Below, in pieces: positions 1 to 64,000 of a stretch of DNA of 64,000 nucleotides. Under the pieces are notes generated by a model. It was not told the origin of the DNA. It saw only the letters and a program-made list of their open reading frames with translations, and did no database searches. This stretch comes from Nonomuraea soli (lineage in GTDB: Bacteria; Actinomycetota; Actinomycetes; Streptosporangiales; Streptosporangiaceae). Made by a program: the position numbers and the translations under genes. The stretch covers positions 434,001-498,000 of the forward strand of contig NZ_JACDUR010000003.1 of NCBI RefSeq assembly GCF_013761175.1, read 5' to 3'. The stretch's first letter is position 1. Each line of letters starts with the position of its first letter.

Positions 1-2
1 GG

Positions 3-239
3 TGTTACAGCTGCAAGCGCACCTTCGGATACCAGCCTTCGACGGTCATGATGATCGAGGTGGATCCCGAGACCGGGCTGCTTCCTGGGATGTCGGTGAC
101 GGGCAGGTTCCGTGATCCGTCTCCGGAGGTGCTGGCCAGGGTGGTGAAGCAGCCGGTGTGCCAGGAGTGTGTCGACAGGGCCAAGCGGTTCGCGCAGGCC
201 AGGGAGATCCGGTTCGAGACGTGGCACAACCCCGGTTGA
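3..239 (+). CDS. 5'-truncated small protein with two CxxC knuckles
   Basis: The reading frame is open from base 3 and begins with C-Y-S-C-K-R, upstream of the first ATG at 48, so the true start lies before the window. A second pair, C-Q-E-C, follows about 50 residues later. Two CxxC pairs in a protein this small suggest a zinc-ribbon or treble-clef fold. The rest is polar, with a basic helix (DRAKRFAQAREIRFE) near the end. It converges on the adenylation-domain gene with only 13 bp between stop codons. I do not recognise the family beyond the probable zinc site. Confidence 0.6.
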   Translation, partial: CYSCKRTFGYQPSTVMMIEVDPETGLLPGMSVTGRFRDPSPEVLARVVKQPVCQECVDRAKRFAQAREIRFETWHNPG

Positions 240-252
240 GCACGATCCCGGG

Positions 253-1647
<1,395 letters not shown>

Positions 1648-1666
1648 AGTTCACGACTCCGAAGGT

Positions 1667-2839
1667 CTAGAAGAGTGCTTCGATGGCCTCGGCCGCACCG
1701 AGCAGCCCCGGTCTGGTCGAGCGCGCCACCTCGGACGCCCGCTCGCGATACCCGTCGCCGGACCTGGCTGCCGCGAGCAGCAGGGGCACAATCTCGCCGG
1801 ACGTCCAGCGCCGCTCGGGCAGCCAGCTGCCGAGCCCGGCCCTGGCCAGCCGGATGCCGTTGTCCGACCGGTCGAACCCGTGAGCCAGCAGCACCTGCGG
1901 CACCCCGGCCGCCACCGCCCTGATGACCGTGCCGATGCCGCCGTGGTGCAGCACCACCCGGGCGCGCGGCATGACCTGGTGGAAGGGCAGGTGAGGGAAC
2001 CAGGCCAGGCCGTCGGGAAGCGGGTCGGGCACCAGGTCCCGGTAGCGGGTGACCACCAGCGCGGGCAGCCCAGCCGTACGGCACGCGTCGACGGCGGCCC
2101 GGTAGAAGCCCTCGTGGATCATCCGCCCCGTGCCCCCGGTGACGATCACGGCGCCCCGGTCGAGCAGTTCCCCGGCCCGCGCGGGCACGTCGGCCTGGAA
2201 CATGTCGTCGCCGAACGGCGCCCCTGTCAGCAGCGCCCTGGCCGGTGCGGGGACCCCGGCCCGGTCGAACCACTCGGGCCACAGCCCCACATGCAACCGC
2301 GCGGAGGTGAACCACGCCGCCCAGTCCGTGACCGGCTCCAGCCCGAGCATGACGCGGATCTCGTCGAACCGGTCGCTCAGCAGCGTCGAGTACAGATGGA
2401 TGGCGGGGCGCTCCGACATGTACTGCACCGGCGTCACCGCCACCCACGCCGTGGGCACGTTCAGCGCCTCCCCGGCGAAGAGCGTGGAGACCGCCGTGGT
2501 GTGCCGGCCCACGAAGACCGTCTCGCCCGGCACGTGACGCGCCTTGAGCACCTCGCACTCGAACCTGATCTGGTCGAACAGGCCGGCCGCGTCGTAGAAG
2601 TGCCGCCACCGCTCCAGCCCGCGCCCGAGCAGGAGCGGGGTGTCGGCCAGGAACCGCTCGTACTGCTGCTCGATGTCGATGGCCGTGAAGTCCAGGCCCT
2701 CGCGGCGTGCCGTGGGCTCGAACGGCGCGTGCGTGACGAGCTCCACGTGGTGACCGCGGTCGCGCAGGACGCGGCCCAGGCCCACGAACGGCAGGACGTC
2801 ACCATGGGTGCCGTGGGCAACCATGATCACGGTGGTCAC
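1667..2839 (-). CDS. MGT-type (GT1) glycosyltransferase
   Basis: A 390-aa GT-B glycosyltransferase resembling macrolide and natural-product transferases. The N-terminus VIMVAHGTHGDVLPFVGLG is the usual acceptor-domain start. The C-terminal nucleotide-sugar loop reads HHGGIGTVIRAVAAGVPQ followed by a DNGIRLARAGLG-like segment. The start is the GTG at 2839, whose GTGA overlaps the stop of the carrier-protein gene by 4 bp and so implies translational coupling; the frame stays open further upstream, but that stretch is antisense-like and overlaps the carrier gene. The acceptor cannot be told from sequence. Sitting between a carrier protein and an amino-acid-activating enzyme suggests that an aminoacylated sugar or a glycosylated aminoacyl product is made. 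Confidence 0.85.
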   Translation of the reverse strand: MTTVIMVAHGTHGDVLPFVGLGRVLRDRGHHVELVTHAPFEPTARREGLDFTAIDIEQQYERFLADTPLLLGRGLERWRHFYDAAGLFDQIRFECEVLKARHVPGETVFVGRHTTAVSTLFAGEALNVPTAWVAVTPVQYMSERPAIHLYSTLLSDRFDEIRVMLGLEPVTDWAAWFTSARLHVGLWPEWFDRAGVPAPARALLTGAPFGDDMFQADVPARAGELLDRGAVIVTGGTGRMIHEGFYRAAVDACRTAGLPALVVTRYRDLVPDPLPDGLAWFPHLPFHQVMPRARVVLHHGGIGTVIRAVAAGVPQVLLAHGFDRSDNGIRLARAGLGSWLPERRWTSGEIVPLLLAAARSGDGYRERASEVARSTRPGLLGAAEAIEALF

Positions 2840-3063
2840 GCCCTGGCCCCCGCCTCGATCGCCAGCGCCGCCTCGGCCGCGGTCAGGCCCTCGGCGAAGA
2901 GCACCTCGATCGGGAGCTCGACACCGAACTCGCTCTCGACCATCGCCACGAACTGCACCATGGCCAGGGACTGTCCGCCCAGGTCGTAGAAGTCCTGGTC
3001 GGCCGAGGTCACCTCGACGCCCAAGATCTCGCTCCACAGTCGCAGGACGGCGTTCTCGAACAT
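2836..3063 (-). CDS. free-standing acyl/peptidyl carrier protein
   Basis: A 75-aa carrier protein with the phosphopantetheine attachment site in DLGGQSLAMVQF. The four-helix layout and acidic surface fit a peptidyl or acyl carrier protein. It is the first gene of the three-gene minus-strand operon, and its TGA overlaps the GTG of the glycosyltransferase. No phosphopantetheinyl transferase lies in the window, so activation must come from elsewhere. The DLGGQSL form (Q after GG) is more typical of PCPs that work with NRPS adenylation domains than of fatty-acid ACPs. Confidence 0.88.
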   Translation of the reverse strand: MFENAVLRLWSEILGVEVTSADQDFYDLGGQSLAMVQFVAMVESEFGVELPIEVLFAEGLTAAEAALAIEAGARA

Positions 3064-3188
3064 CCCGAACTCCCCAGGCTCGTGGGATCGCTCCCACGGG
3101 TCACGCTAGGTTTCCGGCCGCGTCAGGGTCAACCTTTTCTGCGGATATCCGTCTTCCGTTAAGCCGCCTGTTTCTACCGAACACGTGT

Positions 3189-3215
3189 TCCACAGGGTGT
3201 GTACAACCCTGTGGA
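3189..3215. promoter_or_regulatory. 10-bp inverted repeat with DnaA-box-like arm
   Basis: TCCACAGGGT and ACCCTGTGGA form a perfect inverted repeat around GTGTACA. On the minus strand the right arm extends to TTGTCCACA (3210-3218), which equals the actinomycete DnaA box. It lies between the carrier-protein operon (transcribed away to the left) and the end of the GNAT gene (3228), so it could also act as a terminator for the GNAT/TetR operon or as an operator for the carrier operon. Confidence 0.45.
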
Positions 3216-3227
3216 CAACCGAACAGA

Positions 3228-3626
3228 TCAGCGAGCCAGTGCCGAACGATGCCGCAGGGTCATCCCCGGCACCCGCAGCATGCCGAGCTTCTCGTAATAC
3301 GGCTGGAGCTCCTCGTCACACAGCAGGTCGACGGAGTAGAACCGCTCGGAGCCCTCCAGGACGCGGCGCATCAACTCGGTGCCGATGCCCTGCCCCTGGT
3401 GGCCGGGCAGCACCTCCAGCCACGGGATGAACGCGGTCAGGACTCCGTCGCTGATCATGTTGACGAAGCCGACGACCTTGCCGCCCTCCAGGGCGACGAT
3501 CGCACGGAAGCTGCCGCGCAGCACGGCCAGATGCTGCTCGGGCGAGGGCGCGGACGGCCAGCCGACGAAGAAGCCCTCCAGCATCGAAGGGTCGAGCGCC
3601 GCGAGGTCGTCGGTGTATTCGATCAT
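3228..3626 (-). CDS. GNAT family N-acetyltransferase
   Basis: A 132-aa single-domain acetyl-CoA-dependent acetyltransferase. The acetyl-CoA pyrophosphate loop is in VLPGHQGQGIGTELMRR (Q-x-x-G-x-G/A type), and the C-terminal YYEKLGM segment is the usual β5-α4 unit. It follows the TetR gene by 14 bp on the same strand and probably forms an operon with it. The substrate is unknown. Confidence 0.85.
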   Translation of the reverse strand: MIEYTDDLAALDPSMLEGFFVGWPSAPSPEQHLAVLRGSFRAIVALEGGKVVGFVNMISDGVLTAFIPWLEVLPGHQGQGIGTELMRRVLEGSERFYSVDLLCDEELQPYYEKLGMLRVPGMTLRHRSALAR

Positions 3627-3640
3627 CAGCGTGTGGGCTC

Positions 3641-4192
3641 TCAGGGTTTCAGTGCCGCCGCGAACACGGCGGTCAGGCGGTCGACGTCGGCGGGTGTCCC
3701 CTGCTCCGGACCGACCAGGCGGCGCAGCGTGCCGATGCCGAGGAAGATCGAGGTGACCAGGCGGGCCCGCGCCATGGACGCGGCGGGCTCGCCCGACTCG
3801 GCCAGCAACCTGGCCAGGGGCTCGATGATCACGTTGCGGAGCCGGTCGCGCACCACGTTCTGGATCTCGGGATGCCCGGCCGATCGCTCCAGGGAGCGCA
3901 GGATCGGGCTGTCGGGCTCGGCGTGCATGCGCTGGGCGGCGTACTCCGCCAGGCGCCTGGGCAGCCCTTCCGTGTCGCCGCCGAACACCTGACGGATGCT
4001 CGGCTCCCCCGCCAGCACCTCGGCGAACAGTTCGGCCTTGGAGCCGAAGTAGCGCGCCACGAGCGCGACGTTGGCATCCGCCTCCGCGGCGATCATGCGC
4101 ACGGTGACGTGCTCATAGCCGTACTCGGCGAACAGGGACCGTGCCGCGTGGAACAACCGCTGCCGCGTCGCCTCGCGATCACGTGACTTCAC
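3641..4192 (-). CDS. TetR family transcriptional regulator
   Basis: A 183-aa repressor. The N-terminal helix-turn-helix is recognisable in FAEYGYEHVTVRMIAAEADANVALVARYFGSK-type sequence (residues about 22-53), followed by a helical ligand-binding domain. The GTG at 4192 is the start. A TAGAAT -10-like hexamer on the minus strand (4199-4204) lies only 6-7 bp upstream, which suggests a leaderless mRNA. It is divergent from the MFS exporter at 4269 and probably represses it through the dyad at 4227-4241, the classical TetR/efflux arrangement. Confidence 0.9.
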   Translation of the reverse strand: MKSRDREATRQRLFHAARSLFAEYGYEHVTVRMIAAEADANVALVARYFGSKAELFAEVLAGEPSIRQVFGGDTEGLPRRLAEYAAQRMHAEPDSPILRSLERSAGHPEIQNVVRDRLRNVIIEPLARLLAESGEPAASMARARLVTSIFLGIGTLRRLVGPEQGTPADVDRLTAVFAAALKP

Positions 4193-4198
4193 CCCGGC

Positions 4199-4268
4199 AT
4201 TCTATCGGGTTGTAAACGGGCGTATACTTAGCCAATCTAAGCTTTGGGACGGGATTGAGGCCTTCTTG
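4199..4268. promoter_or_regulatory. divergent promoter with CTTAG-N5-CTAAG operator
   Basis: Intergenic space between the tetR-like and MFS genes. It holds the inverted repeat CTTAG-CCAAT-CTAAG (4227-4241), a TATACT -10-like hexamer for the plus strand (4223-4228) overlapping the dyad, and TAGAAT (4199-4204) reading the other way. GAGG (4257-4260) sits 8 nt before the GTG at 4269. The placement fits a TetR dimer blocking both promoters. The assignment rests on position and symmetry only. Confidence 0.55.
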
Positions 4269-5783
4269 GTGACCAGCACAACAACGACACAACCCCCGCA
4301 GTACACCCACCGGCAGATCCTGGAGATCCTCTCCGGGCTCATGCTCGCCATGCTGACCTCGATGATCTCCATGTCCGTGGTCGGCACCGCCCTGCCCACG
4401 ATCGTGGGCGAGCTCGGCGGACAGGACCAGTACTCCTGGGTCGCCACCGCGAGCATGCTCACGATGACCGTCTCCACGCCGCTGTGGGGCAAGCTCTCCG
4501 ACCTGTACGGGCGCAAGCGCCTCTTCCAGCTCTCCCTGGCGATCTTCGTGATCTCCTCGGTGGCCGCCGGGCTCTCCCAGGACATGGGGCAGCTGATCGC
4601 GGCGCGAGCCGTACAGGGCCTCGGAGTCGGCGGCCTGTCGGCGCTCTCGCAGGTCATCCTGGGCGACATCGTCTCCCCCCGCGAGCGTGGCCGGTACTCC
4701 GGCTACATGGGCGCCGTCTTCGGCATCTCCACGGTGGCGGGCCCGCTCATCGGCGGCTTCATCGTCGACGCCGACTGGCTCGGCTGGCGCTGGTGCTTCT
4801 ACGTGTGCGTGCCGTTCGCGCTGGTGTCGTTCGTGGTGATCCAGAAGGTGCTGCGCATGCCGGTCGTCAAGCGCGAGGCCAGCATCGACATCTGGGGCGC
4901 GACCACCATCACCGCCGCCGCCAGCGGAGTGATGCTGCTGCTCTCGCTCGGCGGGCACGAGTTCGAGTGGAACTCCCCCTGGACCTACGTCCTCGGCGCG
5001 ATCAGCGTCATCGCCCTGGTGCTGTCCGTGGTCGCCGAGCGCACGGCCAAGGAGCCGATCCTGCCGCCGCGGCTGTTCCGCAACCGGACCTTCGTGCTGA
5101 GCTCGCTGGCCTCGCTGTTCGTCGGTGTCGCCCTGTTCGGGGCGATGATCTACCTGCCGCAGTATCTGCAGATCGTCAAGGGCATGAGCCCGACGGCGTC
5201 CGGCCTGATGACGCTGCCGATGGTGGTCACCATGTTCATCTCCGGCGTCGTCTCCGGAAAGATCGTGACCTCGACCGGCAAGTGGAAGATCTTCCCGGTC
5301 ATCGGCCTCGCGCTCGTGTCGGTCGCGCTGTACCTGCTCTCGCTCCTGCAGGTCGACTCGTCGGCCTGGCTGATCGGCTTCGACATGGCGGTGCTCGGCA
5401 TCGGGCTGGGCCTGTCGATGCAGATGCTCATCCTCGCCGCCCAGAACGGCTCCGAGCTGCGCGACCTCGCGGCCACGACCTCGGGGGTTTCGTTCTTCCG
5501 CTCGCTCGGCGGCGCGGTGGGCGTGGCGGCATTCGGGGCGATCCTCACCAACCGGCTCAAGGAGGAGCTCGCCTCGCGCCTGCCCGCGGGGGCCGGAGGC
5601 GGTACCGCGCAGCTCGGCAGCCCGGAGGCGATCCAGCACCTGCCGGGGCCGATCAAGCAGGCGATCCTGGAGTCGTTCACGCAGGCGCTGGAGACGGTCT
5701 TCCTCGTCGGCGTCCCTATCGCGGTGCTCGGCCTGCTCGCGGTGCTCTTCCTCAAGGAGCTCCCCCTGCGCGGCCGCTCCTAG
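4269..5783 (+). CDS. DHA2 (EmrB/QacA-type) MFS drug exporter
   Basis: A proton-driven efflux pump of about 504 aa with roughly 14 hydrophobic helices. The inter-helix motif GKLSDLYGRKRLFQL (motif A, G-x-L-x-D-x-x-G-R-K-x-x) and the motif C-like GPLIGGFIVD are present. GTG at 4269 is preferred because GAGG lies 8 nt upstream; the TTG at 4266 would be only 5 nt away. It is divergent from the TetR regulator and ends with the Arg-rich cytoplasmic tail LPLRGRS. It probably exports a toxic or self-made hydrophobic compound; the substrate cannot be told from sequence. Confidence 0.92.
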   Translation: MTSTTTTQPPQYTHRQILEILSGLMLAMLTSMISMSVVGTALPTIVGELGGQDQYSWVATASMLTMTVSTPLWGKLSDLYGRKRLFQLSLAIFVISSVAAGLSQDMGQLIAARAVQGLGVGGLSALSQVILGDIVSPRERGRYSGYMGAVFGISTVAGPLIGGFIVDADWLGWRWCFYVCVPFALVSFVVIQKVLRMPVVKREASIDIWGATTITAAASGVMLLLSLGGHEFEWNSPWTYVLGAISVIALVLSVVAERTAKEPILPPRLFRNRTFVLSSLASLFVGVALFGAMIYLPQYLQIVKGMSPTASGLMTLPMVVTMFISGVVSGKIVTSTGKWKIFPVIGLALVSVALYLLSLLQVDSSAWLIGFDMAVLGIGLGLSMQMLILAAQNGSELRDLAATTSGVSFFRSLGGAVGVAAFGAILTNRLKEELASRLPAGAGGGTAQLGSPEAIQHLPGPIKQAILESFTQALETVFLVGVPIAVLGLLAVLFLKELPLRGRS

Positions 5784-5810
5784 CCACCCCTGTCCCCTGG
5801 GTCTCTCCTT

Positions 5811-5899
5811 CCGGCGTCGGCGGGCCTCCTCGCAGGCTCCCGGCGTCGGCGGGTCTTCTTTCGTACGGCACGCATGGGTCACCCCCACCCGCCGACGCC
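5811..5899. repeat. duplicated 14-mer plus inverted copy downstream of MFS gene
   Basis: CCGGCGTCGGCGGG occurs at 5811-5824 and again at 5840-5853 (29-bp period), and CCCGCCGACGCC lies inverted at 5888-5899. Either direct copy can pair with the inverted copy over 12-13 bp, so two alternative large-loop hairpins are possible. It sits just after the MFS stop in an otherwise empty 225-bp gap and may act as a terminator. Confidence 0.5.
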
Positions 5900-6008
5900 C
5901 CTGAACGTCCGTGCCCCACGGCAAACAGTCGGACGTGGCCGCGCGCCGTGACGTGACGGCGACAGGGTGCTAACACAGCGAGCACGAAGCGTCGCATATG
6001 GTGTTCAG

Positions 6009-6731
6009 ATGAAGCGCCCAGCTGCCCTGATGGCCCTGATCCTTGCGGCGGTCGCAGCCTGCAGCGCCGAGGAGCCGGTGGCATCGCCCACCCAGGCGCC
6101 CACCCAGGCGGCCACCACCGCGCCACCGCCGAGCCCAGCCCAGAGCGAGACCCCCACCGGCCCACCCGCCTTCACCTCGAAGGTGAGCGCGGTCAAGCGC
6201 GACGACGTGCCGTACTCCTGGCGCCCCGGCTGCCCGGTGCCGCTGAGCGGCCTGCGCCTGGTCACGCTCACCTACTGGGGTTTCGACGACAAGGCCCACA
6301 CGGGCGAGCTGGTCGTCAACAAGAGCGTCACCGACGACATCGTCACCGTGTTCAAGCAGTTGTACGGCTGGAAGTGGCCGATCGAGCGCATGGAGCTGGT
6401 CGATGTCTTCAAGGGCGACGACTTCGACTCGATCGACGCCAACAACACCTCGGCGTTCAACTGCCGGGCGGCGACCGGTTCGAGCAACTGGTCGAAGCAC
6501 GCCTACGGGCTGGCCATCGACATCAACCCGCAGCAGAACCCGTATGTCACGGCCGGCGGATCGGTGGCCCACGACAACGCGGAGGAGTTCAAGACCCGGC
6601 CGCTCGACGAGCCCGGCGTGATCAACGGCCGGGACCGGGTGGTCAGGGCGTTCGAGAAGGTCGGCTGGGAGTGGGGCGGCTACTGGTCGGGCACCAAGGA
6701 CTACCAGCACTTCAGCAAGGGCGGCGGCTGA
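6009..6731 (+). CDS. M15-family peptidase lipoprotein (D-Ala-D-Ala carboxypeptidase-like)
   Basis: A surface lipoprotein of about 240 aa. The start at ATG 6009 gives MKRPAALMALILAAVAAC, a signal peptide with lipobox A-V-A-A-C; the frame's upstream extension lacks this logic. A Thr/Pro/Ala-rich linker follows (residues about 20-55). The catalytic part shows SKHAYGLAIDINP, carrying the first zinc His and Asp of the M15 (VanY / peptidoglycan L-Ala-D-Glu) family, and the C-terminal DYQHFSK supplies the third zinc ligand. It is expected to trim peptidoglycan stem peptides outside the membrane. Confidence 0.88.
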   Translation: MKRPAALMALILAAVAACSAEEPVASPTQAPTQAATTAPPPSPAQSETPTGPPAFTSKVSAVKRDDVPYSWRPGCPVPLSGLRLVTLTYWGFDDKAHTGELVVNKSVTDDIVTVFKQLYGWKWPIERMELVDVFKGDDFDSIDANNTSAFNCRAATGSSNWSKHAYGLAIDINPQQNPYVTAGGSVAHDNAEEFKTRPLDEPGVINGRDRVVRAFEKVGWEWGGYWSGTKDYQHFSKGGG

Positions 6732-6750
6732 GCCGTACCCAGGGTCCCCG

Positions 6751-6948
6751 TCAGTCCTGCTGCTTCCTGCGCGCGATCATGATCGACAGCGAGCCGAGGG
6801 CGGCGCCGATCGCCATGCCGATGCCGATCCCGAGCGCCAGGTTGTCGAAGACGAGCCCGAGCGCCACCCCGATCGCGACGCCGCTGCCGATCATGGCGGG
6901 GAAGGCGGCGACGGTGGGGTTGGGCTGGGCGGGGTCGTTCTGGGTCAT
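6751..6948 (-). CDS. small glycine-zipper membrane protein
   Basis: A 65-aa protein with two hydrophobic stretches full of GxxxG spacing (AMIGSGVAIGVALG and ALGIGIGMAIGAALG) and a basic end (RRKQQD). ATG 6948 is chosen because it begins just before the first transmembrane segment; the longer frame would start at a TTG. It converges on the M15 gene and is divergent from the encapsulin operon, sharing its upstream region. Its function is unknown. Confidence 0.65.
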   Translation of the reverse strand: MTQNDPAQPNPTVAAFPAMIGSGVAIGVALGLVFDNLALGIGIGMAIGAALGSLSIMIARRKQQD

Positions 6949-7005
6949 GGAGAGATCTTCGCAATCTTGAGCCCCCGCCCCCAGTCGTCCCAATCATCGG
7001 CTGGA

Positions 7006-7021
7006 GATGACAACTGTCATC
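7006..7021. promoter_or_regulatory. perfect dyad upstream of encapsulin operon
   Basis: GATGACA-AC-TGTCATC is a 7+2+7 perfect inverted repeat, 57 bp before the encapsulin ATG and 57 bp before the divergent glycine-zipper ATG. Its length and position suit a dimeric repressor or activator of the operon. I do not recognise it as the site of a named regulator. Confidence 0.55.
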
Positions 7022-7077
7022 AAAAGCTTGCCCATCTGCTCAGAAGGCTCGCGTCATGGTCACGAGGGTGAAGCCTC

Positions 7078-8454
7078 ATGACAGAACAGAACCTTTCCAG
7101 TCTCAGCACAGCCGCGGCGCGGAATCTCGCCACCACCACCAAGTCGGTCCCGCAGATGCAGGGCATCTCCTCGCGCTGGCTGCTGAAGGCCCTGCCGTGG
7201 GTGGAGGTGTCGGGCGGCACCTACCGGGTCAACCGGCGGCTCAGCTACACGGTGGGTAACGGCCGCATCGAGTGCGTGAAGTCGGGCGCGACCGTGCGGG
7301 TGATCCCGCAGGAGCTCGGCGAGCTGCCGATCCTGCGCGGGTACGCGGACGAGGAGGTGCTCGCGGCGCTGGCCGACCGGATGCGCCAGGTGGAGTACGG
7401 CCCCGGCGACATGATCGTCCAGCCGGAGCAGGAGGTCGACCGCTTCTTCATCCTCGCCCACGGCAAGATCGACCGGCAGGGCACCGGGAAGTACGGGGAC
7501 CCGGTCTCGCTGGGCATCCTGTCGGACGGCGCCTACTTCGGCGAGCAGGCGCTGCTCGACGAGCACGGGGTGTGGGAGTTCGGCTTCCAGGCCGTCACTC
7601 CCTGCGTGCTGCTCTCGCTCTGCCGTCGCGACTTCGCCCTGATCGCGAGCGCCGCCGACGGGCTGCAGCGGCATCTGCGTTCCTTCCTCGACGCCGACGC
7701 CCCGGTGACCGACGCCTCCGGTGAGGCGGCGATCGAGATGGCGTCGGGCCACATCGGCGAGCCGGTGCTGCCGAGCACGTATGTCGCCTACGAGACGAGC
7801 CCGCGTGAGTACGAGCTGTCGGTCGCCCAGACCGTGCTCCGGGTGCACACCCGCGTCGCCGACCTCTACAACGAGCCGATGAACCAGGTCGAGCAGCAGC
7901 TGCGCCTGACCGTCGAGGCGCTGCGCGAGCGCCAGGAGCACGAGATCATCAACAACCGCGACTTCGGCCTGCTGCACAACGCGGAGTACGGCCAGCGCAT
8001 CTCGACCCGCACGGGTCCGCCCACTCCCGACGACATGGACGACCTGCTGGCGGTGGTGTGGAAGGAGCCGAGCGTCTTCCTGGCCCACCCGCACACGATC
8101 GCCGCGTTCGGTCGCGAGTGCAACAAGGCCGGGCTCTACCCGTCGACCGTGGAGCTGCTCGGCCGCGAGGTGCCCGCGTGGCGGGGTGTCCCGATCCTGA
8201 CCTGCAACAAGATCCCGATCAGCGAGGCCGGCATGTCGTCGCTCATCCTGATGCGTACCGGCGAGGCCGTCCAGGGTGTGGTGGGCCTGCACCAGACGGG
8301 GCTGCCGGATGAGTACGAGCCTGGGCTCAACGTGCGCTTCATGGGCATCAACGAGCAGGCGATCATGTCCTACCTGGTCAGCGCCTACTACAGCGCGGCC
8401 GTGCTGGTGCCCGACGCGCTGGGCGTGCTGGAGAACGTCGAGCTGGGCCACTGA
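7078..8454 (+). CDS. Family 2B encapsulin shell protein with CNBD-like insertion
   Basis: A 458-aa HK97-fold shell protein. The N-terminal arm (1-60) contains [15 protein letters not shown]. Residues about 75-205 are a cyclic-nucleotide-binding-domain-like β-roll ([23 protein letters not shown] and [12 protein letters not shown]). The shell domain then resumes at [20 protein letters not shown] (240 on) and runs to the end, including [14 protein letters not shown] and [18 protein letters not shown]. The FGEQALL turn is followed by [10 protein letters not shown], where the phosphate-binding Arg of true cAMP sites would be, so nucleotide binding is doubtful. It starts the plus-strand unit and ends 2 bp before the terpene synthase. 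In Family 2B systems the shell encloses a terpene cyclase, which matches this context. Confidence 0.93.
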
Positions 8455-8456
8455 CG

Positions 8457-10403
8457 GTGCGCCCCTTCGAGCTGCCGGACTTCTACCGGCCGTGGCCGCC
8501 CCGGGTCAATCCGCACGTCGAGGCGGCCCGGGCGCACGCCAGGACGTGGGCCGCCGAGCTCGGGCTGATCGACGCGGCGGTCTGGGACGCGGCCACGATG
8601 GACTCCATCGACCTGGCGCTGTTCGCCGCCTACTGCTTCCCCGACGCCGACCAGGGGTCGCTGGAGCTGATCACCGACTGGTACGTGTGGGGGTTCTTCT
8701 TCGACGACTGGTTCCTGGAGCACTACAAGCAGCACGGGGACGTCGAAGGGGCGCAGGCGTGGATCGCGAAGGCCCGGGCGTTCATGCCCCTCGACCTCGG
8801 CCGTGCCGTACCGGAGCCGGAGGACCCGGTTCAGGCGGCGCTGGCGGACCTGTGGGCGCGCACGGCGCCGGGGACCGGCGACGACTGGCGCCGCCGGTTC
8901 GCCGACGAGACCTTCGCCCAGCTCGGCGACGCCTTCTGGGAGCTGGAGAACCTCAGGGCCGGGCGGGTGCCGAACCCGATCGACTACCTGGAGCGCAAGC
9001 GCGGCCTGAGCGCGGGCCGCTGGGTGTCGACACTGGTGGAGCAGGTCGACAGGCTGCACCTGGCGCCGGAGACGGTGTCGTCGCGGCCGTTTCGGGTGCT
9101 GCGCGACACCTTCACGGACGCGCAGGTGCTGCTCAACGACGTCTTCTCCTACCAGCGTGAGGTCGAGGAGGAGGGCGAGGTCCACAACTTCGTGCTGGTG
9201 CTCCAGGACTTCCTCGGGCTCACGCCCCAGGAGGCGGCCGACACCGCCAACGACCTGCTGACCTCGCGCCTGCTGCAGTTCGAGAGCACGCTGCTCACCG
9301 AGGTGCCCGAGCTGGCCGAGCGGGAGCAGGTGGCCAGGCTGGCGTGCCGGTTGCAGGACATCAACGCGGGCTCGCACGAGTGGCACCTGCGGTCGAGCCG
9401 GTACATGAACGAGGGCACCCGCGGCGCCGACCCGTACGTGCCGATCTGGCGGTATCCGACCGGGCTCGGCACGTCGGCCGCCCGCCTGTGGGCAGGCCAC
9501 CGCCCGCTCGACCACCGCCCGCTCGACCACCGTCCGCTCGACCACCGCCCGCCGGAGGTCACCTTCCAGGCCAGGACCAGCCCGCACGCCTCTGCCGCCC
9601 GCAACGCGGCGGCAGCCTGGGCGAGACAGGTCGGCCTGCCGCCCAACCCCGACGCCGTCCAGCGCACGGCGTCGTGCCTCCCGGACGCCCCGCGTGAACG
9701 CCTGGAGCTGGTCGCCCAGTGGCAGGTCCTGCTGGCCGAGCTAAACACCCACCTGAACGGCTACAAGTCACGGCATGACCTGACCGGCGGCCGGCTCTTC
9801 CTGGAAAGGCTCCCCCGCTTCCTCGATCCTGACCCGCCCGCGCCGGTCAACCCCTTCGAGCGTGCCCTGGCCGACCTGTGGCCGCGCACCGCCTTCGCAG
9901 CGCGCGACCACGTGGCCGGCCATTTCGCCGACCTGGTCGCCGCCCGAGGGTGGGAGCTGGCCAACAGCGTCAGGCAGCGGGTGCCCGACGCGGTCGACTA
10001 CCTGGTCGTACGGCGGGGCGAGGGCACCGGGATGCTCCTGGACCTGCTGCAGTACGGCATGGCGCTGCCCCAGGACGAGCGTCCCGGCGGCGACCTGGCC
10101 GACTGTTTCGCCGACGCGGTCACCTCCCAGCGTGACCTGGCCGCCTTCCATCGGGCCGACCACAACAACGGCGTGCTGGCCGTACAACGCCTGCTGGAGT
10201 GCGAACCGACCGGCGCGGCGGCCATCGTGGGCGACCTGCGAGCGGCCCGCCTGGCGCAGTTCGACCGCCTGGCGCCCGGGTCGCCCCGCTACGCAACGGC
10301 CATGCTGGCCTGGCTGGCCGGGGAGCAGAGCTGGAGCCGGGCGCCCCGCCTCCCGGCAGGACCGACCGGGCTGGGCACGAGAGGGGTGAAGGCATGGCTC
10401 TGA
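8457..10403 (+). CDS. two-domain terpene synthase (germacradienol/geosmin-synthase-like), second domain degenerate; likely encapsulin cargo
   Basis: A 648-aa class I terpene cyclase homologue of the bacterial germacradienol/geosmin synthase architecture. The N-terminal domain is intact: the Asp-rich motif DDWFLE (83-88) and the NSE motif NDVFSYQRE (227-235) should bind the Mg-diphosphate of farnesyl diphosphate. An interdomain linker holds a tandem HRPLD repeat (348-364). The C-terminal half (about 375-648) aligns with the first (compare RALADLWPRT and AALADLWART), but the Asp-rich site reads LAELNTHLNGY and the NSE region reads SQRDLAAFHRADHNNG, so neither metal site survives. The product is therefore unlikely to be geosmin by the usual two-step route. 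GTG start 2 bp after the encapsulin stop; its end overlaps the next gene by 10 bp. Confidence 0.9.
   Translation: MRPFELPDFYRPWPPRVNPHVEAARAHARTWAAELGLIDAAVWDAATMDSIDLALFAAYCFPDADQGSLELITDWYVWGFFFDDWFLEHYKQHGDVEGAQAWIAKARAFMPLDLGRAVPEPEDPVQAALADLWARTAPGTGDDWRRRFADETFAQLGDAFWELENLRAGRVPNPIDYLERKRGLSAGRWVSTLVEQVDRLHLAPETVSSRPFRVLRDTFTDAQVLLNDVFSYQREVEEEGEVHNFVLVLQDFLGLTPQEAADTANDLLTSRLLQFESTLLTEVPELAEREQVARLACRLQDINAGSHEWHLRSSRYMNEGTRGADPYVPIWRYPTGLGTSAARLWAGHRPLDHRPLDHRPLDHRPPEVTFQARTSPHASAARNAAAAWARQVGLPPNPDAVQRTASCLPDAPRERLELVAQWQVLLAELNTHLNGYKSRHDLTGGRLFLERLPRFLDPDPPAPVNPFERALADLWPRTAFAARDHVAGHFADLVAARGWELANSVRQRVPDAVDYLVVRRGEGTGMLLDLLQYGMALPQDERPGGDLADCFADAVTSQRDLAAFHRADHNNGVLAVQRLLECEPTGAAAIVGDLRAARLAQFDRLAPGSPRYATAMLAWLAGEQSWSRAPRLPAGPTGLGTRGVKAWL
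9498..9551 (+). repeat. 15-bp tandem repeat in terpene-synthase linker
   Basis: CACCGCCCGCTCGAC is repeated three times (9498-9512, 9513-9527, and 9528-9542 with one C-to-T change), followed by a partial fourth copy. It stays in frame and encodes H-R-P-L-D units in the linker between the two synthase domains. The near identity of copies points to recent expansion by slippage. Confidence 0.85.
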
Positions 10404-11272
10404 GCACGACGGCCGCGCGCAACCTGGCCACCACGACGAAGACCCCGCCCGTCAACGCGTCGGCCACACCCGGCTGGCTGCTGCGGATCATGTCGTGGGC
10501 CGAGGTACCCGGCGGCGTCTACCGCCGCACCAGCACGGTCCGCCGCACGATCGCCCGCCACGGCAGCAGCCAGCCGGGCGTGATCGTGGCGGCGGGCCAC
10601 CACGGCGAGCCCGCCCTGCCGGGGATGTACGTCGAGTACGGCTCACCTCCGCGCGAGTACGAGCTGTCGGTCGCCCAGACCGTGATGCGCGTCCACAACC
10701 GCGTCGACGACCTCTACAGCGACCCGATGGACCAGTACGAGCAGCAGCTCAGGCTCACCGAGGAGGCGCTGAGGGAGCGGCGCGAGCACGAGCTGATCAA
10801 CAACCCGGCGTTCGGCCTGCTCCACGCTCCCCCGCCCCGCCACCGGGTGACCGCCAGGACGGGCCCGCCCACGCCCAGCGACCTGGACGCGCTGATCTGC
10901 AAGCAGACCCGCCCGCGTTACCTGCTCGCCCACCCGCGGGCGATCGCCGCGTTCGCCCGCCAGTGCAACCGCCACGGGATCGTTCCCGGCACCGCCGAGC
11001 TCGACGGCCGGCGGCTGCTGAGCTGGCGCGGGCTGCCGCTGCTGCCCTGCGACAAGCTCCCCGTCGCCGCCGACCTGACCACGTCGATCCTGGTCGTCCG
11101 GCCGGGCGAGAAGCGTCAGGGCATCGTGGGGTTGCGTCCCGAGGGCGGGCTGAAGATCCACAAGCTGGGCACGGACGACCGAGCGGTAACCGGCTACCTG
11201 GTCAGCGACTATTTCTCGCTGGCCGTACTGATCCCGAACGCCGTCTGCGCTCTGGACGGGGTTCAGCTCTAG
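10394..11272 (+). CDS. second encapsulin shell protein, lacking the CNBD insertion
   Basis: A 292-aa HK97-fold shell protein clearly paralogous to the product of 7078-8454. It shares the arm [15 protein letters not shown], the segment [19 protein letters not shown] (86 on), EQQLRLTEEALRERREHEL and RTGPPTPSDLDAL. Where the first shell protein has about 130 residues of CNBD, this one has a short linker (ARHGSSQPGVIVAAGHHGEP), so it resembles a Family 2A-like minimal shell. The ATG is inside the end of the terpene-synthase gene (10-bp overlap) and preceded by GAGGGGTGAAGG. Co-translation suggests a mixed shell built from two subunits. It ends VQL without a long tail. Confidence 0.92.
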   Translation: MALSTTAARNLATTTKTPPVNASATPGWLLRIMSWAEVPGGVYRRTSTVRRTIARHGSSQPGVIVAAGHHGEPALPGMYVEYGSPPREYELSVAQTVMRVHNRVDDLYSDPMDQYEQQLRLTEEALRERREHELINNPAFGLLHAPPPRHRVTARTGPPTPSDLDALICKQTRPRYLLAHPRAIAAFARQCNRHGIVPGTAELDGRRLLSWRGLPLLPCDKLPVAADLTTSILVVRPGEKRQGIVGLRPEGGLKIHKLGTDDRAVTGYLVSDYFSLAVLIPNAVCALDGVQL

Positions 11273-11282
11273 CCTGGTGACC

Positions 11283-12119
11283 ATGGCAGCGAGTGACGGT
11301 GACGGCTGGGCCACGTGCGCGCAGGGGCACACCCACTGGGGGGTGCACGGCGCCTCGGGACTGCTCGTCGTCCACCACGACGCCGCCGGCGTGCCGTACA
11401 TCCTGATGCAGAAGCGGGCCCTGTGGAGCCACCACGGCGGGACCTGGGGATTGCCCGGCGGGGCCCGCGACAGCCACGAGGACCCCATCGCCACGGCGAT
11501 GCGCGAGGCGCGGGAGGAGGCGGCGCTCGACAAGCATGACCTGCGGGTCAGCGGCGTCTACCTCGACGACCACGGCGGGTGGACCTTCGACACGGTGATC
11601 GCCGAGTCGGGCGGGCTCATCGACGCCCGCCCGGCCAACGCCGAGAGCACGGCACTGCGTTGGGTGCCGCTGGGCGAGGTGACGGGCAAGCGGCTGCATC
11701 CCGGCTTCGCGCACACGTGGGTGACGATCCAGGACGTGCTGGCGCCGCAGACACTGGTCCTCGACGTGGCCAACATCGTCGGGGCGCGGGCCGAGCACGG
11801 GTGGTGGAGGGACCGGGCGGGTGCGGCCTCGCGGCTGCTCACCGAGGTCGCCGCCGCCCGGCTGCGGCACCCGGTGCTCGATCAGTGGTTCCCGCGGATC
11901 GTGGCGGTCGTGGAGGGAGCGGCTCGCGGGGTGGAGCCGGTGCCGGGCGTGGAGGTCGTCGCCGCTCAGGCGAGCGGCGACGACACGATCGTCGACGTGG
12001 TGCGAGGCGTGCCCGGATGGCAGGGGGTCACGGTCGTGACTGCGGATCGCGGGCTGCGCGACAGGGTGTCGGACAGGGCTCGGACCGAAGGGCCGAAATG
12101 GCTGATCAACCAGCTCTGA
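11283..12119 (+). CDS. Nudix hydrolase fused to NYN/PIN-like nuclease domain
   Basis: A protein of about 278 aa. The N-terminal Nudix box is GGARDSHEDPIATAMREARE followed by EAALDK (the usual G-x5-E-x7-R-E-x2-E-E pattern). The C-terminal half has LVLDVANIVGAR, WWRDRAGAASRLL, SGDDTIVD and VTADRGLRDRV, which look like the acidic residues of NYN/PIN-type nucleases. GTG 11277 or ATG 11283 could start it; both are within 10 bp of the second encapsulin stop, so it is probably cotranscribed. Similar Nudix-NYN proteins occur elsewhere in actinomycetes, so its link to the terpene shell is uncertain. Hydrolysis of a diphosphate is expected, but the substrate is unknown. Confidence 0.8.
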   Translation: MAASDGDGWATCAQGHTHWGVHGASGLLVVHHDAAGVPYILMQKRALWSHHGGTWGLPGGARDSHEDPIATAMREAREEAALDKHDLRVSGVYLDDHGGWTFDTVIAESGGLIDARPANAESTALRWVPLGEVTGKRLHPGFAHTWVTIQDVLAPQTLVLDVANIVGARAEHGWWRDRAGAASRLLTEVAAARLRHPVLDQWFPRIVAVVEGAARGVEPVPGVEVVAAQASGDDTIVDVVRGVPGWQGVTVVTADRGLRDRVSDRARTEGPKWLINQL

Positions 12120-13125
12120 CCAGGGCTTCCGCCGCCGCCGACTCGATCTCGGCCGCCTGACCGACCAGCGCGGCGATCTCCTCCGGCGGCTTCCCGGCGA
12201 GCGCCGCCGAGGCGACCGCCGACCACACGTCACCCGCCTCCCGATACAACCAGGCGTCGGCTCCCACCTCGTCGAGGAAGTCGGCGTACAGCGGCCGCGT
12301 CGCCCCTGGTGTGGTGTACTCCAGCTCCAGGCACGCGTGCAGGCGCCGCAGCGGCACGGCGAGATCGTCCCACCGCCTGCCCCACGACGGCAGCTGGGCG
12401 GCGAGCTTGCGCATGCCGGAGAGCCCGAAGTTGACGTCGAAGTTGTTGCCCATCACCGGGCCGGTGAGCTTGGCCGCCGTGCCGGCGACGGCCTCGGCGA
12501 CCAGCGGCTCGCCGGAAGCCTCGCCGGTGACGGTGATGAGCTGGTGCCTGTCCTTCTTCACGCCCGACCAGGCGGCCATGAAGTCCTGCAACGGGAGCTC
12601 GTGGACCGTGTCGTCGTCCACGGTGACCACGTCGCCCGAGATGCCCGTCACGGCGACGTCGACCGGATCCGGGAACGGCATCGAAGGCCGCCAGGGCAGC
12701 TCGTAGCGCCCCACCCTGCACAACGCCCCGCCGTACTCATCGACGGCCGCCCGCAGGTTGCGCTCGGCCACCCGCGGCGACCCCGTGCGCTTCGTCTCGT
12801 ACGGCACGCGCAGGCGGGTGAGCGCGAGCGGGATCATCGGCTCCGGATGGGCCTGGCAGACGATGGTCAGCATGGGGGCGTGGCCGGAGTACTCGAACAC
12901 GAAGTACATGAACCCGATGCCGCCGCCGAGCCCGAGCAGCAACGCCTCGGAAGGGCCGCCGCCGAGGAAACGCCGCAGCAGGGCGGACTCGTGGTGGTGC
13001 CGCGCCGGCCCGGCGGCGTCGCCGTCGACGTGGCGGGCGGCCACGGTCCAGTTCTCACCGGTTCGCGCCATGCGGGCCCGGATCGCGCGCGTGCGGGCTC
13101 GGTGCCTGGCGTTGTCAGTCATCAT
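12106..13125 (-). CDS. BtrH-N / DUF4872-like protein
   Basis: A 339-aa protein. After a basic leader (residues 1-35) it has HHHESALLRRFLGGGPSEALLLGLGGGIGFMYFVFEY-type sequence in residues 43-79, characteristic of the BtrH N-terminal domain, and a C-terminal region with NNFDVNFGLSGMRKLA and TPGATRPLYADFLDE like DUF4872. BtrH itself transfers an acyl group in butirosin synthesis through a Cys; here the first conserved position reads HHES without Cys, so catalysis is doubtful. The leader motif ARTGENWTVAARHV is a short element I associate with many unrelated actinomycete proteins. GGAGG lies 5 nt before the first of two ATGs. It overlaps the Nudix gene by 14 bp, tail to tail. Confidence 0.72.
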   Translation of the reverse strand: MMTDNARHRARTRAIRARMARTGENWTVAARHVDGDAAGPARHHHESALLRRFLGGGPSEALLLGLGGGIGFMYFVFEYSGHAPMLTIVCQAHPEPMIPLALTRLRVPYETKRTGSPRVAERNLRAAVDEYGGALCRVGRYELPWRPSMPFPDPVDVAVTGISGDVVTVDDDTVHELPLQDFMAAWSGVKKDRHQLITVTGEASGEPLVAEAVAGTAAKLTGPVMGNNFDVNFGLSGMRKLAAQLPSWGRRWDDLAVPLRRLHACLELEYTTPGATRPLYADFLDEVGADAWLYREAGDVWSAVASAALAGKPPEEIAALVGQAAEIESAAAEALVRAG

Positions 13126-13253
13126 GAGGTCCTCCAGCGGAGTCCCACGTTCTCCGCGAGGTCATGGTGACAGGCTCGCACAGGGTCCACACGCTGCGTC
13201 AGGGACGGCTTGTCCTCGGTCGCCTGATCGGGTGACGACGTGGGCGCCGGTGA

Positions 13254-13868
13254 TCAGGCTCGGAGTCGGGCAGGCGTGTACGGCCGACCCCGACGGTACC
13301 CGCCGACGCGGATCGCGGCAACGACCAGCCACCCGAGGTCGGCCGCGAGCGCGATCCGCTCGGTCACCCCCAGGAGCGGCGGCAGCGACCGGGTGGCCAT
13401 CGCGTCGACGAGGGTGACCAGGAAGAGCACCAATCCGACCACGACGGCGACGGTCATGCCCGAGAGCACGGGATCACGCGGCAGAGCCCGGGTGACCACG
13501 ATGGCGGCGATCATGAGGGCGAGAAGCGCCACCCACGCGGCCAGGCCGTGCACGGTCTCCGAGAGCGAAGGGTTGTCCCACCGGCCAGGAGGGTCAGCGG
13601 GGAAGATCGCCGCCACGAGGATGCCCGCCGACCAGAGGGCGAGCAGGCCGGTGCCCAGCCGGCCGAGGCCGGCGCGGGCGACCATGGCGGTGAGGGCCGC
13701 CGATCCCAGCGCGATGGCCGCCAGCCCGACGGTGACCAGCCAGCCGGCGTCGGTGTTGACGAAACGGCTGACCGTCTCCTCGACGGGGCTCATGCCGGTG
13801 TTGACGATGTCGGAGAGGGCGAAGGCCAGGGCTCCGACGACAGAACCTGTGATCACTGCTTGCTTCAT
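13254..13868 (-). CDS. DUF998-type membrane protein
   Basis: A 204-aa integral membrane protein with about six hydrophobic segments. The first reads VITGSVVGALAFALSDIVNTG, with an early Pro/Asn region (NTGMSPVEETVSRFVNT) as in DUF998 proteins, and a later AAIFPADPPGRWDN loop, a DUF998 hallmark. The role of the family is unknown. No operon partner lies close; the STAS gene upstream ends 36 bp before its ATG. Confidence 0.7.
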   Translation of the reverse strand: MKQAVITGSVVGALAFALSDIVNTGMSPVEETVSRFVNTDAGWLVTVGLAAIALGSAALTAMVARAGLGRLGTGLLALWSAGILVAAIFPADPPGRWDNPSLSETVHGLAAWVALLALMIAAIVVTRALPRDPVLSGMTVAVVVGLVLFLVTLVDAMATRSLPPLLGVTERIALAADLGWLVVAAIRVGGYRRGRPYTPARLRA

Positions 13869-13904
13869 GCGGTGGACGGTAGGGAGCAGGTCAGGCCTGG
13901 CGCG

Positions 13905-14264
13905 TCATACCGGGGGAGGCAGCCGCCTACTCCGCAAGTTGTGAGGAACCGCCTCCTCCGCGGGAAAGGCCGCCGACAGCCCCGTGATCTCCAGGATGCG
14001 CCGCAGCACCCCGTGCACCCCGTCGAGCCGCATCGCCCCGCCCTGCTGGCGGATCTGCTGCTGCGTCTGCAGCAGCAGCCACAACCCGCTCGAGTCGCAG
14101 AACGCCAGCTCGGTCGTGTCGATGACCAGAGACGTGCAGCCGTCCGTGATGAGATCCCTGAGCGGCCGCTGGAGCTGGGGCACGGTCGTCTTGTCCAGGT
14201 CGCCCATGATGCGCACCAGCGCGGCCGATCCCGACCTCTCCACCTCGACCACGAGCTCGACCAA
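13905..14264 (-). CDS. STAS-domain anti-sigma factor antagonist
   Basis: A 119-aa SpoIIAA/RsbV-like protein that would release a sigma factor by binding its anti-sigma kinase. The phosphorylatable Ser lies in LAFCDSSGLWLLL. The TTG at 14264 is supported by a perfect AGGAGG (14273-14278 on the minus strand) 8 nt upstream. The tail EAVPHNLRSRRLPPPV is an extension beyond the fold. A GHKL-type kinase that could be its partner lies elsewhere in the window (32709-33131), not next to it. Confidence 0.85.
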   Translation of the reverse strand: MVELVVEVERSGSAALVRIMGDLDKTTVPQLQRPLRDLITDGCTSLVIDTTELAFCDSSGLWLLLQTQQQIRQQGGAMRLDGVHGVLRRILEITGLSAAFPAEEAVPHNLRSRRLPPPV

Positions 14265-14356
14265 CGGGAGTGCCTCCTGGCCTGGAACCTGGCCCTGACG
14301 CTACACCTCAGCAGCGCGACGCGTCAGGGGCCGCTATCGTGGTTTCCGCAACCTCT

Positions 14357-14443
14357 GGAGGGTTCGCATAGTGGACTAGTGCAGCCGCCTTGAAAGCGGC
14401 CAGGTCAGCGATGGCCTCAAGGGTTCGAATCCCTTACCCTCCG
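14357..14443 (+). tRNA. tRNA-Ser(UGA)
   Basis: An 87-nt class II tRNA. The acceptor stem pairs GGAGGGT with ACCCTCC, discriminator G at 14443. The anticodon stem GCCGC/GCGGC frames the loop CTTGAAA, giving anticodon TGA (14391-14393). There is a long variable arm and the T-loop GGGTTCGAATCCC. CCA is not encoded. The last 10 bases overlap the end of the opposite-strand ATPase gene. Confidence 0.95.
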
Positions 14444-16125
14444 CTCGCCCCGGCGAAGCCGTCCCCGACATAGGCCGCCAGTTGCAGGTAGGCCTCACGG
14501 GTTTGCTCCTGCAACCTGTCCAGGTCGATCTCCGCGCCTTCCTCCAGGTGGGGGTCGTACGGCACGCGCACGACGGCCCGGCACCTGGCGGCGAAGTGCG
14601 CCTCCAGCTTCTTGATGTCGACCGCCGACTTCGAGCGCGGCCGCACGCTGCACAGCACCACCGTGGCCTCACGCACGAGGTCGCCGTAGTGGTGCGCCTC
14701 CAGCCAGTCGAGCGTCGCCGAGGCGGCGCGGGCGCCGTCGACCGACGCGGAGCTGACGAGCACGATCTGGTCGGCCAGGCCGAGCACGCCGCCCATCGCC
14801 GAGTGCAGCAGCCCGGTGCCGCAGTCGGTGATGCAGATGGAGTAGAAGTTCTCCAGCACCTGCGCCACGGACTGGTAGTCGGCGCCGCTGAACGCCTCGG
14901 AGATCGACGGGTCGCGGTCGGAGGCGAGCACCTCCAGCCGCGAGGGCGCCTGGGTGGTGAAGGCCCGGATGTCGACGTAGCGCTTGACCTGCTCACGCTC
15001 GTTGAGCAGGTCGCGCACGGTCGCCGACGTCTCCAGCTCGACCTTGTCCGAGAGCGTTCCACGATCGGGGTTGGCGTCGACCGCGATCACGCGGTCGCCG
15101 CGCACCTGGGCGAGCGTCGCGCCGAGCCCGACGGTGGTCGTGGTCTTGCCGACGCCGCCCTTGAGCGACAGGACGGCCACACGGTGGTGGCCGGTGGCGA
15201 CCGGGGTACGGGCGCGCCCCAGGAGCTCCCGGCGCCGCCGTACCTCCGGAGACTCACCCGGACGGATCCAGCCGCCCGACGCCTTGTAGACCAGGCGCCG
15301 CCAGCCGCCCGCGGGAGCGTTCCTACGGCCCGCACCGCGCAGCAGCGTCTCGGGGTCGAGGCTGTCGGCGGTCGGACCGCCGGGCGTGGCCTGCGGGATG
15401 GGGATGTGCCTGCGGCGCCGCGGTTCGCGCGGTTCGGCGACGAAGGCCTCCTCGAAGGCGGGCTTCTGCCGCTCGAAAGCCGAAGGCTGGGGCTGCTCGA
15501 ACGGGTGAGGCTGCTCGAACGGAGACGGCTGGTCGAGCGTCGACGGGCGCTGCAGGCCAGGATCCGTCGCCGACTCCAGCGCCTCGTCGAACGCCCGCGC
15601 CTTGCCGAACACCGGCGCGACCGGCTCGCCCTCCGGCTCCTCGGCGGCCGGCTTCTCGTCGAAGGCGGACCTGCGCGGCTCCTCGAAGCTCGTCTGCGGC
15701 CACTCGGGCGACTTCGGCCAGGTCGTGCCCGCCGTGCCCCCCTGTTCCTTCTTCTGCCCGGCGTCGAACAGGCCGCGGGACGACTCCAGCGAGGTGTCGG
15801 TGTCGTCGGGACGCGGCAGCGGCTTCAGCGGCGCCAGGAAGCTGTCCTCGGCGGGCTTGGCCTGGTCCAGCCACTCGTTGGCGGTCGCCTCCTCGGCGGG
15901 CGCCTCTTCGGGCGTCGCCGGGCTGTACACGCTGTCGACGGCCGCGCGGAACAGCGGCGGCGTCGACGTCTCCCCCCATGGATCCTTCGGGTACGGCGAA
16001 AGGGAGCCGTCGTCCGCCATCGTCACCGCGCTCACCGCGATGGGCGTGGAGTCCTCGGCCTCCTTGATGGCATCGAGCCATGCCAGCTGTTCTTCTAGAG
16101 ATTCTTCACGATCGTGTCTTGCCAC
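14434..16125 (-). CDS. MinD/ParA-like ATPase with long acidic N-terminal region
   Basis: A protein of about 563 aa. The C-terminal 270 residues form a deviant-Walker P-loop ATPase (LKGGVGKTTTTVGLGATLA, then IAVDANPDRGTLS and ICITDCGTGLLHS). The N-terminal 250 residues are disordered, acidic and rich in Pro/Phe/Glu, with repeated FEQPxPF-like units. This domain layout is typical of the actinobacterial EspI/FleN-like MinD proteins that often accompany type VII secretion, but no ESX gene is in the window. GTG 16125 follows GAGGGGG; the frame upstream of it is not protein-like. The stop codon lies inside the tRNA-Ser gene on the other strand. Confidence 0.82.
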   Translation of the reverse strand: MARHDREESLEEQLAWLDAIKEAEDSTPIAVSAVTMADDGSLSPYPKDPWGETSTPPLFRAAVDSVYSPATPEEAPAEEATANEWLDQAKPAEDSFLAPLKPLPRPDDTDTSLESSRGLFDAGQKKEQGGTAGTTWPKSPEWPQTSFEEPRRSAFDEKPAAEEPEGEPVAPVFGKARAFDEALESATDPGLQRPSTLDQPSPFEQPHPFEQPQPSAFERQKPAFEEAFVAEPREPRRRRHIPIPQATPGGPTADSLDPETLLRGAGRRNAPAGGWRRLVYKASGGWIRPGESPEVRRRRELLGRARTPVATGHHRVAVLSLKGGVGKTTTTVGLGATLAQVRGDRVIAVDANPDRGTLSDKVELETSATVRDLLNEREQVKRYVDIRAFTTQAPSRLEVLASDRDPSISEAFSGADYQSVAQVLENFYSICITDCGTGLLHSAMGGVLGLADQIVLVSSASVDGARAASATLDWLEAHHYGDLVREATVVLCSVRPRSKSAVDIKKLEAHFAARCRAVVRVPYDPHLEEGAEIDLDRLQEQTREAYLQLAAYVGDGFAGASGG

Positions 16126-16228
16126 CGTGTTCCCCCTCGGGACGGGTGCAAAGGGGTAGCAAATACATTGCAGATTAACGCCCCGTGTTCCCATGAATGC
16201 GGTCAACCCACAAGTTAGCGTGGTTGGC

Positions 16229-17188
16229 ATGAGAGCAATAGTGATCACCGAGGCCGGCGGGCCAGAGGTGCTGGAGTGGCAAGAGGTGCCCGAACCCACG
16301 GTCCGACCTGGGGAAGTACTCATCGAGGTGACCGCGTCGGCGGTGAACAGGGCCGACGTCATGCAGCGCCAGGGTTTCTACAATCCGCCCCCGGGAGACT
16401 CCCCCTACCCGGGTCTCGAATGCTCCGGAGTGATCATTCAGGGCGGTTACGGATTCGAACCCGGTGATCAGGTGTGCGCCTTGCTCGGCGGGGGCGGATA
16501 TGCCGAGCGGGTCGCCGTTCCGTGGGAGCAGGTGATGCCGATCCCGGAGAACATTTCCATAACGGATGCCGCGGGGCTGCCCGAGGTGGTGTGCACCGTG
16601 TGGTCGAACGTCTTCATGCTCGCCCGCCTTCGCCGCGGCGAGACGCTGCTCGTGCACGGCGGCGCCAGCGGCATCGGCACGATGGCCGTCCAGCTCGCCA
16701 AGGCCCACGGCGCGCACGTGGTCGCCACCGTCGGCTCGCACCTCAAGGGCGCGGCCGTCTGCGCGCTCGGCGCCGACGAGGTGGTCAACTACCGCGAGGA
16801 GGACTTCTCCGAGAAGGTCCGGGCGGACGTGATCCTCGACATCATGGGCGCCAAGTACCTGGCGGGCAACGTCCGCGCCCTCAAGACCGGCGGCCGCCTG
16901 GTCGTCATCGGCCTCCAGGGCGGCATCAAGGCGGAGCTCGACCTGCTCACCCTGCTCAACAAGCGCGCCGCCGTCCACGGCACCACCCTGCGCTCCCGCC
17001 CGGCCGACGAGAAGGGCGCCGTCTGCCGCGGCGTCGTCGAGAACGTCTGGCCCCTGCTGTCGGCGGGAGCCGTCCGGCCGGTGGTGCACACGACGCTGCC
17101 GATGGCGCAGGCCGCCGAAGCACACCGCCTGCTCGATTCCGGGGAACACGTCGGCAAGATCCTGCTATTGGCATCCTCCCCGGCATGA
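16229..17188 (+). CDS. NADPH:quinone oxidoreductase (PIG3-like, zinc-free MDR)
   Basis: A 319-aa medium-chain dehydrogenase/reductase. NRADVMQRQGFYNPPPG and SPYPGLECSGVI are signatures of the PIG3/quinone oxidoreductase branch, and the Rossmann motif is LLVHGGASGIGTMAVQLAK. Structural zinc cysteines are absent. It probably reduces quinones or enones with NADPH. ATG 16229 (MRAIVITEAGGPEVL) fits the family; ATG 16193 would add 12 atypical residues. The last residues LLLASSPA differ from the usual ending GKILL plus a few residues, and a TnpB element begins right there, so the tail may have been rewritten by the insertion. Confidence 0.9.
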   Translation: MRAIVITEAGGPEVLEWQEVPEPTVRPGEVLIEVTASAVNRADVMQRQGFYNPPPGDSPYPGLECSGVIIQGGYGFEPGDQVCALLGGGGYAERVAVPWEQVMPIPENISITDAAGLPEVVCTVWSNVFMLARLRRGETLLVHGGASGIGTMAVQLAKAHGAHVVATVGSHLKGAAVCALGADEVVNYREEDFSEKVRADVILDIMGAKYLAGNVRALKTGGRLVVIGLQGGIKAELDLLTLLNKRAAVHGTTLRSRPADEKGAVCRGVVENVWPLLSAGAVRPVVHTTLPMAQAAEAHRLLDSGEHVGKILLLASSPA

Positions 17189-18474
17189 TCACCGAGGATC
17201 CTCCGCGTCGCCGTGGAGGGCTTACTGCTTCCGCCTACGACACACCTGCGTCGTAGCTTTCGGGCGCAGCCGAGGTCGGGGGCTCCGCTCCCGGTCTTAC
17301 GTGCCCTCCACAGTCGTTTCGCCGTGTCCGGCCAGCCCGCGGCCACGGTCATGCCGATCATGCGCTGCCCCTCGAGCAGAACATTGATCGCGGCGGCGAT
17401 GTCGCGATCATGATGTTCCCCGCACGAGGGGCAGTCCCACTCCCTCATCTCCAGCGAAGACTTGCCGATCCGCCAGCCGCAACAGGGGCACAGCTGGGAT
17501 GACGGATATGACCTTCCGACGACGACGAGCCGGCGGCCCCACTTCTTGGCTTTGTAGGTCAGCAGGGAGCGAAACACTCCCCACCCTGCGTCGTGAACGG
17601 ATTTCGCCAGTCGCCCGCGTGCCAGGCCCCGCACGGCCAGGTCCTCGATGCATACCGTTTGGTTCTCACGGACGATCGAGGTAGTGATCTGATGCAGGAA
17701 GTCGTGACGGGCATCGCGCACCTTGGCGTGCTGGCGTGCGAGTTCGGCGCGAGCGCGCTCCCGGTTCTTCGAACCCTTCTGCTTGCGGGCCAATGATCGC
17801 TGGAGTCGTGCGATCCTTTTCTCCCTGCGACGCAGCCACCTGGGGTTGGAGATCTTCCGCCCCGTCGACAGGACCGCGTAATGAGTCAACCCTAGATCGA
17901 TCCCTATCGCGGGCTCGAGTTCGGGCGATGCCTGGGCTTCGCCGCCGACCTCGACGACGAAGGACGCGAAGTATCTTCCGGCCGCGTCCTTGATCACCGT
18001 GACGCTGGACGGTGACGTCGGCAGCTCACGCGACCAACGAACCTCCACCACCCCGATCTTCGCCAGAGACAACCCACCATCCCTGGTCACCTTGAACGCA
18101 TGGCCCACGAACCGGGCCGCCTGCCGGCGGTCATGACGGGACTTGAACGCCGGCGGCCCAACGGGAACGCCCTCACGCTCGCCAGAAAGCGAGCCGAAGA
18201 AGTTTCGATACGCCGCGTTCAGATCTCGCACTGACTGTTGCAGCACCACCGCCGACACCTCGGCCAGCCATGATCGCTCTGGCGTCTTCTTCGCTGCGGT
18301 CAGGATGAGGCGCTGGATCTCGGCGTCTCCGACGAACGGCAGCCCTGCCCGGCGGGCAGCCTTTCGAGCCGCCAGCGCGTCGTTCCACACGACCCGTGCG
18401 CATCCGAATGTCCGCGCCAACCGTCCGCGTTGTTCTGCGTCGGGGTACAGGCGGTAGTTGTAGCGCAGCTTCAC
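17189..18474 (-). CDS. tnpB: TnpB RNA-guided endonuclease
   Basis: A TnpB nuclease of about 400-425 aa. RuvC motif I GIDLGLTHYAV, motif II VCIEDLAVRGL, the zinc ribbon CPCC...CPSC and motif III HDRDIAAAIN are all intact, so DNA cleavage guided by a right-end (omega) RNA is plausible. GTG 18474 (VKLRYNYRLYP) follows GGAGGTGGGG. No stop codon ends the frame at the element edge: it stays open through the oxidoreductase gene in antisense down to 16789, giving a nominal 561-aa product whose last part is not TnpB-like. The coordinates given cover the recognisable protein only. TnpB kept intact without TnpA is common and can be maintained by its own cutting activity. Confidence 0.85.
17235..17256 (-). 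ncRNA. candidate omega-RNA hairpin at the tnpB 3' end
   Basis: CTACGAC and GTCGTAG pair over 7 bp around an 8-nt loop, inside the end of the tnpB frame and close to the element edge. In IS200/IS605 elements the guide RNA overlaps the 3' end of tnpB and runs to the right end, with the guide just beyond it. Position and structure fit that; the RNA's real borders are not visible. Confidence 0.4.
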
Positions 18475-18487
18475 CCCCACCTCCACA

Positions 18488-18551
18488 TTCGAACACACTA
18501 TCAAGTTACCCCCGGCGATTTTTCGAACACCGTGGAGATCTTTGCGTCTCC
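18488..18551. repeat. left-end repeats and hairpin of the TnpB element
   Basis: TTCGAACAC occurs at 18488-18496 and 18522-18530 as a direct repeat. GGAGA (18534-18538) and TCTCC (18547-18551) form a hairpin with an 8-nt loop. Subterminal hairpins are expected at IS200/IS605 left ends. Confidence 0.45.
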
Positions 18552-18607
18552 AATCAACGTCTGCTTGACAGAGCCGTGAACTGCGGATCTTCGGTAACGT
18601 GAAACCT

Positions 18608-19114
18608 ATGAACGCTGAGGACAACAACACCCCCCACATCGTGGTGGTTGGGCCTGACTTCAAGAGTGGCGAGGAAGAAGGCGAGGAGCGTTCGATCACC
18701 AACCTGGTCGAGCAGCCCGCCAAGGTGATGCGCATCGGCAGCATGATCCGTCAGCTGCTCGAAGAGGTGCGCGCCGCTCCCCTCGACGAGGCCAGCCGCA
18801 AGCGCCTGAAGGAGATCCACGAGAGCTCCATCAAGGAGCTCGAGGACGGTCTGGCGCCCGAGCTGGTCGAGGAGCTGGAGCGGCTGTCGCTGCCGTTCAC
18901 CGACGACAACGGCGCCCCGCCGAGCGAGTCCGAGCTGCGCATCGCCCATGCCCAGCTGGTGGGCTGGCTCGAAGGGCTCTTCCACGGCATCCAGACGACG
19001 CTGTTCGCGCAGCAGATGGCGGCGCGGGCCCAGCTGGAGCAGATGCGGCGGGCTCTGCCCGGCGGCATCCAGCAGCAGGCGCCCGAGGGCCGTGGCTCCG
19101 GGCCCTACCTGTAG
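18608..19114 (+). CDS. bpa: bacterial proteasome activator Bpa/PafE
   Basis: A 168-aa ring-forming, ATP-independent activator of the 20S proteasome. The helical core starts around VEQPAKVMRIGSMIRQLLEEVR and contains LGWLEGLFHGIQTTLFAQQM-like sequence. The C-terminus is GSGPYL, matching the hydrophobic-Tyr-X motif that docks on the proteasome α-ring (Mycobacterium PafE ends GQYL). ATG 18608 is preferred to GTG 18599; TAACGT at 18595-18600 could be a -10 giving a leaderless transcript. It converges on the HAD gene with a 10-bp overlap. Confidence 0.9.
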   Translation: MNAEDNNTPHIVVVGPDFKSGEEEGEERSITNLVEQPAKVMRIGSMIRQLLEEVRAAPLDEASRKRLKEIHESSIKELEDGLAPELVEELERLSLPFTDDNGAPPSESELRIAHAQLVGWLEGLFHGIQTTLFAQQMAARAQLEQMRRALPGGIQQQAPEGRGSGPYL

Positions 19115-19902
19115 AGCTCCTCGAGCACCTGGGCGACTCCGTCGTCGTTGTTGGCCGCGGTCACGTGTTCGACCGCGGCCAAGACCCTGGGGTGGGCGTT
19201 GGCCACGGCGTACGACGTGCCGGCCCAGCCCAGCATGGGCAGGTCGTTCGGCATGTCTCCGAACGCCACCACCTGCGCCGGCTTGATCTCGTGGCGTTCG
19301 GCCAGGGTCGCCAGCGCCGTGGCCTTGGTGACGCCTCGTGCGCTCATCTCGATCAGCGCGCGCCCGCTGGAGTGGGTCGCGGTCACCAGATGGCCCACGA
19401 GCTCGTCCACGGCCGTCTGGAGCGTGTCGGGCTCCATCCGCTGGTGCAGGGCGAGCAGTTTGAAGCAGGGCCTGGCCGTCAGGGTCGAGGTGCCCACGCG
19501 CAGTCCGGCGACCGCCTTGCGGTCCCAGCCGCCGAGCTGAAATTCGGACTCGTGCGCAAATCCCCCTTCATACTCAACCGAAAAGGCCAGATCCGGAACG
19601 TTCGCTCGAAGCTGATCGACGACTTCGGCGACCACCTCGGCGTCGATCAGGTGAGATTCCACTATCCGCTCGGTGTGCAGGTCGTAGACGAGAGCGCCAT
19701 TGGCGCAGATGGCCAGACCACGGTGCCGTACGGCTCCCGCCACCGTGCTCATCCACCGAGGTGGACGGCCTGTCACGAACACCAGCATGGCCCCTGCCTC
19801 CTCCACGCGGGCGAAGGCGGCGGCGGTGCGCGGCGAGATGGTCCCGTCGGTCCGCAGGGCGGTTCCGTCGAGGTCGGTGGCGACGAGGCGTGGTGGTTCC
19901 AT
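19105..19902 (-). CDS. HAD superfamily (Cof-type) phosphatase
   Basis: A 265-aa Cof/SupH-like phosphohydrolase. Motif I is VATDLDGTAL (nucleophile Asp plus acid/base Asp), motif II VTGRP, the conserved Lys lies near RGVTKATALATLAE, and motif IV is VAFGDMPNDLPML. The large C2 cap is inserted between motifs II and III. ATG 19902 is chosen because MEPPRLVATDLDGT puts motif I at the expected distance. It probably acts on sugar phosphates or a cofactor phosphate. Confidence 0.88.
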   Translation of the reverse strand: MEPPRLVATDLDGTALRTDGTISPRTAAAFARVEEAGAMLVFVTGRPPRWMSTVAGAVRHRGLAICANGALVYDLHTERIVESHLIDAEVVAEVVDQLRANVPDLAFSVEYEGGFAHESEFQLGGWDRKAVAGLRVGTSTLTARPCFKLLALHQRMEPDTLQTAVDELVGHLVTATHSSGRALIEMSARGVTKATALATLAERHEIKPAQVVAFGDMPNDLPMLGWAGTSYAVANAHPRVLAAVEHVTAANNDDGVAQVLEELYR

Positions 19903-20124
19903 GACGCTTCCAGTTTGCACTGTGATGTGCCCCGCCAGAAATCTTCCTGGGGACAGGAACACCAGCGAGCCTGAATGGTGTTAGATGTGGAGACGTTGTA
20001 TTAGCTGATCCCGAAGTGAAAACCAGCATGACTTTGTCTGAGCCACCCGGGGTGTTTGCTGTACGACACACTGGGAGCCGCGAGGTGCGGCTTCTTTTGG
20101 ATTCACCATCCTGAGGAGAGCTTC

Positions 20125-20328
20125 ATGGCTCAGGGAACCGTCAAGTGGTTCAACGCTGAAAAGGGCTACGGCTTCATCGCCCCGGACGGCGGTGCGCCGG
20201 ACGTGTTCGTTCACTTCTCCGAGATCCAGGGCAACGGCTACCGTTCCCTTGAGGACGGCCAGCGCGTGGAGTTCGAGGTGACGCAGGGTCAGAAGGGCCC
20301 GCAGGCCTCGGCAGTCCGCGCCATCTGA
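20125..20328 (+). CDS. cold-shock-domain protein
   Basis: A 67-aa CspA-family RNA chaperone. RNP1 is KGYGFIAP and RNP2 is VFVHFSEI. The ATG follows GAGGAG by 8 nt. A long untranslated leader, with no other gene between it and the HAD start at 19902, is usual for csp mRNAs and may fold in a temperature-dependent way. A strong terminator follows. Confidence 0.95.
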
Positions 20329-20348
20329 CCTCAGATCGGCCGAGACAG

Positions 20349-20380
20349 AGGCGAGACTCACCCCCGGTGGGTCTCGCCTT
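20349..20380 (+). terminator. intrinsic terminator after cold-shock gene
   Basis: AGGCGAGAC and GTCTCGCCT pair perfectly, with further CACC/GGTG pairing inside, 20 bp after the csp stop; T-rich bases follow briefly (TTCGTCGT). Confidence 0.8.
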
Positions 20381-20463
20381 CGTCGTGTCCGGGGTCGTCT
20401 CAACCCGGTCACAATCACGACATCTCACGAACTCCGCCTCCGACGGGGCCCGTCTACTCGGGC

Positions 20464-21438
20464 ATGAGAGCCGGATTATGGGTCGTCATCGCCCTGCTCA
20501 CCCTCGCCGCCTGCAGCCCCGTGCCCATCGACCGCGTTGACGTGGTGGAGCGCAGGGATGACGCGCTGTTCGCGTACTCCAACCTGGCCTCCTGGATCTC
20601 CCGCGACTACGGCCGCACCTGGACCTACTGGTCCGGCGAGCCCGCCAAGAACCCTCAGACGAGCGCCTGCCACTCCCAGTCGTGCTACCGCATCGGCCCC
20701 GGGCCCCTGTCGGTCGAGGAGTCGACGGACGGCGGCGTCAGGTGGCGGGAGGCCTGGTCGGTCTCCGAGGGCCGGGTGGAGCTCCTGAGCCGCGCGCTCG
20801 ACGGTCCGCCCAGGTCGCACACCCTGGCCGTCCTCGGCCGCCCTGGGGGCTCCCACGTGGTCGTGGTGGCCAATTCCTACGACGGGGTCGCCGTGCGCGA
20901 CGAGAGCGGCGTCTGGAGGCGCTACGGCGTCAACGGAGGGGAGCTCTCCCTGGCCGCCGCCGTGCCGCTCGGCCATTCCAGCCAGGACCACATCGTGCCC
21001 GAGACCGTTGTCGCCGTCCTGGCGGGCCTGTGGACGCTGCTGGCGGGCTTCTTCCTGGCGGTGGCCCCAGGACACGGCAACAGGCGTTCCCTGGCCGTCC
21101 TGCTGGCCGTGGGGACGGCCACCACCCTCGTCACGGCCGCGGGCTTCCTCGACGCCTACGGCCTGGTGGTGCTCGGCGGGGTCGCCACCGTGAGCCTGCT
21201 GATCGGCTCGGCCGCCGTCGCGGTGTCATCGCGCGTCGGCAGCCAGGCCCTCTCGCTCGTGGCCGGCGCGGGGATCGTCGTCACCCTCGCCGTGCTCCTG
21301 CCCTTCCGGCTGTGGACCGGTGGCTGGCCGGATCAGTACGGCACGGCGCTGCTGGCCGCGGCCGGGGGCGGGCTCGCCCTGGGCTCCGTCGCCCTCATGG
21401 GCGTGCGGCGTCACGCCCGCCATGCCGTACTGAAGTGA
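20464..21438 (+). CDS. lipoprotein-like protein with Asp-box repeats and a multi-pass membrane domain
   Basis: 324 aa. The start MRAGLWVVIALLTLAAC has a lipobox. The outer part (about 20-170) carries two Asp-box motifs, SRDYGRTW and STDGGVRW (S-x-D-x-G-x-x-W), typical of β-propeller BNR proteins, but only two are present, so it is a fragment-like or reduced propeller. From about residue 175 there are five or six transmembrane helices, ending VRRHARHAVLK. An N-terminal lipid anchor combined with a polytopic tail is unusual. Function unknown; it converges on serS with 10 bp between stops. Confidence 0.65.
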   Translation: MRAGLWVVIALLTLAACSPVPIDRVDVVERRDDALFAYSNLASWISRDYGRTWTYWSGEPAKNPQTSACHSQSCYRIGPGPLSVEESTDGGVRWREAWSVSEGRVELLSRALDGPPRSHTLAVLGRPGGSHVVVVANSYDGVAVRDESGVWRRYGVNGGELSLAAAVPLGHSSQDHIVPETVVAVLAGLWTLLAGFFLAVAPGHGNRRSLAVLLAVGTATTLVTAAGFLDAYGLVVLGGVATVSLLIGSAAVAVSSRVGSQALSLVAGAGIVVTLAVLLPFRLWTGGWPDQYGTALLAAAGGGLALGSVALMGVRRHARHAVLK

Positions 21439-21448
21439 TCCGTCGGGG

Positions 21449-22711
21449 CTACTTCGCCGGCTCCAGAACGTCGAGGCCGACGAACGGCCGCAGCGCCTGC
21501 GGGACGACGACGGAGCCGTCGGCCTGCTGGTGGTTCTCGAGGATCGCCACGATCCACCGCGTGGTCGCCAGGGTGCCGTTGAGCGTGGCCGCGGACTGGG
21601 TCTTGCCGTCCTTGTCGCGGAAGCGCACCCCGAGCCTGCGCGCCTGGAACTCGGTGCAGTTGGAGGTCGAGGTGAGCTCGCGGTAGCGGCCCTGGGTCGG
21701 GATCCACCCCTCGCAGTCGAACTTGCGCGCGGCCGACATGCCCAGGTCGCCGGCGGCCGTGTCGATGATGCGGTAGGGCACCTCGATCTTGGCGAGCATG
21801 TCCTTCTCCCACTGCAGGAGCCGCTGGTGCTCCTCCGAGGCGTTCTCGGGACGGCAGTAGGAGAACATCTCGACCTTGTCGAACTGGTGGACGCGGATGA
21901 TGCCCCTGGTGTCCTTGCCGTAGGAGCCCGCCTCGCGGCGGAAGCACGACGACCAGCCCGCGTAGCGCAGCGGCAGGTCGCCCTCGGGCAGGATCTCGTG
22001 GGCGTGGTAGCCCGCGAGCGAGACCTCGGAGGTGCCGACCAGGTAGAGGTCGTCTTCCGGCAGGCGGTAGATCTCCTTGTCGTGGGCGACGTGGAAGCCG
22101 GTGCCCGCCATGGTCTCCGGCTTGACCAGCACCGGAGTGATCATGGGCACGAACCCGGCCTCGATCGCCTGCTGCATGGCCATGTTGAGCAGGCCGAGCT
22201 GCAGGCGGGCGCCGACGCCCTTGAGGAAGAAGAACCGCGAGCCCGACACCTTGGCGCCGCGCTCCATGTCGATCGCGCCGAGCAGCTCGCCGAGCTCCAG
22301 GTGGTCTCGGGGCTCGAAGTCGAACTCGCGCGGCGTGCCGACGGTCTCGAGCACGGTGTAGTCGTCTTCGCCGCCGTGGGGCGCGGCCGGGTCGACGATG
22401 TTGGGGATGCTCCCCAGGAGCTCGTCGAGCTCGCCGCCCAGCCGTTCGGCCTCGGCCTCGGCGGTCTTGACCTGCGCGGCGAGGTCCTTGGCGCGCCCGA
22501 GCAGAGCGGCCTTCTCCTCCCCGGAAGCCTTGGAGACCGACTTGCCCATGGACTTCTGCTCGGCGCGCAGCGTCTCGAAGGAGGTCAGCGCGGAGCGACG
22601 GCGCTCGTCCAGCTCGAGCAGCGAGTCGACGACCGAGTCGCTCTCGCCGCGGGCCCGCTGCGATGCACGCAGCCTGTCGGGATCCTCACGAAGGGTACGC
22701 AGGTCAATCAC
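21449..22711 (-). CDS. serS: seryl-tRNA synthetase
   Basis: A 420-aa class II aminoacyl-tRNA synthetase that charges tRNA-Ser. The N-terminal coiled-coil arm (residues about 30-105) recognises the long variable arm. Motif 2 is [22 protein letters not shown] and motif 3 contains [21 protein letters not shown] 22711 begins [15 protein letters not shown], the normal N-terminus. It is the last gene of the minus-strand series GT87, DUF4446, pheA, serS. A tRNA-Ser(UGA) gene lies 7 kb away. Confidence 0.97.
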
Positions 22712-22753
22712 GACACTAAGGCTACAGAGGTACGGCTGCCGCCCGCGCCCGGA

Positions 22754-23671
22754 TTACCCGCCCGCGCGCACCCTCTTGAGCCATTCGGCCGCCTCGGCGA
22801 ACTCCGGGTCGGCCGTACCGCGCTTGATCTGCGGCGAGACGCCGTCGGCCCGCGGGTAGGAGCCCAGGAAGCGCACCTCGCCGCAGATGCGGTGCAGGCC
22901 TGAGACGGCCTCGCCGACACGCGCGTCGGCGATGTGGCCCTCGAAGTCGAAGTGGAAGAAGTAGCGGCCGATGCCGTCGCCGGTGGGCCGCGACTCGATG
23001 CGGGTCAGGTTGACGCCGCGCACGGAGAACTCGGTGAGCATCTCCAGCAGGGCGCCCGGGTGGTCGTCGGCCAGGAAGACGACGAGCGTGGTGCGGTCGC
23101 TGCCGGTGGGCGCGGACGGCGTGCCCGGCCGGGCGACCTGCACGAAGCGGGTCATGGTGTCGGTCCGGTCGCCGATGTCGGAGGCGATCTCGGTCAGCCC
23201 GTAGTGCTGTCCGGCGATCGGCGCGGCGATGGCCGCGTCGTACGGCGAGCCCGGCAGCGCCACCTCCTGGGCTGCGCCCGCGGTGGAGGGCGCGGCCACC
23301 ACGACGGCGTCGGGCAGCTCGCGCGAGATGTAGCCGCGGCACTGCGTCAGCGCCGCCGGGTGGGAGTAGATGCGCTTGATCTGGTTGAGCGTGGTGTCGG
23401 GGCGCGCCAGCAGCGAGAAACGCACCGGCAGCAGCACCTCGGCGGTGATCAGCAACGGCTCGCCCCAGGCGAACTCGTCGAGGGTGGTGGCGATCGCACC
23501 TTCGAGGGAGTTCTCCAGCGGGACCACGGCTCCGTCGGCCTCGCCGCCGCGCACGGCGTTGAGCGCGGCCGGGATGTTGGCCGCGGGCAGGCCTTCGGCG
23601 TCGGGCGCCAGGCGCCGAAGCGCTTCCTCGGCGAAGGTGCCCTCGGGTCCGAGATAGGCGAGTCTGACCAT
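22754..23671 (-). CDS. pheA: prephenate dehydratase
   Basis: A 305-aa monofunctional enzyme converting prephenate to phenylpyruvate in phenylalanine synthesis. The catalytic domain begins YLGPEGTFAEEAL and contains the TRF motif in DTMTRFVQV. A C-terminal ACT domain (DHPGALLEMLTEFSVRGVNL with the ESRP motif) gives feedback control by phenylalanine. ATG 23671 gives the usual MVRLAYLGPEGTF. A tail of about 30 residues after the ACT domain is unremarkable. Confidence 0.96.
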   Translation of the reverse strand: MVRLAYLGPEGTFAEEALRRLAPDAEGLPAANIPAALNAVRGGEADGAVVPLENSLEGAIATTLDEFAWGEPLLITAEVLLPVRFSLLARPDTTLNQIKRIYSHPAALTQCRGYISRELPDAVVVAAPSTAGAAQEVALPGSPYDAAIAAPIAGQHYGLTEIASDIGDRTDTMTRFVQVARPGTPSAPTGSDRTTLVVFLADDHPGALLEMLTEFSVRGVNLTRIESRPTGDGIGRYFFHFDFEGHIADARVGEAVSGLHRICGEVRFLGSYPRADGVSPQIKRGTADPEFAEAAEWLKRVRAGG

Positions 23672-23694
23672 AACCTCCAGGGTATCCGCCCCGT

Positions 23695-24114
23695 TCACCT
23701 GCGCGCTTGGGAAGGCTCGATCTCGGGGCCGAGTCCGAGCCTGGCCGCGCGTACCGCCTCTTCCTCCTCCGGCGACAGCGGCTGGCTGCCCTTGCCGCCC
23801 ACCACGGGCCGGATGTAGGTGCGGGTCTCGGAGCGGCCGTTGATCGAGGTGAGCACGATGCCGTCGCCCAGCCCGTTGATCATCGCCACCGAGAACGACA
23901 ACCGGCCCGTCATCTCCTCGAGCGCGTCGTAGCGGTAGACGACGACGTCGCGAATGGCCTTGAGATCACCCGCCGCCCCCACGCCGGTCTGCCGCGCGAG
24001 CATCTGCTGGCACTCGTCGACCGCGATGCGGGCCTGCTTGAGCGCCACGTAGCCGATGACCACGCCGCCGACCCCGGCGAGAACCCCAACGATCACCCAT
24101 ACCGTAATCAACAC
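23695..24114 (-). CDS. DUF4446 membrane-anchored protein
   Basis: 139 aa. It has one N-terminal transmembrane helix (VIVGVLAGVGGVVIGYVAL), then a soluble part with IRDVVVYRYDALEEMTGRLSFSVA and NGLGDGIVLTSINGR, the DUF4446 signature. Function unknown. GTG 24114 starts 1 bp after the GT87 stop, and its own stop lies 23 bp before pheA. The pairing of this family with pheA/serS is, to my knowledge, conserved in actinobacteria. Confidence 0.85.
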   Translation of the reverse strand: MLITVWVIVGVLAGVGGVVIGYVALKQARIAVDECQQMLARQTGVGAAGDLKAIRDVVVYRYDALEEMTGRLSFSVAMINGLGDGIVLTSINGRSETRTYIRPVVGGKGSQPLSPEEEEAVRAARLGLGPEIEPSQARR

Positions 24115-24115
24115 A

Positions 24116-25297
24116 TTACAAAGAGTAGCGCCGTTTGGGCAGCCACGTCCCGAGCAACCACACCAAAGCCAGCGCCCCCAGGCCGTAGGCGTTCTGCACG
24201 ACCTTGCCGAGCACCGGGCTCAGCACCGGGATCTCGGCGGCCTTCAGCGTCACACCCCACCAGGGGATCGGCAGCACGTAGTAGAGCCACACCCCGGCCG
24301 CCACCCTGATCCTGGTCACGTCGGTCGCGTCGCCCACGATCGCGCCCAGCACCACGACGACCCAGGCCAGGTGGTGGATCCAGGCCACCGGCGACAGCAG
24401 CACGGCCATCAGGCCGACGAGCGCCACCGCCGTGATCGGGTCCCGGCCCAGGTACGCCTCACGCGCGAAGCGGAAGCCGTACCAGCCGACCACCGCGACC
24501 AGTGCCAGCCAGATCGCCGACGTCAGCAGCTCGGACGGCAGGTAGAGCCTGATCAGCATGCCGCGCATCGACTGGTTGGTGGTGCCGGCGTTGGATCCGA
24601 GCCGCTCGGGGTCGAGCAGCGCGTGGAACCAGAAGTCGGCCGCGTCCTGCGGGATCACCACGAACGGCAGCAGCGTGAGCAGCGCGGTCACCCCGGTGGC
24701 CATCCAGAAGGTACGCCACTGCCGGGTGATCAGCAGGTAGATGAGGAAGACGCCCGGGGTCAGCTTGACCGCCGTGGCGAGGCCGATCAGGAAACCCCTG
24801 GGCCACCGTGGCCGCCTGGCCACGCAGTCGGCCAGGCAGAGCGCGACCAGCAGGATGTCGACCTGGCCGAAACGCACCTGGTCGCGGATGGGCATCAGGT
24901 AGGTGCACGCGACCATGAGGAAGGCGAACACCAGCGGGCGGTGGTCCTTCAGCGACTCGCGGAAGGAGAAGCCGACCGTGATGCCCAGGCAGACGAAGAT
25001 GCCCGCCGTCCACACCCACTGGGCGGTGTCCCACGACATCACGGCCAGGGGCACGGCCAGCAGCGCCGCGATCGGCGGGTAGGTGAAGGGCAGCAGCTGC
25101 GGCGGTGGCGTGACGAAGTCGTAGACCGGGCGCCCGTCGAGGATCATCTGGCCGCCGACCCGGTAGACCTCGAGGTCGACCAGGCGCTGGTCGTCGGGGT
25201 TGGAGAGCCAGTACTCCACGAGCGGCCACACGCCGAGCCCGATGACGATCGCGGCCAGCGGCCACGGCCACCACTGCCGCCAGTTCACTCCTGCCAC
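24116..25297 (-). CDS. GT87-type polyprenol-phosphate mannosyltransferase-like membrane protein
   Basis: A 393-aa membrane glycosyltransferase with about ten helices. The first outer loop carries the acidic motif VDLEVYRVGGQMILDGRPVY, where the catalytic Asp of GT-C DUF2029/GT87 enzymes sits, and later AVKLTPGVFLIYLL. It probably adds mannose or another hexose from a polyprenyl phosphate donor to an envelope glycolipid. GTG 25297 is preferred; the frame extends far upstream only as antisense to the next gene. It opens the DUF4446-pheA-serS group. Confidence 0.85.
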   Translation of the reverse strand: MAGVNWRQWWPWPLAAIVIGLGVWPLVEYWLSNPDDQRLVDLEVYRVGGQMILDGRPVYDFVTPPPQLLPFTYPPIAALLAVPLAVMSWDTAQWVWTAGIFVCLGITVGFSFRESLKDHRPLVFAFLMVACTYLMPIRDQVRFGQVDILLVALCLADCVARRPRWPRGFLIGLATAVKLTPGVFLIYLLITRQWRTFWMATGVTALLTLLPFVVIPQDAADFWFHALLDPERLGSNAGTTNQSMRGMLIRLYLPSELLTSAIWLALVAVVGWYGFRFAREAYLGRDPITAVALVGLMAVLLSPVAWIHHLAWVVVVLGAIVGDATDVTRIRVAAGVWLYYVLPIPWWGVTLKAAEIPVLSPVLGKVVQNAYGLGALALVWLLGTWLPKRRYSL

Positions 25298-25354
25298 GGT
25301 GAGGCACGTTACCGTGAGCTCTGTTGATCCAGTGTCATCACCGGGGGGAGCCGA

Positions 25355-27547
25355 ATGCGCCGTCTCGCCGCGCTCTTGCTGGCGTTCGTGCTGGCGGGAC
25401 TGCTCTGCGCAACGTCCGCGAACGCCGCAATGCCCGCGAACGCCGTGGTGCCCGCGAACGCCGTGCCGCAGGGCCGGGTCGCCCTCGTCGGCATTCCCGG
25501 GCTGCAGTGGAGCGACCTGTCCGCCGAGCGCACCCCCAACCTGTGGCGGCTGATCGGGGAAGGCGGCTCCGCCTCGTTGTCGACGCGTGCCGTGCCGCCC
25601 CCCGACCGGGGCGTGACCTGCCCCACGCAGGGCTGGCTGACCGTCTCGGCGGGCCAGCGTGCCGGCGCTCCCGGACGCGGGTGCTCGATGCCCCCGCGAC
25701 CCTCCGGCGACGCCGTCCCCGGCTGGAAGGAGCTGGTCGCCTTCCAGGACGGCACCGGCTACGACGCTCGCATCGGCACCCTGGGCCAGGCCGTGCACGA
25801 CGCCGGTGGCAAGGTCGCGGCCATCGGCCCCGGCGCGGCCCTGGGTGGCGCCGACCTGGAAGGGCGGGTCGACAACTACGTCGAGGAGCCCGGCCTCGCC
25901 GGCGACCTGTCCGGCTACAGCCTGATCGTGCTGGAGGCCGACCAGCTGGCCGCCGCGTGGACCGCCCGGCCGCGCGACGAGCAGGGCTTCTCCCAGGAGC
26001 CCACCGTCCAGGAGCGGCTCAGCGCCGTCGCCGCCGCCGACGTCACCGTGGGCGCTCTGCTCGGCAAGCTGCCGGAGGGCACCACCGTGCTGGTCGCGGG
26101 GCTCTCCGACACCACCGTCAACGCCCATCTTCACGTCGCGGTCGCTCACGGCTCGCCGTACGAGCACACCTTCCTCACCGCCAGCTCCACCCGGCAGGAC
26201 GGCCTCGTCACCATCACCGACACGACCGCCACCGCGCTGAAGGTGCTCGGACTGCCCCAGCCCGCGCAGGTCGTGGGCCGGGTCTGGGAGAACGGCGGGC
26301 CCGCGCCCTCGGCGGCGGAGACGGTGGCGGGCCTCGCCGACCAGGACACCGCGAGTCAGGTGCTGCGCGAGGTGCGCGGGCCGTTCTTCACGATGCTCGT
26401 CATCGTGCAGGTGCTCTTCTACGCGCTGGCGGCGATCGCCTTCCGCCGCCGGGCGGCCACAACCTCCGCTGCCGCGTCCAGGGTGCTGGCCACCGTCCAG
26501 GTCGTCTCCGTCGTCAGCGGCTCCATCGCCATCGCCACGTTCCTGGCCCAGCTCGTCCCGTGGTGGCAGCTGCCCGCGCCGATGCTCGGCGTGATCGCGA
26601 CCATCCTCGGCTTCGCCGGACTCGTCACGCTGCTGGCCTTCGCCGGGCCGTGGCGCTCCCATGTGATGGGCCCGCTGACCGTGGTGGCCGGCGTCACCTC
26701 GCTCACGCTGCTGATCGACGTCATGACCGGTTCGACGCTCCAGGTCAACGCGGTGACCGGCTACGAGCCGGTGACCGGCGGCCGGTTCTACGGCTTCAGC
26801 AACATCGCCTTCGCCGTCTACGCCACCGGCACCGTCCTCGCCCTGGCCGGCGTCGCCCACTGGCTGCTGCGCCGCGGCGTGTCCATGACGGTCGTCCTGA
26901 TCCTGTGCGCGCTCTACGGCGGCTTCGCCGTCTACGCCGACGGCGCCCCCGCCTGGGGCGCCGACTTCGGCGGCGTGCCCGCCTTCGTGCTGGGCCTGGC
27001 GGTCTTCCTGATCCTGCTCTCCGGCCGGAAGGTGTCGCTGGTCAAGCTCGCCCTGGTCGGCGTCGCGGGAGTCGCCCTCATCGGCGTCCTGGCCTACGTC
27101 GACTGGCTGCGCCCCGCCGACCAGCGCACCCACCTGGGCACCTTCGTCCAGCAGATCATCGACGGCACGGCGCTGACGATCGTCACCCGCAAGTTCCTGG
27201 CGATGATCGGTCTCATCTACGGCAACTGGTCGCTGACCCTGCTCTCGCTGGTGGCACTGGCCTTCCTGTTCTTCGTGCTCGACCGCCCCTCGCGGTGGGG
27301 GGCGGCGGCGCTCGGGCAGGCCTACGCCTTCGCGCCGGAGCTGCGGGCGGGGCTGTTCGGCGCGCTCACCAGCGCGCTGGTCGGCTTCCTGATCAACGAC
27401 TCGGGCATCGCCATCCCGGCGATGGCCCTCACGGTCGCGGTGCCGCTGGCGCTGGCCGCCTCGGTGCGCGCGCTCCGGCTCGCCACGCCCACCACACCAG
27501 CGCCGCCGTCAGCACCAGCAGCGCCCACGGCACCAGACCCGCTCTGA
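25355..27547 (+). CDS. secreted/membrane protein with alkaline-phosphatase-like outer domain and polytopic tail
   Basis: 730 aa. A signal peptide (MRRLAALLLAFVLAGLLCATSANA) leads into an outer domain of about 320 residues containing ALVGIPGLQWSDLSAERTPNLWRL-like sequence and VLVAGLSD, resembling the alkaline phosphatase superfamily, though a full set of metal ligands is not clear. About ten transmembrane helices follow from residue 345. RBS GGGGGGAG precedes the ATG. The Pro/Ala-rich end overlaps the convergent glycosyltransferase gene by 119 bp. A role in envelope polymer modification is a guess from the neighbours. Confidence 0.75.
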   Translation: MRRLAALLLAFVLAGLLCATSANAAMPANAVVPANAVPQGRVALVGIPGLQWSDLSAERTPNLWRLIGEGGSASLSTRAVPPPDRGVTCPTQGWLTVSAGQRAGAPGRGCSMPPRPSGDAVPGWKELVAFQDGTGYDARIGTLGQAVHDAGGKVAAIGPGAALGGADLEGRVDNYVEEPGLAGDLSGYSLIVLEADQLAAAWTARPRDEQGFSQEPTVQERLSAVAAADVTVGALLGKLPEGTTVLVAGLSDTTVNAHLHVAVAHGSPYEHTFLTASSTRQDGLVTITDTTATALKVLGLPQPAQVVGRVWENGGPAPSAAETVAGLADQDTASQVLREVRGPFFTMLVIVQVLFYALAAIAFRRRAATTSAAASRVLATVQVVSVVSGSIAIATFLAQLVPWWQLPAPMLGVIATILGFAGLVTLLAFAGPWRSHVMGPLTVVAGVTSLTLLIDVMTGSTLQVNAVTGYEPVTGGRFYGFSNIAFAVYATGTVLALAGVAHWLLRRGVSMTVVLILCALYGGFAVYADGAPAWGADFGGVPAFVLGLAVFLILLSGRKVSLVKLALVGVAGVALIGVLAYVDWLRPADQRTHLGTFVQQIIDGTALTIVTRKFLAMIGLIYGNWSLTLLSLVALAFLFFVLDRPSRWGAAALGQAYAFAPELRAGLFGALTSALVGFLINDSGIAIPAMALTVAVPLALAASVRALRLATPTTPAPPSAPAAPTAPDPL

Positions 27548-28844
27548 CCACGGTCCTGAGCCACTCGAGGTCGTCAGGGACCTCCTGGATCCTCGCCGGA
27601 AGGTAGCCGAGCGACAGGATCGCCAGGTGCGCGGCCATGAACCGATCGAGCGCGGAGGCGGCGACCAGGGCGAGCAGGCCGAAGGCCAGGCCGTCGTACC
27701 AGGGCAGGATGTAGGGGGTGGCGACCAGGTAGGCGATCGCGAGGACGGCCGCCACCCGCGGCGCGTCGGCCTCCCCGCCCGACGCGCGCAGCAGCCGCCA
27801 GGCGAGCAGCGCCATCAGGAGCAGCGCCCCCACCTGGATCTCCGCCCGGTAGGCGCCCGAGCCGAACAGGTCCTGCAGCCACCCCTGCACCAGCTTCCAC
27901 GGCGAGGCGAACGAGATCGCCTTGCTCGTACGGCCCAGCTGGTCGAAGGCGGCGCTCCCGGCGATCACGTATCCCACGGCGGCCACCGCCAGCGCGGTCC
28001 CCGCCATCAGCGCGAGCCGTCCGGGCCGCCGCCGCAGCTCCCACGCGGGCCCGAGCGCCACGAGCCCGGCGTTGAGCTTGACCGCCACCCCGAGCCCCAG
28101 CAACGCTCCCCCGCCGACGGGGTGGGCACGGGACAGCAGCGCGGCGACCATGAAGGCGATGGCGAGCGTGTCGATGTGCATGCCCGCGACCAGCTGGTAG
28201 ATCAGCAGCGGATTGGCCGTCCACAACACCGCGCCCCTCAGCCGCATCGCGGGGTCGTGGCGGGTGAAGCGGTCGATCAGCAGCCCCGTGCCGATGAAGG
28301 CGGCGGCGTTGACCACGGCCAGCACGAAGATCGTCAGCTTGACCGAGTCGCCCCCGATCCAGCTCGCCAGCGCCTGGACCGCCGTGGCGACGGGCCCGTA
28401 GACGCTCGGCTCCTCGCGCCATGGTTCCTCGACGACGCCGGCCACCGGATCGCCCGGCAGGTCGATGGCGCCGTGGAGGTAGGGGTTGAGCCCGAGGGTG
28501 ACCATGCGGCCGTAGGCGGCGTAGTTGAGGTGGTCGGCCGAGCCGGAGGGCGGCAGGAAGGCGAGCAGGCCGGCCGCGGCGTATCCGGCCGTGACGAGGC
28601 GGCGCGGGTCGATGGCGGGCGGCCTGACCAGGGCGGCGAGCAGGCCGATGCCGCCGGTGACGATTGCCAGGGCCGACAGAACGATGACCAGGTAGGGGCT
28701 GGGGTGCGCGGCCAGGGAGTAGGGAGGCTGCCAGGTCTCACCGGGCAGGGCGGGGACGACGGCCGAGGGTCCGAGCAGGCCGATGGTGATCGTGAGCAGC
28801 ACGGACGACGCCATCGCCACCAGAGCGGCTCTCGATCCTGTCAC
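27429..28844 (-). CDS. MptA/MptB-like membrane mannosyltransferase
   Basis: 471 aa with about 12 helices. NYAAYGRMVTLGLNPYLHG in the first large loop and later VAGMHIDTLAIAFMVAALL and AVKLNAGLVAL resemble the α-1,6-mannosyltransferases of mycobacterial lipomannan synthesis (GT-C fold). GTG 28844 is used; the TTG two codons earlier is weaker. It lies 24 bp after the GT2 gene in the STAS-GT2-GT operon. The last 40 codons overlap the opposite gene. Confidence 0.82.
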   Translation of the reverse strand: MTGSRAALVAMASSVLLTITIGLLGPSAVVPALPGETWQPPYSLAAHPSPYLVIVLSALAIVTGGIGLLAALVRPPAIDPRRLVTAGYAAAGLLAFLPPSGSADHLNYAAYGRMVTLGLNPYLHGAIDLPGDPVAGVVEEPWREEPSVYGPVATAVQALASWIGGDSVKLTIFVLAVVNAAAFIGTGLLIDRFTRHDPAMRLRGAVLWTANPLLIYQLVAGMHIDTLAIAFMVAALLSRAHPVGGGALLGLGVAVKLNAGLVALGPAWELRRRPGRLALMAGTALAVAAVGYVIAGSAAFDQLGRTSKAISFASPWKLVQGWLQDLFGSGAYRAEIQVGALLLMALLAWRLLRASGGEADAPRVAAVLAIAYLVATPYILPWYDGLAFGLLALVAASALDRFMAAHLAILSLGYLPARIQEVPDDLEWLRTVVRAGLVPWALLVLTAALVWWAWRAGARAPRRPAPAAPRP

Positions 28845-28868
28845 CCGCAAATTTCAGCACACCCGGCA

Positions 28869-29579
28869 CTACTTCGACGCGGCTCCCCGCATCAGGCTCT
28901 CCCGCGCCACCAACGCCCTGGCCACGTCTCTCAGCTGCCTGGCCCGGTGCAACTGGGCCTTCCAGTCCGTGCCCGTGGCCCGATGGGCCATCTCGACCTC
29001 GACCTCGACCACCCGGAATCCCTTCCTGAGCAGGTCGATGAGCATAGCCGTCTCGACCCCCCACCCGTGGGCGAGCGGCCTGGCCGCCTCGAAGGCGTCG
29101 CGGGTGAGGCACCGCTGGCCGTTCAGGGGCTGGGCGGCCTCGAATCCGGTGGCGCGCTTGACCCCTTCGCGCGACAGCCCGACGACCATGCCGAGCCCGC
29201 CGAGCTTCACCCGGTTGACGAAGACGGCGGTCGTCATGTCGGCGGTCCCTGCGCGGACGGGCTCGATGAGCGCCGCCGCCGTGGCAGCCGACGATCCGAG
29301 GTCGGCGTCGAGGAAGAGCAGGTGCCGCGGCGCAGCGGTGTCGAGCAGCCGCACCGCCTCGGCGCCGGTCTCCATGGCCGTCGACTTGCCGCGGTTGCGG
29401 CTGTGTCGCACGACTCTGGCGCCGGCGGCGCGGGCGACGCGTCCGGTGTCGTCGCGCGAGCCGTCGTCGACGACCACGACGAGATCGACGCCTGGCAGCG
29501 CCAGGGCGGCGACGACGGTCGGCCCGATGCGGGCGGCTTCGTCCTTGGCCGGGATGACGACCGCGGTGTCAGGAGTCAT
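28869..29579 (-). CDS. GT2 family glycosyltransferase
   Basis: A 236-aa GT-A enzyme. VVIPAKDEAARIGPTV, the VVVVDDGSRDDTG nucleotide-binding segment and the metal motif LFLDADLGS are clear, and the acceptor-side LNGQRCLTRDAFE and HGWGVETAML match glucosyl-3-phosphoglycerate synthase or polyprenyl-phosphate hexosyltransferases. There is no membrane helix. Its ATG overlaps the STAS stop by 4 bp (ATGA), implying coupled translation. Confidence 0.88.
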   Translation of the reverse strand: MTPDTAVVIPAKDEAARIGPTVVAALALPGVDLVVVVDDGSRDDTGRVARAAGARVVRHSRNRGKSTAMETGAEAVRLLDTAAPRHLLFLDADLGSSAATAAALIEPVRAGTADMTTAVFVNRVKLGGLGMVVGLSREGVKRATGFEAAQPLNGQRCLTRDAFEAARPLAHGWGVETAMLIDLLRKGFRVVEVEVEMAHRATGTDWKAQLHRARQLRDVARALVARESLMRGAASK

Positions 29580-29923
29580 GATCCCTCTGAGATCAGGAAC
29601 TCCTCCGGCACCGTCTCGTGCACGGTGAACACCGAGTCGAGCCCGGTGACCTGCAGAATCTTGCGTACGGCCGGACGTGGCGCGGCGACGTCCAGCTGGC
29701 CGCCCTGCTCCTTGACGCGCTTGAGCGCCGAGAGCAGGACGTTCATCCCCGTGGAGTCGCAGAACTCCACGCTGGACATGTCGATGACCACTCGGCTGGG
29801 CCCGTCCTGGAGAAGTCGGGTGAACTCCGACTGCAGGCGGGGTGCCGTATAGAGGTCGATTTCACCGGCGATCGCCACCAGGGCGTGGCCGGCGTGTGAT
29901 CGAGTCGAGACCTTGAGCTCCAC
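29576..29923 (-). CDS. STAS-domain anti-sigma factor antagonist
   Basis: A 115-aa RsbV/SpoIIAA-like protein: GEIDLYTAPRLQSEF, and VEFCDSTGMNVLL with the phospho-acceptor Ser. GTG 29923 (VELKVSTRSHAG) suits the fold; the frame upstream is less protein-like. It is fused by a 4-bp overlap to a glycosyltransferase gene, an odd partner for a signalling protein that may tie envelope glycan synthesis to stress signalling. Confidence 0.88.
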   Translation of the reverse strand: MELKVSTRSHAGHALVAIAGEIDLYTAPRLQSEFTRLLQDGPSRVVIDMSSVEFCDSTGMNVLLSALKRVKEQGGQLDVAAPRPAVRKILQVTGLDSVFTVHETVPEEFLISEGS

Positions 29924-30102
29924 AGAGGGCAGGCTATCGGCGACGGCGCTCCGGGTCACGTTGTCACGCCGATCGGGGGGTGTCAGGTTTTTGTCCCCCG
30001 TTTGGCCTGCAAGCAAACGCAGAGTACGCGAAGCTTAACGGTGTGACACCGGCGAAGCCGGGAAGGGGGGACGGGCCAAGTGCCTCAGGCCTGCGCAACA
30101 AC

Positions 30103-30501
30103 ATGAACATCGAGCGTGCCGAAGATCCTCAAAGAGTCAGGCTCCGCGAACGACTGGAGTCGATCCTGCTCCGCACGGAGAAGGCCACTTCGTGGCATGA
30201 CGAAGCGGCCCATCTGCGTGGCCTGGTCAACCACGAGGGCTACGTGCCCATCCGCGCCCGGCTGGCGGGCGAGGATCTCGACTTCCTGGCGAGCTCGCGC
30301 GACGAGCTCCTGGTCTTCGCCGAGCTCGGGCTGCGGCTGCTCGACCTGCACCAGCCTCGCGATGCCGGGGGCATCACGAGCGACACGGCCCATCCGATCC
30401 TGCGCTGCCGCAGCTGCATGTGGCGCTGGCCGTGCCCCACGTTCCGCGCGATGTCGGAGTCGTTCGGGGCACAGCCGGCGCGCCTCACCGAGCCGGCCTA
30501 G
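30103..30501 (+). CDS. small cysteine-containing actinomycete protein, unknown
   Basis: About 132 aa from ATG 30103 (or about 152 aa if it starts at GTG 30043). Mostly helical and charged (LRERLESILLRTEKATSWHDEAAHLRGL), ending with CRSCMWRWPCPTFRAMSE. The C-x2-C-x5-C cluster could bind metal, and I associate this tail with small actinomycete-specific proteins. No clear ribosome site precedes either start. It converges on the secreted gene with a shared CTAG. Confidence 0.6.
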   Translation: MNIERAEDPQRVRLRERLESILLRTEKATSWHDEAAHLRGLVNHEGYVPIRARLAGEDLDFLASSRDELLVFAELGLRLLDLHQPRDAGGITSDTAHPILRCRSCMWRWPCPTFRAMSESFGAQPARLTEPA

Positions 30502-30914
30502 TCGGGCGCCCAGTACTTCTGGAGGATCTTCTCGAGGTGGGCCACCACCGGCCTCCAGGTCTTCGTGAGCGTGTACTTACTGACCCGGTGCCCCTTGTAG
30601 GTGAGGGTGTACTTGATGAAGTCCGCGCCCTGCGGCGGCTTCTGCGAGCGGCCCAGGCTCAGCTTCTTCAGGTACCCCTTCAGCTTGCGCACCTCCCCCG
30701 CGGTGAGGCACTTGTCCACGGTCGGCCCGGTGCGGCGGCTCAGCCGCACGCAGCCGTCCTTGTAGACGGTCACCCGGTCCTGGAGTCCGGCGAACCCGCC
30801 TTCCTCGCGGAGCTGGATCCGGACCGTCCTGCCCGCCGCCTGCGCCGGGGGTGCGGCTGCCAGGCCCAGGGCCAGCAGCAGGGCGGCGGCCACGACACTT
30901 CGCCATACCTTCAT
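30498..30914 (-). CDS. secreted emfourin-like protein (possible M4 protease inhibitor)
   Basis: 138 aa. The signal peptide MKVWRSVVAAALLLALGLAAAPPAQA is followed by IQLREEGGFAGLQDRVTVY and later DFIKYTLTYKGH. The pattern of a β-strand ending GGFAG followed by RVTV, then a helix and YTLT, resembles emfourins, small inhibitors of protealysin-like M4 peptidases, which are normally cytoplasmic. Two Cys (CVRLSRRTGPTVDKC) could form a disulphide. No M4 protease is nearby. The assignment is tentative. Confidence 0.55.
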   Translation of the reverse strand: MKVWRSVVAAALLLALGLAAAPPAQAAGRTVRIQLREEGGFAGLQDRVTVYKDGCVRLSRRTGPTVDKCLTAGEVRKLKGYLKKLSLGRSQKPPQGADFIKYTLTYKGHRVSKYTLTKTWRPVVAHLEKILQKYWAPD

Positions 30915-30945
30915 GACCATAAGACGCGCGGGCGGGCCGTACGGC

Positions 30946-31626
<681 letters not shown>

Positions 31627-31669
31627 GGTAGGCCTCGCGGCCTGGCTCCGCAGGACGTACCGTGTCCCC

Positions 31670-31846
31670 ATGGGTCGAATGGTCATGCTCGTCGTGGGCA
31701 CGCTGCTGGCGATCTTCGTGCTGTTCAACTTCATCGTCCCCATGGTTCTGGGGCTGCTGAAGATCGCTCTCATCATCGGCGTCATCGGGGTGGTGTTCTT
31801 CCTGGTCATCCGCGTCTTCAGCGGATCGTCCTCGTCGTACCGGTGA
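31670..31846 (+). CDS. 58-aa small membrane protein
   Basis: The frame MGRMVMLVVGTLLAIFVLF... holds two hydrophobic stretches and ends RVFSGSSSSYR. It is divergent from the response regulator with a 43-bp gap, and its TGA overlaps the GTG of the next small gene (GTGA). The coupling to a DUF6412/YidC pair makes it likely real despite its size. Confidence 0.6.
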   Translation: MGRMVMLVVGTLLAIFVLFNFIVPMVLGLLKIALIIGVIGVVFFLVIRVFSGSSSSYR

Positions 31847-32079
31847 CCCTCCTTTTCGCGCTGGCCCTTCTTCACGATCCGGCCGGCCTGGTCCTCGTAG
31901 CGGGCCTGCTGTTCGCCTTCTGGCAGAGCAGCAGGCCGGTGCCCTCGAACGACGTCGGCGTGCCCGCCTTCTTCAGGGTGTACGGCACGCGAACCCCCGC
32001 CGCACGACTGTGCGACCCGGACGCGGCGGGCAAACCGCACCCAAGAGCCCCATCAGGGAGCCCTGTCTTCGCGCAATGA
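31843..32079 (+). CDS. DUF6412-like small membrane protein
   Basis: 78 aa from GTG 31843. A hydrophobic N-terminus (LLFALALLHDPAGLVLVAGLLFAF) is followed by a polar tail with RTPAARLCDPDAAGKPHPRAPSG. The DPDAAG-x-PRAP ending is what I recall from DUF6412 proteins encoded just before a YidC paralogue in actinomycetes, and YidC follows here 24 bp later. Function unknown; it may assist the insertase. Confidence 0.65.
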   Translation: MTLLFALALLHDPAGLVLVAGLLFAFWQSSRPVPSNDVGVPAFFRVYGTRTPAARLCDPDAAGKPHPRAPSGSPVFAQ

Positions 32080-32103
32080 CAGGAAACTCCTTGAGAAGGG
32101 CAC

Positions 32104-32712
32104 ATGATCGAATTCATCACCGGCCTGGCGCATCCCGCGATCGTCATCGTCGTCTTCACACTCGCCGTACGCCTGATGATCCTGCCGCTGGCCATCCGCC
32201 AGGCCCGCGTCTCCAAGATCCGCCAGAAGCTCGCCCCGCGCCTGAAGCAGCTCCAGAAGCGCTACGCCAAGAATCCTGAGCGGCTCCAGAAGGAGATCAC
32301 CGCGGCGCATGCCCAGGAGGGCATCTCGGTGTTCGCCGGTTTCCTGCCCGCTCTGGCGCAGCTGCCGTTCATGTGGCTGATGTACCGCGTCGCGACCCAC
32401 CCGACCGCGCTCGTCGGCTACGACCCGCTCGGCCTGAATCTCTCGGCCGTGGTGGTTAATTTCGGTCTGATCAGCTGGCCATTTTGGGTCTTCGCCGCGA
32501 TGATTCTGGCGATCATCGTGGTGGCCTGGCTCACTTCACGCAGGGTGAAAGCGAAACTACCCGAAGATCAGCCCGAAATGATGCGGAAGATGCTCCCGTT
32601 GATGGCGTACGGGGCGGCCGCGGCGGCGTTGTTCCTGCCGATGGCGGCCGGCCTGTACCTGCTCATCTCGACGACGTGGAGCTACGCGGAACGCGTGGTG
32701 TTGTACAGCTAA
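32104..32712 (+). CDS. YidC/Oxa1-family membrane insertase paralogue
   Basis: 202 aa. It starts inside the conserved core (MIEFITGLAHPAIVIVVFTLAVRLMILPLAIRQAR-type first helix), with the basic cytoplasmic hairpin KIRQKLAPRLKQLQKRYAKNPERLQKE and GFLPALAQLPFMWLMYR. It is shorter than the main housekeeping YidC and lacks a large outer domain and a basic tail, so it is probably an accessory paralogue. RBS GAGAAGG. The stop overlaps the opposite anti-sigma gene by 4 bp. Confidence 0.88.
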   Translation: MIEFITGLAHPAIVIVVFTLAVRLMILPLAIRQARVSKIRQKLAPRLKQLQKRYAKNPERLQKEITAAHAQEGISVFAGFLPALAQLPFMWLMYRVATHPTALVGYDPLGLNLSAVVVNFGLISWPFWVFAAMILAIIVVAWLTSRRVKAKLPEDQPEMMRKMLPLMAYGAAAAALFLPMAAGLYLLISTTWSYAERVVLYS

Positions 32713-33131
32713 CCCGCTTCCTTGAGCGCGGGCTCGCCGACGGTGTGCGGGGCGGGCAGAACCGCCCACACCGTTGTGATCTCACCCTCGTGGCGCACAC
32801 CCCATTTCTGCGCCACGAATTCCACGATGCCCAGGCCACGGCCCCCCAGCGAGGAGAGGGTGGGCCGTCCGGCCCTGGGTTCCGTGGCCGCGCCACCGTC
32901 GCTGACGGCGACCTCGACCACGTCGTCACTCCAGAACCATGCGACCCGGACCATCCCGGAAGGCAGCGGATGAGCGTGTCGGAGCGCATTGCTCAACAGC
33001 TCGCTCACGACCAGGACCGCGTCGTCGATGGCGCCGGAGAAGACCCCCCACTCCTGCAATTCAGTGCTGAGGCGCTGGCGTGCGACGGCGACGCTGGACG
33101 GTGCGTACGGAAGTAGCACCACGCTCGACAC
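32709..33131 (-). CDS. RsbW-like GHKL ATP-binding protein (anti-sigma kinase)
   Basis: About 140 aa. N box VVSELLSNALRHA, G1 VSDGGA, and G2 LGGRGLGIVEFVA define the HATPase_c_2 fold of actinomycete anti-sigma or regulatory kinases. GTG 33131 is favoured because GAGG (33138-33141) lies 6 nt upstream, whereas GTG 33137 would touch it. It may act on the STAS proteins encoded at 13905-14264 or 29576-29923, but no sigma factor gene is present here. Confidence 0.85.
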   Translation of the reverse strand: MSSVVLLPYAPSSVAVARQRLSTELQEWGVFSGAIDDAVLVVSELLSNALRHAHPLPSGMVRVAWFWSDDVVEVAVSDGGAATEPRAGRPTLSSLGGRGLGIVEFVAQKWGVRHEGEITTVWAVLPAPHTVGEPALKEAG

Positions 33132-33283
33132 ACCCACCTCCCCGATCCCAGTCCCCCCGTGGGCTCACAGTGGGAACACACCCCGGTACGACCGAAATGC
33201 CCCGTTACCCGGTCCCAGAAACCGGACTACGATCACAGCTTGTACACATTGGACGATAGTTCAGCGCATCCGTGACCACCTCG

Positions 33284-35131
33284 TTACCGCTCCGGTGTGT
33301 CGGGTTCGATAATGAGCGCCAGCCGCATCCTGGTTCCTCCCCCTGGCCTGGGATGAGCCGTCACCTGACCTCCCTGCGCACGCGCCAGGCTGCGCACGAT
33401 GTAGAGCCCCAGCCCGACCCCGCCGAACTGCCGGCGGTCGCCGCTGTCGACCTGGACGAAACGTTCGAAGATGCGCTCGCGGTCGTCGGGCCGGATGCCG
33501 ACGCCCTCGTCGTCGACGGCCACCACCACGGCGCCGTCCTCCTCCCACGCCTCGACCGCGATCAGCCCGCCGTTGGGTGAGTACTTGAAGGCGTTCTCCA
33601 GCAGCTGGCCCAGGATGATGTCGGTGGCCAGAGCGTCGCCGCTCACCCGAGGGAGCCGGTCGGGCAGCTTCACCTCGACGCGGTGGTCGTCGGACAACTC
33701 CGGCAGGCCGAGCGTCGCGGCCTGGATGCGCTCGGCCAGGTCGAAGCTCTCGATGCGCACGGCCAGCTCGTCGGCTCCCGCCCTGGCGCCCAGCAGCAGG
33801 TGGTCCATCAGCTGACCCAGCGAGCGCGAACGTTCGGCGATGGTGCGCACCGCGCCGCGCCGCTCGAAGTCGTTCATCTTGTCCCACCGCGAGTCGAGCG
33901 TGCTGGCGAAGCCCCGCACGATCGTGATGGGTGTGCGGAGCTCGTGGCTGGTCATCGCCAGGAACAGGTCCTTGGCCTCCTCCAGCTCCTTGGCGGCCGT
34001 GACGTCGCGGAAGTCGACCACGACCTCCCCGGTCTCCACGATCTGCGCCGCCACCACGTCGAGCCAGCGGCCCGTGGCCAGCTGCACGGTCAGCTTCTCG
34101 CCCGGCGCGGGCAGCGGGAAGGGGGGCGGGCTGCCGAGCACCGCCTCGCCGGAGAAACCGGTCAGCTCGCCCGCCGCGGGGTTCCACTGGATCACCCTGC
34201 CCATGGCGTCGAGCACCGCTATGCCGTCGGCGCTGGCGTCGAAGACCGCCCGCTCGTGCGCACGCTGGCGCACGGCGTCCTGGTAGGCGACGGCGTTCGA
34301 CACGGCGATCCCCGCGTGCCCTGCCAGCAGTTCGAGAAGCTCCAGCTCCACGTGGCCGGGCTTGCGCTTGCAGAACAGCGCGTAGAGCCCGCCGTACGGC
34401 CGGCCGCCCACGGCCGCCAGGCCCAGCGCGATGGTGTGCAGTCCGGGCAGCTGCGCCCAGATCAGGTCGTCGAGCTCCTGGCCTTCGAGCATGACCGTCT
34501 TGCCGGTGCGCATCAGCTTGCCCACGAGGCTGGTGTTCAGGTCGGCCGTGGCGTCCTTGAGCTGCTCCGGCAGCCGGTGCGAGGCCACCAGGCGCAGCCG
34601 GTCGCCCTCGATGAGCACGAATCCCCCGGCGTCGGCGCCGGTCAGCTCGGTCAGGCTGGCGGCGATCCTGTCGAGCACCGCGGGCAGCTCCAGCGCCGCG
34701 TTGATGTCGCCGACCACGTCGGTCAGCTTGCGCACCAGCTGCGCCCGCCTGGCTCCGCGGCTGCGCGCCGCGATGTCGTCGCGCACCAGGTGGTGCACGC
34801 ACACGTAGCCGACCACCGAGGAGCCCTGACACAACGCGCTGGTGTCGACCCGCAGGTCGAGCAGGGTGCCGTCACGGCGGAACCGCTTGGTGCGCAGCGA
34901 GACCTGCCCGCCGGTGCGCACCCGCTCGAGGACGGCGTTGTGCTCGGCCGTGAGCTCCTCGGGCACGATCGGGGCCCTGCGGCCGACCAGCTCGTCGGCC
35001 GTCCAGCCGAACAGCCGTTCCGCGGCCGGATTCCACATCAGGACGGTCTGGTCGCGGTCGAGTGCCACCACGGCGTTGGGCGAGCTGGACAGCACGGCCT
35101 CGGCCAAGCTGTCGTCCCGGTCGCCACTCAC
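33284..35131 (-). CDS. PAS-GAF-PAS sensor histidine kinase
   Basis: About 615 aa, without membrane helices. PAS1 (about 10-115, VVALDRDQTVLMWNPAAERLFGW), GAF (about 155-300), PAS2 (DASADGIAVLDAMGRVIQWNPAAGE), HisKA with the phospho-His in MTSHELRTPITIVRG, and a HATPase with LLENAFKYSP, VDDEGVGI and FGGVGLGLYIV. A cytoplasmic sensor of a diffusible or redox signal is likely. GTG 35131 begins VSGDRDDSLAEAVL. No response regulator is adjacent; it is divergent from ogt. Confidence 0.9.
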   Translation of the reverse strand: MSGDRDDSLAEAVLSSSPNAVVALDRDQTVLMWNPAAERLFGWTADELVGRRAPIVPEELTAEHNAVLERVRTGGQVSLRTKRFRRDGTLLDLRVDTSALCQGSSVVGYVCVHHLVRDDIAARSRGARRAQLVRKLTDVVGDINAALELPAVLDRIAASLTELTGADAGGFVLIEGDRLRLVASHRLPEQLKDATADLNTSLVGKLMRTGKTVMLEGQELDDLIWAQLPGLHTIALGLAAVGGRPYGGLYALFCKRKPGHVELELLELLAGHAGIAVSNAVAYQDAVRQRAHERAVFDASADGIAVLDAMGRVIQWNPAAGELTGFSGEAVLGSPPPFPLPAPGEKLTVQLATGRWLDVVAAQIVETGEVVVDFRDVTAAKELEEAKDLFLAMTSHELRTPITIVRGFASTLDSRWDKMNDFERRGAVRTIAERSRSLGQLMDHLLLGARAGADELAVRIESFDLAERIQAATLGLPELSDDHRVEVKLPDRLPRVSGDALATDIILGQLLENAFKYSPNGGLIAVEAWEEDGAVVVAVDDEGVGIRPDDRERIFERFVQVDSGDRRQFGGVGLGLYIVRSLARAQGGQVTAHPRPGGGTRMRLALIIEPDTPER

Positions 35132-35195
35132 ATCTCCATACTGCCGAGGTCGTGCGCGCTCCGCAGGCACTATGGTCCGATACGCTGCCGTCACC

Positions 35196-35747
35196 ATGTC
35201 TGACCTCGAAGCCCTGTTGCGGGTCACCTCACCCACCTACCGAGGCGATGGTTCGCCCGACATCGCCTTCGGCACCTACGACGGAGCCGTGGGCACGCTC
35301 GTGCTCGCCGCGTCCAACCGCGGCGTCGTGGCCTGCAGTTACGAGGACGAGCACGTGGTCTTCGAACGCATCAGCCGCGTGGTCGGCGGCACGATCGGCG
35401 CCGACGCGCGCCGGCTCGACCCGGTGCGGCGCGAGCTCGACGCCTACTTCTCCGCGCGCCTGCGCACCTTCACCCTCTCCGCCGACCTGCAACTGGCCAC
35501 CCCGTTCGCGCGCACGGTGCTCAAGATGATGACCGCCGTGCCGTACGCCACCACGACCACCCACGCGGCGCTCGCCGAGCGCATCGGGCGGCCGCAGGCG
35601 CTCCACGCCGTGAGCAACGCGCTGCAGACCAATCCGGTGTGTGTGATCGTGCCCTGCCATCGCATCGCCGACGACGGCGGCTACGCGGGAGGCGCGGCCG
35701 CCAAGCGTCACCTGCTCACCGTCGAGAGCCGCGCAGCAGCCCGATGA
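35196..35747 (+). CDS. ogt: methylated-DNA-[protein]-cysteine S-methyltransferase
   Basis: A 183-aa suicide repair protein for O6-alkylguanine. The acceptor Cys lies in the diagnostic VIVPCHRI, followed by GGYAGG. The helix-turn-helix region AERIGRPQALHAVSNALQTNP precedes it. ATG 35196 (MSDLEALLRV) is the start. It is divergent from the histidine kinase and overlaps the NCS1 transporter gene by 32 bp, tail to tail. Confidence 0.93.
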   Translation: MSDLEALLRVTSPTYRGDGSPDIAFGTYDGAVGTLVLAASNRGVVACSYEDEHVVFERISRVVGGTIGADARRLDPVRRELDAYFSARLRTFTLSADLQLATPFARTVLKMMTAVPYATTTTHAALAERIGRPQALHAVSNALQTNPVCVIVPCHRIADDGGYAGGAAAKRHLLTVESRAAAR

Positions 35748-37038
35748 GCAGCGTCACGAGCGCCGCGACGACGAAGGCGCCGAGCGCTCCGTTCATCCAC
35801 GGCTGGCGCTCGAAGCCGATCGAGTCGCGTACGCCGGTCCAGAAGGAGTCCCAGCCCGCGACCGTCACGGCCGAGGTGGTCAGCCAGTAGGCGACGAAGC
35901 CGAGCGCCCACGGGATCAGCATCGACCAGCGCGAGGGCGCGTCCTCGCCGGTGTTCCAGCGGGCCCTTCCGCCCAGGACGAAGTAGTCGACGGCGAGCAC
36001 CGCGAACATCGGCACGAACACCGCGCCGATCACCGACAGGAACGACGCGTAGGTGTCGGCGCTGACCCAGACGGCGATCAGTGTCGTGATCACGCCCACG
36101 ATCACCGACAGGACACGCCGGTCCACGCGCGGCAGGAAGTTCTGCAGCGACACGGTCGTCGAGTAGACGTTGGCGAACGACTGGTCGGTCTCGCGCAGGA
36201 TGAGGATGCCGAAGAACAGCGCACCCAGCGGCACCGCCACGAAGGTCGGGAAGACGTCGCCGGAGCCGGTCAGCGCGACCGCGTAGATGCCCAGCCCCAG
36301 GCAGGCGACCTGGGCCAGGGTGTAACCGCCGACCACACCGGCGAAGGCGGCGCCGGAGCTGCGCGAGTGACGGGCGAAGTCGGCGGCCAGCGGCACCCAC
36401 GACACCGACAGGGCGATCACGTAGTCGACCGCGGGGCCGAACCCGGTCCACGAGCCGCCCGACTGCGGCGGCGCCTCGCCGAGGAACCGCCAGGCGAAGT
36501 AGGCCATCGAGATGATCACCGCGATGGTCACGTAGCGCCGCAGCACCCGGATCGCGCCGAGCGGCCAGATCGTCAGCACCGTGGTCAGCACCCCGGCCGC
36601 GATCACCCACACCGCGTACGGCACGGCGTCGCCGAAGATCGCCTGGCAGCCGATGGCGATCACCCAGAGCTCGAACGCGCCCCAGCCGAGCATCTGGACC
36701 ACGTTCAGCACCGTGGGCACGTAGGAGACCTTGGCGCCGAACAGGCCGCGCAGCAGGACCATCGAGGGCTGGCCTGTCTGGGTGCCGGGGATGGCGGACA
36801 GCGCCACCATCACGGTGCCGATCAGGCTGCCGACGACGGTGGCGGTCAGCGCCGCGGCCAGGCTGAGCGGGGCGTCCTGGGCCGCGTTGACCAGGGCGAG
36901 CGCCCCGGAGAAGCCCAGGAGGCTGACGGCCAGGTTGGCCCAGAGCGCACCCTGGTCGAGCACGCCGAGCACCTTGGGCGGCGCGCCCTCGAGAGTCAGC
37001 GGGACTTCGGCATGATGCTGATCGACGACGCGCGTCAT
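35716..37038 (-). CDS. NCS1 transporter, probably hydroxymethylpyrimidine/thiamine-precursor uptake (CytX-like)
   Basis: A 440-aa permease of the cytosine/purine/thiamine (NCS1) family with about 12 helices. Family features: NLAVSLLGFSGALALV in helix 1, IGTQTGQPSMVLLRGLFG-type sequence after helix 2 and ADFARHSRSS in helix 6. The TPP riboswitch in its leader argues for thiamine or hydroxymethylpyrimidine as the substrate rather than cytosine or allantoin. ATG 37038 is used (GTG 37041 is adjacent); GGGAGAG, the Shine-Dalgarno, lies in the 3' end of the riboswitch. Confidence 0.88.
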   Translation of the reverse strand: MTRVVDQHHAEVPLTLEGAPPKVLGVLDQGALWANLAVSLLGFSGALALVNAAQDAPLSLAAALTATVVGSLIGTVMVALSAIPGTQTGQPSMVLLRGLFGAKVSYVPTVLNVVQMLGWGAFELWVIAIGCQAIFGDAVPYAVWVIAAGVLTTVLTIWPLGAIRVLRRYVTIAVIISMAYFAWRFLGEAPPQSGGSWTGFGPAVDYVIALSVSWVPLAADFARHSRSSGAAFAGVVGGYTLAQVACLGLGIYAVALTGSGDVFPTFVAVPLGALFFGILILRETDQSFANVYSTTVSLQNFLPRVDRRVLSVIVGVITTLIAVWVSADTYASFLSVIGAVFVPMFAVLAVDYFVLGGRARWNTGEDAPSRWSMLIPWALGFVAYWLTTSAVTVAGWDSFWTGVRDSIGFERQPWMNGALGAFVVAALVTLLIGLLRGSRR

Positions 37039-37045
37039 CACACTC

Positions 37046-37131
37046 TCCCTACGCCGGCATTACCCGGACAGGTTCATGCGGTCGGCGACAGCGGTAGTCA
37101 CCCTCTCAGCCTGGTTGCCCCAAGCTCCCGC
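37046..37131 (-). promoter_or_regulatory. TPP (THI-box) riboswitch
   Basis: The minus-strand leader contains GGGAGCTTGGGGCAACCAGG, then CTGAGAGGGTGACTACC, then ACCTGTCCGGGTAATGCC and GGCGTAGGGA, the conserved landmarks of the TPP aptamer in order. The terminal GGGA is part of the ribosome site of the transporter gene, so ligand binding should block translation directly. Confidence 0.95.
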
Positions 37132-37184
37132 GTTGATTTGTGATGCCCATGATGCACCATTCGCCCCGCTTTAAGCCACCGCGG

Positions 37185-37613
37185 TCAGCTCATCTTGGCG
37201 TAGTCGGTCAGCCCGTACTTGTCGCCGTTGAACGCGACGTACCAGGTCGCGGACTGGTAGGCGGTCCAGGAGGTCCCCGTCACCGTGGTGTTGCAGCCCT
37301 TGTTGTTGTACTTGGTCCACAACGTGGTGCTGCCCCGGCGCAGGAAGATCCGGGGACCGGACGCGTCGCACTTGGTGTCGTTGAGCGTGAAGCTCACGAA
37401 ATCCTGGTTGTAGTAGGTGCTGGAGCCGCTCTTGACCTTGCACTTGCGAGACAGCACGGTCCTGGCGGTGCCGCCAGGAAAGCTCCAGCTGAGCGACTTC
37501 GTACCGCTGCATCCGGAAACGCTGGCCGCCGAGGCAGCGGGAGCGTTGACGACCAGGCCCGTCAACGCCATGAGGACTCCCGCCGCCAGTGCGGACACGG
37601 ATCTCAGCTTCAT
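37185..37613 (-). CDS. secreted protein of unknown function, four cysteines
   Basis: 142 aa with a clear signal peptide (MKLRSVSALAAGVLMALTGLVVNAPAASA). The mature part is Ser/Thr/Tyr-rich with β-strand character and four Cys (SGCSG, RKCKV, TKCDA, KGCNT) that could form two disulphides. It stands alone between the riboswitch and the rhodanese gene. I do not recognise a family. Confidence 0.75.
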   Translation of the reverse strand: MKLRSVSALAAGVLMALTGLVVNAPAASAASVSGCSGTKSLSWSFPGGTARTVLSRKCKVKSGSSTYYNQDFVSFTLNDTKCDASGPRIFLRRGSTTLWTKYNNKGCNTTVTGTSWTAYQSATWYVAFNGDKYGLTDYAKMS

Positions 37614-37680
37614 GTCGACTCCTTCGATCTTGGACAGGTGCCCAACACCGTAGGAGCCGGCGGTATGCCGGAGGTATGCG

Positions 37681-38004
37681 CTAGCCGACGAACGGTTCGT
37701 GGCCGGTCTCGCTGACCATCGGGAGCCGCGCCGCGTCCCAGGCCTGCATGCCTCCGTCGACGTTGACCGCCTGCCGGCCGATGTGGTTGAGCCAGGCCGC
37801 GGCGTTGTAGGAGCGCCCGCCCACCCGGCAGATCACGTAGACGGTCTCGCCCGCGGGCACCTCGTCGACCCTCGCCTGCAACTCGCCGAGGGGGATGTGC
37901 ACGGCCTTCGGCGCGTGGCCTGACACCCACTCGACCTGCTCGCGCACATCGAGCAGATAGGCATCGTCGGGCACTTCGCTCGCCTGGATCTCGGGAACCG
38001 TCAT
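37681..38004 (-). CDS. rhodanese-domain protein
   Basis: A 107-aa single-domain sulfurtransferase-like protein. LLDVREQVEWVSGHAPKAVHIPLGE is the domain start, and the active loop is CRVGGRS with the persulfide Cys. It probably carries sulfane sulfur; partners are not visible. It follows the Fpg-like gene by 13 bp on the same strand. Confidence 0.9.
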   Translation of the reverse strand: MTVPEIQASEVPDDAYLLDVREQVEWVSGHAPKAVHIPLGELQARVDEVPAGETVYVICRVGGRSYNAAAWLNHIGRQAVNVDGGMQAWDAARLPMVSETGHEPFVG

Positions 38005-38017
38005 GGGTCCTAGTTTC

Positions 38018-38896
38018 TCACTTCAGCAGCTTGGACATGCGCCGGTCGGCCAAGGGCTTGCCACCGGTCTGGCAGGTGGGGCAGTACTGCAGCGAGGAGT
38101 CGGCGAACGACACCTCGCGGATGGTGTCGCCGCAGACGTCGCAGGGCTGCCCGGCGCGGTTGTGCACACGCAGGCCCGACTTCTTCTCCGCCTTCAGGTC
38201 CTTGGCGGCCAGGCCGTGGGCGCGCTCGACCGCGTCGCGCAGCGTGGTCACGATCGCCTCGTGCAGGTCGGCGACCTGCTCGGGAGTGAGCGAGGCCGCG
38301 ATCTTGAAGGGTGACATCTTCGCGGCGTGCAGCACCTCGTCGGAGTAGGCGTTGCCGATGCCGGCGATCACCTTCTGGTCGCGCAGCAGGCCCTTGATCT
38401 GCGTGCGGTTGCCGCCCAGGATCTCCTGCAGCTTGGCCACGGTGAACTCCGGCACCAGCGGGTCAGGGCCGAGCGCGGCCACGCCCGGGACGTCGGCGGG
38501 ATCCTTGACCACGTAGACGGCCAGGCGTTTCTGCGTGCCCGCCTCGGTCAGCTCGAAGCCCGGAGCCAGGCCCAGCTCGTTCGGCGAGAGCCGTACCCTC
38601 ACGGCGAGCGGACCCTTGCCCGGCCGCACCGGCTTGGCCCCCGACAGGTCTTCCTTCCAGCGCAACCAGCCCGCCCTGGCCAGGTGGATCACCAGGTGCA
38701 GCCCGTCGCAGTCGAGGTCGAGGAACTTGCCGTGCCTGCTGACCCCGGTGATCTCCAGGCCGCCGAGCGCGCTGACGGGCGGGTCGAAGGTCTTGAGCGC
38801 CTGGAAGCCGACCACGTCGACTCCGACCACGGTGTGTCCGACGGCACGATCGCGGAGGAACTCTGTGAGTGACTCCACTTCGGGAAGTTCCGGCAT
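38018..38896 (-). CDS. Fpg/Nei-family DNA glycosylase
   Basis: 292 aa. The N-terminal MPELPEVE supplies the catalytic Pro2 and Glu3; SRHGKFLDLD holds the β-lyase-associated Lys. The helix-two-turn-helix region is LLRDQKVIAGIGNAYSDEVL, and the zinc finger is CDVCG...CPTC near the end. It removes oxidised bases; whether formamidopyrimidine or endonuclease VIII-like specificity cannot be settled by eye. It is divergent from the GPP34 gene. Confidence 0.93.
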   Translation of the reverse strand: MPELPEVESLTEFLRDRAVGHTVVGVDVVGFQALKTFDPPVSALGGLEITGVSRHGKFLDLDCDGLHLVIHLARAGWLRWKEDLSGAKPVRPGKGPLAVRVRLSPNELGLAPGFELTEAGTQKRLAVYVVKDPADVPGVAALGPDPLVPEFTVAKLQEILGGNRTQIKGLLRDQKVIAGIGNAYSDEVLHAAKMSPFKIAASLTPEQVADLHEAIVTTLRDAVERAHGLAAKDLKAEKKSGLRVHNRAGQPCDVCGDTIREVSFADSSLQYCPTCQTGGKPLADRRMSKLLK

Positions 38897-38911
38897 GCAT
38901 CCAGATTATGG

Positions 38912-38926
38912 TCCACAGCCTGTGGA
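38912..38926. promoter_or_regulatory. TCCACAG-C-CTGTGGA dyad in divergent promoter
   Basis: A perfect 7+1+7 inverted repeat between the Fpg-like and GPP34 genes. The minus-strand reading TTTTCCACAGG is close to a DnaA box. It could be an operator for either gene. Confidence 0.45.
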
Positions 38927-38938
38927 AAACTACGCGGC

Positions 38939-39586
38939 ATGAGCGTCACGATTGCGGAGGAACTCCTCCTCCTCGCCCACAGCGAGGAAGCCGGCAAGCA
39001 ACTCGTCGACTCGACCTCCCTCAACCTCGCGCTCGGCGGCGCGCTCCTGGCCGAGCTGGCCCTGGGCGAGCGGATCGACCTCGAAGGCAGGCACGTGGTG
39101 GTCAAGGACCCCACGCCCCTGGGTGACGGCGAGCTCGACCGGGCGCTGGCCAGGATCGTCGAGGAGACCAAACCGCGCAAGCCCGACTGGTGGGTCAACA
39201 AGCTGCACGCGGGCAAGCTGCGCGACCGGCTGCTCACCCGGCTGGCCGACGCCGGCGTGCTTACCGAGCAGCAGGGCAAGGTCCTGGGGATCTTCCCGTC
39301 GAAGCGCTGGCCGGAGGCCGACGGCACCGTCGAGGCGGGGGTGCGCGAGCGGATCGCGAGCGCGCTGGGCGGGAGCGACCCCGACCCGCGCACGGCGGTC
39401 CTGGTCGCCGTCATGCACGCCGTCAAGCTGGAGCGCAAGGCCTTCCCGGGCGCCGACAAGAAGCGCATCAAGGAGATCGCCGAGGGCGAGTGGGCGGGCG
39501 CGGCGGTGGCCAGGACCATCGCCTCCATCCAGGCGGCGATCATGGCGGGCGCGGTGGCCGCCGTGGTGGCGGCGGGCGCGTCCTGA
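38939..39586 (+). CDS. GPP34 (GOLPH3-like) family protein
   Basis: A 215-aa all-helical protein: TIAEELLLLAHSEEAGKQL, NLALGGALLAELALGERIDLEG and WWVNKLHAGKLRDRLLTRLADAGVL match the bacterial GPP34 family. The eukaryotic homologue binds phosphoinositides; the bacterial role is unknown. The C-terminus is a hydrophobic Ala-rich helix (IQAAIMAGAVAAVVAAGAS) that may touch the membrane. Its stop codon lies in the first copy of a 19-bp duplication. Confidence 0.88.
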   Translation: MSVTIAEELLLLAHSEEAGKQLVDSTSLNLALGGALLAELALGERIDLEGRHVVVKDPTPLGDGELDRALARIVEETKPRKPDWWVNKLHAGKLRDRLLTRLADAGVLTEQQGKVLGIFPSKRWPEADGTVEAGVRERIASALGGSDPDPRTAVLVAVMHAVKLERKAFPGADKKRIKEIAEGEWAGAAVARTIASIQAAIMAGAVAAVVAAGAS

Positions 39587-39618
39587 CGACCTTCAAGCGT
39601 CCTGACGACCTTCAAGCG
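39581..39618 (+). repeat. 19-bp tandem duplication at GPP34 stop
   Basis: TCCTGACGACCTTCAAGCG is repeated exactly at 39581-39599 and 39600-39618. The first copy carries the TGA stop; the second contributes the start of the terminator stem. Confidence 0.9.
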
Positions 39619-39647
39619 GTACGGCCGCGCCAGCCGTACCGCTTGAA
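39611..39647. terminator. bidirectional 15-bp-stem terminator
   Basis: TTCAAGCGGTACGGC and GCCGTACCGCTTGAA pair perfectly around CGCGCCA, between the convergent GPP34 and LCP genes. It can serve both strands; neither side has a strong T run. Confidence 0.85.
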
Positions 39648-39651
39648 AGAC

Positions 39652-40974
39652 TCAGTTGCCCTGGAGCGCCTCCTTGGGCACGGGCTTGTCCTCGGCCAGC
39701 GCGTTGAACAGCGCCAGCGCCCTGGTCCTGTCCCACTTGACGCCCTCGCCGCCGGCGACCTGCTCGGTGCCGCCGAAGGGCACCACCGTGGTGACCGGGC
39801 TGTCGCCCATCGCCAGGCCCAGCGACAGCAGGTCGAATGCCCCGGTGCCCTCGCTCACGTCGACCGAGTCCGTCGCGGCCGTCGCCAGCGGGATCGACGT
39901 GAACGGGTTGATCAGCACGCCGGGGCTCGCGGCCTTCTTGACCACGGCGCCCAGGAACTGGCGCTGCCGCTTGGTGCGCTCGTAGTCGGGCAGCGCGCCG
40001 TTGTAGCGGGTGCGGACGTAGCCGAGGGCCTCGCCGCCCGACAGGATCTGCTTGCCCTTCTTGAGCTTGAGCCCGGCCTTCGGGTCGTTGATCGCCTCTG
40101 TGACGTTGATCTCGACACCGCCGACGGCGTCGACGATGCCCACGAAGCCGGCGAAGCCGATCTCCATGTAGTTGTCGATGCGCAGCCCGGTCGCGCCCTC
40201 GACGGTGCGGACCAGCAGCTGCGGTCCGCCGCCCTTGAGCGCGTCGGAGTAGGCGGCGTTGAGCTTGTTGCGCCCGTTGCCCGGGATGGTGACCGCCGAG
40301 TCGCGCGGCAGGCTCACCAGGGTCGCCTTCTCGCCGCTGTCGGACAGGTGCAGCAGCATCATCGAGTCGGTGCGGCGGCCCACGGCCTTGCCGGTCGCCA
40401 GCTTCCTGCGCTGGGCGGCGGTCAGGCCCTTGCGGCTGTCGGAGCCGACGAGCAGCCAGTTGGTGCCGGGACCGTCCGCGGGGCGGCCCTCATAGTCGTC
40501 GAGCACGCCCGCGATGGTGTTGATGCGCCCGTCGATCCAGAAGAACCCGACGACGCCCAGCACCAGCAGCGCCGCCAGCAACGCGGCCAGGATCTTCACC
40601 AGGGTGCCGAGCCGGAACTTCCCGCGCGCGCCCGAGGTGCCGCCTGAGAACATCCGCCCTCCCGGACGGCCGCCGTCGGGGGGACCGCCCTGGCCGGCGG
40701 GCGGCTGCCTGTCCTTGTCGGACTTGAACGGCCGGACCGGGCTCTTGCCCTCGCGGACCTTGCCGTAAACGCGCGAACGGGCGCTGGGCTGTTGCTCGCC
40801 CTGGCCCGCCGGAGTTCCGTACATGGCCGGCGACTCGTACTTGGCCGTGCCGGCGACGCCGGGGACCTGGTGTGCCGGAGCTCCGGCAGCGCGGGGCGGG
40901 CCGTCGGCCCTGCCCGGCAACGGGCGGCGATCCTGCGGCGGGCGCACGGCTCGCGTTCGATCGTCCTCGGACAT
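39652..40974 (-). CDS. LytR-CpsA-Psr (LCP) family cell-wall ligase
   Basis: 440 aa. A cytoplasmic Pro/Arg/Gly-rich tail (1-120) is followed by one transmembrane helix (ILAALLAALLVLGVVGFFWI) and the outer LCP domain with LVGSDSR, RTDSMMLLHLSD, VSLPRDSAV and GGVEINV. These bind the polyprenyl pyrophosphate of a glycopolymer and transfer it to peptidoglycan. ATG 40974 has AGGGGGGAAG about 9 nt upstream. The basic tail may be a phosphorylation or interaction site. Confidence 0.92.
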   Translation of the reverse strand: MSEDDRTRAVRPPQDRRPLPGRADGPPRAAGAPAHQVPGVAGTAKYESPAMYGTPAGQGEQQPSARSRVYGKVREGKSPVRPFKSDKDRQPPAGQGGPPDGGRPGGRMFSGGTSGARGKFRLGTLVKILAALLAALLVLGVVGFFWIDGRINTIAGVLDDYEGRPADGPGTNWLLVGSDSRKGLTAAQRRKLATGKAVGRRTDSMMLLHLSDSGEKATLVSLPRDSAVTIPGNGRNKLNAAYSDALKGGGPQLLVRTVEGATGLRIDNYMEIGFAGFVGIVDAVGGVEINVTEAINDPKAGLKLKKGKQILSGGEALGYVRTRYNGALPDYERTKRQRQFLGAVVKKAASPGVLINPFTSIPLATAATDSVDVSEGTGAFDLLSLGLAMGDSPVTTVVPFGGTEQVAGGEGVKWDRTRALALFNALAEDKPVPKEALQGN

Positions 40975-41177
40975 TCTGGTGGCTTCCCCCCTCATGCTTT
41001 GCATTAGACGGTACGTCGCTTGAATGACCATTGCAGACGGCTAACCAAGGTTTTGATAGGCAGAAGTACGCAGTGCCGCTATCCGGAAACATCTTCCACC
41101 ACCTCGACCGTTACCTTTATGCACGTCCGTATCATCGAAGGGAAGATCGTGTCCGCTCCAGATCCGTGGAGTACCTG

Positions 41178-41195
41178 CCCGTGCCTCGGCACGGG
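41178..41195. promoter_or_regulatory. CCCGTGCC-TC-GGCACGGG dyad before CNNM gene
   Basis: A perfect 8-bp inverted repeat 21 bp upstream of the GTG at 41217. As RNA it would make a tight hairpin near the ribosome site; as DNA it could be an operator. The rest of the 242-bp gap before the gene shows no riboswitch that I recognise. Confidence 0.4.
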
Positions 41196-41216
41196 AACCT
41201 CTGAGGACTCAGCACG

Positions 41217-42542
41217 GTGAGCGCCTATCTGGGCCTTCTGGCCCTGTTCCTCCTCACCGCGGCCACTGGTTACTTCGTGGCCCAGGAGTTCGCCTTCGTC
41301 GCCGTGGATCGCGGGATCCTGCGCGACCAGGCCGCGGCCGGCGACAAGTCGGCCGAGAAGGCCCTCCAAGTCACCTCTCGCCTGTCGTTCATGCTGTCGG
41401 GCGCCCAGCTCGGCATCACGGTCACCGCGCTGCTCGTCGGCTTCCTCGCCGAGCCCGCCATCTCCGTCCTGGTCCGGCCCCTGCTCGGTGACACGCCCGC
41501 CTGGGTCTCCGTCGCGATCGGCGTGTTCGTGGCCACGGTCGTGCAGATGGTGCTGGGCGAGCTGATGCCCAAGAACCTCGGCATCGCCAAGCCTGAGCCG
41601 GTCGCCAAGGCGCTGGCCGGTTCCACGCTGGTCTACCTCGCCGTCGCCGGGCCGGTCATCAAGCTGTTCGACGCCGCCGCCACCGGCCTGCTGCGCAAGG
41701 TCGGCGTGGAACCCGTCGAGGAGGTGGAGCAGGGCGCGACCCCTGAAGAGCTCTCGCGGATCATCGCCGAGTCCACCCAGGCGGGCGAGCTTCCCGAGCG
41801 TCTGTCGGAGCTGCTGGAGCGAGCCCTGGAGTTCGGCGACCGCATCGCCGAGGAGATCATGGTGCCGCGTCCCCGCGTCGTCGTGCTCCGGGCCGACCGG
41901 CCCGTCTCCGAGCTGATCGAGTCGATGCGCAGCAGCGGCCACTCCCGCTTCCCCGTGCTCGGGGCCGACGGCGACGTGGCGGGTGTCACGGGCGTGCGCG
42001 AGCTGCTCGCCTCGGGACTGACCGACGGCACGATCGAGCAGATCACCCGTCCGGCCGTCCTGGTGCCCGACTCGCTGCCGCTGCCGACCGTCCTGGCCCA
42101 CATGCGCCAGGCGAAGGACGACATGGTCTGCGTCATCGACGAGTACGGCGACCTGGCGGGCGTCATCTCGGTCGAGGACATGGCAGAGGAGCTCGTCGGC
42201 GAGCTCGTCGACGAGAACGACCCCGAGCCGCTGGGCGCCGTCGAGCAGCCCGACGGTTCCTGGGAGGTGCCGGGCACGCTCCGCCTCGACGAGATCGAGC
42301 GCGCGACCGGACTGGCCCTGCCGGAGAGCGACGACTACGACACCGTCGCCGGGCTGATCCTGGCCCGCCTGGGCCGCATGCCGGACCCGGGAGACGCCGT
42401 GACCGTCGAGCTCACCCCCGAGAGCGACCCCTTCGACGAGGACTCTCACGAGCAGGAGGCGGTGCTCACCGTCCTCTCGCTGCACCGCCGCGTGCCCGAA
42501 TGGGTACGGCTGGCGCCGGTGCGCGTGGAGGTGACCCAGTGA
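41217..42542 (+). CDS. CNNM/CorC-type membrane protein with CBS pair (HlyC/CorC family)
   Basis: 441 aa. A DUF21 membrane domain (1-170; ATGYFVAQEFAFVAVDR, MLSGAQLGITVTALLVGFLAEP and MVLGELMPKNLGIAKPE) is followed by two CBS domains (about 215-335; EIMVPRPRVVVLRAD and MVCVIDEYGDLAGVISVEDM) and a C-terminal CorC_HlyC domain. Homologues export or sense magnesium. GTG start. Its TGA overlaps the GTG of the second CNNM gene. Confidence 0.93.
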   Translation: MSAYLGLLALFLLTAATGYFVAQEFAFVAVDRGILRDQAAAGDKSAEKALQVTSRLSFMLSGAQLGITVTALLVGFLAEPAISVLVRPLLGDTPAWVSVAIGVFVATVVQMVLGELMPKNLGIAKPEPVAKALAGSTLVYLAVAGPVIKLFDAAATGLLRKVGVEPVEEVEQGATPEELSRIIAESTQAGELPERLSELLERALEFGDRIAEEIMVPRPRVVVLRADRPVSELIESMRSSGHSRFPVLGADGDVAGVTGVRELLASGLTDGTIEQITRPAVLVPDSLPLPTVLAHMRQAKDDMVCVIDEYGDLAGVISVEDMAEELVGELVDENDPEPLGAVEQPDGSWEVPGTLRLDEIERATGLALPESDDYDTVAGLILARLGRMPDPGDAVTVELTPESDPFDEDSHEQEAVLTVLSLHRRVPEWVRLAPVRVEVTQ

Positions 42543-43546
42543 TCGGACTCTTGCTGCTCAGCCTCGGCCTGCTGGTCGCCAACGCGCTCTTTGTGGCCGC
42601 CGAGTTCGCCTTCGTCTCGGCCAAGCGCCACCGGCTGGAGGAGATCGCCTCCGGCGGGAGCGGCGTGGTGAAGGTCATCGCCAAGTCCGCGGTCGCAGGA
42701 AGCCGTCAGCTGTCGCTGATGCTCGCCGGAGCCCAGCTCGGCATCACCCTGTGCACCCTGGGACTCGGCATGGTCACCGAGCCCGCCATCGAGCACGCCC
42801 TGGAGCCGGTCTTCGCGGCCGTCGGCGTGCCCGAGGGCCTGCGGGTGCCCATCTCGCTGGTCCTGGCGCTGTCGCTGGTGACCTTCCTGCACATGGTGGT
42901 GGGTGAGATGGCGCCCAAGTCCTGGGCGCTCACCCACCCCGAGACCGCGGCGATGCTCCTGACGGTGCCCTTCCGCGGCTTCACGTGGCTCATGCGCCCG
43001 CTGCTGTCGTCGCTCAACGGCCTGACCAACCTGATGCTGAGGGCGTTCGGCGTGCAGGCGCGCGACGAGCTGGCCACCACCCGCACCCCGCGCCAGCTGG
43101 CCATGCTCGTCGGCGAGTCGGGGCGCATGGGCCTGCTCGACCGGGCCGAGCACGACCTGCTCACCAGGGCCCTGCGCCTGGAGGCGGAGGGCATCGAGCG
43201 GCTCATGGTGCCGATCGGCGAGGTGGTCTTCGTGCCCACGTCCGCGAACTCCGAGGAGACCAGGCGCGTGGCCGCCTCCTCCACGCACCTGCGGCTGCTC
43301 GTCGGCTCGCCCGACGACATCAAGGGCGTCATCCACGCCCGCGACGCCTTCCTGCATCCGTCAGCGCGCGCAGGAGAGCTCGCCAGGGAGCTTCCGCGCC
43401 TGGCGTGCGTCACGCAGGTCCCCGAGGCCGTGGCGGCCCTTCAGGAGGCCCGCGCGCACCTGGCCCTGGTCACCGGCGGCGACGACGTGATCGGCATGGT
43501 CAGCCTCACCGACCTGCTCGGCGAGCTGCTCGACACGCGCGTCTGA
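42539..43546 (+). CDS. second CNNM/CorC-type membrane protein, no C-terminal CorC domain
   Basis: 335 aa. A DUF21 domain (FVAAEFAFVSAKRHRLEEIA, LAGAQLGITLCTLGLGMVTEP and MVVGEMAPKSWALTHPE) and a shorter, diverged CBS region (ERLMVPIGEVVFVPTSAN and LALVTGGDDVIGMVSLTDLL). It lacks the C-terminal domain of the first gene, and the two probably form a heterodimer. It starts at GTG 42539 in a 4-bp overlap. Confidence 0.92.
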   Translation: MIGLLLLSLGLLVANALFVAAEFAFVSAKRHRLEEIASGGSGVVKVIAKSAVAGSRQLSLMLAGAQLGITLCTLGLGMVTEPAIEHALEPVFAAVGVPEGLRVPISLVLALSLVTFLHMVVGEMAPKSWALTHPETAAMLLTVPFRGFTWLMRPLLSSLNGLTNLMLRAFGVQARDELATTRTPRQLAMLVGESGRMGLLDRAEHDLLTRALRLEAEGIERLMVPIGEVVFVPTSANSEETRRVAASSTHLRLLVGSPDDIKGVIHARDAFLHPSARAGELARELPRLACVTQVPEAVAALQEARAHLALVTGGDDVIGMVSLTDLLGELLDTRV

Positions 43547-43548
43547 GG

Positions 43549-45039
43549 TCACAGCCACGAGAATCTGTGGACGTACAAGCACGTGGAGTGGGTGTAACCG
43601 GGTCTGATCTTCCAGGTCGTCCCGGTCATGCCCGCTCCACGCTTGAACATGAAGTAGTACGTCCCCTTCGGCAGCCACAACGTGCGTTTCGGGTACTTGC
43701 GTGAGCCCTTGCAGGCCCGCGCGTCGCCCGTCTTCTCGCTGATGTACTGCTTGCAGCCGCCGCAGCTCTTCAGGGTCCAGCGGGCGGTCACCGGGCCGGT
43801 GTGGAGGATCTCCACCTCTCCCTTGCCGTCGTTGGTGATCGTCAATGGCATCAGCGCCCCGCCCGGCGGCTTCTCGCGTGGCAATCTCGCGCCCGCCTTC
43901 TTGTTCGACTCGTCGGCGATGCGGGCGGCGATGACGATCTGCCGTGCCCTGGCGGCTTCTGGGCTGCTCCTGTAGTCCTTGGCGTACTTGGCCAGCGTCT
44001 CGGCCGCCGACGCGAACCGCTTGTTCTTGAACTGCCGCACGCCGCAGTCGAAGGAGCCCTTCCGGATCAGCGTGCCCGTCTCGCCCACCAGGTCGCCCCG
44101 GAGGGCGGCCATCTCCTTGAAGATCTCCCGGGCGCCGGTCAGGCGGCCGAGCGCCTCGCAGGGATCGCCGGACGAGGCCTGCTTCAGCTCGTCGAAGGTT
44201 CCTTGCAGCAGTTCCCTGGCCTTCTCCACGTACGGCGAGGCGGGCGCGACGGAGACCAGCGTGGCGAACTCCCTGGCCGAGCCGATCGTGAAGTCCTTGC
44301 CCGGCGTGCCCTGCCTGCCCAGTTCCTCACCGAGCTTGGTCGCCCCGCACTCGTACAGCGCGTGCGCCAGCGGCTCGTCGGGCCATCCGGCCAGGTCGCC
44401 GAGAAGCGCGGGGCCGACCTTCTCCGGCAGCCCGCGCAGATACCCCAGGGCCTGCGGCGCCCGGCAGTAGTCGCCTCGCCGGTACGGCGCGGCGACCTGC
44501 TCGTAGAGCTTCTCGATCCCCGCTCGGACCCCGGCCGCGGCCCTGCTGCGCGCGTGGTTCTCACTCAGGTCCACGTAGATCTCCAGGGCGTCGTCGAACC
44601 TGCTCTCGCCCGCGAGCCTGCCGGCCTGCGCCAGCCGGGAGAGCTGCGCCAGCTGGTAGGCCTCCTCCTGGGCCGAGCGCCGCATCGCGTTGTGCACGAC
44701 CACCGCCGAGACCGGCACGGCGAGCAGGGCCAGGGCCATCGGGAGGGCGAAGGGGACGAGGCGTTCCGAGGCCGTCGACGGCGAGGCGCCCATGGCCCGC
44801 CAGGCGCCGTGGACGGCCGCGGCCACCGCCACGACGACCCATGCGGCCACGAGCGCCCCTGGCACGCCGTCGGGGTCGGCAGGCACGGCGACCACGATCA
44901 GGAGTCCGGTGGCGGTGAGGCTGCCGGCCAGCGCGAGCCAGCGGCCGATCAGCAGGTATCCCAGGCCGAGGCCCGACAGGTTCAACAGGGCGACCGTGGC
45001 GGCCCGCAGCGTGCGTAAGCCTTCTGTTGGCTGCTCCAT
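43549..45039 (-). CDS. large membrane protein with TPR-like helical region, unknown
   Basis: 496 aa. Three hydrophobic segments come early (LLIGRWLALAGSLTATGLLI, ALVAAWVVVAVAAAVHG and FALPMALALLAVPVSAVVV), then about 240 residues of amphipathic helices in TPR-like pairs, then a β-rich tail (PLTITNDGKGEVEILHTGPV) with Cys pairs CGGCKQY and DARACKG. It converges on the CNNM operon with a 2-bp gap. Function unknown; the tail could be a small sandwich domain carrying a disulphide. Confidence 0.7.
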   Translation of the reverse strand: MEQPTEGLRTLRAATVALLNLSGLGLGYLLIGRWLALAGSLTATGLLIVVAVPADPDGVPGALVAAWVVVAVAAAVHGAWRAMGASPSTASERLVPFALPMALALLAVPVSAVVVHNAMRRSAQEEAYQLAQLSRLAQAGRLAGESRFDDALEIYVDLSENHARSRAAAGVRAGIEKLYEQVAAPYRRGDYCRAPQALGYLRGLPEKVGPALLGDLAGWPDEPLAHALYECGATKLGEELGRQGTPGKDFTIGSAREFATLVSVAPASPYVEKARELLQGTFDELKQASSGDPCEALGRLTGAREIFKEMAALRGDLVGETGTLIRKGSFDCGVRQFKNKRFASAAETLAKYAKDYRSSPEAARARQIVIAARIADESNKKAGARLPREKPPGGALMPLTITNDGKGEVEILHTGPVTARWTLKSCGGCKQYISEKTGDARACKGSRKYPKRTLWLPKGTYYFMFKRGAGMTGTTWKIRPGYTHSTCLYVHRFSWL

Positions 45040-45081
45040 GACTCAACTGTTCAACAATTCAACACGCTTGGCAAGATATTT

Positions 45082-45100
45082 CGTTCGCTGAAGGCGAACG
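45082..45100. other. short perfect hairpin upstream of the TPR-like gene
   Basis: CGTTCGC-TGAAG-GCGAACG lies 43 bp before the ATG at 45039, between that gene and the tRNA-Leu terminator. It might be an operator. Nothing else is visible in the 45040-45190 stretch. Confidence 0.35.
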
Positions 45101-45190
45101 CGATTAGCGAGAAGAAAGCGGTCTGCAAGAAGCCGGGCGTAGAGTTCGTCGCCGTGGCGGTCACACGGGCGAACAAAGATCCAGATACAC

Positions 45191-45226
45191 AACAAGGCCC
45201 CGGCTCTTGCGAACCGGGGCCTTGTT
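45191..45226 (-). terminator. 13-bp-stem terminator downstream of tRNA-Leu
   Basis: AACAAGGCCCCGG and CCGGGGCCTTGTT pair perfectly around a 10-nt loop, 41 bp after the 3' end of the tRNA on the minus strand; the TTGTT end gives a short U run. Confidence 0.85.
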
Positions 45227-45266
45227 TCGACACTGTTGGTCTGCCCGTGAAAACGAGCGAACCGAG

Positions 45267-45349
45267 TGGGCGAGGAGGGATTTGAACCCTCACGTCCTTT
45301 CGGACACACGGACCTGAACCGTGCGCGTCTGCCGTTCCGCCACCCGCCC
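45267..45349 (-). tRNA. tRNA-Leu(CAG)
   Basis: An 83-nt class II tRNA on the minus strand. The acceptor GGGCGGG pairs with CTCGCCC (one G-T), discriminator A. The anticodon stem CACGG/CCGTG frames TTCAGGT, anticodon CAG. A variable arm and the T loop GGGTTCAAATCCC are present. No CCA is encoded. A tRNA-Leu beside the fhaA operon is also seen in other actinobacteria. Confidence 0.95.
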
Positions 45350-45498
45350 TTGTTGGGTGCGGAGAAACAGTAGCACGGAACAGCCGGTAGTACTGAACCC
45401 GGATACGATCGCATCAGACACGGAAGCGGAGGAACAGGGTCCATCGCGTCCGTGAGGGGAGGCGCCGCCTCTATTTGCACGAGAGGGAGGTACACCCG

Positions 45499-46239
45499 GT
45501 GGGAGTCCTTCAGCGCTTCGAGCGAAGGCTCGAAGGCTTGGTTGAGGGGGCCTTTGCGCGGGCGTTCAAGTCCGACCTGCAGCCGGTCGAGGTCGCGAGC
45601 GCGGTCCAGCGAGAGATGGACGAACGCGCGGCCATCGTGGCTCAGGGGCGCACGCTCGTGCCCAACGACTTCGTGGTCGAGCTGTCCACGACCGACAGCG
45701 AGCGGTTGGAGGTCTACGCCGACAGCATCAGCCACGAGTTGGCCAATCTCGCCCGGGAGTACGCCAAGGAGCAGGGTTACTCGTTCGTCGGCCCGGTCAG
45801 GGTCCGCTTCGAGACCGCGGCCGATCTGGCCGTCGGGCTGTTCCGCATCCGCTCGGGCGTGATCCGCGGCGCGACGGTCGAGCAGGACGAGATCAGGCAG
45901 CCGGCCAGCGATCTTCCGCCCGCGCGTTCACACGCGTTCGGCGGCCGCCCGCGCCTGCTGGTCTCGACTCAGGACGACCCGCAGGGTGACAGGTCCTACG
46001 AGCTGACCACACCGGTCACCTTGCTCGGCCGCGGCACCGACTGCGATCTTCGTCTTGTCGATCCGGGAGTGTCGCGCCATCATGCGGAACTCCGGGTCGA
46101 GGGTCCGCAGGTCGTGCTCGTCGATCTCGGCTCCACGAACGGCACTTTCGTCAATGGCCAGCCGGTACGCAGAATCGAGCTCCAGAACGGCACTCGTGTG
46201 ACGTTGGGGCGTACGACTCTGGTGTTCCGGCGCGATTAG
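45499..46239 (+). CDS. fhaA: FHA-domain protein FhaA
   Basis: 246 aa. An N-terminal DUF3662 domain (GVLQRFERRLEGLVEGAFARAF and VASAVQREMDERA) and a C-terminal FHA domain that reads phosphothreonine (LLGRGTDCDLRLVDPGVSRHHAEL and LGSTNGTFVNG). In mycobacteria FhaA binds the phosphorylated MviN pseudokinase to control peptidoglycan precursor flipping. GTG 45499 follows GGGAGG by 9 nt. It is the first gene of the seven-gene kinase operon. Confidence 0.95.
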   Translation: MGVLQRFERRLEGLVEGAFARAFKSDLQPVEVASAVQREMDERAAIVAQGRTLVPNDFVVELSTTDSERLEVYADSISHELANLAREYAKEQGYSFVGPVRVRFETAADLAVGLFRIRSGVIRGATVEQDEIRQPASDLPPARSHAFGGRPRLLVSTQDDPQGDRSYELTTPVTLLGRGTDCDLRLVDPGVSRHHAELRVEGPQVVLVDLGSTNGTFVNGQPVRRIELQNGTRVTLGRTTLVFRRD

Positions 46240-46256
46240 GGGTAGACAAACGGTCC

Positions 46257-46724
46257 ATGTCCGAGCTCACGCTGCTGCTGATCCGGCTAGCCTTCCTGGC
46301 GGTGCTGTGGTTCTTCGTCATTGCCGCAGTCGGCGTGATCCGCACGGATCTGTTCGGCTCCCGCACGGCGCCCGCCACGGCCGCGAGGAAGGCGCCGAAG
46401 GCCCCCAAGCCAGTGGCCAAGCCCAAGAAGGGCGAGCCCAAACAACTCGTCGTCACCGGTGGTCCCCTGCAGGGCACCACCATCAACCTCGCGGAGTCGC
46501 CCATCACCATCGGCAGGGCGAACGACGCCACACTGGTGGTCAACGACGACTACGCCTCCAGCCGGCACGCCCGGCTCTTTCCTCAGGACGGTCAGTGGAT
46601 CGTGGAAGATCTTGGATCGACGAACGGCACGTATCTCGACCGCTCGAAGGTGACCCGCCCAACCCCCGTTCCGCTCGGAGTTCCGATCCGGGTCGGCAAG
46701 ACAGTCATTGAATTGCGCAAGTGA
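46257..46724 (+). CDS. fhaB: membrane-anchored FHA protein FhaB (FipA)
   Basis: 155 aa. One N-terminal helix (LLLIRLAFLAVLWFFVIAAVG), an Ala/Pro/Lys linker, then an FHA domain (ITIGRANDATLVVNDDYASSRHARL and LGSTNGTYLDRSKV). In mycobacteria FipA links kinase signalling to FtsZ/FtsQ at the septum. It ends 7 bp before pstP. Confidence 0.95.
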   Translation: MSELTLLLIRLAFLAVLWFFVIAAVGVIRTDLFGSRTAPATAARKAPKAPKPVAKPKKGEPKQLVVTGGPLQGTTINLAESPITIGRANDATLVVNDDYASSRHARLFPQDGQWIVEDLGSTNGTYLDRSKVTRPTPVPLGVPIRVGKTVIELRK

Positions 46725-46731
46725 CCCCGAT

Positions 46732-48027
46732 ATGACGATCGCACTCCGCTACGCAGCCCGCTCGGACGTCGGCCTCCTCCGCGAAGGAAACGAGGACTCG
46801 GCGTACGCGAGCGGCCGCCTGCTCGCCGTCGCCGACGGTATGGGCGGGCATGCACACGGCGAGGTGGCCAGCTCAGTCGCCATCGCCGCCATGGCCTCTC
46901 TCGAAGAGGCCCCAGGGGGTGACCTGCTCGACTCGATCGAGACGGCGGTCCACGACGCCAACCGCCAGCTCCACGAGATGGTCGGGCGCGATCCCACCCT
47001 CAAGGGCATGGGCACCACCCTCACGGCGATGTTGTGGAACGGCACCCAGGTCGCCCTCGTCCACGTCGGCGACTCGCGCGCCTACCTGCTGCGGCGGGGT
47101 GAGCTCTACCAGATCACCCACGACCACACGCTGGTGCAGCAGCTCGTCGACGACGGCCGGATCACGCCGGAGGAGGCCGCCACCCACCCGCAGCGGTCGA
47201 TCCTGCTGAAGGCGCTCGACGGCAGCGACGAGGTCCGCCCCGACCTGGCGCTGCGCGAGGCGCAGGTGGGCGATCGCTACCTCCTGTGCTCCGACGGCCT
47301 GTCGGGCGTGGTCAGCGCGGAGACACTCCACGCCACGCTGACGAACATCGACGATCCGGAAGAGGTCGTCCGCCAGCTCATCGACCTGGCCAACAGGGGC
47401 GGCGGGCCCGACAACATCACCTGTGTCGTGGCCGACGTGCTGGAGCTGACCGACGGGTTCCAGGTCCCGCACGAAGCGGCGATCGTCGGCGCGGCGGGCA
47501 TGAACCGCCTGCGCGGCGGCGGCACCGGCCCCCAGAACACCCAGGGCGGCTCGCCGGGGCGAAACAGCGCGGTGACCGCGCCACAACCGGTCATCACCGA
47601 TGACGACGACTACCCCATGGCCCAGGCGGCGGCCATGCCGAGGCGCCGTCGCCGGATCTGGCCGGTGCTGGTCACCGCGCTCGTGATCGCTCTGGGAGTG
47701 GGCGGCTACTTCGGCTACTCCTGGACCCAGTCGCAGTACTTCGTCGGCGCGACCGACGACGGCGAGGTCGTGGTCTTCCGTGGCATCCAGCAGGACCTGG
47801 GTCCGATCCCGCTGTCCGACGTGGCGGCGGGCGGCAGCACAGGACGCCGGCTGACCGACCTGTCCGCCCCCGACCAGGAGCTGGTCAAGGGCGGCTTCCC
47901 CGTCGCCAACCTCGACGAGGGCAAGACGCGGATAGCGGCGATGAAGTTCACCACCACCCCCGCCACTCCCACCCCCAGCCCCAGCTCCTCTCCGACGGCC
48001 ACTCCGAAGAAGACGCCCAGTAGGTGA
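46732..48027 (+). CDS. pstP: Ser/Thr protein phosphatase PstP (PP2C)
   Basis: 431 aa. The PP2C catalytic domain (1-240) shows LLREGNEDSAY, AVADGMGGHAHGE, HVGDSRAYLLRRG, LCSDGLSGVV and GGPDNITCVV, with the metal-binding Asp residues. A juxtamembrane segment, one helix (IWPVLVTALVIALGVGGYFGY) and an outer domain ending in Thr/Pro repeats follow. It reverses PknA/PknB phosphorylation. ATG 46732 is the start; the TGA overlaps the rodA GTG. Confidence 0.96.
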   Translation: MTIALRYAARSDVGLLREGNEDSAYASGRLLAVADGMGGHAHGEVASSVAIAAMASLEEAPGGDLLDSIETAVHDANRQLHEMVGRDPTLKGMGTTLTAMLWNGTQVALVHVGDSRAYLLRRGELYQITHDHTLVQQLVDDGRITPEEAATHPQRSILLKALDGSDEVRPDLALREAQVGDRYLLCSDGLSGVVSAETLHATLTNIDDPEEVVRQLIDLANRGGGPDNITCVVADVLELTDGFQVPHEAAIVGAAGMNRLRGGGTGPQNTQGGSPGRNSAVTAPQPVITDDDDYPMAQAAAMPRRRRRIWPVLVTALVIALGVGGYFGYSWTQSQYFVGATDDGEVVVFRGIQQDLGPIPLSDVAAGGSTGRRLTDLSAPDQELVKGGFPVANLDEGKTRIAAMKFTTTPATPTPSPSSSPTATPKKTPSR

Positions 48028-49403
48028 GCGATTTGGTTGTAGCCCCCGTTTCCATGCCCGCCAAGCGGCGCGTGGCCCAGCTCGTCATGCTGGCCTTCGC
48101 CGTGCTGATCGTGATGGGCGCCTACGCCAACGTGGGCCTGGCCATCGACGAGCAGGTGCCGTCGGGCATGCTGACGTACGGCCTGGGCCTGGGCGGTTTC
48201 ATGCTCGCCGCCTACCTGGTGCTCGCCAAGTTCGCCCCCTGGGCAGACCCCCTCCTGCTGCCGCTGGTCACCCTGGTCAACGGGCTCGGCCTGGTGATGA
48301 TCTTCCGGTTGGAGCGTGCCGAGATGCCCGGCGCCTCGGCCACCACGCAGCTGCTCTACACCGGCATCGGCGTCGTGCTCTTCGCCGTCACCCTGCTCGC
48401 CCTGCGCGACCACCGCACGCTGCAGCGCCTGACCTACACCTCCGGTTTCGTCGGGCTGTTCCTGCTGGTCTCCCCGCTCATCCCGGGCCTGGGCAAGACC
48501 ATCAACGGCGCCAAGATCTGGATCGGCTTCGGCCCGTTCACCATCCAGCCCGCCGAGTTCGCCAAGATCGCGCTGGTGGTCTTCTTCGCCGGCTACCTGG
48601 TGGCCAAGCGCGACGTGCTGGCCCTGGCCGGCCGCCGGCTACTCTTCATCGACCTGCCGCGCGCCCGCGACCTCGGACCGGTCCTCATCACCTGGGGCAT
48701 CAGCCTCGGCGTGCTGGTCCTGCAGCGTGACCTGGGCTCCTCGCTGCTGCTGTTCGGCGCCTTCATCGTGATGCTCTACATCGCCACGCAGCGCACCTCG
48801 TGGGTGCTGATCGGCATCCTGCTGTTCGTGGGCGGCGCCTTCATCGCCGGGCAGATCTTCGACCACGTGGGCGACCGTTTCGACGTGTGGCTCAACCCCG
48901 GCAGCACCGAGTTCTACGACCGCGAGTTCGGCGGCAGCTACCAGCTCATGCAGGGCCTGTTCGGCATGGCCAACGGCGGCATCCTGGGCACCGGGCTCGG
49001 CCAGGGCCACCCCGAGCTGATCCCGCTGGCCTTCTCCGACTTCATCTTCGCCGCCACCGGCGAGGAGCTGGGCCTGACCGGCCTCATGGCGCTGCTCATG
49101 CTCTACGCGCTGATCGTGCAGCGCGGCCTGCGCACCTCGCTCGCCGCGCGCGAGCCGTTCACCAAGCTGCTGGCGGGCGGCCTGTCGTTCATCATCGCCT
49201 GGCAGGTCTTCATCATCGTCGGCGGCGTGACCAACCTCATCCCGCTGACCGGTCTGGTCACCCCGTTCATGTCCCAGGGCGGCTCGGCCCTGCTGGCTAA
49301 CTGGATCCTTATCGCGCTGCTGGTACGCATGTCTGATGCCGCACGGCGCCCCCCACCCCAGGCGATCCAGAACGAAGGATTGACGCAGGTGTTCCAGCGA
49401 TGA
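48024..49403 (+). CDS. rodA: SEDS peptidoglycan polymerase RodA/FtsW
   Basis: 459 aa, about 12 helices. The conserved loop with FTIQPAEFAKIALVVFFAGYL and later GTGLGQGHPELIPLAFSDFIF plus TATGEELGLTG-like sequence identify a SEDS glycan polymerase. Its place before pbpA makes it RodA, forming the elongation glycosyltransferase with its cognate class B PBP. Overlaps on both sides (GTGA, ATGA) show tight translational coupling. Confidence 0.95.
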   Translation: MSDLVVAPVSMPAKRRVAQLVMLAFAVLIVMGAYANVGLAIDEQVPSGMLTYGLGLGGFMLAAYLVLAKFAPWADPLLLPLVTLVNGLGLVMIFRLERAEMPGASATTQLLYTGIGVVLFAVTLLALRDHRTLQRLTYTSGFVGLFLLVSPLIPGLGKTINGAKIWIGFGPFTIQPAEFAKIALVVFFAGYLVAKRDVLALAGRRLLFIDLPRARDLGPVLITWGISLGVLVLQRDLGSSLLLFGAFIVMLYIATQRTSWVLIGILLFVGGAFIAGQIFDHVGDRFDVWLNPGSTEFYDREFGGSYQLMQGLFGMANGGILGTGLGQGHPELIPLAFSDFIFAATGEELGLTGLMALLMLYALIVQRGLRTSLAAREPFTKLLAGGLSFIIAWQVFIIVGGVTNLIPLTGLVTPFMSQGGSALLANWILIALLVRMSDAARRPPPQAIQNEGLTQVFQR

Positions 49404-50857
49404 ACGGCACTCTGAAACGAGCCGCCGTGGCCTGCATGGCCATGTTCGCGCTGCTCATGATCAACGTGAACTACTTCCAGGCGGTCAGGGGACAGACCGA
49501 CACCTTCCAGAACGACAACCGCGACCGCCGCAACTACTTCGAGCGCTACGCGATCGAGCGCGGGCGCATCACGGCGGGCGGCAAGGTCATCCTGGCCCAG
49601 TCGAAGGAGCAGGACGGCAGCATCCGCTTCGTCCGCCGCTACGCGGAGGGCGAGCTGTACGCCCACGTGACCGGCTTCTTCTCCCCCTACACCGCCACGC
49701 AGATCGAGGGCACCGAGAACAAGCTGCTCGACGGCTCCAGCGCCGACCTGCTGCTCCAGCGGGGCATCGACATGTTCACCGGCGAGCCCACCCGCGGCGC
49801 GAACGTCGACCTGACGATCGACCCGAAGGTGCAGAAGGCCGCCTACGACGCGCTGCGCCAGAGCGGCAAGCGCGGCGCCGTCGTCGCGATCGACCCCAAG
49901 ACGGGCGCGATCCTGGCGATGGTCTCGCTGCCCACCTACGACCCCAACGTGCTGTCGGACCCCGACCCCGGCAAGGTCACCAAGGCCTACGAGGCGCTCG
50001 ACCCCAAGAGCCTCGACACCCCGCTGCTCAACCGCACCACCGAGCGCACCTACGCTCCCGGCTCGACCTTCAAGGTGGTCACCACGGCCGCCTGGCTCGA
50101 AGACGACTCCAGCCGCGACGGCAACACCAACGTCGACGCCCCCACGCGGCTCAGCCTGCCCAGCACCAGCGCCACCCTGCCCAACTACGGCGGCGCCGCG
50201 TGCGGCGGCGGCAACGTCCCGATGGCGTACGCGCTGCAGAAGTCGTGCAACACCCCGTACGGCAAGATCGGGCTCGAACTCGGCTACGAGAAGATGCTGG
50301 AGCAGACCGAGAAGTTCGGCATCGGCCAGTCGCTGCAGGTGCCGATCCCCGTGGTCGCCAGCTCCCTGGGCCCGCAGGAAGACCCCGCCGCCATCGCGAT
50401 GTCGGCGATCGGCCAGCGCAGCGTCCAGATGACGCCGCTGCAGATGGCCATGATCGCGGCGGGCATCGCCAACGACGGCAAGGTCATGAAGCCGTACCTG
50501 GTCAACAGGATCACCAACCACAAGGGCGACGAGCTCAGCGCGGCCGACCCCGAGGAGCTGTCCGAGGCGATGAGCGCGGAGTCGGCGCAGAAGCTCAAGG
50601 CCATGATGGTCAGCGTTGTCAACGAGGGCACCGCCCGCGCCGCCCAGGTCCCCGGCCTGGAGGTCGGCGGCAAGACCGGCACGGCCGAGACCGCCAAGGG
50701 GCGTGCGCCGCACGCCTGGTTCATCGGTTTCAGCGACAAGGTGGCCCTGGCCGTCCTGGTCGAGTCCGGAGCGGCCAGCGTCGGGGCGGAAGCCACCGGT
50801 GGAGGGGTTGCGGCCCCGATCGCGAAGTCGGTGTTGGAGGCGGTGCAGAGCAGGTGA
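49400..50857 (+). CDS. pbpA: class B penicillin-binding protein PbpA
   Basis: A 485-aa transpeptidase partner of RodA. It has an N-terminal anchor helix (VACMAMFALLMINVNYFQA), a dimerisation region, then the catalytic domain with SxxK in PGSTFKVVT, SxN in KSCNTPYGK and KTG in VGGKTGTAE. It cross-links peptidoglycan outside the membrane. The stop overlaps the GTG of pknA by 4 bp. Confidence 0.96.
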   Translation: MNGTLKRAAVACMAMFALLMINVNYFQAVRGQTDTFQNDNRDRRNYFERYAIERGRITAGGKVILAQSKEQDGSIRFVRRYAEGELYAHVTGFFSPYTATQIEGTENKLLDGSSADLLLQRGIDMFTGEPTRGANVDLTIDPKVQKAAYDALRQSGKRGAVVAIDPKTGAILAMVSLPTYDPNVLSDPDPGKVTKAYEALDPKSLDTPLLNRTTERTYAPGSTFKVVTTAAWLEDDSSRDGNTNVDAPTRLSLPSTSATLPNYGGAACGGGNVPMAYALQKSCNTPYGKIGLELGYEKMLEQTEKFGIGQSLQVPIPVVASSLGPQEDPAAIAMSAIGQRSVQMTPLQMAMIAAGIANDGKVMKPYLVNRITNHKGDELSAADPEELSEAMSAESAQKLKAMMVSVVNEGTARAAQVPGLEVGGKTGTAETAKGRAPHAWFIGFSDKVALAVLVESGAASVGAEATGGGVAAPIAKSVLEAVQSR

Positions 50858-52212
50858 CCGTCCTGGGCGGCCGCTACGTCCTGACCGCCCGCATCGCGCG
50901 GGGCGGCATGGGCGAGGTCTGGCGTGCCCGGGACGAACTCCTCGGCCGCGAGGTGGCCGTCAAGCTGCTGCACAAGGACGACCCGGCGTTCGTGGCGCGT
51001 TTCCGCAACGAGGCGCGCATCACCGCCGGGCTCACCGATCCGGGCATCGCGCAGGTCTTCGACTACGGCGAGCAGCACGACCTGGCCTACCTGATCATGG
51101 AGCTGGTCCACGGCGAGCCGCTGTCGGCGATCCTGGCCCGCAACTCCGTGCTCGGCCCCGAGGTCACCCTCGACATCGTGCACCAGAGCGCCAAGGCGCT
51201 GCACTCCGCCCACCAGGCGGGCATCATCCATCGCGACGTCAAGCCGGGCAACCTGCTCATCACGCCCGAGGGCACGATCAAGGTCACCGACTTCGGCATC
51301 GCCCGCTCGATGGAGGCGGCGTCGGTCACCATGACCGGCACCGTGCTCGGCACCGCGCAGTACGTCAGCCCCGAGCAGGCCCAGGGCCTGCCGCTCACCC
51401 CCGCCACCGACCTGTACTCCCTGGGCGTGGTGGCCTACGAGTGCCTGGCCGGCCGGGTGCCGTTCACCAGCGACAACCAGGTCGCCATCGCGCTGATGCA
51501 CCTGAACGAGACCCCGCCGCCGCTGGGCGTCGACGTGCCGGCGCCGCTGCGCGACCTGGTCATGCGGCTGCTGTCCAAGGATCCCGAGCGCCGGCCCGGC
51601 TCGGCGATGGAGCTGGCCGACCGCGCCTCCGTGCTGCGCCAGACGCTGGCGGGCACCGAGCGGGTCACTGAGCTCAGCATGCTGACCGACCCGTCGGGCT
51701 TCAGGATCGGCACCTACGGCGCCGCCCCGGCGACCTCGGTCCCCGAGACCCCTGCCACCCAGGCGTACGGCAGGACCCACGTGGGTACGCCGCCGCCTGC
51801 CGTACCGGAACGACGTTCGCGCAGGGGCCGGGCTGTGGTGTTCGCCACGATCGGATGCGCCGCGGCGGTCGGGCTCGGCGTGTGGGCGGCCAACACCTTC
51901 GAGGCGCAGCTCCCACCCACCGTCGCCGACCCGACGGGGACGGTGACGACCAAGCCGGTGAGCAAGCCCAGCAAGAAGAAGACGCCCACTCGCAAGCCGT
52001 CGCCTGTTCCGGTCATGCCGACGAAACCGGTAGCCTCACCGTCAGCTAGCGTTAGTACGACGAAGACTCCGACGAAGCCGACTGTGACACCGACCAGGAC
52101 TCCGACCCGAACCCCGACGCGCACACCAACCACAACCCCCACTTCGACACCAACCACAACCTCACCGTCAGGCTCGCCGGACCCAGGCGACACAAATCCG
52201 CCGGAAGGGTGA
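50854..52212 (+). CDS. pknA: Ser/Thr protein kinase PknA
   Basis: 452 aa. Kinase domain (1-270): glycine loop ARGGMGEVWRA, VAIK-type VAVKLLHKDD, catalytic loop IIHRDVKPGNLL, DFGIA and the APE-equivalent SPEQ. One helix (VVFATIGCAAAVGLGVWAA) near residue 330 is followed by a Thr/Pro/Lys-rich outer tail with TPTRTP repeats and no folded sensor domain. It phosphorylates division and wall proteins. The low-complexity tail at DNA level is a run of ACxCCG units. Confidence 0.95.
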   Translation: MTVLGGRYVLTARIARGGMGEVWRARDELLGREVAVKLLHKDDPAFVARFRNEARITAGLTDPGIAQVFDYGEQHDLAYLIMELVHGEPLSAILARNSVLGPEVTLDIVHQSAKALHSAHQAGIIHRDVKPGNLLITPEGTIKVTDFGIARSMEAASVTMTGTVLGTAQYVSPEQAQGLPLTPATDLYSLGVVAYECLAGRVPFTSDNQVAIALMHLNETPPPLGVDVPAPLRDLVMRLLSKDPERRPGSAMELADRASVLRQTLAGTERVTELSMLTDPSGFRIGTYGAAPATSVPETPATQAYGRTHVGTPPPAVPERRSRRGRAVVFATIGCAAAVGLGVWAANTFEAQLPPTVADPTGTVTTKPVSKPSKKKTPTRKPSPVPVMPTKPVASPSASVSTTKTPTKPTVTPTRTPTRTPTRTPTTTPTSTPTTTSPSGSPDPGDTNPPEG

Positions 52213-52295
52213 GACGTGATGAGTCGCGGGGTCGATGATGGACACCGGTGCGTCAGGCCGGTAACCAAGATGAACGGTAAGGGACAGTGCAGGAA

Positions 52296-54152
<1,857 letters not shown>

Positions 54153-54163
54153 TCATGACGCGA

Positions 54164-54195
54164 AAGGGCCCCAGCTCGGACGAGCCGGGGCCCTT
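54164..54195 (+). terminator. terminator of the kinase operon
   Basis: AAGGGCCCC-A-GCTC pairs with GAGC-C-GGGGCCCTT (one mismatch) 11 bp after the pknB stop. Confidence 0.85.
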
Positions 54196-54215
54196 CGCCT
54201 TGTGCACGAATGGAA

Positions 54216-54254
54216 GAACGTCCCCGCCGCTCGGGGGCAACGGCGGGGACGTTC
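54216..54254 (-). terminator. terminator of the pabA operon
   Basis: GAACGTCCCCGCCG and CGGCGGGGACGTTC form a perfect 14-bp stem with an 11-nt loop, 30 bp after the pabA stop on the minus strand. It stands back to back with the kinase-operon terminator. Confidence 0.85.
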
Positions 54255-54284
54255 ATCAGTGATTCGTCGGCCGCCGCCGACGTG

Positions 54285-54860
54285 TTACACGAGCGTTCTG
54301 AGCCAGTTCTCCAGGAGCTGGTCGCCGTGTTCCGACAGAACGGACTCGGGGTGGAACTGCACGCCCTCCACGGGCGCGCTGCGGTGGCGCAGGCCCATCA
54401 CGACCCCGTCGGGGGTGCTCGCGCTCACCTCGAGCTCCTGAGGCACGCTGTCGGGCCGTACGGCAAGCGAGTGGTAGCGCGTCATCCGCACCGGCGACGG
54501 CAGGTCGCGGAAGACGCCGCGGCCGTCGTGGGAGATCGGGCTCGTCCTGCCGTGCACGAGTTCCGGCGCCGTGGTGACGATGCCTCCGAGCGCCACCGCG
54601 ATGGCCTGGTGGCCGAGGCAGACGCCCAGGAGCGGCAGGTCGCGCTCGATGGCGTGGTGGACCAGCGGGACGCTGACCCCGGCCGCCTCCGGGGTGCCGG
54701 GGCCGGGGCTGACGAGCACGCCGTCGAAGCCGTCGGCGTCGTCGACGCGCACCACGTCGCGCGGCCTGACGTCGCACTCGGCGCCGAGCCTGCGGCAGTA
54801 CTGCACGATCGTGTGGACGAAGCTGTCGTGGTTGTCCACAACCAGGACGCGGGGCTTCAC
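54285..54860 (-). CDS. pabA: glutamine amidotransferase, aminodeoxychorismate/anthranilate synthase component II
   Basis: A 191-aa class I glutamine amidotransferase that supplies ammonia to chorismate for folate or tryptophan synthesis. LVVDNHDSFVHTIVQY, SPGPGTP, the nucleophile Cys in LLGVCLGHQAIA, and the catalytic His/Glu in FHPESV are all present. Its position next to pknB matches the pabA/trpG-like gene of other actinobacteria. GTG start overlaps the stop of the small upstream gene. Confidence 0.92.
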   Translation of the reverse strand: MKPRVLVVDNHDSFVHTIVQYCRRLGAECDVRPRDVVRVDDADGFDGVLVSPGPGTPEAAGVSVPLVHHAIERDLPLLGVCLGHQAIAVALGGIVTTAPELVHGRTSPISHDGRGVFRDLPSPVRMTRYHSLAVRPDSVPQELEVSASTPDGVVMGLRHRSAPVEGVQFHPESVLSEHGDQLLENWLRTLV

Positions 54861-55015
54861 TTCTGTACGGTCACCTCATCGAGCGCCACGCTCGGTTCGA
54901 GCAGGGGGAAGACGAAGTACCAGAGTACGGCCGACGCCGCCGCGACCAGCGCGGTGGCCGTCAGCAGGCGCACGCCGAGCCCTCCCGGCAACATCCGCCA
55001 CAACCACGCGTACAT
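54857..55015 (-). CDS. 52-aa single-pass membrane protein
   Basis: ATG 55015 begins MYAWLWRMLPGGLGVRLL, followed by one helix (TATALVAAASAVLWYFVFPLL) and the tail EPSVALDEVTVQK. It is coupled on both sides: TGATG with the sortase gene, GTGA with pabA. Similar tiny proteins ending in this way sit at the same place in related genomes. Function unknown. Confidence 0.8.
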   Translation of the reverse strand: MYAWLWRMLPGGLGVRLLTATALVAAASAVLWYFVFPLLEPSVALDEVTVQK

Positions 55016-55629
55016 CAGACCTCCCTGGGCTCGGTGGATTTGAGCACGCCGTAGACGATGAGCCGTTGCTCGGCGGAGTACTCCGGGTGGCAGGTCGACA
55101 GCGTGATCGTGGGGCGGATGGGCCGGATATCCGGCTTGTGGGGCACCGGCGCCAGGACGTCGATCTCGTCGGGCATCACGACCTCCTGCGAGGTGACCCG
55201 GTAGACGTAGCGGGCCTCGCGCGCCTCGACCACGATCTCGTCGTCGCGCTCCAGCTCGTCGATGCGGTTGAAGGGCGCGGCATAGGTGGTGCGGTGCCCC
55301 GAGAGCACGAAGTTGCCCACCTCGCCCGGCAGGGCCGTGCCCGGGTAGTGGCCGGGGCCGCGCTTGAGATTCTCGTGGTCGACACCCTCGACCACGGCGT
55401 ACTGGTAGTCGCGGCCCAGGCGCGGGATACGCAGCAGGGCGACGGCCTTGCCGATTTTGAGCTTCTCCTTCTCCTTCTTCTGCGGGGCGGCCTTCAGCTC
55501 CTCCTGCAGGCTCGCCTGATGGCGCAGGGTGTAGGAGCTGGTGCCCCAGAGCAGGTAGGCGCAGAAGAGAAGCAGCACCAGCCCCGCCGTGATGCTGAGC
55601 TCGCCGAATGTACGCAGCAGTGCTCTCAC
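55015..55629 (-). CDS. class E sortase
   Basis: About 204 aa. One N-terminal helix, a Lys/Glu-rich linker, then a sortase barrel with the catalytic His in LSGHRTTYA, Cys in LSTCHPEYS and Arg in EQRLIVYG. It attaches LAXTG-type proteins to peptidoglycan. GTG 55629 is chosen because a TACGCT hexamer sits about 8 nt upstream (a leaderless mRNA is possible); GTG 55659 would add ten residues. Confidence 0.9.
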   Translation of the reverse strand: MRALLRTFGELSITAGLVLLLFCAYLLWGTSSYTLRHQASLQEELKAAPQKKEKEKLKIGKAVALLRIPRLGRDYQYAVVEGVDHENLKRGPGHYPGTALPGEVGNFVLSGHRTTYAAPFNRIDELERDDEIVVEAREARYVYRVTSQEVVMPDEIDVLAPVPHKPDIRPIRPTITLSTCHPEYSAEQRLIVYGVLKSTEPREV

Positions 55630-55757
55630 GCGATTCAGCGTAGGTCTAGGGATCGCCACGACATGCGCAGGGCGACTATCCTTGGCCAGGCTTCAACTAC
55701 GCTTAACAAAGAGCCTGTGGACGATCCGGATGCCCAGGCGCTCAGCAGGAGTTTCCC

Positions 55758-56015
55758 GTGCCTAAGTCCAATGCTCGCAAGAAGGCGGTATACACCCCGC
55801 CGCAGAAGGCCAAAGAGGTCAAGCTCAGCCCCCGCTGGCTCGCACCGACCATGGTCGCCTCATGGATCATCGGCATCCTGTGGATCGCGGTGTTCTACAT
55901 CACGAACGTCGCCGGGGTGGATGTACCTTTCATGACCGATCTGCAGAACTGGAACCTCGGCATCGGGTTTGCTTTCATCATCTTCGGTGTGGTGCTTTCC
56001 ACCCGCTGGCGTTAG
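55758..56015 (+). CDS. crgA: cell division protein CrgA
   Basis: 85 aa. A basic N-terminus (MPKSNARKKAVYTPPQKAKE) and two helices (APTMVASWIIGILWIAVFY and NLGIGFAFIIFGVVLS) ending STRWR. CrgA recruits divisome proteins and, in Streptomyces, times septation. GTG 55758 has AGGAG upstream. It is divergent from the sortase operon. Confidence 0.95.
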   Translation: MPKSNARKKAVYTPPQKAKEVKLSPRWLAPTMVASWIIGILWIAVFYITNVAGVDVPFMTDLQNWNLGIGFAFIIFGVVLSTRWR

Positions 56016-56018
56016 TTC

Positions 56019-56039
56019 TTTCCACAGTCTTTTCCACAG
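56019..56039 (+). repeat. two TTTCCACAG copies, 12 bp apart
   Basis: TTTCCACAG at 56019-56027 and 56031-56039, in the 34 bp between the convergent crgA and rhomboid stops. They resemble weak DnaA boxes. Confidence 0.4.
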
Positions 56040-56049
56040 CCTGGGGATG

Positions 56050-56916
56050 TCAGAGCGAGAACTGTGCGCTTCTGATCGCGACCAGGATGACGAGGACGGC
56101 CAGAACCCCCACGATCGCGGCGACCTGCACCAGGGAGCGGCTCTTCTTGGGGGCATAGGCCAGGGCGGCTGAGACGACCGCGCCCGTGGCCAGGCCGCCC
56201 AGGTGAGCGGTCCAGCTCAGCATGGTGCCGCCGAAGACTCCGGGAATGATCCACGGCAGGAACGTGATCGCCAGGTTGATGGCGATGAGCACGACCACGC
56301 CCCGCACATCCATGTTCAGCTTGCGCCCCACCACGAAGACGGCCGCGAACAGGCCGTAGACGGCTCCGGAGGCGCCCACGCTCCACGTGTTGGGCGCGTC
56401 GAGCCAGTAGGCCAGCGTGCTGCCGCCCAGCGCGCTGAGCAGGTACAGCGCGGCGAAGCGCCAGTGGCCGAAGGCCCGCTCCAGGTAGGGCCCGATGGCC
56501 CAGAGGGCGTAGCCGTTGAACAGGATGTGGATGAACCCGAAGTGCAGGAACGCGCTGGTGATCAGGCGGTAGTACTGCCCGAGCCCGACCACGGCCAGCG
56601 GGTTCATCGCCAGCTCGGCGGTCAGCCGGTCGTTGGTGAGGTACTGCCCGGCGAACATCAGGGCGATGAGACCCAGGATCGTGTAGGTCACCACCGGCTT
56701 GGCGACCACGGCGCCACCGAAGGTCGAGCGCGCCTGCCGTACGGACTTGTTGCCCTGGGCGACGCACTCGGGGCACTGGAAGCCCACGGAGGCGTTCTGC
56801 ATGCAGTCGGGGCAGATGGGGCGGTTGCAGCGCTGGCAGCGCACCCAGGTCTCCCGATCGTTGTGACGGTAACAGGTGGGTACCGTCTCGGAAGGCTGGG
56901 AAGGCTGGCTCGTCAT
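56050..56916 (-). CDS. rhomboid-family intramembrane serine protease with N-terminal zinc finger
   Basis: 288 aa. The N-terminal 60 residues carry a B-box-like zinc finger (CYRHNDRETWVRCQRC, CPDC and CPEC). The rhomboid core has about seven helices, with RLITSAFLHFGFIHILFNGYAL, catalytic Ser in GASGAVYG and catalytic His in AHLGGLATG. Substrates unknown. It stands between crgA and ppiA, as in related genomes. Confidence 0.93.
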   Translation of the reverse strand: MTSQPSQPSETVPTCYRHNDRETWVRCQRCNRPICPDCMQNASVGFQCPECVAQGNKSVRQARSTFGGAVVAKPVVTYTILGLIALMFAGQYLTNDRLTAELAMNPLAVVGLGQYYRLITSAFLHFGFIHILFNGYALWAIGPYLERAFGHWRFAALYLLSALGGSTLAYWLDAPNTWSVGASGAVYGLFAAVFVVGRKLNMDVRGVVVLIAINLAITFLPWIIPGVFGGTMLSWTAHLGGLATGAVVSAALAYAPKKSRSLVQVAAIVGVLAVLVILVAIRSAQFSL

Positions 56917-56964
56917 ACGAGCCAGCCTAAAACCCCAGGGCTCATGGTGGAGCCAGGCGACGAC

Positions 56965-57501
56965 TCAGGCGGGAACGCGGTCGATCGTGACCTTCTCGAT
57001 CACCACGTCCTGCACCGGGCGGTCGCGGCGGTCGGTGGCCGTCTTGGCGATCGAGTCGACCACGTCGCGGCCCTCGATGACCTCACCGAAGATGGTGTGG
57101 CCCTGGTTGAGGTGCGGCGTGGCTCCCACGGTGATGAAGAACTGCGAGCCGTTGGTGCCCTTGCCGAACCGCTTGCCCGCGTTGGCCATGGCCAGCAGGT
57201 AGGGGCGGTTGAAGTTGTTCTGGGCGTGGATCTCGTCGTCGAAGTCGTAGCCGGGGCCGCCGATGCCCTGTCCGAGCGGGTCGCCGCCCTGGATCATGAA
57301 GCCACTGATGACGCGGTGGAAGACCGTGCCGTCGTAGAGCGGGTCGTTGGTCTTGGCGCCGGTGCCCGGGTGGGTCCATTCGCGCGTGCCCTCGGCCAGC
57401 TCGACGAAGTTCGCGACGGTCGTCGGAGCGAGATCGGGCATGAGCTTGATCCGGATGAGACCGTGATTTGTCTGAAGGTTTGCGATCAGCTTCTCAGCCA
57501 C
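56965..57501 (-). CDS. ppiA: cyclophilin-type peptidyl-prolyl isomerase
   Basis: 178 aa, cytoplasmic. FHRVISGFMIQGGDP, NGSQFFITVGATPHLNQGHTIFGEV and the catalytic Arg are conserved. GTG start. In mycobacteria ppiA also lies near crgA and the rhomboid gene. It accelerates proline isomerisation during folding. Confidence 0.95.
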   Translation of the reverse strand: MAEKLIANLQTNHGLIRIKLMPDLAPTTVANFVELAEGTREWTHPGTGAKTNDPLYDGTVFHRVISGFMIQGGDPLGQGIGGPGYDFDDEIHAQNNFNRPYLLAMANAGKRFGKGTNGSQFFITVGATPHLNQGHTIFGEVIEGRDVVDSIAKTATDRRDRPVQDVVIEKVTIDRVPA

Positions 57502-57646
57502 GTGGAAGCCGCCCCCTCTGCGATTTGTCCAGGTGTATTAACTATGGCCCTTGGGGCTCTAGAGCATCCTCCCACGTCTGTGGATGATTGAGCCGCCTTC
57601 TTCCGGGAAGGTCACGTGCGGGGCCCCAACGACAGGGGAGGTTGTC

Positions 57647-58144
57647 GTGTCCCTGACACTCAGAAAGCGCCGCGTGATCGTTGAAGTACCGAACACGTGG
57701 ATGGGCCGCATGAAGGCCCAGGCCGTACGAGCCGGAGATCGGCTCGGGCCAATGGCGGGACAGGCCAAGGATATGGCCGCGCACCGCTTCGAGGATGCCC
57801 GTTACTGGGCCGCTCCTCGGCTCGAGGATGCCGCCCAGCGGCTTGAGAAGGACCTCGCGCCGAGGGTCAGCGCCATGCTGGCCGACGCGGCCAAGAAGGT
57901 CGACCCGACGCCGGCGCGTTCGCGCAGGTGGCCGGTCGCGGTCCTCGTGACCGGGGTCGCGCTGGGAGCGATGGGCTACATGTTCTACCGTCGCAACGCC
58001 CAGCAGTGGACCGACCACATGAAGGACTCGGCCGCCGATGCCTCGCGGTGGGTCAGCGACAAGGCTGACCAGACCGCCGGCAAGGCGAACCAGTTGGCGG
58101 ACAAGGTGTCCGACAAGGCCGACGAGGCGTCCAAGAAGTACTAG
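57647..58144 (+). CDS. membrane-anchored helical protein (DUF5324-like)
   Basis: 165 aa. A long amphipathic N-terminal part (RKRRVIVEVPNTWMGRMKAQAVRAG and later AAPRLEDAAQRLEKDLAPRVS), one helix (WPVAVLVTGVALGAMGYMFY) at about 105-125, then a Lys/Ala/Asp tail with repeated DKADQ/DKVSDKADE units like apolipoprotein or LEA helices. GTG 57647 follows GGGGAGG. Streptomyces has a similar gene (DUF5324) beside crgA/ppiA. Role unknown. Confidence 0.75.
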   Translation: MSLTLRKRRVIVEVPNTWMGRMKAQAVRAGDRLGPMAGQAKDMAAHRFEDARYWAAPRLEDAAQRLEKDLAPRVSAMLADAAKKVDPTPARSRRWPVAVLVTGVALGAMGYMFYRRNAQQWTDHMKDSAADASRWVSDKADQTAGKANQLADKVSDKADEASKKY

Positions 58145-58150
58145 CGCGTT

Positions 58151-58184
58151 CGAAGCCCCCGGGGTGCGCATCCCGGGGGCTTCG
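58151..58184 (+). terminator. 13-bp-stem terminator
   Basis: CGAAGCCCCCGGG pairs perfectly with CCCGGGGGCTTCG around an 8-nt loop, 6 bp after the DUF5324-like stop. Confidence 0.85.
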
Positions 58185-58193
58185 GCGTCCGCG

Positions 58194-58229
58194 TTGACGT
58201 ATAACCAAGCGCTTGCTACAACCTAGCAA
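58194..58229 (+). promoter_or_regulatory. leaderless promoter with CAAGCGCTTG operator in its spacer
   Basis: TTGACG (58194-58199), a 17-bp spacer and TACAAC (58217-58222) form a good vegetative promoter whose +1 would be the A of the ATG at 58229. The spacer contains the perfect palindrome CAAGCGCTTG (58206-58215), a typical TetR-type half-site pair. No TetR gene is adjacent. Confidence 0.65.
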
Positions 58230-59299
58230 TGACGCTGTCACCCCTCGACGACTTCCCCGTCCATCAGGCGCCCCAGGTCATGCGGCACGTCGCGACCTCC
58301 GATCGCAACTTCTACGACCGCTACTACTTCAACTGCTTCTCGCCCGACGAGGAGCTGATGCTCATCATCGGGCTGGGGCAGTATCCCAACCTCGGGGTCA
58401 CCGACGCCTTCGCGTGCGTACGGCACGGCGACATCCACCGGGTGGTGCGCGCCTCCCGCGAGCTCGGCGAGGACAGGATGGACACCTCGGTGGGGCCCTT
58501 CCGGGTCGAGGTGATCGAAGGACTCAAGCGGCTGCGGGTGGTGCTCGACGACAACGCGCATGAGCTCTCCTTCGACCTGAGCTGGGAGGGCACGGTCCCG
58601 GCGACCCTGGAGCCGCGGCACTTCGTGCGATGGCAGGAGCGGGTGATCTTCGATTCGATGCGGATGGCGCAGACAGGGCGCTGGTCCGGACATATCAGGA
58701 TCGGTTCGACGGAGATCCCCGTCACCCCCGGCACCTGGCAGGGCACCCGCGACCGGTCCTGGGGCATCCGCCCCGTCGGCGAGCCCGAGCCCGCCGGCAT
58801 CCAGGCCAAGAACGCGGGCACGTTCTACTGGCTCTACGCGCCCATGCAGTTCGAGGACCACGCGATCCTCTGCATCATCCAGGAGGACGAGCACGGCCGC
58901 CGGGTGCTGGAGGAGGCCACGCGCGTCTGGAGCGACGGCCGCGAGGAGTTCCTCGGCCGGCCGGAGTACCACCCGGTCTACGCGCCCGGCACCCGTGACG
59001 TCGAGCACGCGGTGGTGAGCTTCAGCCCACCCCGCGGCAAGCCCTTCGACGTGCACTGCACCCCGGTCCTGCCGGTCCACCTCATGGTGGGCACCGGCTA
59101 TGGCCTGGAACCGGACTGGAAGCACGGCATGTACCAGGGGCCGGGTCCCGTCGTGCAGGGCGTGACGTACACGCTGCCTGAGGACTCGGCCCGGATGTGG
59201 GGCATGGTCGACGCCATGGGGCGCTTCGAGTACGACGGGAAGGTGGGGTACGGCCTGTACGAATACTGGGCCCTGGGGCCGCACCCCTCCTTCGGCTGA
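58229..59299 (+). CDS. lipocalin-superfamily-like protein (DUF7064/7065 or CrtC/AttH type)
   Basis: A 356-aa soluble β-rich protein. Aromatic strands and motifs such as FYDRYYFNCFSPDEELMLIIGLG, GTWQGTRDRSWGIRPVGEPEP, FYWLYAPMQFEDHAI and GRRVLEEATRVW resemble two tandem lipocalin-like sheets as in CrtC/AttH hydratases and DUF7064-type proteins. DRSWGIR is the best landmark. Homologues often sit with lipid, steroid or CoA-ester catabolism genes. The promoter palindrome would put it under a TetR regulator. The actual substrate is not known. Confidence 0.65.
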   Translation: MTLSPLDDFPVHQAPQVMRHVATSDRNFYDRYYFNCFSPDEELMLIIGLGQYPNLGVTDAFACVRHGDIHRVVRASRELGEDRMDTSVGPFRVEVIEGLKRLRVVLDDNAHELSFDLSWEGTVPATLEPRHFVRWQERVIFDSMRMAQTGRWSGHIRIGSTEIPVTPGTWQGTRDRSWGIRPVGEPEPAGIQAKNAGTFYWLYAPMQFEDHAILCIIQEDEHGRRVLEEATRVWSDGREEFLGRPEYHPVYAPGTRDVEHAVVSFSPPRGKPFDVHCTPVLPVHLMVGTGYGLEPDWKHGMYQGPGPVVQGVTYTLPEDSARMWGMVDAMGRFEYDGKVGYGLYEYWALGPHPSFG

Positions 59300-59303
59300 G
59301 CCC

Positions 59304-59774
59304 CTAGGCGGGCCTGCAGGCGATCGTCAGCGCGCCCTCGGGCGCCTTGTCCGGGTCGATGACGATCGGCTTGCCGTCCTTGTCCACGGGCGGCTCGGCG
59401 GGAACGGCGTGCGCCGTCGGCCCGTCCGCGGCCACACCTGCCGCCGCGGCGTGCGACTCGCCCTCCTCCAGCGGCTTGGCGGGAACCGCCTCGCCGCCGT
59501 CCCTGAGCCTGATCTCGCCCTTGACGGTCTCCCCGCCGGGCACGGGCTGGGCCTCGGCGGCCCTGGTGACCATCACCTCGCCCTTGCCGTCCTGGAACGT
59601 CACCGGAACGCCCGGCTTGACCTCGAACTTCTGGCCGTCGCCCGTCTCGCAGACGATGACCCCCTCCGTGCCGGCCGGCCCAGGAGCCGGGTCGGCCATG
59701 GCCGACCCGGACAGGCCGGTCATGGCCAGGAGCGCCACCGCCCCGGCGAGCAGCGCCACACGTCCCTTACGCAT
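59304..59774 (-). CDS. secreted acidic protein of unknown function
   Basis: 156 aa. A signal peptide (MRKGRVALLAGAVALLAMTGLSGSAMA), then a Pro/Gly/Glu-rich mature part with VCETGDGQKFEVKPGVPVTF and a late Cys (LTIACRPA), so one disulphide is possible. GAGG precedes the ATG. It is divergent from the response regulator and could be part of its regulon. No family recognised. Confidence 0.7.
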   Translation of the reverse strand: MRKGRVALLAGAVALLAMTGLSGSAMADPAPGPAGTEGVIVCETGDGQKFEVKPGVPVTFQDGKGEVMVTRAAEAQPVPGGETVKGEIRLRDGGEAVPAKPLEEGESHAAAAGVAADGPTAHAVPAEPPVDKDGKPIVIDPDKAPEGALTIACRPA

Positions 59775-59894
59775 TGGTCCTCCCTGTGGTTCTCGGATGA
59801 CCACGAGGCTGGCCGAGCCGACCTGAAGCGAGCCTGAACGTCCCAAAAATGATCTTCAGGTTCCCTTTAGGTACGATCAGGCACCCTTGACGAC

Positions 59895-60566
59895 GTGCGA
59901 GTGCTCCTGGTTGAAGACGAAGAACGCCTGGCCCAGCTGATCAAGGACGGGCTGGCAGGCGAGGGATTCGCGGTGGACGTCGCGCACGACGGGCGGGACG
60001 GCCTGTGGCTGGCGACCGAGAACCCCTACGACGTGATCGTGCTGGACGTGATGTTGCCGCGCATGAACGGCTACACCGTCTGCGCGCGGCTGCGCGACGC
60101 GGGCAACTGGACGCCGATCATGATGCTCACCGCCAAGGACGGCGTCTACGACGAGGCCGAGGCTCTCGACACCGGCGCGGACGACTACCTGGCCAAGCCC
60201 TTCTCCTACGTGGTGCTTCTGGCCAGGCTCAGGGCCCTGGTACGGCGGGGCGGACGGGAACGGCCCGTCTCCATCACCGTCGGCGACCTGGTCATCGACC
60301 CCGCGGGCATCCGCTGCCATCGCGGCGAGACCGAGATCTCGCTGACGCCCAAGGAGTTCGCCGTGCTGCACGGGCTGGCCCGGCGCGCCGGGGAGGTGGT
60401 GTCCAAGAGCGAACTGCTCGCGCAGGCCTGGGACTTCTCCTACGACGGCGATCCGAACATCGTCGAGGTCTACATCAGCGCGCTCCGCCGCAAGATCGAC
60501 CAGCCGTTCGGGCGCACCTCGCTGGTGACCGTACGCGGCGCCGGATACCGGCTGGAGGCGGTGTGA
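59895..60566 (+). CDS. OmpR-family response regulator
   Basis: 223 aa. Receiver: VLLVEDEERLAQLI, phospho-Asp in VIVLDVMLPRMNGY, Lys in LAKPFS. Winged helix: LTPKEFAVLHGLARRAGEVVSK and EVYISALRRKIDQPF. The GTG of its kinase overlaps the last codon (GTGTGA). It is similar to PrrA/MtrA/CutR-type regulators; the signal is unknown. Confidence 0.93.
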   Translation: MRVLLVEDEERLAQLIKDGLAGEGFAVDVAHDGRDGLWLATENPYDVIVLDVMLPRMNGYTVCARLRDAGNWTPIMMLTAKDGVYDEAEALDTGADDYLAKPFSYVVLLARLRALVRRGGRERPVSITVGDLVIDPAGIRCHRGETEISLTPKEFAVLHGLARRAGEVVSKSELLAQAWDFSYDGDPNIVEVYISALRRKIDQPFGRTSLVTVRGAGYRLEAV

Positions 60567-61990
60567 AGCTCAACTCCGTGCGGGTACGCGCCACGCTCGC
60601 GGCGACGCTGGTCGTCGCGGTGGCCCTGCTCGTGGTGGCTTTCGTGCTGACGAGCTCGCTGCGTGGCACGTTGTGGAGCAGCGCCAACGCGCAGGCCACG
60701 CAGAAGGCGATGATGGCGGCCTCGGGGACGCTGGCCGTACGCACGACACCCGATGTCACCGTGGAGCGGGTCACGGGCGCGACGGCCGACGACGCGGGGG
60801 CGGGAATCGGGGCCACGGTCGATGACGCGGGTGTCGGTGCCGGGACCCCCGCCGACGACGCCGATGCCGTGATCGGTTTGACGCGCGTGCCGACCTACTA
60901 CGGCGCGATCTCTCCCGATGGCAACACGCTGTCGCTCGCCAAGCCGATCTACGACCCCGACATCGCCTACGCCAGGACGGCCGTGGTGCCCGCCCAGATG
61001 GCCGAGCCCGGCTACGCGGTGGCCCGCCTGAACGTCACAGAGCCCGCCGGCGAGACCATGACCGTCTTCGGCCGGGCCTCGCTCGACACCGCCGAGCGCA
61101 CCCTGGAGACGCTCAACACCGTCCTGCTGCCGGGCGTGCCGCTGCTGCTGTTCGTCGTGGCGGGCATGACCTGGTTCGCCGTCGGCCGCGCCCTGCGCCC
61201 GGTCGCCGCGATCCGGGGCAAGATGGCCGACATCACCGCCAGCGACCTGCACCAGCGTGTGCCCGTGCCGCCCTCCGACGACGAGATCGCCGCCCTGGCC
61301 GGCACCGTCAACGACACGCTCGACCGCCTGGAAAGCGCGGTGGAGCAGCACAAACGTTTCGTCGCCGACGCCGCGCACGAGCTGCGCAGCCCCATCGCGA
61401 CCCTGCGCGCCCGCCTGGAGCTGACCGGCGACCCCGACCTGGCCAAGGAGGCCCTGGCCGACGTGACGCGCCTGCAGACGCTCGCCTCCGACCTGCTCCT
61501 GCTGGCCCGCCTCGACGCGGGCGAGCCGCTGCGCGCCACGGAACTCGACCTGAGCCAGGCCGCGGCCGAGACCGCGGCGAGCTCCGGCAGGCGGCCCGGT
61601 GTCGAGGTCAAGCTCGACATCGAACCCGACGTGGTCATGCGAGGCTCTCGCGGTCATCTCGACAGGCTGGTCTCCAACCTGGTCGGCAACGCCGTACGGC
61701 ACGCCGACTCGATGGTGGTGGTGCGCGTCCACGAGCAGGCCGGCCAGGCCGTGCTGGAGGTGCTCGACGACGGGCCGGGCATCCCCGAGGAGTCACGCGA
61801 GGCGGTGTTCGACCGCTTCACCAGGCTCGACGAGGCCAGGGCCAGAGACGCCGGCGGGGCGGGGCTGGGGCTGCCGATCGCCCGCGACATCGCCGCGCTC
61901 CACGGCGGCACCCTGGTGGCCCAGGACGGCGGCTTCGTCGCCCGTTTTCCCTTGAACCACACGCGTGGTGCCGTACGTGAGGACGGTTGA
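60563..61990 (+). CDS. membrane sensor histidine kinase
   Basis: 475 aa. A first helix (VRATLAATLVVAVALLVVAFVL), an outer domain of about 170 residues with an Ala/Asp/Gly repeat region, and a second helix (VLLPGVPLLLFVVAGMTWF). HAMP, HisKA with VADAAHELRSPIATLRARL, and a HATPase with LVGNAVRHA, LDDGPGIP and GGAGLGLPIA follow. The outer repeat GATADDAGAGIGATVDDAG is unusual. It pairs with the response regulator upstream; a Rieske gene follows 10 bp later. Confidence 0.93.
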   Translation: MKLNSVRVRATLAATLVVAVALLVVAFVLTSSLRGTLWSSANAQATQKAMMAASGTLAVRTTPDVTVERVTGATADDAGAGIGATVDDAGVGAGTPADDADAVIGLTRVPTYYGAISPDGNTLSLAKPIYDPDIAYARTAVVPAQMAEPGYAVARLNVTEPAGETMTVFGRASLDTAERTLETLNTVLLPGVPLLLFVVAGMTWFAVGRALRPVAAIRGKMADITASDLHQRVPVPPSDDEIAALAGTVNDTLDRLESAVEQHKRFVADAAHELRSPIATLRARLELTGDPDLAKEALADVTRLQTLASDLLLLARLDAGEPLRATELDLSQAAAETAASSGRRPGVEVKLDIEPDVVMRGSRGHLDRLVSNLVGNAVRHADSMVVVRVHEQAGQAVLEVLDDGPGIPEESREAVFDRFTRLDEARARDAGGAGLGLPIARDIAALHGGTLVAQDGGFVARFPLNHTRGAVREDG

Positions 61991-62000
61991 GGAGGCAACC

Positions 62001-62378
62001 ATGCTCACACGCCGCGCAGTGATCATCAGAGGAGGAGCAGCCACCGCAGCCGGGGCTTCGGTGCTGTTCTTATGGGCGGAACCCGCGGAGGCGGGGCCGA
62101 TCCTGGCCAAGACCAAGAACATCCCCGTGGGCGGCGGGAAGGTGATCAAGGGCAAGTACGTCATCACCCGCCCGAGCAAGAAGGTCTTCCGCTGCTTCAC
62201 CGCCAAGTGCACCCACCAGGGCTGCACGGTCGCCGGTGTCAGCGGCGGCACCATCAACTGCCCGTGTCACGGCAGCAAGTTCAGCATCCGCACGGGAGCG
62301 GTCGTCAACGGCCCCGCCACCAGGAGCCTCGCCCGCAAGAAGATCACGGTGGCCAAGGGCGTGATCAGGCTGGCGTGA
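62001..62378 (+). CDS. Tat-exported Rieske [2Fe-2S] protein
   Basis: 125 aa. An N-terminal twin-arginine leader (MLTRRAVIIRGGAATAAG) and a Rieske domain with CTHQGC and CPCHGSKF as cluster ligands. It lacks the transmembrane helices of the cytochrome bc1 Rieske subunit, so it is a small exported redox carrier. GGAGG precedes the ATG. Its close spacing to the sensor kinase suggests cotranscription and a redox link. It overlaps the next gene by 14 bp, tail to tail. Confidence 0.9.
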   Translation: MLTRRAVIIRGGAATAAGASVLFLWAEPAEAGPILAKTKNIPVGGGKVIKGKYVITRPSKKVFRCFTAKCTHQGCTVAGVSGGTINCPCHGSKFSIRTGAVVNGPATRSLARKKITVAKGVIRLA

Positions 62379-63327
62379 GGGCCAGCACGTAGGCCGTGTT
62401 CCGGCGGTAGGTGCGGAACCCGGCTCTCTCATAGATGCCCGGGGCACCGGAAGGGCTGTCGGCGTCCACGTTCAGAGCGGCCTTGCCGAAACCCTGGGCC
62501 TGGAAGGCGGCCAGGGCGTGCGCGATCATCGAGCCCGCCACGCCCTTGCCACGCCACTCGCGCCGGGTGCCGATGAGGTGGATGTAGGCCTCCTTGACAC
62601 CCGTCGCGGCGGTGTCGGCCTCGTAGTGGGCGGTCAGCAGGATGCCGGCCACGTCGTCGCCGTCGAGCGCCAGGAAGGACGACTCCGGGGCGAAGGAACG
62701 GCCGCCGACGAAGTACGTCCACGTCTCCTCGGTCTGCGGCACGCTGCCCCAGTGGTCGGCGAAAGCCGCGTTGCGCACCGCCAGCGCGCCCAGGCTCAGC
62801 TCCGGGCGCCAGGTGACGATCTCGATGCCCTCGGGCACGGGCACCTCGGCGACCTCGCCCTTGAGCTCCTGCTCCATGTCGTAGAACCAGCGCACCGGCT
62901 TGAACCCGACCTGCTCCAGGAGGATCTGCTCGCCGTGGTTCTTCTCGAACGAGCCCGCGTGCAACTCCAGCGGGACCCCTGGATAGCGGCGCTCGCTCAG
63001 CGCGGGGGCGCGCTCGACCGCCCAGTCCAGCAGCCGCCTGCCGTACCCGCGCCTGCGGAAGTCGGGGTGGATGTCGCCGCCGATGAACATCCAGTGAGCC
63101 TGCTCGATCGTCTGCCTCGCGATCAGGTGCACGTAGCCGAGGATGCGCTCGCCGTCGCGCAGGGCCATGGTGCCTTCGTCGAGTTCGAGCAGGGGGTTGT
63201 CGAGGAACTCCGCCAGGTCCTCGGCTGAGTAGTTCTCGCCGGCCCTGTCGGCCGCTTCGATCTCGGCCGACAGGACGGCCATTGCCTGGGCGTCGTCCTT
63301 GGTGAGGGGGCTCCAGGTAAGGCTCAT
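62365..63327 (-). CDS. tandem-GNAT acetyltransferase
   Basis: 320 aa made of two GNAT folds, like mycothiol synthase MshD in layout. N-terminal domain: GGDIHPDFRRRGYGRRLLDWAVE. C-terminal domain: LIGTRREWRGKGVAGSMIAHALAAF. A PQTEETWTYFVGGRSFAPE stretch lies between β-strands. It resembles the adjacent gene downstream, a clear paralogue. The substrate may be mycothiol-like or an amino sugar; unproven. Confidence 0.88.
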   Translation of the reverse strand: MSLTWSPLTKDDAQAMAVLSAEIEAADRAGENYSAEDLAEFLDNPLLELDEGTMALRDGERILGYVHLIARQTIEQAHWMFIGGDIHPDFRRRGYGRRLLDWAVERAPALSERRYPGVPLELHAGSFEKNHGEQILLEQVGFKPVRWFYDMEQELKGEVAEVPVPEGIEIVTWRPELSLGALAVRNAAFADHWGSVPQTEETWTYFVGGRSFAPESSFLALDGDDVAGILLTAHYEADTAATGVKEAYIHLIGTRREWRGKGVAGSMIAHALAAFQAQGFGKAALNVDADSPSGAPGIYERAGFRTYRRNTAYVLALTPA

Positions 63328-63350
63328 GCCATGAAGGGTATTTCACCAGG

Positions 63351-64000
63351 TCAAATGATTTTCCTGACGTATACCGATCCTCGGTTGGTCACGTGGAATC
63401 CGGCCTTCTCGTACACGCGGACCGCTCCCGTGCCGTTGTCGGCGTCCACGCCGAGCTCGACGGTGGCGTAGCCCTGCTGGCGGTAGAAGTGCAGCGCGTG
63501 GCCCAGCAGGGCGCCGGCCACTCCCCGGCCGCGCCACTCGGCCAGGGTCCCGACGATCGCGATCCACACGTACGGCGAGCCGCCGGGGGTCGTGTGCTCC
63601 TGCGCCATCACGATGCCCACCACACGCCGCCCGTCTTGCTCGGCACGGGCCGCACCTTGGCCCTCCACGGCCGTGTCCCGCCCGTCACGGGCCGCGTCTT
63701 CCCCTTCGCGAACCGGACCTCCGCCTCCCCCTTCACAAGCCAGGAAGGAGCCCTGTGGCAGGAAGTGCCGCCCCGTGACGTAGTGGCGCCAGCTCTCCTC
63801 GGTGTGCGGCACCGAGCCCCAGTGATCGCTGAACGACTCGTTGCGTACGGCACGCGCCCCGGCGTCCAGCTCGGGCGACCACGGCACGATCTCCAGCCCC
63901 TCGGGCGGATTCGTCCGAGGCAGCGAGCCCGACAGGTCCGCCTCCATGTCCAGGAACGACCGGCTCTTGACGAACCCCAGGCTCAGCGCCAACGCCGCCC
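63351..64000 (-). CDS. tandem-GNAT acetyltransferase paralogue, 5' part cut by window edge
   Basis: At least 216 residues of the C-terminal half are present. The frame runs off the window at 64000 (residues AALALSLGFVKSRSFLDMEADL align with the middle of the neighbour). IVGTLAEWRGRGVAGALLGHALHFY is the acetyl-CoA loop. Between SFLACEG and GRRVVGIVMAQEH it carries an inserted acidic/Arg/Gly-rich stretch of about 30 residues absent from the neighbour. The TTG at 63992 is not the true start. Confidence 0.85.
   Translation of the reverse strand, partial: AALALSLGFVKSRSFLDMEADLSGSLPRTNPPEGLEIVPWSPELDAGARAVRNESFSDHWGSVPHTEESWRHYVTGRHFLPQGSFLACEGGGGGPVREGEDAARDGRDTAVEGQGAARAEQDGRRVVGIVMAQEHTTPGGSPYVWIAIVGTLAEWRGRGVAGALLGHALHFYRQQGYATVELGVDADNGTGAVRVYEKAGFHVTNRGSVYVRKII

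Follow-up and report, generated by a model that had tools for sequence, protein, structure and literature searches.

A Family 2B encapsulin unit of Nonomuraea soli with a CNBD on one of its two shell proteins: a candidate hemi-gated mixed shell around a germacradienol-type terpene synthase

Why would an encapsulin unit with two shell genes keep a CNBD on one shell protein and carry none on the other? The question is raised by a locus in the 10.1 Mb genome of Nonomuraea soli, which we analyzed in a window of 64,000 nucleotides (contig NZ_JACDUR010000003.1, positions 434,001 to 498,000; coordinates below are those of the window). Three genes follow one another on the plus strand: Enc1 (7078..8454), a CNBD-bearing Family 2B encapsulin shell protein of 458 aa; a two-domain terpene synthase of 648 aa with a GTG start (8457..10403); and Enc2 (10394..11272), a CNBD-less shell protein of 292 aa. 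A sequence-only reading of this DNA had proposed a coupled plus-strand unit, and for these three genes the ORFs, the sizes of 458 and 292 aa and the coupling were all confirmed. Of the spacings it gave, the 2 bp between Enc1 and the synthase and the 10-bp overlap of the synthase with Enc2 stood, but the 2 bp given between Enc2 and the following Nudix gene proved to be 4 bp to a GTG at 11277, or 10 bp to an ATG at 11283. The Enc2 ORF is open from 10199 in the ORF list and its start, the ATG at 10394, was picked by homology; it is the sole Enc2 start within the 60 bases searched. With its two shell genes in a single unit and less than 10 kb apart, the locus counts as a two-component encapsulin system. 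A promoter scan gave a single match, on the minus strand, and a terminator scan gave none. Further along the window, an IS605 OrfB/TnpB-type protein of ~650 residues (OrfB_IS605, Cas12f1-like TNB and HTH domains) is encoded at 16789-18744 on the minus strand.

Enc1 matched the SrpI-like Pfam model at 449 bits and cNMP_binding at 48 bits (residues 105-187), has an E-loop insert of 174 aa and scored 740 bits on the NCBIfam model encap_f2b (cut-off 400), which places it in Family 2B. In Enc2 the SrpI-like HK97 domain is complete (321 bits), the E-loop insert measures just 23 aa and Pfam gives no CNBD match. Its scores of 387.9 bits on encap_f2b and 284.9 bits on encap_f2a (cut-off 380) are under both cut-offs, so that, of the two proteins previously read as encapsulins, the family models name Enc1 and neither would name Enc2. 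We considered Family 2A for Enc2, which agrees with that family in having no CNBD, but its score does not support the assignment (284.9 against 380), although a grouping with 2A proteins was not rejected on trees (see below). At diagnostic motif 1 Enc1 reads VVWK, of the Enc1 type (VWK); Enc2 has CKQT at this position, which is not RRRK, though it is of Enc2 length. The CNBD-less second shell is a stronger anomaly than the placement of the synthase gene or the lost synthase active site; the sequence-only reading had noted it but had not ranked it as unusual.

A sequencing error or gene fragment was rejected as the source of the CNBD-less Enc2, as the form is common to 23 protein clusters (292-334 aa, 60-96% identity). 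Uninterrupted full-length matches to Enc2 were present in at least 14 of the 298 genomes in the family sample, comprising the window's genome, eight related ones and five others. The eight related loci (L001-L008), found by means of their Enc2, belong to seven Herbidospora species and Actinomadura parmotrematis, and every one keeps the order Enc1, synthase, CNBD-less Enc2, an order whose absence from all relatives would have counted against the proposed unit. Their Enc1-synthase gap is 2-3 bp in seven cases and 10 bp in Actinomadura, and a start giving a 16-bp synthase/Enc2 overlap is available in all eight. The five other loci are arranged as Enc1-cyclase-Enc2 (three), Enc1-Enc2-cyclase (one) and Enc1-Enc2 (one, L046, which lies at a contig end and showed no cyclase across its 12 kb). 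Each of the 14 loci read has another shell gene upstream of the CNBD-less one; this partner is complete and CNBD-bearing in 13, and the contig end truncates it in L046. A 2B-like shell protein of Saccharopolyspora spinosa (P0024, 411 aa) lacks most of its CNBD and carries a duplicated stretch internally, a structure that may be an assembly artefact.

The E-loop insert was measured in 57 loci, of which 54 two-shell loci were kept, including two of the window's genome; L094 (single-shell), L046 (cut by its contig end) and L114 (a repeat of L003) were left out. The Enc1 insert spans 173-179 residues (sd 0.94) and that of Enc2 23-205 residues (sd 63). We made a CNBD profile of 12 other 2B proteins, and Enc2 scored lower on it than Enc1 in 52 of the 54 loci (exceptions, L108 and L113), and the same held for 39 of the 41 loci with a CNBD on Enc2. 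Enc2 bears no CNBD at all in 13 of the 54 loci, all with a cyclase in view; as similarity to the window's Enc2 decided which loci entered the survey, this proportion is biased and is not a frequency, and related genomes, not independent of each other, contribute to it. A CNBD is still present on Enc2 in 31 of the 44 cyclase-bearing survey loci and in all ten without a cyclase, to which the dropped L046 would be an exception. Motif 1 reads VWK in all 37 readable Enc1 proteins and in none of the 39 readable Enc2 proteins (54 each).

One of the surveyed loci, L016 (G000:C1:867001-886000), is a second, canonical unit in the same genome and consists of a prenyltransferase, Enc1, a two-domain cyclase and Enc2. 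Its Enc2 (12050-13447 of that locus) fell short of the Pfam CNBD cut-off (17 bits against 27.5), which its Enc1 passed with 51 bits; on our own CNBD profile the two scored 129 and 230. This Enc2 would thus appear to be an intermediate in the erosion of the domain. P0261, from Nonomuraea sp. NPDC050663, is nearly identical to it, with end branches of 0 and 0.015. The L016 locus also bears on two earlier claims. A Family 2B pair with terpene-cyclase cargo was rightly recognized in the window but is not new, since this second locus has one and two-shell Family 2B operons, with geosmin-synthase-like cargo carrying GPTGLGTSAAR motifs, were already published (PMC8346489). Nor is a synthase gene between the shell genes unusual, as had been suggested, for L016 shows it and a survey of 503 two-component operons describes prenyltransferase-containing operons in which terpene cyclases can lie between the shell genes (PMC12407261).

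Did the window's Enc2 lose a CNBD, or did its lineage never have one? On the latter explanation, Enc2 of this type would come from a lineage close to Family 2A that predates the insertion and acquired its 2B shell partner later. A first FastTree, made with two 2A rows, a simpler model and without the Enc2 of L048, favored it by placing the window's clade (clade A) outside the sampled 2B proteins; this tree was superseded by one of 70 shell cores, inferred under a mixture model over 266 columns with the E-loop excluded, in which clade A (13 rows, support 100/100) is nested inside Family 2B. Support for the nesting was 97/89 in a set of 55 rows and 100/99 in one of 62 rows. The remaining CNBD-less proteins, two of which (P0027 and P0100) come from short metagenome contigs, were placed separately, and for three the tree gives a CNBD-bearing sister with starred support, which also argues against a lineage that never had the domain. 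A single clade for all 22 CNBD-less rows was rejected (p-AU 0.0005), as was a single clade for the nine outside clade A (p 0.038, the group having been defined from the tree itself), and parsimony counted seven changes among the 2B rows. The 2B model rates Enc2 higher (388 bits) than the 2A model does (285), and its partner, cargo and gene order are all of the 2B-system type. A family search of 60 genomes of the phylum found no 2A shell over the cut-off. A tree with clade A constrained to group with six 2A proteins was not rejected (p-AU 0.162), so that loss of the CNBD within clade A itself is, as judged from these alignments, likely rather than proven, and we regard descent from a CNBD-less ancestor as improbable.

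Another reading is that Enc2 is a decaying, dispensable paralog without any remaining part in the shell. The median dN/dS over the 21 pairs of seven Herbidospora species is 0.084 for Enc1 and 0.240 for Enc2, about three times higher, and the lower constraint on Enc2 also fits a partly dispensable subunit; the position of Enc2 under both curated shell cut-offs and the weak CNBDs common in the surveyed Enc2 proteins point the same way. Yet a value of 0.24 is well below 1, the Enc2 frame is open in all nine clade loci (window and L001-L008), and 49 invariant columns remain when 41 shell proteins (28 without a CNBD) are aligned, all of which make decay a rather unlikely account of Enc2. In an AlphaFold2 model (mean pLDDT 75.4) the core of Enc2 is confident and most of the chain after residue 90 is of good confidence. 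Its E-loop, at residues 40-56 and 58-87, has pLDDT <50 and may no longer make inter-subunit contacts, a point against a mixed shell. In alignments the E-loop region exceeds those of SrpI and MMP-I by ~9 residues, and a GSxQP-type segment is common to the clade-A E-loops read.

The enzyme between the shell genes has two Terpene_syn_C_2 stretches (Pfam), domain 1 at about residues 1-333 and domain 2 at about 373-627. Domain 1 aligns over residues 2-344 with germacradienol/geosmin synthase (PDB 5dw7, 5dz2) at 353 bits and has both metal motifs, DDWFLE and NDVFSYQRE. The loss of the second active site, claimed from the letters, was borne out, for domain 2 has neither the Asp nor the NSE motif, and both are also lost in the Herbidospora proteins and in the protein of Nonomuraea sp. 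NPDC050663, the best protein-search match to the synthase (92% identity). The Actinomadura synthase retains DD and NDLRSHAKE in domain 2 and P0155 is intermediate, so that the decay can be traced within the group. Terpene_syn_C_2 scores for domain 2 follow the same course, at 57.6 for the window, 55.4 for Herbidospora solisilvae and 113.8 for Actinomadura, against 173.2 and 177.5 for two canonical copies, the former from the same genome. The whole protein scored 574.9 on NCBIfam f2_encap_cargo3 (cut-off 1200) and, with metal motifs in domain 1 only, is not a geosmin synthase by its motifs. As the C-terminal domain of geosmin synthase converts germacradienol to geosmin (PMC10881772, PMC7192455), geosmin is not the expected product. 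The layout is nevertheless that of geosmin-synthase-like Family 2 cargo, with two cyclase domains, a central motif, YPTGLGTSAAR, between them and a C-terminal copy of GPTGLGT type, GPTGLGTRGVKAW. Over the 21 Herbidospora pairs the median dN/dS is 0.153 for domain 1, 0.280 for domain 2, 0.396 for the linker and 0.217 for the 19-codon tail with the second GLGT motif, which indicates that domain 2 is kept under purifying selection, though it is constrained less than domain 1. A short in-frame repeat of RPLDH units lies in the linker (~9498-9549); P0121, a relative with 92% identity, has fewer such units. No homolog of the prenyltransferase of the canonical locus was detected in the window or in L001-L008 (E<=0.001).

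Across geosmin-synthase-type two-shell systems, we see about an even chance that the two shell genes are under opposite selection, such that the CNBD of Enc1 is fixed and that of Enc2 is eroding and repeatedly lost, leaving pores that would be partly gated; the window's clade would then be the reduced end point of this trend, with an Enc2 devoid of the CNBD, no prenyltransferase gene and a second synthase domain turned to non-catalytic loading or docking.

The protein that follows Enc2 (11277..12119, plus strand) had been read as a Nudix-NYN member of the unit. Only Nudix models matched it in Pfam (E<=0.01), NYN was not confirmed, and its membership of the unit was wrong. A search of 18 other genomes of the genus found the Nudix gene in each of them (65-72% identity), and the sequence read around it, 1.5 kb per side (less in L070, at a contig end), had no match to an encapsulin or the synthase; nor was the gene found within 8 kb of the eight related encapsulin loci. 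On these grounds a role as cargo or regulator was rejected; it is a flanking gene common in the genus, possibly now read through from the encapsulin unit. A BtrH_N and DUF4872 protein (12106-13125, minus strand) converges on it with a 14-bp overlap, and a homolog of this protein also sits beside the Nudix gene in one of the 18 same-genus loci (L080).

The other flank of the unit is an M15-type carboxypeptidase gene (5967..6731, plus strand; Pfam Peptidase_M15_4, 88 bits). In ten of the 18 same-genus loci an M15 gene is directly upstream of the Nudix gene, with 9-36 bp between alignments; in the remaining M15-Nudix cases there is one gap of 106 bp, one of ~740 bp and one weak M15 match, and five of the 18 have no M15 gene upstream within the 1.5 kb read. 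The M15 and Nudix alignments of L064 and L069 are separated by 12 and 16 bp, and in both the M15 alignment contains an in-frame stop. Five loci were read further, two of which had MFS, M15, Nudix and ParA genes ordered as in the window's flanks and three Nudix and ParA with neither M15 nor MFS. Among the matches listed for 39 same-genus genomes, a best match of clade-A strength (E <1e-120) occurred only in the window's own. Since M15 and Nudix adjoin without an encapsulin in ten of the 18 loci, the Enc1-synthase-Enc2 block is apparently an insert of ~4.5 kb between them in this lineage, with putative ends at 6732..11276. The GC content of the insert is 0.709 and that of both flanks 0.694, which is no sign for or against a foreign origin. 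Inside the insert, a 65-aa glycine-rich, membrane-protein-like ORF (6751-6948, minus strand) reads away from Enc1, and its matches among the fetched loci are copies of the same place only.

What, then, would the two shell proteins build? Enc2, with a complete SrpI-like HK97 domain that is modelled mostly well after residue 90, could form its own 2A-like homomeric shell beside a standard 2B shell of Enc1, one or both holding the synthase, and the Enc2 of S. lydicus does self-assemble (PMC12407261). Such separate shells are unlikely in our view, given the tight coupling and pairing of the genes in the window and the eight related loci, and the report, in the same study, that S. lydicus Enc1 alone formed no shells and that mixed shells had the narrowest size distribution. 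In that organism Enc1 and Enc2 co-assemble, with an Enc1 share that varies up to ~60% and irregular tiling, and the CBDs sit above two-fold pores of 14 by 60 A, which they partly occlude (PMC12407261).

We consider it fairly probable that the window's unit encodes a hemi-gated mixed Enc1/Enc2 shell around a germacradienol-type sesquiterpene synthase. Enc1, with a CNBD, and Enc2, without one, would most likely co-assemble into one 60-subunit shell, inside which the synthase would be held by its central and C-terminal GPTGLGT-type motifs. Because the CNBDs of published 2B shells sit over the two-fold pores, a mixed shell would have three pore states, with two CNBDs, one or none; if tiling were random at 60:40, simple arithmetic on that assumption gives ~36% of pores with two CNBDs, 48% with one and 16% with none. 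Farnesyl diphosphate and the sesquiterpene product might cross the permanently bare pores more easily, and Enc1 would keep whatever control the CNBD confers. According to PMC12407261, no cyclic-nucleotide binding by the 2B CNBD has been reported, and gating is therefore itself a hypothesis. As the synthase retains the first active site only, its product would be a germacradienol-type sesquiterpene and not geosmin, and domain 2 may be kept as a structural and cargo-loading arm.

The class to which this pair belongs could not have appeared in the published survey, since PF00027 and PF19307 were demanded of each shell and operons with shells <400 aa were removed as fragments (PMC12407261); the window's pair falls outside that definition (PF00027 on both shells, at least 400 aa each). 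The census thus missed a whole class through length and domain filters, and no CNBD-less partner shell is described in the titles and abstract openings of the encapsulin literature searched. Natural pairs in which one subunit has no CNBD and its partner has one are a ready-made deletion series that bears on the role of this domain in Family 2B, and prompt two questions: does the CNBD gate the two-fold pores, and why has only one subunit kept it? Engineering would gain a simple means of adjusting pore openness from a subunit that may join a mixed shell with no external domain.

The closest known system, S. lydicus Sl-Enc1/Sl-Enc2, is like the window in having two shell genes per operon and the Enc1/Enc2 difference in the A-domain, and in two-component Family 2B operons the cyclase may likewise sit between the shells, there accompanied by a prenyltransferase (PMC12407261). 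In the S. lydicus mixed shell both subunits are CNBD-bearing, whereas the window's Enc2 has no CNBD. The synthase shares the inter-domain GPTGLGTSAAR-type motif and its C-terminal copy with the geosmin-synthase-like cargo of Family 2B (PMC8346489), but its domain 2 has no metal motifs and its locus no prenyltransferase homolog. With germacradienol/geosmin synthase (PDB 5dw7, 5dz2) the likeness lies in domain 1 and both its metal motifs, and the difference in domain 2, which has lost both motifs and scores 57.6 bits against 173.2 for the canonical copy. Finally, Enc2 resembles the Family 2A shells SrpI and MMP-I in having no E-loop CNBD and differs from them in its encap_f2a score (284.9 against the cut-off of 380), in its partner and cargo, and in an E-loop that is ~9 residues longer.
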